A stretch of 41,198 nucleotides of DNA from a virus, in the IMG/VR virus record IMGVR_UViG_3300047678_000828, positions 1 to 41,198 of that record, one strand, 5' to 3'. Of the stretch, positions 1 to 41,198 are shown piece after piece. Positions within the stretch are counted from its first letter, which is position 1; each line of letters opens with the position of its first letter. The translations under genes were made by a program, and so were the position numbers. The notes below the pieces were generated by a model. It did not search any database and had not been told where the DNA came from. It was given only the letters and a program-made list of their open reading frames with translations.

Positions 1-639
1 TCACGTGCCGCTCGTCGCGGTGGTCGTGGACGTCCCGAGGCCGGCGCCGTCGCGCGCCACCAGGAGCCGGTAGCTGTCGATCTTCCAGCCGTCGGGGGTG
101 CGGGTCAGCACCAGCTCTCCCGACCGCTTCACCGACACCCGGCCGCGCGCCGTCGGGGCGGCGACATCGACGGCGAGCGCCGCGCCGACCAGGTCGATCG
201 TGCCCGCGCCGTCGCTCAACGCGGTGAGCGCGACCGGCGGGGCCATGGCGGTGGTCCGGCCGGTCGCCGCAGGCAGGCCCTCGTCGACCAGCGCGGCGCG
301 GTCCGCCCCGGTGAGGCCGGGGGTCGCGGCGGGCGAGAACAGCGGGGCGAGGTCGCCGACCGGCTTGCCCGCGAGCGGGTCGAGGGTGCCGGCCACCACG
401 TACCGCCGGAGCACGTCGAGGATCGCGGCCTGGTCGGCATCCGAGAGCGTGCCGGGCGTGCCCGCGGCCTCGACCGACACCGGCCCGGTCTCGAGCTTCA
501 GGCGGGCCTCGGCGGGGGCCGGCGCCGCCGAGCTGCCTCCGGAGCCTCCCGAGCAGGCCGCGATCGCCGCGGTGCCCGCCAGCAGCACCGCAGCCGCCTG
601 GAGGCGCGCGCGTCGAGAGGTGCGGAGCTCGGGGGGCAT
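1..639 (-). CDS. Secreted lipoprotein, probably chromosomal
   Basis: This 212-residue protein begins with a basic stretch and a hydrophobic segment that ends in a lipobox (I-A-A-C, lipid-accepting Cys at about residue 29). A Gly/Ser-rich linker follows. The rest is a soluble domain that ends with a GWKIDSYR-type strand pattern and a Thr/Ser-rich tail. It should be exported, lipidated and anchored outside the cytoplasmic membrane. No catalytic motif is recognised. The ATG at 639 and the TGA at 1-3 make it complete. It lies outside the phage gene order and is transcribed away from the integrase, so I read it as host DNA flanking the prophage. The function is unknown; a small solute-binding or Mce-associated-like domain is possible but not supported by a motif. 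Confidence 0.75.
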   Translation of the reverse strand: MPPELRTSRRARLQAAAVLLAGTAAIAACSGGSGGSSAAPAPAEARLKLETGPVSVEAAGTPGTLSDADQAAILDVLRRYVVAGTLDPLAGKPVGDLAPLFSPAATPGLTGADRAALVDEGLPAATGRTTAMAPPVALTALSDGAGTIDLVGAALAVDVAAPTARGRVSVKRSGELVLTRTPDGWKIDSYRLLVARDGAGLGTSTTTATSGT

Positions 640-864
640 GACGAAGTCAGGATGCCACGCGCGCGGGCGGCGGTGGTGTCACCCCTCGGTATCACCACCG
701 CGGCATCGACCAGGACCGACGACTCCGAGACGTCGCGTGATCTCGCGAGCCACCCGAACCGCCACGCGGCGTGACGAACATCCGCGGCGCGCCGCCCTCC
801 AACGCGTACCGTCACCGGCCGGTCGACCGGCGGGCGGCGGGCACGACCGTTCAGCAGGGGGGCA
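640..864. other. Divergent intergenic region, likely host/prophage junction
   Basis: This 225-base stretch separates the divergent lipoprotein and integrase genes. It must carry both promoters, but I see no clear -35/-10 pair. It contains a perfect 12-base palindrome, CCGGTCGACCGG, at 819-830, about 35 bases before the integrase start. attL is expected in or near this stretch, but the matching right-end copy is outside the window, so no core can be named. Confidence 0.4.
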
Positions 865-1728
865 ATGATGGGTTGGTCCGAACGTCTGGCGTTCCGCGCC
901 TGGCTCTTCGAGCGGCGCTACGCCGAGACCACCGTCCGGCAGTACCTCGAGTACGCCGCACGGTTCCACGAGCACCAGCGCGAGCAGGGCTCCACGCTGC
1001 GGCGCGCCACCGTGGACGACATCCTCGCGTTCCTCAGGACCCTGCCCACCACGGCGACATCCTGGAATGGTGCACGGAAGTCGCTCATCGCGTACTACCG
1101 GTTCGCCGGGCGCCGCGCCGGCGGGCCGGCCGCCGAGCTCGAGCACGTCCCGGAGAAGGACGCGCTGCCACGAGCGCTCGACCCCGAGCTCCACGATCGG
1201 TTCCTGCGCTCGGCCAGGGCGCTCGGACCGATCCACCACGTCGTCGGCCTCACGTTCGCCACGACCGGCTGCCGGTTCTCCGAGATGCGCAGCGCCCGGT
1301 GGCACCAGTTCGACCTCGTGAGCCCGGTCGCGACGTGGGAGATCATCGGGAAGGGCGCGGCGTGCCGGGGTCCGCGACTGCGCCGGCTGCCGCTGCATTC
1401 GCAGCTCGTGCCGATCCTCCGGTCCTGGAAGGCCACCTGCGGGTCAGCCGAGTGGTTCCTGCCCGGGCACCGACTCGGAACGCGCATGTCCGAGGGGTCG
1501 CTCCGGGCGGTGTTCCGCGAGATCTGCGCGGTCGACGGGCTCGACGGCACCGTCCCACACCAGCTGCGCCACACCGCGGCGTCGGTCGCGATCGAGCGCG
1601 GCGCGAACGTGCGCGAGGTGCAGGAGTTCCTCGGACACCGCGACCTGAACTCGACGCAGCGGTACCTCCGCGTCCAGTCGTCGAGGTTGCAGTCCCTGGT
1701 CGAGGCGCTCCCAGCCGAACCCGGGTAG
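865..1728 (+). CDS. int: Tyrosine recombinase / phage integrase
   Basis: This 287-residue site-specific recombinase catalyses strand exchange through a covalent 3'-phosphotyrosine and probably integrates and excises the element. Residues 5-85 form the SAM-like core-binding domain. The catalytic domain shows all signature residues: Arg137 in TGCRFSE, a hairpin Lys near 163, His232 and Arg235 in PHQLRH, His258 in LGH and nucleophile Tyr267 in TQRYLRV. It is short and lacks an added N-terminal arm-binding domain, so it resembles XerC/D-type enzymes more than lambda Int. The ATG at 865 follows a G-rich ribosome-binding site (GGGGGG). It is the first gene of the element and points into it. A resident host recombinase next to an unrelated prophage is a less likely alternative. 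Confidence 0.9.
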   Translation: MMGWSERLAFRAWLFERRYAETTVRQYLEYAARFHEHQREQGSTLRRATVDDILAFLRTLPTTATSWNGARKSLIAYYRFAGRRAGGPAAELEHVPEKDALPRALDPELHDRFLRSARALGPIHHVVGLTFATTGCRFSEMRSARWHQFDLVSPVATWEIIGKGAACRGPRLRRLPLHSQLVPILRSWKATCGSAEWFLPGHRLGTRMSEGSLRAVFREICAVDGLDGTVPHQLRHTAASVAIERGANVREVQEFLGHRDLNSTQRYLRVQSSRLQSLVEALPAEPG

Positions 1729-1800
1729 CGCGCGCCGGGCGCCTCCCTGAGCTCGGTGTAGCCTCGCCGACCCGAGGGAGCAGGGAGCAGGGGGCGGGCG

Positions 1801-2136
1801 ATGCGGAAGATCCTGGCCGGTGCGGCGCTCGTGGCCATCGTCGCTGGCGCGTGCGGTTCCGCAGACGGCGGCGACGACCTCAAGTACGGGGCGTTCGACG
1901 TGTGCACGCAGTTCGTGAAGGAACGGCTGCGGGCCCAGTCGACCGCCGAGTTCCCGAACCCGTACGAGGACGACGGCGAGGTCGTGTGGTCCAACGTCGG
2001 CGCGCGGTGGAAGGTCAGGTCGCAGGTCGACGCCGAGAACGGATTCGGTGGGACCGTCACCACTCGGTTCGTGTGCGCGGTCGAGCATCATGCCAACGAC
2101 CGGTGGACGTTGAGCTCCCTCGACTTCCTCGAGTAG
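1801..2136 (+). CDS. Small lipoprotein, candidate superinfection-exclusion factor
   Basis: This 111-residue protein has an N-terminal signal (MRKILAG then a hydrophobic run) ending in A-G-A-C with the lipidated Cys at residue 18. The mature part holds a DVCTQFVKERLRAQSTAEFP segment, an internal VDAENGFGGTV stretch and a second Cys (FVCAV), which could form a disulfide with the first. Domains of this AxxxCxxFVKxRLxSPSTAxFP type occur in many phage and bacterial lipoproteins. It lies between the integrase and hicAB on the same strand, so it is likely expressed from the prophage. By position and export signal I infer a role in blocking superinfection, as with other prophage lipoproteins; no sequence feature proves this. 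Confidence 0.75.
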   Translation: MRKILAGAALVAIVAGACGSADGGDDLKYGAFDVCTQFVKERLRAQSTAEFPNPYEDDGEVVWSNVGARWKVRSQVDAENGFGGTVTTRFVCAVEHHANDRWTLSSLDFLE

Positions 2137-2160
2137 CGAGGTCGTGGTCGGCGACCCTGC

Positions 2161-2178
2161 GTGATTCCACGGAATCAC
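2161..2178. promoter_or_regulatory. Palindromic site 1 (upstream of hicAB)
   Basis: GTGATTCC-AC-GGAATCAC is a perfect inverted repeat with 8-base arms. It sits 16 bases upstream of the -35 box of the hicAB promoter and 24 bases after the lipoprotein stop codon. The same arms recur at 13327, 21627 and 32467. It is a candidate operator for a dimeric DNA-binding protein. Confidence 0.7.
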
Positions 2179-2194
2179 CTTTTGGCAATACCTC

Positions 2195-2223
2195 TTGACT
2201 TGACGTGGCAAGTCCTCTAGACT
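2195..2223 (+). promoter_or_regulatory. hicAB promoter, leaderless, with internal operator
   Basis: TTGACT (2195-2200), a 17-base spacer and TAGACT (2218-2223) form a near-consensus sigma-70 promoter. The expected start point falls at about 2230, essentially on the hicA ATG at 2231, so the transcript would be leaderless, as is common in actinobacteria. An inverted repeat GACTTG-N6-CAAGTC (2197-2214) overlaps the -35 box and spacer; it is a natural place for HicB autorepression. Confidence 0.75.
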
Positions 2224-2230
2224 TACGCTC

Positions 2231-2449
2231 ATGCAGTCGATCCGGTACCGAGACCTCGCCCGGCACCTCACCCACCTCGGATGCACCCACATCCGCACCC
2301 GAGGCAGCCACGAAGTCTGGCGGGCACCGGACGGCTGCATCACCAGCATCCCGTACGACCGGTGGATCGCCCCCGGGACGCTGCGCAACATCCGCAACCA
2401 CCTCACCCCGTGCCTCGGGGAAGGGTGGCTCGGCGACCTGGAGAAGTAG
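2231..2449 (+). CDS. hicA: HicA-family mRNA interferase toxin
   Basis: This 72-residue protein has the dsRNA-binding-like HicA fold pattern. A short helix (RYRDLARHLTHLG) precedes RTRGSHEVWRAP with the catalytic His at residue 27 in G-S-H, followed by IPYDRWIAPGTLRNI, the usual PGTLRxI helix. HicA toxins cleave mRNA and tmRNA in the ribosome's vicinity until bound by HicB. The length matches the family (60-80 residues). The start is fixed by the leaderless promoter ending at the ATG. The gene precedes hicB, the classical order. Its location in the lysogeny module suggests prophage maintenance or abortive-infection function. Confidence 0.88.
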   Translation: MQSIRYRDLARHLTHLGCTHIRTRGSHEVWRAPDGCITSIPYDRWIAPGTLRNIRNHLTPCLGEGWLGDLEK

Positions 2450-2458
2450 GAGGACCCG

Positions 2459-2836
2459 ATGGGACACCGGTACACCGCCACCACCGAACGAGACGAGACC
2501 GGGACGTGGGTCGCGACCGTCCCCGACGTGCCCGGCGTCGTCACCCAATCCCGTCGACTCGACCAGCTCACCGGCCGCGTCGAGGAAGCCGTCGCCGCGA
2601 TCCTCGACACCGACGACACCATCGAGATCCTCCTCGACGTCACCCTCCCCGACCGGCTCGCCGCACCAGTCGACGACGCACGCACCTCACGAGCCGACGC
2701 CGACACCGCCGCAGCACGCGCCAGTCAGGCCAGCCGGCTCGCCGCGCGGGCGCTTCACGACGACGGGATGCCGATCCGAGACGTCGGCGTGATCCTCGGC
2801 ATCTCCCACCAGCGCGTCGCCCAGCTCCTCCACTGA
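2459..2836 (+). CDS. hicB: HicB-family antitoxin with C-terminal HTH
   Basis: This 125-residue partner of HicA has an N-terminal partial RNase-H-like HicB fold (HRYTATTERDETGTWVATVP, then DVPGVVTQSRRLDQL) and a C-terminal helix-turn-helix around residues 98-124 (VGVILGISHQRVAQLL). The first domain neutralises the toxin and the second should bind the promoter. An AGGAGG ribosome-binding site overlaps the hicA stop codon, so translation is separately driven and likely stronger than that of the leaderless toxin. No classical CI-type repressor is visible in the window, so this is one of the few DNA-binding candidates expected to be made in the lysogen. Confidence 0.88.
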   Translation: MGHRYTATTERDETGTWVATVPDVPGVVTQSRRLDQLTGRVEEAVAAILDTDDTIEILLDVTLPDRLAAPVDDARTSRADADTAAARASQASRLAARALHDDGMPIRDVGVILGISHQRVAQLLH

Positions 2837-2851
2837 CCCGGCTCGAGACGC

Positions 2852-2887
2852 GACGATGCCCCCGACCCGAAGGCCGGGGGCATCGTC
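2852..2887. terminator. Bidirectional hairpin terminator
   Basis: A perfect 13-base-pair stem (GACGATGCCCCCG, right arm 2875-2887) encloses a 10-base loop. It lies between the end of hicB (+) and the end of the convergent late operon (-), exactly where both transcripts must stop. There is no long U tract, as is usual in high-GC actinobacteria. Confidence 0.8.
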
Positions 2888-2906
2888 ATGCACCGGGGGG
2901 TGCGGT

Positions 2907-3233
2907 CTACCCGGGGGAGATGATCACCGTCCCCGAGAACTTCCGGACCTTGCTGTCACTCGTGCGGGTCGCGGCGACGACGAGCCGGTAGGTGCCGACC
3001 GGCAACGCGGCGAGCTCCCCGGACACCTCCCATGTCACGAGGACGCCCGACCCCGTCCCCGTCAAGCCCGTGTTCTTCGCGAAGCGGAGCCGGTCCGACT
3101 GGTCCTTCACGAACAGCTGGAAGCTGTAGCCCGACGCGAGGTTCGCCGCGACGCTGTCCCGATCGGTGCACGTCAACGTCGAGTCCGGCAGCGACGCGCC
3201 CTGCACGTACTCCAGAGCCTCGATCACCGGCAT
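2907..3233 (-). CDS. Small beta-sandwich tail-tip protein
   Basis: This 108-residue protein is the last gene of the late operon. Its pattern (acidic strand, SFQLFVKDQSDRLRF, then GTYRLVVAATRTSDSKVRKFSG and TVIISPG) is an immunoglobulin-like sandwich of the kind seen in small baseplate or tail-decoration proteins, such as the N-terminal part of BppU-type proteins. There is no enzyme motif and no signal peptide. It starts at an ATG three bases after the stop of the upstream small gene. It is probably a structural or chaperone-like partner of the fibre encoded upstream. The family assignment is by pattern only. Confidence 0.65.
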   Translation of the reverse strand: MPVIEALEYVQGASLPDSTLTCTDRDSVAANLASGYSFQLFVKDQSDRLRFAKNTGLTGTGSGVLVTWEVSGELAALPVGTYRLVVAATRTSDSKVRKFSGTVIISPG

Positions 3234-3236
3234 GAC

Positions 3237-3473
3237 TCAGCCCTCCCGCAAGATCGTCGACGACCTGCCCGAACCCGCAACACCGACACCGCCACCCGAC
3301 ACGACCGTCGAGCTCGACCGGCCCGACACCACCAGCACCCCGAGCTCGACCGGTGGCGGGGGTATCACCTCGAGGTCCGCGCCCCAGTCGTGGACCGGGC
3401 GCGCGCCGGTCGGCCCGAACAGTTCGCGGATCGTCCGAGGCCCGTGCCCGCCGACGGTGCGGAGGGTGCCCAT
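3237..3473 (-). CDS. Small tail-module protein with GPRTIREL motif
   Basis: This 78-residue gene lies in a different frame from the fibre gene. Its ATG overlaps the fibre stop codon (TGATG at 3475-3471), which indicates translational coupling. The N-terminus carries GGHGPRTIRELFGPTG, resembling GPWTIRQLL and GPYQLQNLL in the two tail enzymes at 8784 and 10245. The rest is Pro/Gly/Ser-rich with beta potential (VELGVLVVSG, then SSTVVSGGGVGVAG). I do not recognise a family. It probably joins or trims the tail-fibre assembly. Confidence 0.6.
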   Translation of the reverse strand: MGTLRTVGGHGPRTIRELFGPTGARPVHDWGADLEVIPPPPVELGVLVVSGRSSSTVVSGGGVGVAGSGRSSTILREG

Positions 3474-6400
3474 CAGACGTCGGTCGACGGCGACGCGAGG
3501 AGGAGCCCGACGGCGGGGATCCCGGACGTGTTCACCCACGGCGACCACGACACCGCGTCGGTGAACGCGGACGGGTCCGCGCCGTTCGAGCCGACCCATC
3601 CGGTCATCCACGCCCCGGTCGCGTAGTCGCCGGTGTCGAACTGCAGCGGGTAGCCCGGCGACGGGTCCGTCGAGGACACGAACGTAGCGAAGCCGCTCGT
3701 GTTCGTGATCGGCATCACGCCCGCCCAGTACCACCCGGGCTTCACCGGGATCCCCGGGACGAGCACGTACTTGATCCCGGTGCTGGTGTCGACCGTGATC
3801 GTGCCCGACCCGAGCACGAACGACGGGAGGCCACGCCCGTCGAGCCGCAGCGACGCCATGTACGACCGGTTCGCTCCGGGCGCGGTCGACACCGCGAGCG
3901 CGAATCCGATCACCGTCGTCGCCTGCGGGATCGGCACCGCGTGGCAGTGCTCGGTGCCGCGCGTCTGGTTCGCGCCGCCGAACGTGGCGCGGCCCTGCCG
4001 GGCGGCGAAGTACCACCGGTCGGCGATGGTGAGGCGCGGCTGCCGCCGGTTCACGTAGGAGGAGACCGCGGCTCGGTCCTCCGGCGTCTGGTTGATCGCG
4101 TCGATCGCGGCGAGGACGTACCGGGCGATCTGCTCGTGGCCCCAGTCCGACGGGTGGACCTGGTCGCTGTTCAGCCACCGGCGGTTCGCGATCGTGACGC
4201 CGGCGGTGTGCGACGCGGCGGTGGTGCCGTTCCAGCCGCGGCCGTTCGGCGACGCGACGGTCGTCACCGTCACGGTCGACGTGCCGAGCCCGGAGATCCC
4301 GGTGACGAGGATGTCTTCGGTGTCGACGCGCAGGACACTCCCGATCGCGAGCTCGAAGTCCGCCGCGGAGAACGGGGTGATCTGCAGCGACGTCGCCGCC
4401 GAGTTGAACGTCGAGACGACGGTGCCACCGAACCGGGCCTTGAACGGCGTCTCGAGGTCCGCGACCGCGACCCGGGAGAACTCGCCGGCGACGGTGGCCA
4501 GGTCGGCGTTGAACGCCTCGAGGGTGGTGCGCTGGTCCCAGCCGACCGGCCCGGACAGCACCGGCGGCTGGTTCACGAGCAGGGCCTGCGGGGGGCTGGA
4601 GTCCTCGATCCACGCGCCGATGAAGTCCATGCCCTGCCCCGACACGGGCGCGTTCAGCGTCGCGATGATCGTCGACCCGGCCGCGCTCGCGGGGAGCTGC
4701 ACCCGGTGGATGATCTGCAGCGGGTACCCGTAGGTGCCGCGCGCGCCGAGCTGCACGGTGCCGGTCAGGCCGGCGGTGCCGGACAGCTGCGCGTACGTGG
4801 CGGGGGAGCGGGTCACGTCGGCGCTCGCCGAGTGCGTGGCCGGCGCGGCGCGGGTGACGGCGAAGCCGGGCACGAACTGGGCGGTGAGCCCGGAGCCGGA
4901 GCCCGACGCGGCGGCGGACAGCACCACCGTGGTGCTGTTCGTGACCGACGCGATGGTGGTCCCCGCGGCGACGTTCGGGCAGACCACCATCTTCCCGACG
5001 TCGTTGCTGGTGAACGCGCCGGTGGCGGAGGTGAGGGTGGTGGTGCCGTTCGTGACCGCGTCGGTGACCTGCCGGGCCGCGCTGCCGTTGCCGTTGATCG
5101 CGGTGACGACCATGTCCTCGGAGTCGACCCGGATCGTGAACGGCAAGCTCGAGAGCGCGAACCGGTTGACGCGCACGTCGCTCGAGCCGGACACGACCCG
5201 GGTGAGGCCGATCACCGCCTGGGAGCCGTTCACGGCCTGGACGAGCTGCCCGTACGCGTTGGGGCCGCCGAGGAAGCAGAGGGACACCCACCCGCCGGGG
5301 AAGTCCGCAGGGAGCGTCCACGTGACGCTGTCGCCGGACGTGGTGGTCGTCCGGTACCGGCCCTTCAACGCGTAGGTGGCGGTGACCGTCGACCAGGTGC
5401 CGGTGAACGTGAGCCGCGACGTGTCGGACTCCGGGTAGAGCCGCGCGGCGCGGACCTTCGACAGTGCGGTCCGCAGCGCATCCCGGTACGCGGCGCGGAC
5501 CTGGGCGGTGGGGTACCCGTAGAAGCCGAGCGCGGTGAGCGGGTTGCAGATCCCGGCGTCGTTGTAGCCCCACATCGCCACGAACAGCGCCGGCCATGCC
5601 GTCGCCGACGCGGCGTCCGGCTGGTTCGACGCGATGTTGTAGAACCGGTTCGGGTAATGGTGGCGGAACAGGCCGCCGATGCCGTGCCCCTCGAACACGG
5701 CGGGGCTCGAGTCGTACGGCGAGATCGCGAGGCCGCCGGACTGCCCCCAGTAGTACGTCTCGTCGTTCGGGACGCCGAGCGCCGCCGCGACCCGCCGCGT
5801 CCAGTTCACGAACTGGCTGCCGAAGCTGTTGCCGCCCTGCTGCGTGTACGAGTGGCCCTCGACGATCAGCCCACCGAACCCGGAGATCCCGAGCCGGGAG
5901 TCGTTGAACGCGGCGACGTCGACGCCGGGCCGCACGCCGAGCGTCGCCTGCGCGTCGGCCTGGGTGGCGTCGTCGAGGAGCGTGAGGATGAACGCGGTCA
6001 CCGCCGCAGACGGCAGCTTCGCGGCGAGCGCCGCGGTCAGGCCGGTGATCTGCGACTGCGTGAACGTCTTCGCGGCGTCGGCCGTGTCGTCGACCTGGCC
6101 GAGGCCGAGCGCGACGCGCTGCGCCTGCGCGTCCACCTGCGCGAGCAGCGTCCGCCCCGCGGCGGTGAACGTGGCGAGCCCGGCCGTGCCGGGCCCGGTG
6201 AAGTACGGCAGCCTGTCCGCGGCCGACACCAGCGCGGCCAGCGCGGCGAGTTCCGAGTCGTACGCCTGGACGTCGGTGCCGATCTTGACGCCGAGGTTGT
6301 CGCGCGCCGTCGCCGGGTTCGTGAGGTCCGACAGGTTCGCCGACCGCGCGGCCTTCCCGCCGAGCTGCGTCGCGATCGTCGTCGCGAAGTTCGGGTCGTT

Positions 6401-6910
6401 GCCGAGCGCCGCGGCGAGTTCGGCGAGCGTGTCGAGCGCCGCGGGGCTCGACGCGACGAGATCCGCGATCCGCGCCGCGATGTACGTCCGCACGGCCTTC
6501 TGCGCCGGGACCCTGGTGTCGCTGTTCGCGGCGAGCGTCACGTCGGTGTCGACCGCGCTCGCGTCGAGCTTCCCCGCGACCGCGCTCGTCAGCGCCGAGA
6601 GCGTCGCGTCGAGACCGGTGACGCTGCCCGTCGTGTGCACGTGCACCAGCGCGGCGTACACGTCGCCGAGCGTCACCGTCCCGGTACGGCCCTCCACCGA
6701 CGCCACACCGCCACCACCGGCGACGATCGCGTCGAGACGGTCGGCGAGGTCCGCCTCGCCGGCACGCGCCGCGATGAGCTCGCGGCCGATGCGGCCGATC
6801 GCGCGGAGCCACACCGTGACCGGGTCGGGGTTCCCCGCCGGCGCGAGCGTCGCCGGGCTCGAGTCGGTGAGGTCGTCGTCGGGAAGGTCGGACGGGTCGA
6901 TCAGCGTCAC
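3473..6910 (-). CDS. Giant tail fibre with SGNH-hydrolase centre
   Basis: This 1145-residue fibre starts at a GTG with a GAGGAG ribosome-binding site. The N-terminal third is Ala-rich with repeated tail-fibre patterns (VASVEGRTGTVTLGD, NLSDLTNPATARDNLG), typical of trimeric phage fibres. An SGNH nucleophile block follows (VEGHSYTQQG, Ser354), and the matching Asp-x-x-His block is far downstream (DQVHPSDWGH, Asp916/His919). Between them lie domains with two copies of a VDxEDxxVT motif. The C-terminus is a probable ligand-binding sandwich. It should bind the host surface and remove acyl groups. The block I Asp is replaced by His (GHS rather than GDS), so activity needs testing. Confidence 0.85.
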   Translation of the reverse strand: MTLIDPSDLPDDDLTDSSPATLAPAGNPDPVTVWLRAIGRIGRELIAARAGEADLADRLDAIVAGGGGVASVEGRTGTVTLGDVYAALVHVHTTGSVTGLDATLSALTSAVAGKLDASAVDTDVTLAANSDTRVPAQKAVRTYIAARIADLVASSPAALDTLAELAAALGNDPNFATTIATQLGGKAARSANLSDLTNPATARDNLGVKIGTDVQAYDSELAALAALVSAADRLPYFTGPGTAGLATFTAAGRTLLAQVDAQAQRVALGLGQVDDTADAAKTFTQSQITGLTAALAAKLPSAAVTAFILTLLDDATQADAQATLGVRPGVDVAAFNDSRLGISGFGGLIVEGHSYTQQGGNSFGSQFVNWTRRVAAALGVPNDETYYWGQSGGLAISPYDSSPAVFEGHGIGGLFRHHYPNRFYNIASNQPDAASATAWPALFVAMWGYNDAGICNPLTALGFYGYPTAQVRAAYRDALRTALSKVRAARLYPESDTSRLTFTGTWSTVTATYALKGRYRTTTTSGDSVTWTLPADFPGGWVSLCFLGGPNAYGQLVQAVNGSQAVIGLTRVVSGSSDVRVNRFALSSLPFTIRVDSEDMVVTAINGNGSAARQVTDAVTNGTTTLTSATGAFTSNDVGKMVVCPNVAAGTTIASVTNSTTVVLSAAASGSGSGLTAQFVPGFAVTRAAPATHSASADVTRSPATYAQLSGTAGLTGTVQLGARGTYGYPLQIIHRVQLPASAAGSTIIATLNAPVSGQGMDFIGAWIEDSSPPQALLVNQPPVLSGPVGWDQRTTLEAFNADLATVAGEFSRVAVADLETPFKARFGGTVVSTFNSAATSLQITPFSAADFELAIGSVLRVDTEDILVTGISGLGTSTVTVTTVASPNGRGWNGTTAASHTAGVTIANRRWLNSDQVHPSDWGHEQIARYVLAAIDAINQTPEDRAAVSSYVNRRQPRLTIADRWYFAARQGRATFGGANQTRGTEHCHAVPIPQATTVIGFALAVSTAPGANRSYMASLRLDGRGLPSFVLGSGTITVDTSTGIKYVLVPGIPVKPGWYWAGVMPITNTSGFATFVSSTDPSPGYPLQFDTGDYATGAWMTGWVGSNGADPSAFTDAVSWSPWVNTSGIPAVGLLLASPSTDV

Positions 6911-6920
6911 GAGCCGCTCC

Positions 6921-8774
6921 TCACAGTGCCCTCACGTGGACCCACGACCCGTCGACGACCTTCGCGTCGTTCCCCGACGTCGCCACGGCCTTCGCGAACA
7001 GGATCGTGAAGATCGCGGCGGCGTTCCCCGCCCAGACCGTCCCCACGATCCGCAAGGTGCGGGTGTTCGCCGCGCCCGCGCCGCCGGTCGAGACGCCACC
7101 CGCGGTGAGGTCCGACGGCGTCGCCGCGGTCGCGGTGTTGGTCCCCGAGAACCTTCGGTAGCCGCCATTCCCCGCCGCGGCTGAGCTCGTGTCTTCGTAG
7201 GCGGTGGTCCACTCCACCGTCGGGGTGCCACCACCACCCGAGATGACGGGCCGGACGAGGAGGTCATCGGTCGCGTCGGCGCGGTACATGATGAACGCCT
7301 CGAACGCGTAGCTGGTGCTCGCCGCGACCGCGACACGCAGCGCGGTGGTGACCTCGGTCGGCGTCGCGGACGTCACCGCGGTCTCCGACCCGAGCCGCGC
7401 CCAGTTGTCCGTCGGAGAGGCGCCCGACGACGACATCTTCACGCCGTGGGAGAGGCCCGACACGATGTTCGTCGCGTGCGTCACGTCGGACGGCGTGTTG
7501 AAGTACACGCCGTCGGTGACGTTGAAGTGGGAGCCGGACGGGTCGCCGGTGTTGAACCCGGTGAGGACCAGGCGCCGGATGCCGGCCTTCGCCCGGATCC
7601 CGTACTTCTGGTAGCGGCCGCGGCCGCCTTCGTTCTTGTCCCACGACTGGCCGCTGCAGATCGTCAGGTCGTCGCCGCCCTGGCTGGTGCCGTCCTGCTT
7701 GAGGCCGATCTCGAGGCCGCTGTAGACGCCGTTCGTGCCGAACGGGTCGCCCGACCGGTAGCTGTTGCTGTCGCAGGTGAACCCGTTGATCTTGGAGAAG
7801 TTCTCGTTGAAGCGGATCCCGGCGCCGGCGTTGTCCTGCGCCATGATCTCCGTGTACTCGTTGCGGATGCCGCGCAGGTACCAGCCGTCACCGCGCGAGA
7901 ACCAGGCCGCGCAGCCGAACGTCGACCAGTTGGCGGTGTTGGTGTCGAAGTGGAAGCCGTGGTCGGTGATCGTCGTGCCGCACGACCCGGCCATGCACTG
8001 GATCATCCGGCCGTCGGGGACGTTGATGTAGAAGCCGACGCCGAGCGACCGCTTCGCCGTGACGTTGTTGAGCGTCGCGTTGTTGCTCTTCGTGCCCGAC
8101 GACGGCATGTAGACGCCGTTCGCGCAGTCGATGATCAGCAGGTCCTCGACGACGGTGCGGCCGTTGCTGTCGTCGTCCGAGCTCCACCCGGAGTTGGACG
8201 AGATGTTGATCTCGAGGCCGCGGACCGACGTGCCGGCCGAACCGCGGGTGATCGTCGCGCCGCGGATCGTGACGTCCTGCGTGTTCACCAGGAAGAACGA
8301 GCCGCTGGTGAAGCTCGACGCGCCGACGAACTTCGTCGCGCCCATGCCCGCTCCGATGAGGGAGCAGCGCAGGCCGGGCACGAGCTGCCCGCCGAGGGTG
8401 TAGGTCCCCTCGGTGACCCGAACGGCCTTGTACGTGGCCATCGCGGAGTTGATCGTGGTGTGGTCGTTCGTGCCGGTGCACACCACACCACCGGCGGCCA
8501 GGACCGCGTTCTTCACCGCGGTCGGCGCGTTGGACGCGGCGACCCAGTTCGGGCCCGGCCCCGACGGGATGCCGCCCGGCCCGCCGCCGAGCGCGGCGAT
8601 CGCCACGTCCATCGCGGCGAGGCGGTCGAAGAGCGTCGACGCGATGCCCTTCAGGCCGGCGCCGCCGAGCTCCGCGCGTAGTGACGCCATCCACGTGCGG
8701 GTGTCGTTGTGGTCCGACGGGAGGACGGTGTCGCCGGTCGCGACGGCGCGGGGCAGGTTTTCGGGCCAGGCCAC
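6921..8774 (-). CDS. Right-handed beta-helix tailspike
   Basis: This 617-residue protein has a short virion-attachment N-terminus (MAWPENLPRAVATGDTVLPSDHN) with LRAELGGAGLKGIASTLFDRL, then a pectate-lyase-like start (VKNAVLAAGGVVCTGTNDHTTINSAM) and about 250 residues of repeating short strands rich in Asn, Gly and Ser (DVTIRGATITRG, NGVYMPSSGTKSNNATLNNVTAK). This is the signature of a parallel beta-helix depolymerase. The C-terminal 130 residues form a separate beta domain. Such spikes digest or bind capsule or cell-wall polysaccharide; the substrate cannot be deduced. It starts at a GTG after AGGAGCT. Confidence 0.85.
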   Translation of the reverse strand: MAWPENLPRAVATGDTVLPSDHNDTRTWMASLRAELGGAGLKGIASTLFDRLAAMDVAIAALGGGPGGIPSGPGPNWVAASNAPTAVKNAVLAAGGVVCTGTNDHTTINSAMATYKAVRVTEGTYTLGGQLVPGLRCSLIGAGMGATKFVGASSFTSGSFFLVNTQDVTIRGATITRGSAGTSVRGLEINISSNSGWSSDDDSNGRTVVEDLLIIDCANGVYMPSSGTKSNNATLNNVTAKRSLGVGFYINVPDGRMIQCMAGSCGTTITDHGFHFDTNTANWSTFGCAAWFSRGDGWYLRGIRNEYTEIMAQDNAGAGIRFNENFSKINGFTCDSNSYRSGDPFGTNGVYSGLEIGLKQDGTSQGGDDLTICSGQSWDKNEGGRGRYQKYGIRAKAGIRRLVLTGFNTGDPSGSHFNVTDGVYFNTPSDVTHATNIVSGLSHGVKMSSSGASPTDNWARLGSETAVTSATPTEVTTALRVAVAASTSYAFEAFIMYRADATDDLLVRPVISGGGGTPTVEWTTAYEDTSSAAAGNGGYRRFSGTNTATAATPSDLTAGGVSTGGAGAANTRTLRIVGTVWAGNAAAIFTILFAKAVATSGNDAKVVDGSWVHVRAL

Positions 8775-8783
8775 GGCGAGCTC

Positions 8784-10241
8784 CTATCCGTAGGTCGACG
8801 AGCCGTACACGGCGGTCCCGTAGGTGGCGCCGGGCGGGGTCGGGGTGCCGGTCTGGCCGATCGGTTTCGCGGCCTGGGCGCGCAGCACCGCGACCTGGGG
8901 CTTCTCGGTGCGGTCGTAGCGGACCTGCCCGAAGTGGTCCTGCTCGTTCTGCGACGACAGGACGCCGTTGTCGCTCATCGAGTACTGGATCATCACGTCG
9001 ATCGGGATGCCTTCGGCGCGGAGCCGGTCGAACGCCGTGTAGTAGTCGGCGGTGTACGTCGCGGAGCGGGTCTCGGTGATCTGCCGGCTCCCCGGCGTGA
9101 TCGGGTTCGAGTCGGTCGTCGCGCCGAACTCGGTGAGCCACAGCGGCGACGTCTTCCCCGCGGCGCGCAGGGCGTTCCAGATGCCCCGTGTCTGCCACAA
9201 GGCGTTCCACGTCGTCGGGGGGGTGCTGACCCCGTCCCAGGGCTTCAGGTCGGCCATCGGCCCGGAGTCGGGCGAGAACTGGTACGGGTGGTGCGACCAG
9301 GCGTCGAAGCTGTCCTTCATGCCGGTCACGGCGAGGCAGTCCGTCACGAACTGGATCGGGGTGATGCCCCCACCGAGCCCGCCGTTCGGTGCGGTCGTCC
9401 CCGCGATGAGCGGCACCGCGGGGTTCGCGGCGTGGACGACGGGATAGACGGCCTTCACCAGCGCCGCGTACGCGGCGGCGTTGCACGCCGGGAGGTTCGC
9501 GGTGTCACGCCAGAACAGCGGGTTGTTCGGCTCGTTCCAGAGGAGGATCGCGTCGGCGCCGTGGCTCGCCATCCGTGCCGCGTAGGCGGCGAACGCGGGG
9601 CGGTTCCCGACGGTGGGGGGGCAGAAGCGGGGGCCGCCACCGTTCGCCCACCCAGGCGCGCCGAGCGCCGCCGCGATCGTCTTCAGGCCCCGCTTGTGGG
9701 CCTCGGTGATCACCCAGTCCCACGTCGACCAGTCCTGCGCGCCCGGGGTGGGTTCGATCTCGGGCCAGTCGCCGTTGAACAGCATCCACCGCATCCCCAG
9801 GCCCGCGATGAAGTCGAGGTCCGCGAGCGCGCGGGGCTTGTCGACCTTCGCGCGGGTCCAGAACCCCTGCCCGCCGCCGAGACCCATCCTCGAGCCTTCG
9901 AGCTCCGGCGGGACGGGGATCGACGTGTCGAGGAGCTGGCGGATCGTCCACGGCCCGCCCGGGCGCATCACGACCACGGTCGGGGTGCCGATGTCGCGTT
10001 GCCCGAGCCGGTACTGCACCGACCACTGCGTCCCCGCAGGGGTGATCTCCGCGTTCGGGGTGAGGTCGACGCGCCACGTGCCGGTCTCGGTCGGGGTCGC
10101 GACGTAGCGCGACACGATCACCGCGCCTGAGCGGCGGCCGGTGACCGGCCGGCCCGCGGCGTTGAGGAGCTTCACCACCACGCGGGCGTTGCGGAGCGGC
10201 CGCAGCGTCGGGTCCGTGATCCGATCGGCGAGGACAGCCAT
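8784..10241 (-). CDS. Tail-associated clan GH-A glycoside hydrolase
   Basis: This 485-residue protein has a beta-sandwich N-terminal domain (about residues 5-115, ending in GGPWTIRQLL) and a TIM-barrel hydrolase. The LLWNEPNNP motif holds the predicted acid/base Glu237, and PLWLTEFGA holds the predicted nucleophile Glu371. This pair and its spacing are typical of clan GH-A, most like GH39/GH5-type enzymes. An aromatic subsite pattern (WSHHPYQF) lies between them. The C-terminus repeats YGTAVYGSSTYG, a possible attachment tag. There is no signal peptide, which fits a virion component rather than a secreted enzyme. It probably cleaves a host surface glycan. Family-level assignment inside the clan is uncertain. 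Confidence 0.82.
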   Translation of the reverse strand: MAVLADRITDPTLRPLRNARVVVKLLNAAGRPVTGRRSGAVIVSRYVATPTETGTWRVDLTPNAEITPAGTQWSVQYRLGQRDIGTPTVVVMRPGGPWTIRQLLDTSIPVPPELEGSRMGLGGGQGFWTRAKVDKPRALADLDFIAGLGMRWMLFNGDWPEIEPTPGAQDWSTWDWVITEAHKRGLKTIAAALGAPGWANGGGPRFCPPTVGNRPAFAAYAARMASHGADAILLWNEPNNPLFWRDTANLPACNAAAYAALVKAVYPVVHAANPAVPLIAGTTAPNGGLGGGITPIQFVTDCLAVTGMKDSFDAWSHHPYQFSPDSGPMADLKPWDGVSTPPTTWNALWQTRGIWNALRAAGKTSPLWLTEFGATTDSNPITPGSRQITETRSATYTADYYTAFDRLRAEGIPIDVMIQYSMSDNGVLSSQNEQDHFGQVRYDRTEKPQVAVLRAQAAKPIGQTGTPTPPGATYGTAVYGSSTYG

Positions 10242-10244
10242 CTC

Positions 10245-11825
10245 TCAGGATCCGTTCTCGAGGAGGCGGGCGACGCGGCGGGCCCAGTCGTCGTGGCCGG
10301 TCTGGCCGGGGTGGAGACCGTCGGTGTACGGCGACTGCATGAACGTGTCGTGGACGCCGGCTTCGGGGCCCCACTGGTCGGCGATCGAGATGAACGCGCA
10401 GCCTTCGGCGCGGGCGATCGCGCGGGCACGGTCGCGGAACGCGTCGAGGGCGCCGGTCGCGATGCCGAAGAACGCCTTCACCGCGTCGCTGGTGTCCATC
10501 GGGCCGACGATGAGCACGTCGAGGTTCGCGGCTTGGGCGCGGTGGATCAGCGCGGTGAGGTTCGCCGCGTAGGTGTCGATGCTGCCGGCCTGCATCGCGT
10601 CGGCGAACAGCATGTCGGTGATGAACAGCCCGCCGAGCCCGTCGGGGATCATCGTGTCGCCCGCGGTGGGGGCGCCGCCGAGGAACGCCCACCGGTCACC
10701 GGCCGGGCTGGTGACCGGTGCGATGGTGTCGCGGATCCCGGCGCCGGACCGGCCGAGGTTGTGGACGACGGTGCCGCCCGTCGCGGTCGCGTACGGGGTG
10801 CCGCCGAGGAGGTAGAACGCGCCGGTCGTCGGCCCCCGGAACCGGATCGTGGAGGTGATCGTCCCGACGATGCGATGCCGCCGCCACGCGAACGCGCTGG
10901 TCGACGCGTTGTGGGCGTAGGCGCCCGACGCGGCGGTCGGGATCGCGGTCCACGCACCACCGTCGATCGAGTACTCGCCCGCAGCGGCGGCGAACGCGTC
11001 GCCGGTGAACACGTCGAACGCGGCGATCTGCGGGTGGGGCACCACCCCATGCGCGAGGTCGCCGGTCGCGTTGCGGGTGTACGTCGCGATGTGCGCCTGG
11101 TTCGACGTCGAGTAGCGGATGAGCGGCCGGTAGTCGCCGGCGCCGATGTCGAAGATGTGCGGCGCCCGGTCGAACTGCAACCCGGCGGGTGGCGCCGACG
11201 GGTACGTCCACGTCCCCGACCATGACCATTCGGGGTGTTGCAGGCCCCGGAACCCGAGCGATGCCGGCCCGTTGTTGAGCGCGGCGGCGAGGCGTTCGAC
11301 CCACGGCACCCAGGCGTACAGGCCGAAGATCAGGCTGTCGCCGTAGCAGAGGATGTGGCGGCGGCCGTCACGGTCGCGCCGCGACCGCCACGACCCGAAC
11401 CCGGGTGGGATGTACACCCGGGTCCCGCCGAACGCGCCGAGGACCGTCGGGTTCGTCTCCTCGGTGTACGTCGCGGGTGGGGTGCGGAGCAGGTTCTGCA
11501 GCTGGTATGGGCCGCCGGTCGGCGGGACGACGATCTCGACCGGGCCGAACACGGTGCCGTCCTCGAACCGGTAGGTGACGTCGTACCAGGAGTCCGGCGG
11601 GTTCAAGACGCTGTTGCCGGGGAGGGTCAGCGACCAGGTGCCGTCGATGCCCGCGGTGACGGTCGTCGGCCCGATGATGGTGCCGGTCGTCGTGTAGACG
11701 GGCACGTTCGGGTTCTCGGCGTTGCCGCGGGCGCGGACCTCGATCGTGACGCCGGCGGCGGTGCCGTCGTCGCGGCGGATCGGGACGCTGCCCGGGTCGA
11801 GGACCGTGTCGGTGACGACCGGCAT
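10245..11825 (-). CDS. Tail-associated SGNH/GDSL esterase
   Basis: This 526-residue protein has an N-terminal beta-sandwich (residues 1-112, ending in GGPYQLQNLL) like that of the neighbouring glycoside hydrolase, then an SGNH hydrolase. Block I is CYGDSLIFG with nucleophile Ser164, and block V is DGLHPGQTGHDDW with Asp502 and His505. Between the blocks there is an inserted beta domain (residues about 260-360). The expected reaction is hydrolysis of O-acyl esters on a surface glycan or peptidoglycan. I chose the ATG at 11825, which overlaps the stop of the membrane protein upstream (TGATG); a longer in-frame extension to the right is Arg-rich shadow sequence. Confidence 0.85.
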   Translation of the reverse strand: MPVVTDTVLDPGSVPIRRDDGTAAGVTIEVRARGNAENPNVPVYTTTGTIIGPTTVTAGIDGTWSLTLPGNSVLNPPDSWYDVTYRFEDGTVFGPVEIVVPPTGGPYQLQNLLRTPPATYTEETNPTVLGAFGGTRVYIPPGFGSWRSRRDRDGRRHILCYGDSLIFGLYAWVPWVERLAAALNNGPASLGFRGLQHPEWSWSGTWTYPSAPPAGLQFDRAPHIFDIGAGDYRPLIRYSTSNQAHIATYTRNATGDLAHGVVPHPQIAAFDVFTGDAFAAAAGEYSIDGGAWTAIPTAASGAYAHNASTSAFAWRRHRIVGTITSTIRFRGPTTGAFYLLGGTPYATATGGTVVHNLGRSGAGIRDTIAPVTSPAGDRWAFLGGAPTAGDTMIPDGLGGLFITDMLFADAMQAGSIDTYAANLTALIHRAQAANLDVLIVGPMDTSDAVKAFFGIATGALDAFRDRARAIARAEGCAFISIADQWGPEAGVHDTFMQSPYTDGLHPGQTGHDDWARRVARLLENGS

Positions 11826-12166
11826 CAGGCCCCCTGGATCGGTTCGGTGTTCACGCCGGTGCCGTAGCCGCGCAGCAGCAGCCCGGCGGCCGCCGGCCAC
11901 ACTGCGGCGATGGTGATCGTCCCGTCGGCGAGCTGCCCGACGATGACCACCGCGGAGACGACGACGCCGACCGCGATGCCGTGGCGGGCGAGCCACCCGG
12001 GGATCGACGGTTCGACGATCGAGCGGATCGCCACCGCGACGATCAACGGCAGCGCGACCGCCCACGTCACCTGCCCGGCCGCGGCCTGGGTGACCGTCCA
12101 CGCGATCGTGGTGAACACGCCGATGACGAGCGCCGGCTGCCGGCGGAGGAACGCGACGACCTTCAT
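11825..12166 (-). CDS. Small multi-span membrane protein, putative holin
   Basis: This 113-residue protein has three or four predicted membrane spans (PALVIGVFTTIAWTVTQ, TWAVALPLIVAVAI, GIAVGVVVSAVVIVGQ, TIAAVWPAAAGLLL) and a basic N-terminus (MKVVAFLRRQ). It has an AAGGAGG ribosome-binding site and an ATG that overlaps the upstream stop (ATGA). Size, topology and its position two genes after the endolysin make a holin the best guess. Holins diverge beyond motif recognition, so the call rests on context. Confidence 0.72.
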   Translation of the reverse strand: MKVVAFLRRQPALVIGVFTTIAWTVTQAAAGQVTWAVALPLIVAVAIRSIVEPSIPGWLARHGIAVGVVVSAVVIVGQLADGTITIAAVWPAAAGLLLRGYGTGVNTEPIQGA

Positions 12167-12471
12167 GGTGCCTCCTTCCCGCCGATCAGGTCGGCGAGCG
12201 TGTCGAGCCGTTCGGTGATGGCCTGCGCGCCGGTCTCCTCGTCGACCATGTGCCGGTCGATGCGGCGATGCACCGCGGCGATCTTCGGGCCGACGACTTC
12301 TTCGACCTGGTCGCGGAACCAGCCGGCCGCGGGGTCGATGACGACGCGGCGCCACAACCAGCGGACCGGCCGGATCCGCGACACGATCCCGACCGTCGTG
12401 ACGATCGCCGCGAGCGCGAGCGCGACCTGCCCAGCGTCGAGGAGTGGCCGCCACCCGTCGGAGATGCCCAC
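12163..12471 (-). CDS. Single-span membrane protein, second lysis component
   Basis: This 102-residue protein starts at a GTG three bases after the endolysin stop. One membrane span (VALALAAIVTTVGIVSRI) is followed by a basic Trp-rich stretch (RPVRWLWRRVVIDP) and a helical, charged C-terminus. This layout resembles the DUF2746-like small membrane proteins that sit beside endolysins in actinophages. It could be a second holin, a holin regulator or a spanin-like factor. The end overlaps the next gene by four bases. Confidence 0.7.
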   Translation of the reverse strand: MGISDGWRPLLDAGQVALALAAIVTTVGIVSRIRPVRWLWRRVVIDPAAGWFRDQVEEVVGPKIAAVHRRIDRHMVDEETGAQAITERLDTLADLIGGKEAP

Positions 12472-12473
12472 GA

Positions 12474-13313
12474 CTACTTGAAGACCCCGAGGAACTTCGC
12501 GGTCGCGCGGTACGCCTTCGCCGCCGCGTCGTAGGGGGCGATGACGTCGAGGACGGCCTTCGCCTGCCGCGCGACGGGGATCACGATCTCGTGGATGTCG
12601 ACGAGGGTGCTGGCGAGGTTCCTGGCCTTCAGCAGGTCCGGCCGGAACAACGCCTGCCAGACCTCGATCGACCGGCCCTCGAGGTTCGTGAGGATCGTCG
12701 GCGCGACGTCCTCGTTGGGGGCGAACAGCGCGTCGCGGATCTTCGCGACGTCGACCTGGAGCCGATCGAGCTTCGCTTCGGCTGCTGCACTCAAGGTGTC
12801 CTCCTCGAGGATCGCGTCGTAGGTGATCCCGGGCATGAGCACGACGTGGGTGATCTCGTGCTTCGTGCCCGGCCGGAACCGGGTCGTCGACCCGAACGCG
12901 ACGCCACCGAGCGATGAGGCGCTCTCGATGGTCACGAACCCGCCTTGCCCGTCGGGCTGGCCGGTGCTCAGGCCGGTGTGGCCGTTGTCGCCGATACCGG
13001 TCGTGCCGCCGAGCACCCAGACGGCGCCGACGATCGCGAGGGCTTGGCGAAGGTCCGAGAAGTACCCGCCGCCGCCCTTCTTCCAGAGGAGCCGGTCGGG
13101 GTGCTTCTCGCCGTACAGGGCGAACGTGGAGCTGACCGTGCCGACGCCGTCCTGCCCCCGGGTCATCCCCGCGCCGTCTTCGTAGGAGCGCGACACCCCG
13201 CCGGAGCAGTCGGCCTTCCGCCACCCGAACCGCTCATTCGTGTTCGCCTGGTGGTCGTAGGGCACCCCCCGGTGCCGCACGAACTCCGCGACCGCACCAG
13301 CTCCTGTGCCCAC
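12474..13313 (-). CDS. Endolysin-like NlpC/P60- or CHAP-type peptidase
   Basis: This 279-residue protein has a Cys/His peptidase N-terminal domain: Cys36 in RKADCSGGVSRSY and His112 in GDNGHTGLSTG, with a GFVTIES strand after it. This matches NlpC/P60 or CHAP hydrolases that cut peptidoglycan stems. The C-terminal 110 residues are helical and lack a recognisable cell-wall-binding repeat, so it could instead serve as a virion-borne lysin. It starts at a GTG with GGGAGG close upstream. A palindromic site (13327-13343) lies directly before that ribosome-binding site. Two membrane-protein genes follow, which supports a lysis cassette. Confidence 0.78.
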   Translation of the reverse strand: MGTGAGAVAEFVRHRGVPYDHQANTNERFGWRKADCSGGVSRSYEDGAGMTRGQDGVGTVSSTFALYGEKHPDRLLWKKGGGGYFSDLRQALAIVGAVWVLGGTTGIGDNGHTGLSTGQPDGQGGFVTIESASSLGGVAFGSTTRFRPGTKHEITHVVLMPGITYDAILEEDTLSAAAEAKLDRLQVDVAKIRDALFAPNEDVAPTILTNLEGRSIEVWQALFRPDLLKARNLASTLVDIHEIVIPVARQAKAVLDVIAPYDAAAKAYRATAKFLGVFK

Positions 13314-13326
13314 GGGACCTCCCAGG

Positions 13327-13343
13327 TGATTCCGACGGAATCA
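13327..13343. promoter_or_regulatory. Palindromic site 2 (before the endolysin RBS)
   Basis: TGATTCC-GAC-GGAATCA has perfect 7-base arms with a 3-base spacer. One end is the stop codon of the hub gene; the other is 4 bases from the GGGAGG ribosome-binding site of the endolysin. It could work as an operator, as a transcription block or as a weak RNA hairpin that hides the ribosome-binding site. Confidence 0.65.
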
Positions 13344-14666
13344 GGCGGCGATGTTCTCGATGAACGGTTCGGTGCCACGGAGGCGGACGCTGACGCTGTC
13401 GCCCGGGCCCGGCGTGAGGCCGGCGGCGTGCACGACGCTGGTGATCGTCCGGCCGCCGAGGGTGATGGTGGCGGTGCCACCACCGGCGGACACGACGGTC
13501 CCCCAGTGGTACGAGACGGGCAGCACCCGCGCGCCCGACCGGCCGGGTTGCATCGCCCGGACGAGCCGGCGGCCGGTCGCGAGTGCGTCACCGTTGATCG
13601 TCATCGACCGGTCGGTGAGCGTGATCGCGTCGACCGACTGGCGGGTGGACGCCCGCGCCGACGGCAGGTCGAGCGCGGCGATGTCGCCGAGCTCCAGCGC
13701 CGGGTTCGGCAACGTCGTGATCGTGTGCCGCTCGGAGCGGCGGAGCTTCTGGCGGAGCAGCGCGTTAGCTTGGGTCTGGGCCTGCCCGGTCGAGAACGCC
13801 AGCTCGGACTGTTCCCGCCACGCCTTCTTGACGCGGCCGTAGTAGTAGGTCGGCGACTCCGGGTTCAGGTCGAACGCGGTGGCTTGCACGATCGTGGCGC
13901 CGGCCCGGTCGCCGGTGACGACGACGCCGTTGTACCAGGGGTCGCGCGACCAGGCGCGGGTGACCGCGGTCGCCTTGTACCGGCCGCGGCCGAACGTGAG
14001 GGTCGTGTCGCCGACCGTCGTGTCGGGGACGGGGCGCAGCATCCAGGTGCCGGTGCGGGTCGGGAGTACTTCGCAGCCGACCGCGGCGGCGAGGCGTTGC
14101 ACGTCGGCGTTGGGGTCGGAGCCCGGGTCGCCGCCGAGGATCACCGCACCGCTCGTGGGGTAGCCCGTCGCGGCGAACTCGAACTGCGCGTCGGGGATCC
14201 GGTCGAGGATCAGGTCGCGGATCGCGTCGGCGAAGTCGACGCCGACCGTGACCGTGTAGAAGTCCTCCTGGGTGGCTTCGGCGAGGAGCCGGGACCGGTC
14301 GGAGCCGGCGATGCGGATGGTGGTGCCCCGCTGGACGACGTCGTCGACGTCGTAGACGCCGTACACGCCGTAGGGGAGGAGCTCTTCGGTGCCGTCGAGG
14401 TAGTCGAACCCGGCGGTGAACGCGAACTCGGCGCCGAACGGGGTGAGGAGCGCTTCGGGGTCGTCGGGGAGGAGCCCGCCGTCGTCGACGAGCTCGAGCG
14501 TGATGCGGGACCGGATGGCCTGGTCGAGGCTGCGGGTCACGGTCCAGCCGGGCAGGACCCGGAGCGGGATCGAGTCGGCGCCGGTGATGAGCGACGCGCG
14601 GGCGGTGACGCGGGCGTCGACCTTGCCCTGCGCGGCGGCGAGGAACCGGTCGGAGCACGGGTACAT
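13341..14666 (-). CDS. Tail hub / baseplate protein (DUF5047-like)
   Basis: This 441-residue protein begins MYPCSDRFLAAAQGK, a start shared with actinophage minor tail proteins of the DUF5047 group. The pattern then reads ADSIPLRVLPGWTVTRSLDQAIRSRITLELVDD and LLTPFGAEFAFTAGFDY, the beta-rich hub domain. A central region (DVQRLAAAVGCEVLPTRTGTWMLRPV) resembles late-control gene D proteins. It should sit under the tape measure and carry the fibres. The ATG at 14666 overlaps the upstream stop (TGATG). A possible upstream extension is His/Arg-rich shadow sequence and is rejected. Confidence 0.8.
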   Translation of the reverse strand: MYPCSDRFLAAAQGKVDARVTARASLITGADSIPLRVLPGWTVTRSLDQAIRSRITLELVDDGGLLPDDPEALLTPFGAEFAFTAGFDYLDGTEELLPYGVYGVYDVDDVVQRGTTIRIAGSDRSRLLAEATQEDFYTVTVGVDFADAIRDLILDRIPDAQFEFAATGYPTSGAVILGGDPGSDPNADVQRLAAAVGCEVLPTRTGTWMLRPVPDTTVGDTTLTFGRGRYKATAVTRAWSRDPWYNGVVVTGDRAGATIVQATAFDLNPESPTYYYGRVKKAWREQSELAFSTGQAQTQANALLRQKLRRSERHTITTLPNPALELGDIAALDLPSARASTRQSVDAITLTDRSMTINGDALATGRRLVRAMQPGRSGARVLPVSYHWGTVVSAGGGTATITLGGRTITSVVHAAGLTPGPGDSVSVRLRGTEPFIENIAA

Positions 14667-17266
14667 CAGCCCTCCGGACGGTCGACCTCGCGGTAGGTGA
14701 ACGTGATGGTGCGGGTGGGGCCCGGGTCGGAGTTCGTGACGTGGACGGAGCGGCGGTCGACGCGGAGGTACCGGCAGGTGCCGAACGGGGACACGACCTG
14801 CATGGTGCGTGGGGTGCGGAGCCATGCTTCGGCGCGGGCCCAGTCGGCGGCGCCGATGACGTCGATGGTGTACTGGCCGTCGTCGCCGAGCATGCCGGTC
14901 GTCGTCGCGACGGCGTGGTCTTCGTCGAGCGGCTCTTGGAACTCGACCCGTTCGATGATCTCGGAGCTGGCTTCGGCGACGTGGGGGCTGGTCCAGTTCA
15001 GGTCAGGGTCGTTCGGGCACTTGAACCACCAGGTGTCGTCGCCGCCGGTGTTGAGCGTCGCGAGGACGGTCTGGCTGTTCGGCGACGCGATCGCGACGCC
15101 TTCCTCCAGGATCGTGGACCGGGCCCGGTAGCGGCGCAGCGCGGGCGGCGCCTCGTAGTCGTAGGCGTAGACCTTCTGCTGGCGGTCCGGTTCGAGGTTC
15201 GTGGCGCCGCGGACGGGCAGCCAGGTGGCGGTGAGCCCGTCGGGGTCGAGGGGGACGCCGAGGTCGTCGACGACGATCGGGTCGTCGGTGTACTCGAGCG
15301 AGATCCGCTGCGCGACTTGGGTGCCGCCGGGCTGCCAGGCGAGGAGCCGATCCGCGGCGATGCTCGCACAGTCGACGTAGTGCTGCTCGCTTCCCGCGAC
15401 GCCGTAGACGAACGCGCCGACGTCCATGAACGCGGCGCCGGGCGGCGCGGTGTGCGTGACGTTCGCTTGCGTCCATCCGCTCGTGGAGTCCGTCGCCGCG
15501 GCGCCGACGTTCGTGCCGAGCAGGCCACCCGCCGAGTCGAACCAGAGGATCCCGGCCCGGCACGTGCGGGCCGTCGCGACGGCTCGGAACGCGACGAGGG
15601 CGGTGTACTCGCGGCCGGGGATGCACGCGACGCGGTCGATCGTGTTGGCCCCCATGTTCGGGGTGCCGGTCGCGGTGAGCCGCAACGACTTCGACCCGTC
15701 GAGCGCGGTGGTGCCGACCTGCGCGATGGTGCAGTTCGAGCGGGACGCCCATCCCGACGCGTCGGTCTCGACGCTCGCCGTGTTCGCACGGAGGAGGTTG
15801 CGGGGCGCGAACCCTCCCCGGGACCAGGCCGACAGGCCGGGCGCGACCTTCAAGACGTCGAAGTAGTGCTGCTCCGCGTTCGCTGGGGCGGCGACGAAGA
15901 TCACCGGTGCGGCTTGCGTCGCCCCGTCGGGCACCTTCGCGAACACGGCGACCGTCGCGAACGCGCCGGACGAGTCGACGACGAGCGACCCGTCGACCTG
16001 CGGACCGATCTGCGTCCCCGCGTCGTTGTAGAACACGAGACTCATCCGGGTGGAGCGGCCCGTCGTCGCGGCCTTCACCCGCCCGTAGAACCCGATCGTG
16101 GCGTCCGGCACCACCGCGAGCGTGTACGACAGCAGCGCGGCCATGTCGCCGGCGCTCGCCGCGGTGAGGCGCAGCGACCCGGAGCCGTGTTCCGACGCGG
16201 CGCCGACCGCGACCGTCGCGTTCGTCAACGCGCCGAACCAGCGGCCGGTGGTGCCCTCGAGGTCGGCGTCGTCCTTCGTGAGGAGGTTCTCGGTGCCCTG
16301 CACCTCCAGCGCGATGCGGCCGAGGTCCGGTTCGGGGCGGGCGACGACGATCGGCGTCGACGCCGCGTCGAGCGACACCGCGAAGTCCGACGACGCCCAC
16401 GCCGACCACAGCGCCTCACCGGAGACGATCACCGCGGAACGCACGTACGCCCGGTAGCTGCCCTGCGGCAGGTCCACATCTCCCGTGGGGACACCACCAC
16501 CGGAGAGGACCCCTTCACCACCGGTGTTCGAGATCCCCGCCGGCTGCACCGTGTACGACCCGGCCGCGCCGGTGAGGTCGACCTGGTGCCGGGCCCGGGA
16601 CACACCCGGGTTGAACGTCGGGTCGTTGTACGTCGCCGCGTCGAAGATCCGGACCTGCACCTGCGACTGGGCGAGACCATCCTCGTGGGCGGTGACCCAC
16701 GACACCGTCGGCCGGGTCGTGGTCTGCGTCCCCGACGGGCCGGTCACCGTCACCGTCGGGATCCGCACGTACGTGACCCGCACGTCGAGGCGCGTCACCT
16801 TCGCGACCGGGTTCCCAGTGTCGGGCGCGTTGGAGTACAGGTCGATCGACAGCGACGCGATGTCGGCCACGGTCCAGAACCGGTTGAGCGGCGACCGGGC
16901 CCGCACGATCCCCGTGTGGGCCTGCACCGACGGCTGCGTGATCCAGTCGTCCGGGTGCGCCGTGTCGGACCTGGTGCCCGCACCGACCGCGATCCGGGTC
17001 CGGGCCCGCAAGCTCGAGTAGGCGCCGGTCTTGTACGCCCGGACGAGGATCTGCACGCCGGTGATCCGCGCCGTCGACGGCATCCCCGCCAGGGGCGTCT
17101 CGTCGAGCCCGAGGTTGAGGAGCGACCCGAGGTCGGTGAGGTTCTCCGCATACGTGGCGTCGTTCGCGTCGGCGAGCGCCGCGTGGATCGACGCCGCGCC
17201 ACCCTGGTTCGTCCACCCCGGACCGGCGGACGTCGTGTTCGGGCGGAGCGTCACCGTCACCGGCAT
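14666..17266 (-). CDS. Minor tail protein with two carbohydrate-binding-like domains
   Basis: This 866-residue distal tail protein has beta-rich N-terminal domains (MPVTVTLRPNTTSAGPGW, then a fibronectin-like region near residues 175-305). Two related jelly-roll domains follow; each starts with NLL and contains GSGSLRLTA or GSKSLRLTA and a QHYFDV/QHYVDC strand, as in CBM4/9-like carbohydrate-binding modules. The C-terminal 180 residues resemble the tail-tip domains that precede hub proteins. It likely forms the distal tail ring and contacts surface glycans. The gene sits between the tape measure and hub genes, the usual position of Dit-like proteins, though it is longer than a typical Dit. 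Confidence 0.78.
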   Translation of the reverse strand: MPVTVTLRPNTTSAGPGWTNQGGAASIHAALADANDATYAENLTDLGSLLNLGLDETPLAGMPSTARITGVQILVRAYKTGAYSSLRARTRIAVGAGTRSDTAHPDDWITQPSVQAHTGIVRARSPLNRFWTVADIASLSIDLYSNAPDTGNPVAKVTRLDVRVTYVRIPTVTVTGPSGTQTTTRPTVSWVTAHEDGLAQSQVQVRIFDAATYNDPTFNPGVSRARHQVDLTGAAGSYTVQPAGISNTGGEGVLSGGGVPTGDVDLPQGSYRAYVRSAVIVSGEALWSAWASSDFAVSLDAASTPIVVARPEPDLGRIALEVQGTENLLTKDDADLEGTTGRWFGALTNATVAVGAASEHGSGSLRLTAASAGDMAALLSYTLAVVPDATIGFYGRVKAATTGRSTRMSLVFYNDAGTQIGPQVDGSLVVDSSGAFATVAVFAKVPDGATQAAPVIFVAAPANAEQHYFDVLKVAPGLSAWSRGGFAPRNLLRANTASVETDASGWASRSNCTIAQVGTTALDGSKSLRLTATGTPNMGANTIDRVACIPGREYTALVAFRAVATARTCRAGILWFDSAGGLLGTNVGAAATDSTSGWTQANVTHTAPPGAAFMDVGAFVYGVAGSEQHYVDCASIAADRLLAWQPGGTQVAQRISLEYTDDPIVVDDLGVPLDPDGLTATWLPVRGATNLEPDRQQKVYAYDYEAPPALRRYRARSTILEEGVAIASPNSQTVLATLNTGGDDTWWFKCPNDPDLNWTSPHVAEASSEIIERVEFQEPLDEDHAVATTTGMLGDDGQYTIDVIGAADWARAEAWLRTPRTMQVVSPFGTCRYLRVDRRSVHVTNSDPGPTRTITFTYREVDRPEG

Positions 17267-17270
17267 CCGA

Positions 17271-19697
17271 TCACCCCGACTCCGCGATCGCGACGAGCTC
17301 CCGCAGCTGCGCCTGCACCTGACCGCCGACGGCGTCGTCCACGATCGACCGCATCCGCGCTTCCGTCATCGTCGACCCCCGCGCGTCGATGTTCACCTCG
17401 AGATGGATCGGCCGGCTGTCGCCACGGCCGCGCGCGCCGCGCTCGAGCGCCGCGAGCGACTCCTCGTGCGACACCACCCGGGTCCCGACCGGCAGGAACG
17501 CCGTCTCCCACCCGCGTTCCCCGACCGTCACCGGTCGGGCGACACCACCACCAGCGAACCCCGGCACCACACCGCCCGCGGCCTGCTTCGGCTGCGGGAT
17601 GTTGCTCTCGTACCGGAACCGCGACGCGCCCGGACCGGTGATCGCCACGTACACGTTGTGGTCGGTGCGCGTCGTGCGCAGCACCTTCAACCGGCCCTCG
17701 AGCCCGTCGAGCGTGACCTTCGCCTGCGCGGCGTCGACCCCGACGGTGGCGTTCCAGTTGCCCTCGACCTGCTGCAGCTGGGCGAGGAGGAGCAACGCCT
17801 GCGCGCGCACCGCGGGGATGGACGAGCGGGCAGCGTCCATCAGCGACGACCGGTAGGCGTCGAGGTTGGCCTTGGCCTTGTCTTCGGCGGTGGCGTTCGG
17901 GCCAAGCTGGTCGGCGGCGCGCTGCGCGGCGGCGGATGCCGTCGCGTCGATCGCCTGCTTCAGCCGGAACTCGGCGTCGGCCGCGGCCTTGTTCAGCTCG
18001 ACGTTCCGGCCGCCAGCGTCGGCCGCGGCCTTCTTCGCCTCGGCGGCCGCGGTCTCGGCGTCGGCCTGGGACCGCAGCGCACCCTCGTAGCCCAGCTGCG
18101 AGTTCACCAGGCTCTGCAGCGCGGTCTGCAGCGTCTGGACCGGCGCGGCGGCCTGGCTCACCTGCTGGTTGAACTCGGACTGCTTGCGGGCGGTCTGGCC
18201 GAGACCGTCGGCGGTCTGGCCGAGCGCCCGCTTCAGCGCTGCGTGGCGTTCGGTGAGAGCGTTGAGCCGCGAGTACGACTTCTCGTGCTCGGACTGCTCG
18301 GTGCGGAAGAAGTTGCCGAGCATGTCGCCCGCGTCTTCGGGGTCCATGCTGCGGATGAGCCGCTTCTGCGCGTCGATCCGCTGCTCGACGACCTGCATCT
18401 CGGCGCGGACCGACGCCGATGATCGCTTCGACGCGGTGATCATGCGTTCCTGCGCCGCGACGTGCCGATCGAACCGGTCCGATGACGTCTCGGCGCCGAG
18501 GCCGATCATGTCGAGCGCCGGGCCGAGGAGGACGAGCCCGCCGGCGGCGAGAGCCGACGACGACGCCACCCGGGCCAGGGTCGTCCCGTACATGGAGGCG
18601 CTCGTGATCGAAGCGCCGAACGACGCGCCGCCCGACGCCGCCAGGCGGAGGTTCGCGGCGGTGAGGGCAGTCACCTCGACGGTGGTGCCGGCAGCGGCGA
18701 CGCCGTAGCTGGTCAGCCACGTGACGCCGCTCGCCAACGCCGACGCGCCCGAGGACACCGCGCTGCCCAGCTTGATCGCGCCCGCGGCGCCGAGGAGCAG
18801 CACGCCGCTCACGGCCGCGCCTGCTGTGACGACGCCACCGAGCTGCCCGACGAGCCCACCGGACTCGGCGTTCAGGTCGCTGACCATGCCCACGACGTCG
18901 TTGCCGACGTTGACCGCACCGCTCAGCGCCGGCACCAGCCCCTGGCCGAGCGCCGCCTGAAGGTTCTCGACCTGCGCCTCGAGCCGCCGCTGCGCGTTCG
19001 CGGCCCCATCCGACGTGCGGCCGAAGTCGCCCTGCTGCAGCTTGGTCTGCTCGAGGATCAGCCCGTAGCGGGCCTGGACCTTCTGCGCCTCCGTGAGCTG
19101 CTGACCGGTCTCGGCGATGCCGCTCTTGTACGCGAACGCCTGCACCGACGCCTCGGAGAGCAGCACCCCGAACCGTCGGAGCGGCTCCGCCTCACCCGCG
19201 AGTCCCGACCGGAGCTTGTCGAGCATCTCGGACGGGTCCTCGTTGTTGAACGAGGCCATGTCCGCGGCCAGCTCGACCATCGTCTGCGACATCGACGCCG
19301 CACGGTCTTGGGCGAGGCCGGTCGTGCGGAACATCGACCCGAACGCGCCCGCGGCTTCGAGCGCCTCGCCCTTCGACAGGCCGAGCGAGTCCGCCAGGTT
19401 CTCCGACCAGGCGACCGCGGCCTTGCCGCTCTTCCCGAAGAGGACCTCGACCTTGTTGACCGACTCGCCGACGTCCGACGCCTTCTGGGCTACGGACAGC
19501 AACCCCGCGCCGGCCACTGCCGACGCGGTGAGGAGCGCGCCACCCATGTACAGCGCGCGGGACGAGAACCGGTCAGCGCGGGATTCGGCACGGCCGAGGT
19601 TCCGTTCGGCGGACTGGCCGACACGCTCGAGCTCCCGGACCGCGCCCTGCGAGTCCGCCGAGATGATCAGCGCGAGGCGGTCGGTGAACGTCGTCAT
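17271..19697 (-). CDS. Tape measure protein
   Basis: This 808-residue protein contains a classic tape-measure start (LALIISADSQGAVRELERVGQ), a conserved block with KVEVLFGKSGKAAVAWSENLA and SGLAGEAEPLRRFGV, hydrophobic segments (residues about 270-330 and 355-430), long heptad-like helices (AETAAAEAKKAAADAGG) and a Gly-rich C-terminus with GERGWETAFLPVGTRVVSHEE. It sets tail length and helps DNA pass into the host. By the usual 0.15 nm per residue, the tail would be about 120 nm. There is no lytic transglycosylase or peptidase domain inside it, so cell-wall entry probably relies on the tail-tip enzymes. Confidence 0.93.
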   Translation of the reverse strand: MTTFTDRLALIISADSQGAVRELERVGQSAERNLGRAESRADRFSSRALYMGGALLTASAVAGAGLLSVAQKASDVGESVNKVEVLFGKSGKAAVAWSENLADSLGLSKGEALEAAGAFGSMFRTTGLAQDRAASMSQTMVELAADMASFNNEDPSEMLDKLRSGLAGEAEPLRRFGVLLSEASVQAFAYKSGIAETGQQLTEAQKVQARYGLILEQTKLQQGDFGRTSDGAANAQRRLEAQVENLQAALGQGLVPALSGAVNVGNDVVGMVSDLNAESGGLVGQLGGVVTAGAAVSGVLLLGAAGAIKLGSAVSSGASALASGVTWLTSYGVAAAGTTVEVTALTAANLRLAASGGASFGASITSASMYGTTLARVASSSALAAGGLVLLGPALDMIGLGAETSSDRFDRHVAAQERMITASKRSSASVRAEMQVVEQRIDAQKRLIRSMDPEDAGDMLGNFFRTEQSEHEKSYSRLNALTERHAALKRALGQTADGLGQTARKQSEFNQQVSQAAAPVQTLQTALQSLVNSQLGYEGALRSQADAETAAAEAKKAAADAGGRNVELNKAAADAEFRLKQAIDATASAAAQRAADQLGPNATAEDKAKANLDAYRSSLMDAARSSIPAVRAQALLLLAQLQQVEGNWNATVGVDAAQAKVTLDGLEGRLKVLRTTRTDHNVYVAITGPGASRFRYESNIPQPKQAAGGVVPGFAGGGVARPVTVGERGWETAFLPVGTRVVSHEESLAALERGARGRGDSRPIHLEVNIDARGSTMTEARMRSIVDDAVGGQVQAQLRELVAIAESG

Positions 19698-19700
19698 CGA

Positions 19701-19985
19701 CTACTCGGTCTCAGCGGCGGGAGGGTCCTCGATCCGCACGGCCTGGATCAGCTCGGCGCGGGGTATCGCAGCGACCGTCTGCGTCGCCACGAGGAGGTCG
19801 ACCTGCCCGCGCGAGACGAGGAGCGCGACGGCGTGGCTCGCGAGGCACGCCGGGCAGTGGTGGGGCGGGTTCGCTCCCCACTGGTGCGGCAGCTGACGCG
19901 CCGCGAGCACGAACGCCAGCTCATCCTCGCCCGCGGTCATGTCGGCCTCGGTCATCGCGACGCCGCCGAGCTCCATCACCCACAT
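19701..19985 (-). CDS. Small protein before the tape measure, possible tail assembly chaperone
   Basis: This 94-residue protein starts MWVMELGGVAMTEADM; ATGs nearby at residue 4 or 11 are also possible. It contains FVLAARQLPHQWG and a Cys pair with His (HHCPACLASH) and ends acidic. It occupies the slot of tail assembly chaperones in siphoviruses. I found no overlapping second frame with a slippery heptamer that would give the usual -1 frameshift product, so the role is only positional. Confidence 0.6.
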   Translation of the reverse strand: MWVMELGGVAMTEADMTAGEDELAFVLAARQLPHQWGANPPHHCPACLASHAVALLVSRGQVDLLVATQTVAAIPRAELIQAVRIEDPPAAETE

Positions 19986-20001
19986 GGTCTGGTCGTCTCC
20001 C

Positions 20002-20544
20002 TCAGCCGGTGAAGATGCGACGCCCGGCCGCGTGCACGCCGCGGCGGTAGATGTCAGTGACCCGCTGGCGCACCGCGGTGACGCCGCGCTCGAACGGGTG
20101 CTTGCCGGTGGTCCCCGGGTGCCGGAAGGGCCCGGTGCGCCAGTCGCCGGCGACTCGCATCCGCCCGCCGGCACTGCTGCCGAACAGCGCGTCGTAGAGC
20201 GCCTGCTTGTTCGCCTGCCGCGCGCCGCGGCCCTTGGCGCCGCGGCCGACGCTCCGGCCGAGGATCGTGTGCGCGCGGGTGTCGCGCTCCACCAGTTGCG
20301 CTGGGCCGGTCATGTAGACGACCGCGGTCGGGTTCCGTGACCCCTTGATGTCGTACCGGACCGCGACCTTCGCCCCCGAGGAACCGACGCCCGACAGGTG
20401 GATGGACCGCCCGCCGAGGAACGCAGCAACGGACGTCGTGACGAGCAGCGCCGACTCGTTGACACCTCGCCGGGTGACGCCCTCGATCTCCGCGGCGAAC
20501 TGCTGCAGCCGGCCAGCGAGCCGGCGCGACGTGTAGTTGGCCAC
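20002..20544 (-). CDS. Head-tail joining / tail completion protein
   Basis: This 180-residue basic protein begins at a GTG directly after the tail-tube stop codon. The pattern (LQQFAAEIEGVTRRGVNESALLVTTS at the start, a beta region with VAVRYDIKGSRNPTAVVYMTG, then PFRHPGTTGKHPF and a C-terminal helix) is that of HK97 gp10-like completion proteins. In most siphoviruses such a gene lies before the tail tube; here it lies after it. It may also be a minor tail protein. Confidence 0.65.
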   Translation of the reverse strand: MANYTSRRLAGRLQQFAAEIEGVTRRGVNESALLVTTSVAAFLGGRSIHLSGVGSSGAKVAVRYDIKGSRNPTAVVYMTGPAQLVERDTRAHTILGRSVGRGAKGRGARQANKQALYDALFGSSAGGRMRVAGDWRTGPFRHPGTTGKHPFERGVTAVRQRVTDIYRRGVHAAGRRIFTG

Positions 20545-21519
20545 CTACGGGGTGGTGTCGGTGGTGCGGTACAGGAGGGTGCACGCCTCGCCGGGCGTGT
20601 CGCCGACGGCGGTGAACTTGAGCGGCTGGTTGATCCGCTCGCGGCCGCCGATCGAGGGGGTCTCACCGTCGGTGCGGACCTTCATCGTGAGCCGGAGCAT
20701 GAAGTTGAACATGCCGGAGATGACCGGGCCGGTGCACGTGATGATCAGCTGCGCTTCGGCGTCGGAGTCGAGCCGGGCGTAGTCGGTCCACGATTGCCAC
20801 GGCGCGGCGACCGACGCTTCGATCCCGAGCCGCTCGAGCGTCTTCGGCGCGTCCTGCAGCCCGGAGTTCCCGAGGTAGTCCTTCGAGTCGAGCTGGTTGT
20901 TGAACGTGACGGTGGCGTCCTCCGCGAGGATCGGCGTGCCGCCGAGCGACAGGGCGATGTCGGCACTGCCGAACTGGGTGAACCCCGACGCGTACGTCGC
21001 GGCGGTCTTCGCGTCGCCGGTGACGATGTTCTGCGCGTTGATCCCGAACTTCACCTGGGCGAGCTCGTTGGCCTTGAACGAGAACTCACCGGTGGCGAGC
21101 TTCGCGCCGCTGATCGTCTTCCGATGCGGGTTCCCGTCGTCGTCGAGGAACGCCGACTCGAGCGTCCCCGACAGGCCGGCGACGCCCGCCGGGGTGAACG
21201 TCTGGTCGTAGACGGTCGGGTTCCCGCCGGCGTCGGGTTGCGTCACCGCAACCGCGCCGAACAGGTGCTTGAAGTAGAGGCCCATGGCCTTGGTCTGGAT
21301 CTCGGCCTCGATGTCGCCCGACGCGCGGATCGATCCGGTGCGTGCGCCCCGCGGCTGCACCTTGCTGCCACCGGCGCGGAGCCCGCGGGACAGGATCCGG
21401 GTCTTGTCCTTCTTCACCGTGTCGGAGAGGAACTCGATCCACCGCGTCGGCGTGACCGCCGTCCCGTAGACGGACTCGACCCCGAACCCGAGTTGCGCGT
21501 CGAGCGTGTCGGCACCCAT
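20545..21519 (-). CDS. Major tail tube protein
   Basis: This 324-residue protein opens MGADTLDAQLGFGVESVYGTAVTPTRWIEFLSDTV, a start typical of phage tail tube subunits, followed by beta strands with SLRGLRAGGSK-like turns (SRGLRAGGSKVQPRGARTG), a central GEFSFKANELAQVKFG strand and a C-terminal sandwich. Rings of this protein form the tail tube. The ATG at 21519 overlaps the previous stop (TGATG), so expression is coupled to the small gene upstream. Confidence 0.85.
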   Translation of the reverse strand: MGADTLDAQLGFGVESVYGTAVTPTRWIEFLSDTVKKDKTRILSRGLRAGGSKVQPRGARTGSIRASGDIEAEIQTKAMGLYFKHLFGAVAVTQPDAGGNPTVYDQTFTPAGVAGLSGTLESAFLDDDGNPHRKTISGAKLATGEFSFKANELAQVKFGINAQNIVTGDAKTAATYASGFTQFGSADIALSLGGTPILAEDATVTFNNQLDSKDYLGNSGLQDAPKTLERLGIEASVAAPWQSWTDYARLDSDAEAQLIITCTGPVISGMFNFMLRLTMKVRTDGETPSIGGRERINQPLKFTAVGDTPGEACTLLYRTTDTTP

Positions 21520-21731
21520 CAGTCTTCCTCCTCCTCGTCGTCGTTCGCGGGCGCGGGCGGCTTGCCGCGGCCCTTCACGACCCATCCCGCGGCGGTGAGG
21601 TCGGCGAGCACACGCTGGTCGGGTGCTGATTCCGGCGGAATCATGATGGTCTCGCCGCGCTGCGCCGTGAACACGGCGTCGCCCAGCTCGATCTCGACCG
21701 CGTCGTGCGGCCCCTGGTAGGTCAACTGCAC
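21519..21731 (-). CDS. Small acidic-tailed protein between tail terminator and tail tube
   Basis: This 70-residue protein has a beta pattern (MQLTYQGPHDAVEIELGDAVFTAQRGETIMIP), a short helix (QRVLADLTAAGWVV) and an acidic C-terminus (NDDEEEED). Such proteins are common between connector and tail tube genes, and may act as assembly factors. A copy of the dispersed palindrome (21627-21643) lies inside the coding sequence and encodes part of IPPES. Confidence 0.65.
   Translation of the reverse strand: MQLTYQGPHDAVEIELGDAVFTAQRGETIMIPPESAPDQRVLADLTAAGWVVKGRGKPPAPANDDEEEED
21627..21643. promoter_or_regulatory. Palindromic site 3 (inside a coding sequence)
   Basis: TGATTCC-GGC-GGAATCA has perfect 7-base arms and a 3-base spacer. 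It falls within the 70-residue gene, without damaging its frame. Its match to the sites at 2162, 13327 and 32467 suggests a protein-binding site rather than a codon accident. Confidence 0.6.
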
Positions 21732-21741
21732 GATGAGCTCC

Positions 21742-22182
21742 TCAGGTGAGGCGAGCGGTGTAGGTGATCGTGGTCTTGATCAGCCCGACCCAGCCTTCCT
21801 GGCCCGGGTGCGGGCCGGACGTGCCGGTCCCGATCGAGATGCCGTTCGGGATCTCGTCGAACCCGAGCGTCGGGTCTTCGGCGAGGACGTCTTCGAGCGC
21901 GGCGAACAGCGTGTGGGCGCGCGCGTCGGCTTCGGAGTCGTCCATGCCGGGCTGCGACGCGTTGATCCAGAGCGTGATCTCGGCTTCTTCGTCGCGGGAC
22001 TTCCGGCCGGCGCGGAGCGGGCCGAGCTCGTGACGGAACGACGAGCTGGCGAACGCGATCGCTTCGCGGTCGAGGAGGTCGGGGTGGAGCGTGTACGCGA
22101 TCTCGACGTCGCGGAGCGCGGCGACGGCCTGGAGGCGGTCCTGGAGGCGCTGCTTGACGGCAGGGACGAGCGAGGTGGTCAC
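21742..22182 (-). CDS. Tail terminator / minor tail protein
   Basis: This 146-residue protein begins at GTG 22182, overlapping the connector stop (GTGA). It opens TTSLVPAVKQRLQDRLQAVAALRDVEIAYTLHPDLL and has a central DEEAEITLWINASQPG strand with an ALEDVLAEDPTLGF helix, a pattern seen in tail terminator proteins that cap the tail at the head end. The final strand (LIKTTITYTARL) is typical. The more upstream Arg/His-rich reading is shadow sequence. Confidence 0.72.
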   Translation of the reverse strand: MTTSLVPAVKQRLQDRLQAVAALRDVEIAYTLHPDLLDREAIAFASSSFRHELGPLRAGRKSRDEEAEITLWINASQPGMDDSEADARAHTLFAALEDVLAEDPTLGFDEIPNGISIGTGTSGPHPGQEGWVGLIKTTITYTARLT

Positions 22183-23099
22183 AGGCGGCCACCGTGGAAC
22201 AGCGACCCGCGTTGCGGGTCGTAGTGGATCTGCGCCGACGCGGCGCGTCGGGTGCGGAGCGAGTACGCCCGGTAGACGCGGAACACGGACTGCTGGTCGA
22301 TGTCGGCGTCGGCGGGGACGTCGAGGCTGCTCCCGTCGGAGAGCACGACGCGGGTCAGGTTCCCGGTGTCGATGGTGCGTTCCGTGTTGAGGAGCCACCG
22401 GAGGCGCGTCATCGTGGCGTGACGCAGCCGGGCGGGGGGACGGTCAAGCCCGTGCTCGTACTCGACGGTGATGTTCCCGACGCCTTCGGGCCACGGGACG
22501 GGGGCGCGGACCCGTCCGGCGTCGTTCGCGGCGAGGACGTTGATGACGCTGGGGGACCAGATCGGGCCGCCCGCGATGGTGACCGACCGGATGGTGCGGA
22601 TCGCACTGTCGGGGAGGTCGAGGTCGAGGGTGCCGGTCCCGTCGACGACGACGCGCCGGTAGCGGGGCACGAACGCCCGGCCGCAGTACTCCTCGCATTC
22701 CTCTTCGACTTCGCGCCGCACCGCGCGGATCTGCTCGTCGGGGTACTTCCCGGCGGCCTGGAGCGACTTGTCGAACGCGCGGACGTCCGCAACGTTGAAG
22801 TAGAACCCGCCGGCGATCTCGACCCGCGTCGTGCGGGTCGCGCCGTCACCCGACGCGGTCCACGTCGCGGTGAGCAGATCGAGATGGGCCGTGTCGGCCG
22901 TGGCCAGCGCCCGCGTGTAGGGGCCGCTGCCGGTGGTGGACGACCCGGCCGGGACCACGTCGGTGCCGTCACCGCGTTGCACATGCACGGTGACGGCACC
23001 CGACGCCGCGGTGTCGTCGCCGGCCTGGTCGGTCCAGAAGACCTCGAGGTCGGCGGGCGCGCCGCGGGCGATCTGCTGGTCGACGACCGAGAAGTCCAC
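22179..23099 (-). CDS. Head-tail connector with N-terminal Ig-like domain
   Basis: This 306-residue protein starts at a GTG. Residues 1-95 look like a beta sandwich (LEVFWTDQAGDDTAASGAVTVHVQRGDG). The core (residues 105-260) has the gp6-like connector pattern: a helix with KYPDEQIRAVRREVEEECEEYCGRAFVPR, strands with RRVVVDGTGTLDLDLPDSAIRTIRSV and a second helical part (RLRHATMTRLRWLLNTERTID). The C-terminus carries VFRVYRAYSLR. It likely forms a ring below the portal. The added Ig-like domain is unusual for gp6 proteins. Confidence 0.78.
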   Translation of the reverse strand: MDFSVVDQQIARGAPADLEVFWTDQAGDDTAASGAVTVHVQRGDGTDVVPAGSSTTGSGPYTRALATADTAHLDLLTATWTASGDGATRTTRVEIAGGFYFNVADVRAFDKSLQAAGKYPDEQIRAVRREVEEECEEYCGRAFVPRYRRVVVDGTGTLDLDLPDSAIRTIRSVTIAGGPIWSPSVINVLAANDAGRVRAPVPWPEGVGNITVEYEHGLDRPPARLRHATMTRLRWLLNTERTIDTGNLTRVVLSDGSSLDVPADADIDQQSVFRVYRAYSLRTRRAASAQIHYDPQRGSLFHGGRL

Positions 23100-23102
23100 G
23101 GG

Positions 23103-23390
23103 TCAGCCCGCGACGATCGAGATGTCCGGCGACCCGCCGGACACGACCGCGACGAGCCCGACCGCGAAGTACGCGCCGGGCGGCCCGAACGGGTACGCGT
23201 TCACGGTCGCAAGGTCGATCGTCGCCTTCAGGTTCCCGGCCGACGCGTCGCCGACCGCGGCGCAGTCGTGCAGCTTGACCGTCTGCGTCGCGGCCGCGAC
23301 GCCGACGATGACGTGGTACAACGTCGTCGACGTCGCGGACACGACGGTGCTCGCGGTGACCCGCGTCGGGCGGGCGGGGGCCGCCGTCAC
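23103..23390 (-). CDS. Small head protein, possible decoration
   Basis: This 95-residue protein starts at GTG 23390, overlapping the previous stop by four bases (GTGA). It is all-beta by pattern (TASTVVSATSTTLYHVIVGVAAATQTVKLHD, then AYFAVGLVAVVSGGSPDISIVAG). A capsid-adjacent position and small size suggest a head decoration or fibre subunit. I do not recognise the family. Confidence 0.62.
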   Translation of the reverse strand: MTAAPARPTRVTASTVVSATSTTLYHVIVGVAAATQTVKLHDCAAVGDASAGNLKATIDLATVNAYPFGPPGAYFAVGLVAVVSGGSPDISIVAG

Positions 23391-23800
23391 CGGATCGTGT
23401 AGGTGACCTCGAGGGTCCCGGACGGCGATGCGAGACCCGACGAGTTGACGGTCCGGGCGAGGACGAGGACGTCGCCGGCCGCGGCGAGGAGGTTCGCCGC
23501 GGTGCCCGAGAGCGTGAGCGCCTCGGGGGTGTTCGCGACGGAGTCGGTGCCCGAGGCGTACGTCTTCGCCGCGGTGACGCCGGTTGTGCCCTGCCCGGCG
23601 CTGCCCCCGTTCTGGAGCTGGAGCGCGAAGTTGTTGGTGTTCGCGCCGGTGACCGCGGCGTCGGGGATCCACGTGACGCTGGTGATCTTGGCGCCGGTCG
23701 GGAGCCGGCCGACGTTCCACCGGTTGGTGGTCGCGGCGGTGCCCTGGGCGGGGACGGAGCGACGCAGCGTGTGCTCGCCCTGGAGGTCCTTGATCTTCAT
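23387..23800 (-). CDS. Head protein, possible decoration or head fibre
   Basis: This 137-residue protein starts MKIKDLQGEHTLRRS after an AAGGAG ribosome-binding site. It is beta-rich, with KITSVTWIPDAAVTGANTNNFALQLQNGG and a closing GTLEVTYTIR strand. A protein of this type directly after the capsid gene is usually a decoration or head-fibre protein. The 113 bases between it and the capsid gene carry hairpins and no other gene. Confidence 0.66.
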   Translation of the reverse strand: MKIKDLQGEHTLRRSVPAQGTAATTNRWNVGRLPTGAKITSVTWIPDAAVTGANTNNFALQLQNGGSAGQGTTGVTAAKTYASGTDSVANTPEALTLSGTAANLLAAAGDVLVLARTVNSSGLASPSGTLEVTYTIR

Positions 23801-23815
23801 GGTGGGGCTCCTTCT

Positions 23816-23914
23816 CCCCGCCGCGCGGGGTGTCGAGATGGGATCCCGGCCGGGGCGCTCGGCCTCGCTCGCCCGAGGAGCGCGCGCCGCCGGCCGGGGA
23901 ACTGCCGGGCCGGC
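23816..23914. other. Hairpin-rich intergenic stretch after the capsid gene
   Basis: A stem-loop with 10-base arms and one mismatch (23889-23914) begins on the last base of the capsid stop codon. A second small one (CCCCG/CGGGG, 23816-23830) precedes the ribosome-binding site of the next gene. There is no U tract on the transcribed strand. It probably protects or partly ends the capsid mRNA, so capsid output exceeds that of the genes after it. Confidence 0.45.
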
Positions 23915-26325
23915 TACTGCGTGCGGCGCAGGAAGCCCCGGTGGTCCACCACGGTGCCGCTGTAGATGTGGCGGATCTTCCAGGTCACCTTGTCGGCGTT
24001 GAACACCGCGCCGGTCGTCGGGTCGGTCTGCGCGAACAGCTCGGGCAGCTCACGACCCTGGTAGAAGCCGAGCTCGATGGTCGGAGCGGCCTGCGGGTCC
24101 GCGCAGAGGAACCAGTCGTCGGTGTCGGAGAAGTAGTCGACGACGATGAGCTGCGTCCCGACGTGGAGGTTCGGCACGTCGGACGCGCCCGGCGTCGACG
24201 CCGGCACCGCGCTGCGCCCGTTGCACAGCTGGTTGCCGAGGTCCTCGAGCTCCGGCGGGACGATCAGGTACCGGGGCACCAGCGACAGGATGTCGGCGGT
24301 GTCACCGAACCCGGCCTGGCGGCGCATCGCGGCGCGGGCCGCCGACAGGTTCGCGTTGCTCAGCGCGGCGGCGGTGGTGTTCGAGTGGGCGACGTCGAAC
24401 AGCGCCGTGCTGTCGTAGGTGCACGTGACGTTGGTCCGCAGGAAGTCCCACACGAACTGGTAGATGGTGCGCGCCGCGGTGAGCGCCAGCTTCGACGGGA
24501 TCTTCGAGATGAGCCGCACGTCGTCGTTGGCGATCGCCTCGAACGTGAGGTCCTCCGTGCCGCCCTTCTTGGTCAGCGCGTAGGTCGCCTCCTCCTCGCC
24601 GGGCGTGGCGAGCGGCTGGTACGGCTGGCCCTCGGCGACGGTCGGGAGCGTCCCGTACCCGCCGACGCGGTCGATGCGCTGGGCGCGGAAGTCGTTGACC
24701 GGGACCGAGCCGGACACGATCTGCTTGTAGTCGTCGAGGCCGGGCCGCTGGTACTCGGCCACCACCCGGCGGGTGATCGAGTCGCCGAGCGTCTTCGCCC
24801 ACGTCGCGCTCGACGCGGACTCGACCGCGCGCCGCACGCCCGAGTCGAACAGGTCGAGCGGGTTGCCGATCGACTCCCGCATGATGGTGCGGTTCATGTC
24901 GTCGTCGACGGTGTACGGGTTCTGGCCGCTGAAGCGGAAGTACGCCTCCTTGAACGACCGGATGCCCTTGGTGTAGTCACCGGCGAAGAACGCGTCGAGC
25001 GCCTCGGTGAACTTGTCGGCCTCGTCGGCCGTCACCTGCGCGCCCGCGGTCGGGGTGAGACCGGCGCTCTCCACGGCGCGGACGAGCTGCCCTGAGCTGT
25101 CGAGCACCCGGGCGAGGTCCGCCTCGGTGAACCGCTCCGGGATCTGCGCGGTGATCGCCTCGACGAACCGCTCGTTGTCGAGGTTGCGCTCGGCGAGCGC
25201 CCCGGCGATCAGGGTCCGGCCGATGAACGAGTCGCGGCGGTACGACTCGGTCGCGGCGCCGGCCATCGCCGGCTCCTCCGCGCCCGCGCCGTCACCCGCG
25301 GCCGTGCCGGCACCCGAGCCGGCGTCGCCTTCGTCGGTGGCGTCGGGGATGGTGAGCATGCGGGTGAGGTCGTCGGTGGTGAGGTCGTGCGTGTCGAGGA
25401 TCGACTTGTGCTCCTCGAGCAGCCGCGCGCGCTCGGCGGCGTCTGCCTTGCGGAGCAGCGCGAGCAGCTGCTTCAGGTTCATCGTGGTCTCCTCCTTGGA
25501 GCCATGGTTCGGGTCGCCGGGACCTCCGGCGACCATCCGGGTGACGCGCCCTCCGGCGGAGGGGTCGGCCACCACATCTGCGGAGTTCACCGACACGATC
25601 TCGGTGGCTTCCTGGACTGCCTGGCCGCCGTCGGTCGCCGGCCGGTACGCGGCGATCACGTCGTGGCTGATCCCGACGACCGCGGGGAGGCCCTGCGCCT
25701 GCGCGGCGAGCGTCGCCTCGAACGCCTCGGCGACGTGCGTCGCCGACGGCAGGAGGTGCAGGTCGCCGTACAGGCCGTCGGTCGTCGCTTCGACGCCGCG
25801 GTACGTGCCGACGAGGCCCTCGATCGTCGACGTCGCGATCTCCGCGTCGGTGCGGTGATGGTCGTACGCCTTCGCGCCTTCGTAGAGCCGCACCGCGCGG
25901 CGCATGACGCTCTCGGTGTACCGCCGCCGGTTGCGGCTGGTGCCGTACCGGAGGATCTGCACGCGGAACACCCGCCCGCCGGTGTCGTCGGCGCCCCTCG
26001 ACTCGACGATGCGCCCCTCGAGCCGTTCGGACTCGGTGACGGTCTCGTACGTCGTGTGTTCCTGGACCTGCTCGGGGGTGCCGAGCGCGACGTGGCCGGC
26101 GTCGTCGATGGTGTAGCTGGCCCGGTACTGGCCGGGTTCGACGGTGTCGCCGGCGCCTTCGATGTCCCACACGACCCAGTCGGGGCCGAGGTCGCGGATG
26201 TAGAGCCACTGCCCGTCGGGGAGTGGCCCGACCGCCGCGGTGACGGCGTCGTTGACGAGCGTCTGGGTCTCTCCGAACGAGCGGTCCGCCTCCGTCCAGC
26301 GGGCCAGCTCGTGACGGTCACCCAC
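23914..26325 (-). CDS. Prohead protease-major capsid fusion protein
   Basis: This 803-residue protein starts at a GTG overlapping the previous gene. Residues 100-265 form a prohead protease of the HK97/herpes assemblin type, with candidate catalytic His156/157 (AKAYDHHRTD) and Ser220 (VVGISHDV). From residue 282 (MNLKQLLALLRKADAAERAR) a helical scaffold-like segment begins, then a linker rich in Ala/Gly/Glu and the HK97-fold capsid (residues about 360-803; TEDLTFEAIANDDVR, ending VVDHRGFLRRTQ). The internal ATG at 25482 has a strong AAGGAGG eight bases before it, so free capsid protein may be made separately. The protease would mature the shell. Confidence 0.88.
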   Translation of the reverse strand: MGDRHELARWTEADRSFGETQTLVNDAVTAAVGPLPDGQWLYIRDLGPDWVVWDIEGAGDTVEPGQYRASYTIDDAGHVALGTPEQVQEHTTYETVTESERLEGRIVESRGADDTGGRVFRVQILRYGTSRNRRRYTESVMRRAVRLYEGAKAYDHHRTDAEIATSTIEGLVGTYRGVEATTDGLYGDLHLLPSATHVAEAFEATLAAQAQGLPAVVGISHDVIAAYRPATDGGQAVQEATEIVSVNSADVVADPSAGGRVTRMVAGGPGDPNHGSKEETTMNLKQLLALLRKADAAERARLLEEHKSILDTHDLTTDDLTRMLTIPDATDEGDAGSGAGTAAGDGAGAEEPAMAGAATESYRRDSFIGRTLIAGALAERNLDNERFVEAITAQIPERFTEADLARVLDSSGQLVRAVESAGLTPTAGAQVTADEADKFTEALDAFFAGDYTKGIRSFKEAYFRFSGQNPYTVDDDMNRTIMRESIGNPLDLFDSGVRRAVESASSATWAKTLGDSITRRVVAEYQRPGLDDYKQIVSGSVPVNDFRAQRIDRVGGYGTLPTVAEGQPYQPLATPGEEEATYALTKKGGTEDLTFEAIANDDVRLISKIPSKLALTAARTIYQFVWDFLRTNVTCTYDSTALFDVAHSNTTAAALSNANLSAARAAMRRQAGFGDTADILSLVPRYLIVPPELEDLGNQLCNGRSAVPASTPGASDVPNLHVGTQLIVVDYFSDTDDWFLCADPQAAPTIELGFYQGRELPELFAQTDPTTGAVFNADKVTWKIRHIYSGTVVDHRGFLRRTQ
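25482..25499 (-). promoter_or_regulatory. Internal ribosome-binding site and start codon for free capsid
   Basis: An AAGGAGG sequence (plus-strand complement at about 25491-25498) precedes an in-frame ATG (25482-25480) inside the fusion gene. Starting here gives a 522-residue product made of the scaffold segment and the capsid domain. The spacing is ideal for translation start. Confidence 0.6.
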
Positions 26326-26806
26326 GGTCGCTCTCCTCCGCGGTCTCGGCGTCGGGCGTGTCGTCGGCGTCGGGCTGCGCGGCGTGCTGGGTGAGCAGCG
26401 CGTCGAGTTCCGCGACGAGGCGCGCGCGGGGCTTCTCCCGCGCCGTCTCGTCGGCGCGGGCGTGCTCGGCGCGCTCCTGGTCGCCGGCGACCCACGCGAG
26501 CACCGCCGCGATCGACCCCGCAGCCGGGTACTCGTCGCCGGCCTCCGCGTCGCCGTCGGGCGTGTCGTCGGCGCCGGGCTGCGCGTACACGGGGAACGAC
26601 CCGGCGTAGCGGTCGGTCGGCGCGGCGAGGTACATGACGCCGGTCTTGCCGTCGGCGTCGGGCTGGTCGTCGGGGACGATCACGTACTGGACGCCGGACG
26701 CGACGGTGACGACCCGGCCGGCCGGGGTGTCGTCGACGTCGACGACTTCCCGGGCGGGGAGCCCCAGGTCGCGCGCGGTGTCGAGGAGGATGGTGCGCTT
26801 GGTCAT
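26318..26806 (-). CDS. Acidic protein between portal and capsid genes, possible scaffold
   Basis: This 162-residue acidic protein has a beta N-terminal part (GRVVTVASGVQYVIVPDDQ) and a helical C-terminal part (ARADETAREKPRARLVAELDALLTQHAAQ). The phrase ADDTPD occurs twice (AQPGADDTPDG and AQPDADDTPDA), which suggests an internal duplication. It lies where a scaffold or head-assembly factor is expected, although the fusion gene after it also has a scaffold-like segment. The family is not recognised. Confidence 0.65.
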   Translation of the reverse strand: MTKRTILLDTARDLGLPAREVVDVDDTPAGRVVTVASGVQYVIVPDDQPDADGKTGVMYLAAPTDRYAGSFPVYAQPGADDTPDGDAEAGDEYPAAGSIAAVLAWVAGDQERAEHARADETAREKPRARLVAELDALLTQHAAQPDADDTPDAETAEESDRG

Positions 26807-26820
26807 GGTCGGCCTTTCGG

Positions 26821-28260
26821 TCAGACAGCGGTGAGCTGCGCGGCGGGCGCGTTGCGGACCGCGGCGGCGTTGTCGTCGACGTGCTCGGCGACGAGGTCCT
26901 GGTTCGCGTCCGGGGACGCGAGGTCGGGCCGCCACGGGATGCCGCAGAACTGCTCCCATGCCTTCTGCGACGCGACCTGCCCGGCTTCGACGGAGAGGAG
27001 CCCGGCCCGGATCATCGAGTCGAGCCCACTGGCGAGGTTCGCGAGCATCTCGGCGGTCATCGACGCGTCGGCGGCGGCGACGGTCGGGCCGGTCACCTTC
27101 ACGGCGTCCGCGGCGCGGATGGGTCGCTCCGTGCCGGTCTCGTCGCGGACCATCACCTCGGCGGGGAGGCGGCCGGCGAGGACCGCCTGGTCGACCTGGT
27201 AGCGGACCAGGTCGTTGCGGGTCGCGAGCCACAGGTTCTGCACGCCGCCGACGCGGCGGCGGACGGGCTCGGCCATCGTGAGCGACGTCGCCCGGTTCGA
27301 GTCCTCGGGTTCGGCGAGCCACGTCTTCGCGAGGCCGGTGCCGGCGGCGACGTTCGTGAAGATCGCCCGGCTGGTCTGCGTGTCTTCCGGCGCGCCGGTG
27401 CTCGCCTCGAGTGGCTTCCACTCGATGCTGTCGTTGTGGACCTCGATCGTCCCGGAGCGGGGGATGCCGGTCCCGCCCCGCTGCGCGATGTAGTCCTTCA
27501 CCGCGTTGGGGTTCGGGCCCTTGACGGTGACGTCGAACGCGATGTGGCGCGCGAGCGCGGTGCGGTCGATGAGGTTCGACAGCACCTGGTCGTAGCTGTC
27601 GAGCCAGTCGATGACCGGCATCAGGAACGGCTCACCGCGCCGGTCGAGTTCGGTGGTCCGCCACGACGGCCAGAAGAACACGTCGCCGGAGCGGAGGCCG
27701 GTGAAGTCGTCGACGGAGATGATCTTCAGCTCGAGCGGCTCACTGCCCGGCTGGTCGAGCAGCAGCTTGTCGTGCCACAGCGGGTTGCCGCGCAGGAGCG
27801 TGACGTCCCGGATCCGTTCCGGGTCGATGACGGAGCGGCGCACGACGCCGCTGCGCGCGCCGGTGAGCATCTCGTTGACGGTCTCGCCGGCGAGGAGATG
27901 CTGGCGCAGCGGCAGTGTCTGCTCGGCCAGCGCGTTGCGGGGGTCGTTCCAGAACTCTTCGACGACGACCCGCACGTCGGGGTTCGTGGCCTGGAGCGAC
28001 AGGCCGGAGTCGCCGACGCAGAAGCTGGTGTACGTGTCGATGATCGCCCGGGCCACCGGGTTCGACCGGTACGCGGCGATGGAGTACGCCGCGGCGCGGG
28101 CCCGGGTCCATGCGGGCAGGCCCCGCGGGTTCGCGCCGAGCGGCGTGTACCCGCGGTCACCGTCGACCGGGTCCACACCGAACGTGCCGGCCGCGCCGGT
28201 CGCGACGAGCTGCTGGGTGGTGGCTTCCGTCGCCCGGGCGGGCAGCATCCACGAACGCAT
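26821..28260 (-). CDS. Portal protein
   Basis: This 479-residue protein forms the dodecameric ring through which DNA enters the capsid. Typical portal traits are visible: an N-terminal helix pair (AYSIAAYRSNPVARAIIDTYTSFCVG), a wing with EFWNDPRN and LAGETVNEML, a stem region (DVFFWPSWRTTELDRRG, LSNLIDRTALARHIAFDV) and a C-terminal crown (LASGLDSMIRAGLLSVEAGQ). The ATG at 28260 comes just after the previous small gene. The order terminase-portal-protease/capsid is canonical for HK97-type siphoviruses. Confidence 0.9.
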   Translation of the reverse strand: MRSWMLPARATEATTQQLVATGAAGTFGVDPVDGDRGYTPLGANPRGLPAWTRARAAAYSIAAYRSNPVARAIIDTYTSFCVGDSGLSLQATNPDVRVVVEEFWNDPRNALAEQTLPLRQHLLAGETVNEMLTGARSGVVRRSVIDPERIRDVTLLRGNPLWHDKLLLDQPGSEPLELKIISVDDFTGLRSGDVFFWPSWRTTELDRRGEPFLMPVIDWLDSYDQVLSNLIDRTALARHIAFDVTVKGPNPNAVKDYIAQRGGTGIPRSGTIEVHNDSIEWKPLEASTGAPEDTQTSRAIFTNVAAGTGLAKTWLAEPEDSNRATSLTMAEPVRRRVGGVQNLWLATRNDLVRYQVDQAVLAGRLPAEVMVRDETGTERPIRAADAVKVTGPTVAAADASMTAEMLANLASGLDSMIRAGLLSVEAGQVASQKAWEQFCGIPWRPDLASPDANQDLVAEHVDDNAAAVRNAPAAQLTAV

Positions 28261-28261
28261 C

Positions 28262-28450
28262 TCACCACCCCCGCGTCGAGACGATGAAGCCGGCGTACAG
28301 GAACACGACGCCGGCCGCGGCGAGCGCGGCCGGGAGCCCGACCGCGAGGTACAGCGCGGCGCAGACCATGACCAGCCCGGCCAGCAGCAGCGGCACGGAC
28401 ACGATCGGGAACCGCGGGCGCGCGGGGGGAGGAGGCGAGTCCTCGGGCAT
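28262..28450 (-). CDS. Two-span small membrane protein
   Basis: This 62-residue protein has a Pro-rich N-terminus (MPEDSPPPPARPRFP) and two hydrophobic segments (VSVPLLLAGLVMVCAALYLAV and ALAAAGVVFLYAGFIVS). It sits between the large terminase and portal genes, an unusual place for a membrane protein. It might block superinfection, anchor packaging at the membrane or be a small toxin; no motif decides. Confidence 0.7.
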   Translation of the reverse strand: MPEDSPPPPARPRFPIVSVPLLLAGLVMVCAALYLAVGLPAALAAAGVVFLYAGFIVSTRGW

Positions 28451-28462
28451 GACGTGGTCCTC

Positions 28463-30241
28463 TCAGATGTCGAGCCGCGACCGGGGCCGCCACAGGTCGT
28501 CGGTGCCGGTCGCGGCCGACGCGTCGGCGGTGACCGGCGCCGCGACTTCCGGCTCGTACGACGCCGCGATCGCGATGGTGGCGGCGACCATGCCGTCGAT
28601 GCGTTTCCCCGACGCGTTGCGGTCGGGCTTGACCGGCTTGATCACGTCGGGCTGATCAGCCGGGTGCTTCACCTCGATCGAGTCGGCGTTCCACCGCATC
28701 ACCGGGTTCCCGCCGTGCTCGAACTCGCGGCGCTTCACGAGACGCATCAGCTCGCCCAGCGCGGTGGACAGCCCCTCGTAGGTCTGCGCGACGCGTTCCA
28801 TCGCGATGCCGCGCCCCTCGAGCCACTGCTTCGTCGCGGTCGCGCCCCACGGGTCGTAGCCGACGCGCAGCACCTCGAAGTCCTCGAGGTCGCGGGCGAT
28901 GTCGGCGTGGATCGTCTCGTAGTCGATCTCGTCGCCGGGCGTCGCGCGCACCAGCCCCTCGCGGACCCACACCGAGAACTTCCCGCCGGTGTGTTCGTCG
29001 AGGACCGGCACCCGCGCCGCGGGCGTCCAGAACCGCCACAGCATCAGGTTCGGGTCGCCCTTGAAGAACAACGCCCACGCGGCGAGGTCCGTCGTCGACG
29101 CGAGGTCGAGGCCGCCGTAGCAACGAGACCGGGCGAGCGCGGCCTCGCGGACCTTCTCCACCGACAGCTTCCCGCACGGGTCCCACTCGGTGAGCTGCAT
29201 CCACCGGGTCTGCTGCTGGACCCGCTGGTTGAGCCGGTACTGCCGGAACGCGTTCTCCTTCGTCGGGTCGAGTTTCGCCTCGAGCGCCTCTTCCCGCAGC
29301 GCGGTGATCGACAGGAACCCGCCCGGCTTCCCGGGCCGCGTCAGCGCCGGGTTCGGGTGGTACCAGTTCTTCTCGTCCCACGGGTCTGCGTCGATCGGCG
29401 TCTTCCGCACGTACGCGAACCAGTGCGGCGCGCGCTTCGGGTCGGCCTGGATCTTCTCCAGCTCGTCGATCATGTCGGCGCCGAAGCTGGCCGGGTCGTT
29501 CGTCTCGGTGCTCGCGAGGACGAACAGCGGCTGCAGCCGGGTGCCGGCCGCGGTGCGCAGCGCGTTCCACAGCGAGTCGTCACGCTGCGACAGCACCTCG
29601 TCGAGCACGAACCCGTGCGGGTTGTGGCCGAGCTCCCCCATCGCGTCGGCGGTGATGATCTCGTAGTACGAGTCGGTGCCCTCGTCGAAGATCCGGCGGG
29701 CGTTCTTGTTCTCGTCGAGGCGGCCGCCCTGCTTCGCGTCGAGGATCGCGGACAGCTTCATCATCCGCCGGGTCGGCTCGTACACCTTCCCGGCCTGCTT
29801 GGTGTCCTTCGCCGCGCCGTAGATCTCGGCGGCTTCCTCGTCGTCGGCGACCAGGAGGTACAGCACGATCCCGGCGCAGATCTCGCTCTTGCCGTTCTTC
29901 CGGCCGAGGATGATCCCCGCGACGGTGTACCGCCGGCGGTAGATCCGCTCGTCGGCGTCCCACACCACCTCGCCGAACAGTGGGCGGATGATGTCGTGCT
30001 CCTGCCACGCCTCGAGCGTGAACGAACGCCGCGCCCAGCGGCCCTTCGTGTGGACGAGGACCTCGGCGAAGAACGCCACGACCTTGTCGGCGCGCGGCGC
30101 GCAGTAGTGCGCCCCGCGCCGGCGGCACACCGTGTCGTCGAACGTGTACCCGCACGCGGGGCCGCCGCGGGTGCGGGGCCGCCACCGCTTCGTGTGGTCA
30201 GGTGGTGAAGAACCGCTCCTTCGGGTTCGCGCCGCGGCCAT
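28463..30241 (-). CDS. terL: Large terminase subunit
   Basis: This 592-residue packaging motor has an N-terminal ATPase with Walker A GRKNGKSE (residues 113-120) and Walker B FVLDEV (Asp214-Glu215), an LASTET coupling motif near residue 243, and a C-terminal RNase H-like nuclease (YGGLDLASTTDLAAW with catalytic Asp and VGYDPWGATA). It drives DNA into the prohead and cuts genome ends. The start at ATG 30241 gives a 44-base overlap with the small subunit gene; no other start is seen near the stop of that gene. HNH gene, small subunit, large subunit and portal stand together, as in cos-type HK97-like phages. Confidence 0.93.
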   Translation of the reverse strand: MAAARTRRSGSSPPDHTKRWRPRTRGGPACGYTFDDTVCRRRGAHYCAPRADKVVAFFAEVLVHTKGRWARRSFTLEAWQEHDIIRPLFGEVVWDADERIYRRRYTVAGIILGRKNGKSEICAGIVLYLLVADDEEAAEIYGAAKDTKQAGKVYEPTRRMMKLSAILDAKQGGRLDENKNARRIFDEGTDSYYEIITADAMGELGHNPHGFVLDEVLSQRDDSLWNALRTAAGTRLQPLFVLASTETNDPASFGADMIDELEKIQADPKRAPHWFAYVRKTPIDADPWDEKNWYHPNPALTRPGKPGGFLSITALREEALEAKLDPTKENAFRQYRLNQRVQQQTRWMQLTEWDPCGKLSVEKVREAALARSRCYGGLDLASTTDLAAWALFFKGDPNLMLWRFWTPAARVPVLDEHTGGKFSVWVREGLVRATPGDEIDYETIHADIARDLEDFEVLRVGYDPWGATATKQWLEGRGIAMERVAQTYEGLSTALGELMRLVKRREFEHGGNPVMRWNADSIEVKHPADQPDVIKPVKPDRNASGKRIDGMVAATIAIAASYEPEVAAPVTADASAATGTDDLWRPRSRLDI

Positions 30242-30677
30242 GGCCCACCTTCAGATCCGCCCGGTCCGCCGGCGACAGTCCGAACCGCGCGCCGAACCTG
30301 AGCATCGCTTCGTTGGCTCCCTTCCAGACCTGCCACCAGGGCGACAGGACGATGCGGGTCCCGGTCGGCTTGCCGTTGCGGTCGAACACGGGCGACTCGA
30401 TCACCTCGCCGTCCGCGTCGAGGTGCGCGGCGGCGCGGTCACGGCGTTCGACGGCGTCGCAGAACGCGGCGAACTCGTCGACGTCCCACGGGGTCAGCAC
30501 GTTCGTGTGGATGAGGTCGGGAGCGAGCCGCTCCCACACGCCACGTGCACCGTCGGAGAGGTTCGTCGGCGCGACGATCTGCCCAGGCGCCGGCATGGGC
30601 TCGTCGACGCCGGCGGTCTTGTCGCCGTGCAGCTGCGCCACCGCCGTCGGCGCCTTCTTCGGACCTCTCTTGCCCAT
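30198..30677 (-). CDS. terS: Small terminase subunit, P27 type
   Basis: This 159-residue protein has the P27-family pattern: a basic start (MGKRGPKKAP), then APTNLSDGARGVWERLAPDLIHTNVLTPWDVDEFAAFCDAVER and a C-terminal FGLSPADRADLKV. It recognises the packaging site and regulates the large subunit. The ATG has GGAGG upstream. The 104 bases before the gene hold repeat sequences that may be its binding site. Confidence 0.88.
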   Translation of the reverse strand: MGKRGPKKAPTAVAQLHGDKTAGVDEPMPAPGQIVAPTNLSDGARGVWERLAPDLIHTNVLTPWDVDEFAAFCDAVERRDRAAAHLDADGEVIESPVFDRNGKPTGTRIVLSPWWQVWKGANEAMLRFGARFGLSPADRADLKVGHGRGANPKERFFTT

Positions 30678-30781
30678 CCCTGGCCTCCAGCAGCCCTTGG
30701 TACGCGCGCCTCGAAAACCTCGGCACGCGCGCGCAGGGCTGGCGATGGGTACAGACGATCAACTCGAAACGGACTTTCGGT
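30678..30781. other. Candidate packaging (cos) region with direct repeats
   Basis: In this 104-base gap between HNH and terS lie two copies of GGYACGCGCGC (30699-30709 and 30722-30732), spaced by 23 bases, with CCTCG repeated between them. Packaging sites of cos phages are often next to terS and hold terS-binding repeats. No cohesive-end cut can be placed from sequence alone. Confidence 0.4.
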
Positions 30782-31102
30782 TCAGCCGCGGCGGTCGCGG
30801 CGCGCGCGCTGGTTGCACCGCGGACACGCGGGCGCGCGACCGAGCTCCGGTCGTCCGTCCTCGACGTGAGCGAGATCCCATCGCCCGTCGGGCTCGAGGA
30901 TCTCGCCGCAGTACATGCACGGGTACGGCATCCGCTTCTTCCACGCCTCGCGCTCGGCGCGGTGCGTGGCGTCGTACCCGCGGGCAGCTGGTGTGCCGCG
31001 CCGGTGTTCGTGGTCTCGGGCGCAGTCCGGGCACCGTCCCTGCGCTGCCGGGATCAGGCGCCCGCACCGGCCGGGACAGCGTCGTGGTGACCGTGTCGGC
31101 AT
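30782..31102 (-). CDS. HNH endonuclease of the packaging module
   Basis: This 106-residue protein has an N-terminal zinc-like pair (CPGRC, CPDC), a Gly-rich ARGYDATHR turn and the HNH core: Cys62-x2-Cys65, WDLAHV (His79), then CPRCNQRA (Asn97). Such HNH proteins next to terminases are needed for genome end cutting in cos phages. The ATG at 31102 is the only reasonable start; its A is also the last base of the tRNA gene upstream (CCA), and there is no ribosome-binding site other than tRNA sequence. Translation may therefore occur only from unprocessed transcript. Confidence 0.88.
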   Translation of the reverse strand: MPTRSPRRCPGRCGRLIPAAQGRCPDCARDHEHRRGTPAARGYDATHRAEREAWKKRMPYPCMYCGEILEPDGRWDLAHVEDGRPELGRAPACPRCNQRARRDRRG

Positions 31103-31178
31103 GGTGGCGGGAGCAGGACTCGAACCTGCGACCTCCGGGGAATGAACCCAGCGCGCTGACCATCTGCGCCATCCCGCT
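31102..31178 (-). tRNA. tRNA-Met (anticodon CAT), initiator-like, CCA encoded
   Basis: A full 77-base cloverleaf is visible. Acceptor AGCGGGA pairs with TCCCGCC except for an A1-C72 mismatch. The D stem is GCGC/GCGC, the anticodon stem CTGGG/CCCGG, the loop TTCATTC with anticodon CAT, the variable loop AGGTC, the T stem GCAGG/CCTGC with loop TTCGAGT, discriminator A73 and encoded CCA. The 1-72 mismatch and the GGG/CCC pairs in the anticodon stem are initiator features; the C11-G24 pair is of elongator type, and U37 (normally a purine) is odd. An Ile-type (lysidine) reading cannot be excluded. Confidence 0.85.
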
Positions 31179-31260
31179 CCGGAACTAGGAGAGCCGCCCC
31201 GCAGGCGCAGGACGGCTCAACTAGCAGCAGTGAACCACACGCGTGGCATTCAGTCAAGTA

Positions 31261-31632
31261 TCACGGGCTCGGCATTTCGGCGGGCTCTCCGCCATCGGGG
31301 TCATCGATGTCCAACGCACGGGGCAGTGGCGTCCTGCCGGTGACGACCGGCGTCTGGTCGGGCTCTTCGCCTTCCAGTGTGGCGGCGAGATTCCGGAATG
31401 CTGCGGTGGTGCGGAAGGTGGACTCCCCAAGCCAGAGGAACGCATCGCTGACGCTTCGCGGCCGGTGCTTCACTCGGCCAGGTCTCGGCGGAGCGGGGTG
31501 ATCGTCGCCAGACCACGCTGGCCCGGCGACGAACGCTACGGCCACGGCCTCGAGCGCGCGGCGCTCTTCGCTGGTCACATGCACCCCCCGCGGTCGCTCC
31601 GGCATGGTGACTTTGTGCGCGTTGCGCCTCAC
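31261..31632 (-). CDS. Hypothetical phage protein
   Basis: This 123-residue protein has an early helical part (TSEERRALEAVAVAFVAG), a Pro/Arg-rich region and a helix with SVSDAFLWLGESTFRTTAAFRNLAATLEGEE. No family is recognised. The GTG at 31632 gives the longest form; an ATG at 31605 (MPERPRG) is an equally possible start. Neither has a clear ribosome-binding site. It lies directly upstream of the tRNA. Confidence 0.5.
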   Translation of the reverse strand: MRRNAHKVTMPERPRGVHVTSEERRALEAVAVAFVAGPAWSGDDHPAPPRPGRVKHRPRSVSDAFLWLGESTFRTTAAFRNLAATLEGEEPDQTPVVTGRTPLPRALDIDDPDGGEPAEMPSP

Positions 31633-31663
31633 GGCTTCAGAGCCTACCGGCCGAGCGCCTGGC

Positions 31664-31672
31664 GGGGGGGGG
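31664..31672. repeat. Nine-G homopolymer tract (C9 on the coding strand)
   Basis: A run of nine G on the plus strand lies 28 bases beyond the stop codon of the gene at 31700. It is one of two nine-base G runs in the early region; the other is at 36475-36483. Both are between genes. Confidence 0.8.
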
Positions 31673-31699
31673 CGTAGTACTCGGTCGACTCGATCGACA

Positions 31700-32443
31700 T
31701 CACGAGGTGTGGCCGCCGTACTCGAAGTCGTTGCCCATCGACGGCTTGCCGGGCTGGCGGGTGCGGCGGGCGGTGCGGCGGGCGTGTTGGGTGCGGTCGA
31801 ACTCGGTGGGGTGGTGGTCGCGGATCATGGTGTGGGGGACGTTGCTGCCGGGGTGGTCGAGTCGCCAGGCGACGATGTCGCGGTGGGGTTCGGTGCCGTA
31901 GTCGCGGATGAACCGGTCGCACCAGGAGCAGACGGGGATCTTCCGGCCGTGGGGCATCGAGGGTCGGGTGATGCGGTTGTAGACCTCGCTGTGGCCTTCG
32001 GGGTGGGGGCGGCCGTCGTGGGTGGTGATCTCGGCGCAGAGGGCGCAGCCTTCGACGGGGGGGAGGTTCCGGGCGAGTTCGGGGTCGACGGCGCCCTTGA
32101 CGATCTCGTACAGGTTCCGGGTCGCGCGGGCGAGGTCCGCGAATGCGAGGTCCATGCGTCGCTGCTCGAGGTCGAAGTGGTCGCCCGGCTCCCACTGGTC
32201 GGGGGCCGTGACACCGGCGGGGTGGTCGCCGTTCTCGTCGCCGGCGTCGGCGCGGTCCGCGGCGAGCGCAGCGCCGCCGGTCGGGTCGCCGATCCCGGGT
32301 GTGCGGGACTGGCCGCCGCCGGTGGGGTAGCCGAGGCCGGACCAGGCGGCGAAGTTCGCTCGGGCGTGGACGTGGTGCCGTTCGACGTAGGCGAGATGTT
32401 CGCCGACGAGGGTCACGATGTCCTTCGCGGTGCGGTCCTTCAC
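31700..32443 (-). CDS. Zinc-ribbon-like phage protein
   Basis: This 247-residue protein starts at GTG 32443, overlapping the previous stop (GTGA). A helical N-terminus is followed by two Cys pairs (CALCAEI and CSWCDRF) with His residues between, suggestive of a zinc-binding fold, then a basic C-terminal region (RTQHARRTARRTRQPGK). A nucleic-acid-binding role is likely. It follows the HTH protein gene in the early operon. Confidence 0.7.
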   Translation of the reverse strand: MKDRTAKDIVTLVGEHLAYVERHHVHARANFAAWSGLGYPTGGGQSRTPGIGDPTGGAALAADRADAGDENGDHPAGVTAPDQWEPGDHFDLEQRRMDLAFADLARATRNLYEIVKGAVDPELARNLPPVEGCALCAEITTHDGRPHPEGHSEVYNRITRPSMPHGRKIPVCSWCDRFIRDYGTEPHRDIVAWRLDHPGSNVPHTMIRDHHPTEFDRTQHARRTARRTRQPGKPSMGNDFEYGGHTS

Positions 32444-33144
32444 GCGGTCTCCAGGATCGAGTCGGGTGATTCCGTGGAATCAGTGGGCAGTCCAGGTGGT
32501 GCGGCGCGCGGCCCTCCACGGCAGCGGGCGATGACGGCCTGCGCTGCTGGGGATGAGCTCGGGTCGACGGCTTCGGCCGCGGCGCGCCGGTCCGCGGCGA
32601 GGACCTCGTTGGTGCGTTGCCGGTCGAGCTCGCGTCGTCGGCGGATGTCGTCGAGCTCCGCGGTGGCGGTCACCTGGCGGGGGCTGGTGCCCTGGGCGCG
32701 GGGGTTCGTGCCGGCGGAGCGTCGCCCCCCGCTCGGCGGGGGGTTGGGGGGTTCTTCAGTCTTCGTAGAGTCTTCGGGTAGTACAGGGCCTGGGAAACCT
32801 GCGCTGGTTAACCTGCGCTGGTTAACCGGCGCTGGTTTCCCGCTCTGGTCTGATTCAGACACTTCGTGCAAGGTGTGTTCTGTCGCCCACGTGCCCGCGG
32901 GGGTCCGCCATCGCCGGCGGCGGAGATACCCGGCCTCTTCGAGCTCGCGCAGCGCGGTGCGGATCGCGTCGCGGCCCTCGCGTGCCTCCGCTGCGATCTC
33001 CTCCGCCGAGAACGTCGCGTCGTCCGGCTTGTCGAGCATCCAGAACAGCAGACCGCGGGCACGGAACGACAGCCGCGCGTCGTTGACCGGCCGGCGGTCG
33101 ACCGTCGTGAACCGCTGACGCTTCGCGATGCGGATCGTCGTCAT
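32440..33144 (-). CDS. Helix-turn-helix replication-type protein
   Basis: This 234-residue protein starts MTTIRIAKRQRFTTVDRRPVNDARLSFRARGLLFWMLDKPDD, then a winged-helix segment (FSAEEIAAEAREGRDAIRTALRELEEAGYLRRRRW). This is the pattern of phage replication initiator or replisome organiser proteins. The middle is Pro/Ser/Gly-rich and the C-terminus has charged helical parts. A palindromic site (32467-32482) lies near its 3' end and encodes STES. The ATG overlaps the previous stop (ATGA). The alternative is a transcription regulator. Confidence 0.75.
   Translation of the reverse strand: MTTIRIAKRQRFTTVDRRPVNDARLSFRARGLLFWMLDKPDDATFSAEEIAAEAREGRDAIRTALRELEEAGYLRRRRWRTPAGTWATEHTLHEVSESDQSGKPAPVNQRRLTSAGFPGPVLPEDSTKTEEPPNPPPSGGRRSAGTNPRAQGTSPRQVTATAELDDIRRRRELDRQRTNEVLAADRRAAAEAVDPSSSPAAQAVIARCRGGPRAAPPGLPTDSTESPDSILETA
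32467..32482. promoter_or_regulatory. Palindromic site 4 (near the end of the HTH gene)
   Basis: TGATTCC-GT-GGAATCA has perfect 7-base arms and a 2-base spacer, as in site 1. It lies in the last codons of the HTH gene, upstream of the zinc-ribbon gene on the transcribed strand. Confidence 0.6.
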
Positions 33145-33329
33145 GACGCGCCCTCTCGGGGCTCCCACGGGTCGATCTGCATGACGACCGACACCAACTC
33201 ATCGCCCTCGGCCAACTCGACGGGATCGCCGTCGTGGATCAGTATCAGCGTGACGATCGGACGCATCCCCCCGATCGGCTGCTCGCGCTTGATGCGCGCC
33301 AGGTAGGCACGCGGCCTCTGCTCACCCAT
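33141..33329 (-). CDS. Small hypothetical protein
   Basis: This 62-residue protein starts MGEQRPRAYLARIKREQPIGG with a GAGGAG ribosome-binding site. A hydrophobic strand (RPIVTLILIHDG) and an acidic stretch follow. It overlaps the next gene by four bases. The function is unknown. Confidence 0.55.
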   Translation of the reverse strand: MGEQRPRAYLARIKREQPIGGMRPIVTLILIHDGDPVELAEGDELVSVVMQIDPWEPREGAS

Positions 33330-33441
33330 CGGTCCGCTCCTCTCGGGGCTCAGAGGCAAGCGCAGCGCGGGCGGCGGCGAACCAGGGAGCTGGCATCCCG
33401 CACCGCTCGTCCTCGATGGCGTCGGTACGTTCGTCGCTCAC
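33322..33441 (-). CDS. Very small hypothetical protein
   Basis: This 39-residue frame starts at GTG 33441, overlapping the previous stop (GTGA), and ends inside the start region of the next gene. It has an acidic start and an amphipathic helix (PAPWFAAARAALASE). It is retained because of the precise four-base coupling, which is the rule in this operon. Confidence 0.45.
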   Translation of the reverse strand: MSDERTDAIEDERCGMPAPWFAAARAALASEPREERTDG

Positions 33442-33770
33442 GCGCCCTCCCCAGCCAGGGCGGCGCCCCACGACGTCAGCCATCCGGCGACCCGCCCACG
33501 CCACCCGCGGGACCGGCGCGCTTCAGCAGCACGCTCGGCCCGGATCTGATCTCCGAGCGACCAGCCCTCGATGTAGCCGCGGGCCTGGTCGAGCGCCCGC
33601 TCCTCCGAGGCGTAGATGACGCCGCCGCGGGCCACGAGCTCGCCGCGCGCGTCGTGGACGACGTAGCACCAGCCGCCGCGGTGGGGGACGTACTCGGTTC
33701 CGGGGACCCATGACGGCCAGTGGGCGTGCACCCCGTTCGCGAAGCCACGGGCGTCGGGCTGGTCGGTCAT
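33438..33770 (-). CDS. Hypothetical protein, early operon
   Basis: This 110-residue protein has an AGGAGCC ribosome-binding site at ATG 33770. It carries a beta hairpin (EYVPHRGGWCYVVHDARGELVARGGVIYASEERALDQARGYIE in outline) that resembles short all-purpose phage domains, then a basic helical C-terminus with Trp residues. No family is recognised. Confidence 0.6.
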   Translation of the reverse strand: MTDQPDARGFANGVHAHWPSWVPGTEYVPHRGGWCYVVHDARGELVARGGVIYASEERALDQARGYIEGWSLGDQIRAERAAEARRSRGWRGRVAGWLTSWGAALAGEGA

Positions 33771-34135
33771 GTGGGCTCCTGGCGGGTGAAGCGGCCGTGA
33801 CGGTCGCGGGGTTGGCGTGCGACGCGTGCCCGGGCCCGCCGGCGGCGGTTGTACCGCCAGCGGTCGAGTTCGTGGCGGAGCTCGGACCACCAGGCTTGGT
33901 CGAGGACAGCGTCGAGGTACGTGCGGCCCCACAAGATGGCGGGGTGGTGGCCGACGGCGAACGCGGCGCGGTCGGCGGAGTCGAGGGGGACGCCGGTGTG
34001 ACGCCACCGGTACACGGTGCGCGCCGAGAGGCCGAGCGGCGCGCAGCGGGCTTCGAGGCCGGCGAGGGTCGGTGGGCTGGTGGGGTCGACGCCGAGCGCG
34101 GCGAGGAACGGCCCGGCGGGGAGGTAGCGGATCAT
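33767..34135 (-). CDS. Helix-turn-helix DNA-binding protein
   Basis: This 122-residue protein has an HTH pattern: LAGLEARCAPLGLSARTVYRWRHTGVPLDSADRAAFAVG, with a recognition helix including ARTVYRWRHTG. The C-terminus is strongly basic (RRRRARARVARQ). The ATG overlaps the WhiB-like stop (ATGA). It may act with the WhiB-like protein as a transcription regulator of the phage. Confidence 0.72.
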   Translation of the reverse strand: MIRYLPAGPFLAALGVDPTSPPTLAGLEARCAPLGLSARTVYRWRHTGVPLDSADRAAFAVGHHPAILWGRTYLDAVLDQAWWSELRHELDRWRYNRRRRARARVARQPRDRHGRFTRQEPT

Positions 34136-34419
34136 CGGCGCCTCAGGGTGAGGAGTTCGTCCTCGGTCATGGCGGCCCACACGCCGAGGACTTCGCCATG
34201 CTCGACGACGTGGGCGTGGCATTCGGCGAGAACCGGGCAGGTGCGGCACACGAGCACGGCCAGGGCTTCGCGATACCGGCGGGCGTCGGGGCGTTCCGCG
34301 TTGGGTGGGAGGAACAGGTCGTGGCGGCCGCGGCACGCGCCGCGGTCCGCCCACCGTCCCGGGAGGTGGGGCAGCATCCGGAACAGACCCTGGATCTGGG
34401 CTCTGACGCGGTCCGTCAC
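34132..34419 (-). CDS. WhiB-family iron-sulfur regulator
   Basis: This 95-residue protein has the four conserved cysteines Cys29, Cys58, Cys61 and Cys67 (spacing 28-2-5) that bind a [4Fe-4S] cluster, and the GVWAAMTEDE turn (GVWxG-like). WhiB proteins bind the primary sigma factor and change promoter choice. Phage-encoded forms can act as dominant inhibitors of host WhiB2-like proteins. They are restricted to actinobacteria and their phages, which identifies the host group. It starts at a GTG with a 4-base overlap. Confidence 0.9.
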   Translation of the reverse strand: MTDRVRAQIQGLFRMLPHLPGRWADRGACRGRHDLFLPPNAERPDARRYREALAVLVCRTCPVLAECHAHVVEHGEVLGVWAAMTEDELLTLRRR

Positions 34420-34829
34420 GTGAGGAGCCCCTCCGTGCGGAGCTGGGCGGCTTCGGCGAGGATCTCCTCACCGAGCTCGGTGGTGGGGGCGACGATCAGG
34501 AACCGGGCGTGGGCCTGGCCCGGGTGGGCGTGGATCCAGTCGTGGCAGGCGAGGCACACCCAGAGGAGGTTCCGGTCCGTGTGAGGACCGCCCTGCGAGC
34601 GGAGGATCCGATGGTGGGCGTGGACACCCACCCGGGTGCACACCGAGCTCGTCACCTGCGCTTCGCAACGGCCTCCAGCGCGGGCCTTCACCCGGGCCGA
34701 CGCGCGGCGCAAGTCGCGTTCCTTCCTGCGCACCCTGGGTGACGTGTACGAGCGCATCACACCGGCGCGGAGGCGGGTGAGCGCGTCGGGTTGCTTGAAG
34801 CGGGGGAAGCCCGCCGGGACGTCCGTCAC
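34416..34829 (-). CDS. HNH endonuclease-like protein
   Basis: This 137-residue protein starts at GTG 34829 (GTGA overlap). A basic helical part precedes an HNH core: GGRCEAQ, VHAHHRILRSQGGPHTDRNLLWVCLACHDWIHAHP, with two His, an Asn and the CxxCH zinc pair. It may nick or cut DNA in replication or recombination, or be a homing-type relic. It is not the packaging HNH, which is next to terS. Confidence 0.82.
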   Translation of the reverse strand: MTDVPAGFPRFKQPDALTRLRAGVMRSYTSPRVRRKERDLRRASARVKARAGGRCEAQVTSSVCTRVGVHAHHRILRSQGGPHTDRNLLWVCLACHDWIHAHPGQAHARFLIVAPTTELGEEILAEAAQLRTEGLLT

Positions 34830-35143
34830 GGGCGGGCCATCGCGACGATCACCGACCCGCCGTCGCACAGCAGCCGGTCCCGCAGCCGATCGAACACGTC
34901 CGGGCTCGGCGCGGCGGCGTTCAACGCGTCGACGACGCGCAGCGCGGCGGGACCCGACTCGACCGTGACCACCAGCCGCACCGGCACGTCGCCCAACGCG
35001 TCGAGGACCGCGTTCGTGACCCTGCGGCGGTGCAGGACCGGGTCGCAGTCCGGGGGGCACCAGCTCGCGACGCGTGCCCACGACCGGTCCGCGATCCGGT
35101 CGAGGAGACGCGACCGGCGCCGGCGGACACGGCGCGAGCTCAC
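34826..35143 (-). CDS. Hypothetical protein, early operon
   Basis: This 105-residue protein has a very basic N-terminus (MSSRRVRRRRSRLLDRI), one CPPDC pair, a beta strand (VRLVVTVESG) and a helical C-terminus (SPDVFDRLRDRLLCDGGS). It starts at a GTG with a 4-base overlap. No family is recognised. Confidence 0.58.
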   Translation of the reverse strand: MSSRRVRRRRSRLLDRIADRSWARVASWCPPDCDPVLHRRRVTNAVLDALGDVPVRLVVTVESGPAALRVVDALNAAAPSPDVFDRLRDRLLCDGGSVIVAMARP

Positions 35144-35295
35144 CGGCCCGCCACAGTCGCCGACCGCAACGCGTGCGGCGCGTCGAGGACATGATCATCC
35201 GCCGACCGGCACCGTTCGCCGACCCGCGCGCCGCACGTCACGCACTCCACCCGCAGCGCGAACCGGCGAGTCAGGTCTTCGCTCGTCGCGGTCAC
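35140..35295 (-). CDS. Phage zinc-finger microprotein
   Basis: This 51-residue protein has the pattern C-x2-CGARVGERC, then PHALR, which matches the small DNA-binding zinc fingers of actinophages (CxxCGAxxGxxC plus His). It starts at GTG 35295 with a 4-base overlap on each side. Confidence 0.68.
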   Translation of the reverse strand: MTATSEDLTRRFALRVECVTCGARVGERCRSADDHVLDAPHALRSATVAGR

Positions 35296-35552
35296 CGGTC
35301 GAGCTCCACGAGCAACGCCCGAGCCGCCGGATGATCCACCCCACCGACGATCTCCCGCACCAGACCACGGAGCTCGTCGAACGACCCCGCCAGGAGCCGC
35401 GCGTGGCGGAACCTGTGCTCGATCAGCCACTCGTCACGCGCCTCCGACGTCAGATGCGCGCACGCGCAGCCGCATGCGCACACCGCCGAGAACAGGCCGT
35501 GCTCGTCGGTGAGGTCGACCGTCGGGAGACCCGACCCCGTCATCTGCGTCAC
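35292..35552 (-). CDS. Small Cys-rich hypothetical protein
   Basis: This 86-residue protein has a compact CACGCACAH cluster near residue 25 and helical remainder (RFRHARLLAGSFDELRGLVREIV). The cluster may bind metal. It starts at a GTG with a 4-base overlap. The family is unknown. Confidence 0.6.
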   Translation of the reverse strand: MTQMTGSGLPTVDLTDEHGLFSAVCACGCACAHLTSEARDEWLIEHRFRHARLLAGSFDELRGLVREIVGGVDHPAARALLVELDR

Positions 35553-36457
35553 CGCAGCGGGCCCGCCGGCGTCCCGCGGTACGCGGCGAGGCTCGTCTCC
35601 GACTCGATGCCCTTCAACACGTCGTCGAACGCGGCGGCGATCACATCGTCGGGCCGGTCGAGCTCGTAGCCGAGCTGCAGGGTGCCTTCACGCAGCCGGA
35701 ACCGGAACCGGGCCGTCACCTTGTACTTCGGGCTGCCCTCGAACGGTGCGACGCCGAGCTCGAACGTCTCCGGGACCGTGAGGTCGCCGCGCTGCCCAGC
35801 CCGGGCCTGCACCGTCTCCTCGTAGACGAACTTCCGCTCGCCGGACTGGAGGCGGATCGCCTGACGGAAGTTCGCGGTCGCGGTCGCCTCGAACCGTTGG
35901 ACGGTCTCGAGCATCGTCGCCGCGTCTGGTTCGACGATCTCCGCGAGGCCGCGCTCCAGGTGCAGCGCGAAGTCGTCCTGCGCGGCGAGCTTCCGGTCGA
36001 GCTCCTGCCAGTGGAGCCACTCGGGGGTGTGACGCAACGCGAGGACCGCCCGGTGGTCACCCCACCCGGGCCAGCCGGACGGTCCGGGCGTGAAGTCGCC
36101 GCCGGTCAGGGTCGCGGCGGAGCTCGCGGCGGTGGGGGCCGTCGAGGCTGCGTGGCCGTTGAGGACCGCAGTGATCGTCCGGGCCAGCACATCGGCGTAC
36201 AGGGCCGTACCCGGCTCGCGGTGCGCGACGATGTACCCGGCCAGTGACGGGCCGGTGTGGAGCACCACCTGCCCCCGCTTCGCGTACGGGGCGCCGGCCC
36301 ACGGTTCGGTGTCGACGACCTGCCACTCGCGGCCGCCCTCCGCGTGGTCGACGGGGAACGCGTGGAGCTCGCCACGGGGGAGCGGCTCCGGGCCCGACGC
36401 TGCGTCCTTCGCCGCGTCGATGATCGCCGCGGCGCTCGAGTTGTTCGACATGGTCAT
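35549..36457 (-). CDS. DUF2303 (YfdQ-like) phage protein
   Basis: This 302-residue protein matches the DUF2303 pattern: ELHAFPVDH near the start, a central PEWLHWQELDRKLAAQDDFALHLERGLAEI and a beta C-terminal half with FVYEETVQAR, VPETFELGVAPFEG and the closing AAFDDVLKGIESE. Such proteins are prophage-borne and found near recombination or replication genes; the activity is unknown. It starts at ATG 36457 after GAAGGAAG; a second ATG two codons later is also possible. Confidence 0.85.
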   Translation of the reverse strand: MTMSNNSSAAAIIDAAKDAASGPEPLPRGELHAFPVDHAEGGREWQVVDTEPWAGAPYAKRGQVVLHTGPSLAGYIVAHREPGTALYADVLARTITAVLNGHAASTAPTAASSAATLTGGDFTPGPSGWPGWGDHRAVLALRHTPEWLHWQELDRKLAAQDDFALHLERGLAEIVEPDAATMLETVQRFEATATANFRQAIRLQSGERKFVYEETVQARAGQRGDLTVPETFELGVAPFEGSPKYKVTARFRFRLREGTLQLGYELDRPDDVIAAAFDDVLKGIESETSLAAYRGTPAGPLR

Positions 36458-36474
36458 GCTCGCTTCCTTCGATC

Positions 36475-36483
36475 GGGGGGGGG
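36475..36483. repeat. Nine-G homopolymer tract after a stop codon
   Basis: Nine G on the plus strand directly follow (on the minus strand: C9 after TAA) the gene at 36484. It lies 18 bases before the DUF2303 start codon, just ahead of its ribosome-binding site. A change in length would alter spacing but not frame. Confidence 0.8.
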
Positions 36484-36885
36484 TTAGACCTGGCGGAGCG
36501 GCTCGGCGCCGTCCGGGACCTCCCGCAACGGCAGGCGCCGCTGGCGGGTGTCGTCACGCGACAAGTTCCGGCCCGCCGTCGCGAAGAAGTACGAGCCGGA
36601 CCGGTCAGCGCGGGGGAGCTTCACCAGAACGTCGTCGACGACCTTCAAGATCTCGGCGTCGCCCGAATCGGCCGGCGACACCACGATCTTCAACGTGAGC
36701 GTTCCCGGCTTCTGGTGCTCCACCACCGCGTCGATCAGCTCGTGGAGCGCATCCGACGCCTCGGTGTGCGCCCGGCCGTTCCGCTGGTCCTGCAAGAAGT
36801 CAGCGAACGGTCGGATCTGACCGCGGTCGTCGGCCTGGGCGACGTCGTCCACGATCGGCGGGGTGGGTTCCGGCTGGCTGGTCAT
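36484..36885 (-). CDS. Conserved phage protein beside DUF2303
   Basis: This 133-residue protein has an AGGAGG ribosome-binding site and an ATGA overlap with the ParB C-part. It contains AHTEASDALHELIDAVVEHQKPGTLTLKIVVSP, a helix-strand pattern that I recall from actinophage hypothetical proteins paired with DUF2303, then SGSYFFATAGRNLSRDDTRQ and LPLREVP. The function is unknown; the pairing suggests a joint role. Confidence 0.7.
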   Translation of the reverse strand: MTSQPEPTPPIVDDVAQADDRGQIRPFADFLQDQRNGRAHTEASDALHELIDAVVEHQKPGTLTLKIVVSPADSGDAEILKVVDDVLVKLPRADRSGSYFFATAGRNLSRDDTRQRRLPLREVPDGAEPLRQV

Positions 36886-38834
36886 GCTCCGACCTCCTGG
36901 GTCTCGTCGAGAAGGAACTGGCAGTGGCCCGTGATCGCCGGCCGGCCGCCATGCGCGGTCTCCCACGACAGGACCGCGCGCACCACCCCATCCGCGGTGC
37001 CCGGCATGTCGAGCTCCGCCAACACCTCCTCCACCGTCAGGTCCTCGTACCGAGGCAACGGCAGATCGGCGGGGTCGGGGGCGTCGAGGAGTGGATGCCA
37101 GCCCGGGCAGTCGCACGGCGCCACGAGCCCACCAGCCTCGTGGCAGCGGCCCGGCCGGGGCGCGCCCGGGCCGGAGTGGATCGCCGCGCGATGGTCACAG
37201 TGCGGGCACTTCTCCGACGGCTCCCACTCCCCATCGAGGGAGACGTGGACCGCGAGCTCGTCAGTGAGGTCGACGAGCAGCAGCCGCGGGAACGGGCGGG
37301 ACTTCGGGCCCGGACGGTCGTTGAACGAGATCTCGTCGCGCTCCAGGACCGCGGTGCGCAGCAACGGGGGGAGCGACCCGTCGACCTCGAGGATCTCCAC
37401 CAGGCGTTCCCGGAACCGGTCGAAGCGGTGCAGGTCGTCGGGCCCGTTCTTCTTCACGTCGGCCGGGCCGTACTCGTCGAGCTCCCGCCGGAACGCGGCG
37501 TGCACCTCCACGAGCTGGTCCAGGGCGAGCTCAGCGTCGGGGAGACGTTCGACGAGCGCCTCGACGAACAGGGCACGTTCCCGATCGGCCCAGGCCCGGT
37601 TCGCGGTCGACTCGTCGGGCAGGTTCGCGTCGGAGAACGCCGCCCACCGCAGCTCGAGCTCCGGCACGTCCGGGAGTGAGGAGGGGCCCGGACCGGCCCC
37701 GTCCTCCGCCATGTCGGGGGCAGGCTCGACCACATCGGGTCCCGCACTGTCGGCTGCGAGCTCACCGCCAGGATCACCGGCCAGGTCCGTGGCCTCACCC
37801 GGACTACCCACACACGACGTGGTGTCGCCACCCACCCCCTCGCTGGGGTCCTTCACCAGTTCGAGCTCGCCGTCGGTCGGGACATACCCGACCGTCACCA
37901 GGCCCGCGATGAGCTCGCGCACGAGGCCGTCAGTCCCGGGCGGCCGGTGACGGATCGACTCGTGCGCGCGGAGCATCGACACCGCGAACGTCAACCAGCG
38001 CGGCGCGACCATCACCAGCTCCACCACATCGACGAGCGCATCGACCTGGAACAGCGCGGTCAGGTCCTGGTCGTGGCCCGTGTCGATCACGTCGAGGAGC
38101 AACCCCGCCGCCGCCCACCGATCCGCCGGCGAGTAACCACCCGACGGGGGCGACACCGGCCGCTCCCGGCCGACGAGCGCCACCAACGCGTTCCACCGAT
38201 CCCCGTCGACATCCCGCTCCACGGTCGGCGCCGGCGCGGTGGGCGCGGTCTCCTCGGCGGCCGGCGGCGCGGCGTCGGGCGCCGGCGGCGGGTCTTCGAC
38301 CTCGCGCGGCGGGCCGTACAAGACCACCGTCGGACCGGCAGGAGCGTCGAGGATGCGGAACGCCGTCGCGCCCACCCGGTTCTTCGGGAAGTCGGACCCG
38401 TACCGTTCGAGCTCCGGGCCGTCCTCGAGCTCCGGCGACGTCCACTTCGCGATGTCGTCGGCCGAGAGCTCGTCGAGACCCGCGGCGAGCATCTCCTTCC
38501 GCAGAGCCTCCTCGCGCTTCGCACGGTCGAGCTCGCGGGCCACCACCACGGCCACCGCAGCCGGGTCCTTCGCCGACGCCAACAACTCGACGGCACGATC
38601 CGCGAACCCGGCCTTCACCAGCTGGACGATGTCGAGCGCCGTGTCGACCGTGATCCGGCCCGCCTCCAACGCCTCGCGGGCCTCACCCGGCAAGCGACGC
38701 AACTGCAGCCGCTTCGAGATATGCGACTGCGAGCGGCCCACCCTCGGAGCGAGGTCACGCTGCGACCGGCCCAAATCCACCAGGCGCGCGTACGCGTCGG
38801 CTTCACGCAACGGGGAGATCGACGCCCGCTGCAA
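36882..38834 (-). CDS. ParB-like protein, C-terminal part with HTH and long extension
   Basis: This 650-residue frame begins with a TTG at 38834 in the sequence that normally continues ParB after the nuclease-like domain (ENLQRASISPLREADAYARLVDLG in two pieces). The HTH reads SQRDLAPRVGRSQSHISKRL. The remaining 550 residues go far beyond usual ParB size, with acidic Pro-rich linkers, RWAAFSDANLP and DELAVHVSLDGEWEPS segments and a Cys cluster (CPHC, PGRC, PCDCPGWH). The N-part lies in another frame (38803-39150). Removing one G at 38843-38845 rejoins them. It may be made by frameshifting, by restart at TTG or be broken. Confidence 0.78.
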   Translation of the reverse strand: MQRASISPLREADAYARLVDLGRSQRDLAPRVGRSQSHISKRLQLRRLPGEAREALEAGRITVDTALDIVQLVKAGFADRAVELLASAKDPAAVAVVVARELDRAKREEALRKEMLAAGLDELSADDIAKWTSPELEDGPELERYGSDFPKNRVGATAFRILDAPAGPTVVLYGPPREVEDPPPAPDAAPPAAEETAPTAPAPTVERDVDGDRWNALVALVGRERPVSPPSGGYSPADRWAAAGLLLDVIDTGHDQDLTALFQVDALVDVVELVMVAPRWLTFAVSMLRAHESIRHRPPGTDGLVRELIAGLVTVGYVPTDGELELVKDPSEGVGGDTTSCVGSPGEATDLAGDPGGELAADSAGPDVVEPAPDMAEDGAGPGPSSLPDVPELELRWAAFSDANLPDESTANRAWADRERALFVEALVERLPDAELALDQLVEVHAAFRRELDEYGPADVKKNGPDDLHRFDRFRERLVEILEVDGSLPPLLRTAVLERDEISFNDRPGPKSRPFPRLLLVDLTDELAVHVSLDGEWEPSEKCPHCDHRAAIHSGPGAPRPGRCHEAGGLVAPCDCPGWHPLLDAPDPADLPLPRYEDLTVEEVLAELDMPGTADGVVRAVLSWETAHGGRPAITGHCQFLLDETQEVGA

Positions 38835-39150
38835 ATTCTCGACCCAGCATCAGCTCGAGGACCTGCGCATCATCCAGGACGCCCTCGCCCCGCAGCACGC
38901 ACGGCACATGCGACAACCCAGCGAGCTCCGACCCCGCCCGCCGGCGGTGACCCGCCACGATCATGTACTCCCCCAGCCCGAGCTCCGGGTGCACACGAAC
39001 GATCAACGGCTCCACCACACCCGACACGCGGATGCTGTCCACGAACCCCTCATCGAGCTCCAGGTCGTCCCGCAAGTTCTGCGGATCCGGATGCACATGC
39101 TCGAGCGCGAGGTCCATCACCCGGCGCGGTTCCAACGTCACCGCGGTCAC
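38803..39150 (-). CDS. parB: ParB-like protein, N-terminal part (nuclease/CTPase-like domain)
   Basis: This 115-residue frame starts at GTG 39150 (GTGA overlap). It carries the ParB/Srx domain: HVHPDPQNLRDDLELDEGF, GVVEPLIVRV, then GEYMIVAGHRRRAGSELAGL (the CTP-binding GxRRxxA-like box) and VPCVLRGEGVLDDAQVLELML. After LELML the frame diverges into REFAAGVDLPVA and stops, whereas the adjacent frame gives VENLQRAS, the expected continuation. Without its HTH this product could not bind DNA. No parA gene is visible in the window. Confidence 0.82.
   Translation of the reverse strand: MTAVTLEPRRVMDLALEHVHPDPQNLRDDLELDEGFVDSIRVSGVVEPLIVRVHPELGLGEYMIVAGHRRRAGSELAGLSHVPCVLRGEGVLDDAQVLELMLGREFAAGVDLPVA
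38843..38845 (-). other. Frameshift point in parB (GGG)
   Basis: On the coding strand the sequence is ATGCTGGGTCGAGAATTTG. With one G fewer it reads M-L-V-E-N-L, the near-universal ParB motif. The event is therefore a +1 shift, by programmed slipping, mutation or sequencing error. Confidence 0.75.
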
Positions 39151-39965
39151 GCCAGAACCTCCGCAACGATGAGAGCCGCACCGTCCGCGTCGCACTCCAC
39201 GCAACCCGGAGCGACGACACGCGGCGCCTTCACCTTCGACGGGTAGAGCCCATCAGGGTGCACCACGATCTCGTCGACCAGCACCGGACACGCGACGTAC
39301 CGAGTGCCGTCCGGGTCGAACTGTCGGGCGAGCCACGGCCGCGGCGAGAAGTGCAGCCCGCCGCCACACTCGGGCACCGGATCCCAGTCCTTCGCTTCCG
39401 GCGTCGACCCGGGCGCGTACGACACGCCCCGCGACGACATGAAGTCGTCGCCGACGACCTTGAACAGCGTCGTGACCCCATCGACGACAAGCAGGCCGTG
39501 GAACGCGCACCACTCGGCAGCCGTAGCGATCACCGGCATCTCGATCACCACACCGCCAGTGATGACCGCAGACGCGCTCTCGCGCACCACGGCGTTGTAC
39601 TGGCCGGCCCTCACCGTCGAGCGGCCCCAGGCCCTCACCGTCGAGCGGTCCCAGGCCTCCACCGTCGAGCGGTCCCAGGCCTCCACCGTCGAGCGGTCCC
39701 AGGCCTCCACCGTCGAGCGGTCCCAGGCCTCCACCGTCGAGCGGTCCCAGGCCTCCACCGTCGAGCGGTCCCAGGCCCTCACCGTCGAGCGGTCCCAGGC
39801 CCTCACCGTCGAGCGGTCCCAGGCCTCCACCGTCGAGCTGCCCCCGGCCCTCACCGTCGAGCGGCCCCCGACGGTGAAGTGCCCGTCGCCGATGCAGACG
39901 ATCAGGCCATCGAGATGGTCAGCCAGTGCCCGGTCGAGCTCGGCCTGCGTGCGGACTTCGATCAT
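39147..39965 (-). CDS. Octapeptide-repeat phage protein (DUF7666-like C-terminus)
   Basis: This 272-residue protein starts MIEVRTQAELDRALADHLDGLIV after an AAGGAA ribosome-binding site. An 11-copy array of [D/G]RSTV[E/R]A[W/G] follows, predicted to form a small beta-solenoid with one strand per unit. The C-terminal 130 residues (ATAAEWCAFHGLLVVDGVTTLFK, GDDFMSSRGVSYAPG, CGGGLHFSPRPWLARQF, YPSKVKAPRV) resemble a domain of actinophage hypothetical proteins with the same solenoid. The function is unknown. The gene precedes parB and is coupled to it. Confidence 0.8.
   Translation of the reverse strand: MIEVRTQAELDRALADHLDGLIVCIGDGHFTVGGRSTVRAGGSSTVEAWDRSTVRAWDRSTVRAWDRSTVEAWDRSTVEAWDRSTVEAWDRSTVEAWDRSTVEAWDRSTVRAWGRSTVRAGQYNAVVRESASAVITGGVVIEMPVIATAAEWCAFHGLLVVDGVTTLFKVVGDDFMSSRGVSYAPGSTPEAKDWDPVPECGGGLHFSPRPWLARQFDPDGTRYVACPVLVDEIVVHPDGLYPSKVKAPRVVAPGCVECDADGAALIVAEVLA
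39606..39869 (-). repeat. Eleven 24-base tandem repeats in the coding sequence
   Basis: Eleven units of 24 bases (GGCCTCCACCGTCGAGCGGT plus CCCA on the plus strand) run without gap. The five central units are identical; outer units vary at a few bases, with CTC for TCC giving Arg instead of Glu. The frame is kept exactly. The array is a candidate for length change by recombination or slippage. Confidence 0.95.
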
Positions 39966-39982
39966 CGAGTTCCTTCCAAGGG

Positions 39983-40231
39983 TTATGCGGCGTGGTGCGC
40001 GCGGGCGCGGCACGTGTCGCGATGAGCGGTGAACAAGTCGCGGTGCATCGCGTTCTGCACCGCGCGATGCGCGGGCGGCACCCACTGCGCGACCTCCGCG
40101 CGCGTCGTGGAGCGGAGCGTGTACTCGCCGCGCTCCGGGTCCGGGTGGAGATCCATCGCGATGCGGGCACCGCCACGATCCCGGCGCGCGTAGAACACGC
40201 GGGCGCCACACCGGCGGCACGTCGGCGTCAC
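39983..40231 (-). CDS. Small zinc-finger-like protein
   Basis: This 82-residue protein starts at GTG 40231 (GTGA overlap), with TCRRCGARVFYARRDRGGARIAMDLHPDP and later HRDTCRARAHHA. The Cys pair followed by downstream His and Cys suggests a zinc fold. This MDLxP-type small protein is common in actinophages. The function is unknown. Confidence 0.65.
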   Translation of the reverse strand: MTPTCRRCGARVFYARRDRGGARIAMDLHPDPERGEYTLRSTTRAEVAQWVPPAHRAVQNAMHRDLFTAHRDTCRARAHHAA

Positions 40232-40359
40232 CGGCCCACCAACCGGGCGAGACCGTCGAGCATCTCCCGGTACGACACGCGGCACCGGGCCGCGCGGGCA
40301 CGGCACAACACCGCGGCGAGCCATCCGACACCCGCGGCGACCTCGAGGAAGCGGATCAT
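40228..40359 (-). CDS. Very small protein with hydrophobic N-terminus
   Basis: This 43-residue frame starts MIRFLEVAAGVGWLAAVLCRARAARC; residues 4-19 are hydrophobic enough for a membrane anchor. It overlaps both neighbours by four bases, which supports it as a real gene. The function is unknown. Confidence 0.5.
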   Translation of the reverse strand: MIRFLEVAAGVGWLAAVLCRARAARCRVSYREMLDGLARLVGR

Positions 40360-40877
40360 GCGGGGAGCTCCGGCAGAGCGACGTGATGCGCGTTCGCAGT
40401 GGTGATCACCTGCATGGTGAAACGCTCCAACGCGGCGTCGGTCAGATCCGCGACCCGCGCGACGCGTTCGCGGCGCAACGCGCCGCCCAGCCAGTTCTCC
40501 CGCAGCTTCGGCTTCCCGCCGAACACGGTGTACGACGCGTTCACGATCCACTCCACCCGACGCGCGCGGGCCAGAGCATCGAGATCACCCGGCGGCGTCA
40601 ACGTCCGCGCCGACGGCAAGTCGTACCGGACCAACTGGCCGGCCGGGTCGAGGAGCTGGAACAGCATCACCCCCGATGCCAGGGCGGCGAACGGGCGCAG
40701 GGCAGCCGCCGCGGCGAGGCCGAGCTCCTCCAGGTCGACATACGGTCCGTCGTCCCCGGTGAGGACCACGGGCGGGTCTGCAGCGGCGCGATGCGCGAGG
40801 ACATCCGCCAACACCCGACCCGCGATCAGGAGCGACTCCTCCTGATCAAGAAGATCCACCGACGTAACTACGGACAT
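40356..40877 (-). CDS. Hypothetical protein, first gene after the terminator
   Basis: This 173-residue protein starts MSVVTSVDLLDQEESLL at ATG 40877, with AGGGA upstream that overlaps a half-site of the dispersed palindrome (TGATTCC, 40879-40885). A longer start at 40907 would reach into the terminator hairpin and is rejected. It is helical with an alpha/beta middle (VMLFQLLDPAGQLVRYDLP, VEWIVNASYTVFGGKPK). No family is recognised. Confidence 0.65.
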   Translation of the reverse strand: MSVVTSVDLLDQEESLLIAGRVLADVLAHRAAADPPVVLTGDDGPYVDLEELGLAAAAALRPFAALASGVMLFQLLDPAGQLVRYDLPSARTLTPPGDLDALARARRVEWIVNASYTVFGGKPKLRENWLGGALRRERVARVADLTDAALERFTMQVITTANAHHVALPELPA

Positions 40878-40878
40878 G

Positions 40879-40885
40879 TGATTCC
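40879..40885. promoter_or_regulatory. Half-site of the dispersed palindrome at a ribosome-binding site
   Basis: TGATTCC (plus strand) sits on the ribosome-binding site of the gene that starts at 40877. There is no opposing arm; the sequence continues CTACGG. It may be a weak or monomer-binding site. Confidence 0.3.
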
Positions 40886-40895
40886 CTACGGTGCG

Positions 40896-40927
40896 AAAAA
40901 GCCCCAAGCGGCACTCCGCCTGGGGCT
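40896..40927 (-). terminator. Rho-independent terminator
   Basis: The stem AGCCCCA...TGGGGCT, extended by GCGG/CCGC after one mismatch, has a short loop and is followed by TTTTT on the minus strand. It lies just after the stop of the gene at 40932 and before the gene at 40877, so it separates two transcription units of the early region or allows partial read-through. Confidence 0.85.
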
Positions 40928-40931
40928 CGGG

Positions 40932-41198
40932 TCAGTCGGACAGGAACGGCGTGACGACGGTCCACCCCACGAACGGGGCCGGCCGCACCACGTGATGCAA
41001 CGTCAACAGCGGGTCATCCAGGTACTCGGCGTCAGGGGCGGGACGGCGATGCACGACCCCCACGAGCAGGTCGTCGACGACCTCGATCGACGTCACGCCC
41101 AGCCCAGGATCGATACCCACATCACGCATCCACACGTCGACCTCGAACTGCAACGGGCCCGGCAACACCGCGAACACCTCGCCCGTCAACCGGCGCAT
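40932..41198 (-). CDS. Hypothetical protein, reaches window edge
   Basis: This frame of 88 residues starts with an ATG at the last bases of the window (41196-41198), so the true start may be further right. It contains QFEVDVWMRDVGIDPGLGVTSIEVVDDLLVGVVHR, an alpha/beta pattern, and ends before a strong terminator. The family is unknown. Confidence 0.55.
   Translation of the reverse strand: MRRLTGEVFAVLPGPLQFEVDVWMRDVGIDPGLGVTSIEVVDDLLVGVVHRRPAPDAEYLDDPLLTLHHVVRPAPFVGWTVVTPFLSD

Follow-up and report, generated by a model that had tools for sequence, protein, structure and literature searches.

What becomes of a start codon whose first base is also the last base of a tRNA? The question is raised by IMG/VR record IMGVR_UViG_3300047678_000828, analysed from position 1 to 41,198 (41,198 bases; the window). 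On its minus strand, a tRNA-Met(CAT) gene with an encoded CCA (31102..31178; ARAGORN c[31102,31178]; Rfam RF00005, 57.4 bits against a cut-off of 29) runs directly into a 106-aa ORF for an HNH endonuclease (30782..31102). The CCA lies at 31104-31102 and the HNH ATG at 31102-31100, and hence A76 of the tRNA and the A of the ATG are a single base, 31102. The ARAGORN call, the sequence and the ORF confirm this common base, which had been reported in a preliminary description together with the argument that maturation of the tRNA must cut after the A and so remove the start codon. The shared base and the HNH start have stood; the necessity of a cut after the A has not. A literature search, with most subscription papers lying outside it, returned no description of a phage start codon that uses the A of a tRNA CCA.

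The window has a GC content of 71.6% and its relatives by large terminase subunit (TerL) are Streptomyces and Amycolatopsis prophages and Streptomyces phage Chymera, from which the host is probably an actinobacterium. The phage is probably temperate, given a tyrosine integrase match at 1261-1680 on the plus strand (PF00589, 78.7 bits). The order on the minus strand is a gene ending at 31261, a hairpin, the tRNA, HNH, the small terminase subunit (TerS, 30198..30677; PF05119, E 4e-19; phrog_83), TerL (28463..30241; PF20441/PF03354; phrog_9) and the portal gene. It is likely that the tRNA and HNH lie on one common transcript. The gap between HNH and TerS contains an inverted repeat (I1, 30691..30741), which may be a cos region or a terminator; the genomes of Chymera and Constance end with HNH as their last gene. 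The locus resembles the HNH-TerS-TerL cassette of these two actinophages, in which HNH either immediately precedes the terminase genes or occupies the genome end. About 3 kb upstream there is another HNH endonuclease gene (34416-35198, minus strand; PF01844, phrog_740).

The 106-aa ORF matches phrog_1808 (E 1.9e-6) and also phrog_144, and is 42% identical to homologues in Arthrobacter phages; it gave no Pfam HNH match. It has both the HNH profile and the position adjoining the terminase genes that characterize phage HNH packaging endonucleases. The first His (in WDLAH) and the CxxCN motif are present, and the central Asn is not evident by eye. There is no ATG, GTG or TTG in frame from codon 2 to codon 57, and the next in-frame start, an ATG at codon 58, lies within the conserved region. 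An N-terminus of the form MPxx.PRxC is common to the window protein, Streptomyces prophage L041 (MPSRAPRPC) and Arthrobacter phage Constance (MPSAPRKPC, read from an ATG upstream of the annotated start). Since these N-termini match, the start at 31102 proposed in the preliminary description is very probably correct. The Constance gene has been annotated from an internal start (L276, 2454-2613); the ATG directly at the previous stop yields the conserved zinc-ribbon HNH N-terminus, with the same layout as in the window.

No Shine-Dalgarno sequence precedes HNH: the 22 nt upstream pair with the anti-Shine-Dalgarno at only -2.6 kcal/mol, which falls short of the 75% background quantile (-3.5), compared with -9.3 for TerS, -8.5 for TerL and -15.4 kcal/mol for the portal gene. 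In this lack HNH is like a leaderless mRNA. Relatives of the cassette start HNH differently, either at or overlapping the previous stop (Constance, Chymera) or after a GGAGG (L041), whereas the window HNH starts from a tRNA. The preliminary description had suggested comparing the junction in related phages; a tRNA above the cut-off occurs in only 2 of 21 records of TerL relatives, leaving no junction to compare. A search of the same 21 records with the window HNH gave no match, though weak tblastn matches exist in some loci.

The preliminary description overlooked the initiator-like character of the tRNA. Its anticodon stem has three G-C pairs (GGG/CCC) beside the CAU anticodon, a stem found in only 18 of 158 CAT tRNAs examined, and in the cloverleaf position 1:72 is unpaired (A1 x C72), a mismatch also present in an initiator-like tRNA of L195. 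Among about 1,700 tRNAs examined its nearest matches are initiators: it is 82% identical to the tRNA-fMet of Stenotrophomonas phage vB_Sm_QDWS359, 75% to the Streptomyces initiator and 65% to the other type of Streptomyces tRNA-Met(CAT). However, the D stem carries C11:G24 in place of the A11:U24 of the Streptomyces initiator, and the anticodon loop (TTCATTC) has U37 instead of A37. As both traits are absent, its sequence places it as initiator-like and not as a member of the bacterial initiator tRNAs. The Streptomyces initiator tRNA genes examined are without an encoded CCA.

U37 is rare. Residue 37 was A in 556, G in 4, U in 3 (including the window) and C in 3 of the unique U36 tRNAs examined; no other CAT tRNA examined has U37, and searches of the rest of IMG/VR and of 396 actinobacterial genomes gave no further copy of this anticodon arm. 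Anticodon-loop changes in other phage tRNAs have been proposed to evade host tRNases (PMC10264068). By analogy, U37 may avoid host anticodon nucleases, or may be a sign of decay; the window tRNA resembles the evading tRNAs in having a loop altered relative to that of the host, and differs in being one case without a known nuclease. The QDWS359 tRNA shares the GGG/CCC stem, the 1:72 mismatch and a place near the terminase genes, but has A37 and is followed by tRNA-Ile and not by a gene. Solitary or near-solitary initiator-like tRNAs near packaging genes were seen in phages of Pseudomonas (PaMx74), Stenotrophomonas (QDWS359) and Bordetella (PHB09; L164, L165 and L167), those of PaMx74 and PHB09 being unannotated. 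In PaMx74, gp05 would start directly after a CCA (CCA|ATG), but looks spurious.

The fate of the start codon depends on where the 3' end of the tRNA is cut. In Streptomyces coelicolor, CCA is absent from 53 of 65 tRNA genes, and cleavage falls between the two Cs in most of the 12 tRNAs that encode it (PMC4681348). In Propionibacterium acnes, cuts inside CCA were always between the Cs, with other CCA-encoding tRNAs cut a few nucleotides downstream (PMC3848588). Cleavage between the Cs would keep the AUG. Because C|CA cutting is known in these two actinobacteria, a host of this type would not be expected to remove the A.

These observations suggest that tRNA processing makes a near-leaderless HNH message. 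The tRNA and HNH would be transcribed together as a single RNA, and a host tRNA 3'-processing nuclease, if it acts as in the two actinobacteria, would cut between C74 and C75. A nucleotidyltransferase would put CA back on the freed tRNA. The remaining message would begin 5'-p-C-AUG-CCG, with a 1-nt leader and the AUG intact, and would be usable by actinobacterial ribosomes, so that processing would switch HNH translation on. By analogy with known systems we prefer this reading to that of the preliminary description, and give it a probability of about 0.36.

The shared A and the lack of a Shine-Dalgarno sequence speak for it directly, as does the absence of a TANNNT -10 at the spacing expected for a leaderless start made by transcription. 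It would also fit the probable actinobacterial host and, by analogy, the C|CA cleavage described in S. coelicolor and P. acnes. Messages of this kind may well be translated: S. coelicolor has 264 mRNAs with leaders shorter than 10 nt (PMC4681348), and leaderless translation depends on a 5' phosphate, with initiator tRNA strongly enhancing it (reviewed in PMC9031893). Plausible genes at a shared A in L081, L151 and L140, and an excess of ORFs after CCATG, lend further support. Against it, some CCA-encoding tRNAs of P. acnes are cut a few nucleotides downstream; TerL relatives do not conserve the junction; and U37 makes it doubtful whether the tRNA is functional. A 1-nt leader may also cost some translation, as leaderless translation in some species drops when the start codon is set back from the 5' end (PMC9031893).

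Two known systems come close. Like S. coelicolor and P. acnes tRNAs cut at C|CA, the window tRNA combines an encoded CCA and high GC with the proposed cut site; the available portions of those two reports mention no coding sequence directly downstream of the cut. In mitochondria, RNase P and RNase Z release mRNAs by cutting out tRNAs that lack an encoded CCA. There, as proposed here, a gene abuts a tRNA, and excision of the tRNA fixes where a virtually leaderless message begins; the window differs in that its tRNA encodes the CCA and has a base in common with the start codon, and in that the cut is predicted from other actinobacteria.

Sequences around the tRNA bear on whether the single RNA is made. 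A strong GC-rich hairpin without a U-tract (31185..31224, minus strand; inverted repeat I4) ends 6 nt before the tRNA; 31179-31230 folds at -33 kcal/mol (z -5.8). It is possibly an actinobacterial-type terminator or a processing element. If a terminator, it would be predicted to block transcripts from upstream, and it could stop them before the tRNA, which counts against the preferred reading; the stretch from the hairpin to the tRNA offers no good promoter. Further upstream, a -35-like hexamer without a good -10, TTGACT (31252..31257, minus strand), was read from the sequence and is a weak candidate for the promoter of the tRNA-HNH unit. The tRNA alone folds as a cloverleaf (-31.1 kcal/mol) that leaves the AUG unpaired. 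With the HNH codons added, the minimum free energy structure prefers an 11-bp alternative pairing that is 3.4 kcal lower; as this gap was equalled by 34 to 37% of controls, an RNA switch between the 5' half of the tRNA and the HNH codons was dismissed as chance. The earlier suggestion that the folded tRNA masks the start therefore finds no backing. The identity of GCCACCATG with a eukaryotic Kozak site was set aside as coincidence.

How rare is the layout? In an unbiased set of 164 phage tRNA ends, picked regardless of the following sequence, TG follows CCA at 10 (about 6%) and a credible gene begins at the shared A at one (L047); a second set gave 0 of 448, a count biased low since overlapping contigs had been removed. 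The window junction is for this reason uncommon, yet one such case could still arise by chance. Where no further tRNA lay nearby, ORFs of at least 60 codons opened at 10 of 44 CCATG sites, compared with 4 of 55 CCATC sites. A deoxynucleotide monophosphate kinase (DNMK) starts at the shared A in L081, and plausible genes do so, judged by eye from translations, in L110, L151 (methyltransferase-like), L047, L101, L115 and L117.

The clearest case is L140 (IMGVR_UViG_3300017963_000316), with 22 tRNAs in 14 kb and the whole locus on the minus strand. At six of the 22 the A of the CCA is the A of the ATG of a plausible ORF, and three further tRNAs have an ATG at +2 or +3; the ORFs start mostly without a Shine-Dalgarno sequence. 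One shared-A ORF is metallophosphoesterase-like by eye, with a relative at 34% identity. A gene start at a shared A is thus a rare, recurring phage feature and not unique to the window. Of 200 genomes of the Streptomyces family, 75 have a CCATG behind a tRNA-type T-arm; none of 30 loci checked in that family had a convincing gene at the shared A, and a host habit was rejected. In L067, the CCATG that opens the gene for an HNH_3 homing-type endonuclease (5565) lies behind a tRNA-like sequence without an ARAGORN call.

Chance alone might account for the junction if the tRNA had been inserted against HNH, with low HNH translation from the unprocessed transcript, without a Shine-Dalgarno sequence, and an overlap of no regulatory role. 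Given the frequency of TG after CCA, a shared A is easily reached; the junction is absent from TerL relatives, and their HNH starts also overlap an upstream stop, tight spacing being usual here. Yet the locus is otherwise loose (about 80 nt ahead of the tRNA and about 100 nt behind HNH), 30S subunits would load poorly with a folded tRNA a few nucleotides before the AUG, and the repeated shared-A starts in L140 argue that the layout can be kept. We consider this doubtful, but by no means negligible. In the model of the preliminary description, maturation would end exactly after the A, as through a downstream cut and trimming, and destroy the HNH message, so that each transcript would yield either tRNA or HNH and HNH would stay low. 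Cutting downstream and trimming is the E. coli model and is seen for some CCA-encoding P. acnes tRNAs, and the model would hold if the host does cut downstream and then trim, which is possible; most CCA-encoding tRNAs of S. coelicolor are instead cut between the Cs, and where one phage places several genes at such junctions, as in L140, all of them would be lost. On balance it is unlikely.

HNH could also be read from a leaderless transcript of its own, if a promoter within the tRNA gene drove initiation at 31102 or close by. Leaderless starts at transcription start sites are common in actinobacteria, but a scan of 30600-31700, including the tRNA gene, revealed no match to a promoter consensus (E. 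coli-type only), and TANNNT is absent at -7 to -12 in ctgctcccgccacc, making such a transcript quite improbable. Least credible is translational coupling, by which a TTG-started ORF (31257-31054) read through the tRNA and ending inside HNH would bring in ribosomes. This ORF is open, has a zinc-ribbon-like CxxC..CxC pattern and starts 3 nt past the upstream stop. It was rejected for its poor coding signal (GC3 0.62, against 0.91 to 0.96 in the window terminase genes) and lack of a family match; its start overlaps the -35-like TTGACT, and its stop lies about 46 nt beyond the HNH start.

A wider proposal can be made only tentatively, and is itself rather doubtful: that tRNA 3' processing serves phages as a switch for translation. 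A single cleavage between C74 and C75 would yield both an initiator-like tRNA and a near-leaderless message, and the freed tRNA would favour leaderless starts; in contigs like L140, where the layout recurs at many tRNAs, this would amount to tRNA punctuation in bacterial viruses. If the preferred reading is true, tRNA maturation, usually held separate from mRNA translation, would create a working phage start codon. It would also give the unusual actinobacterial cut between the Cs a function, and explain why some phages carry a solitary tRNA.
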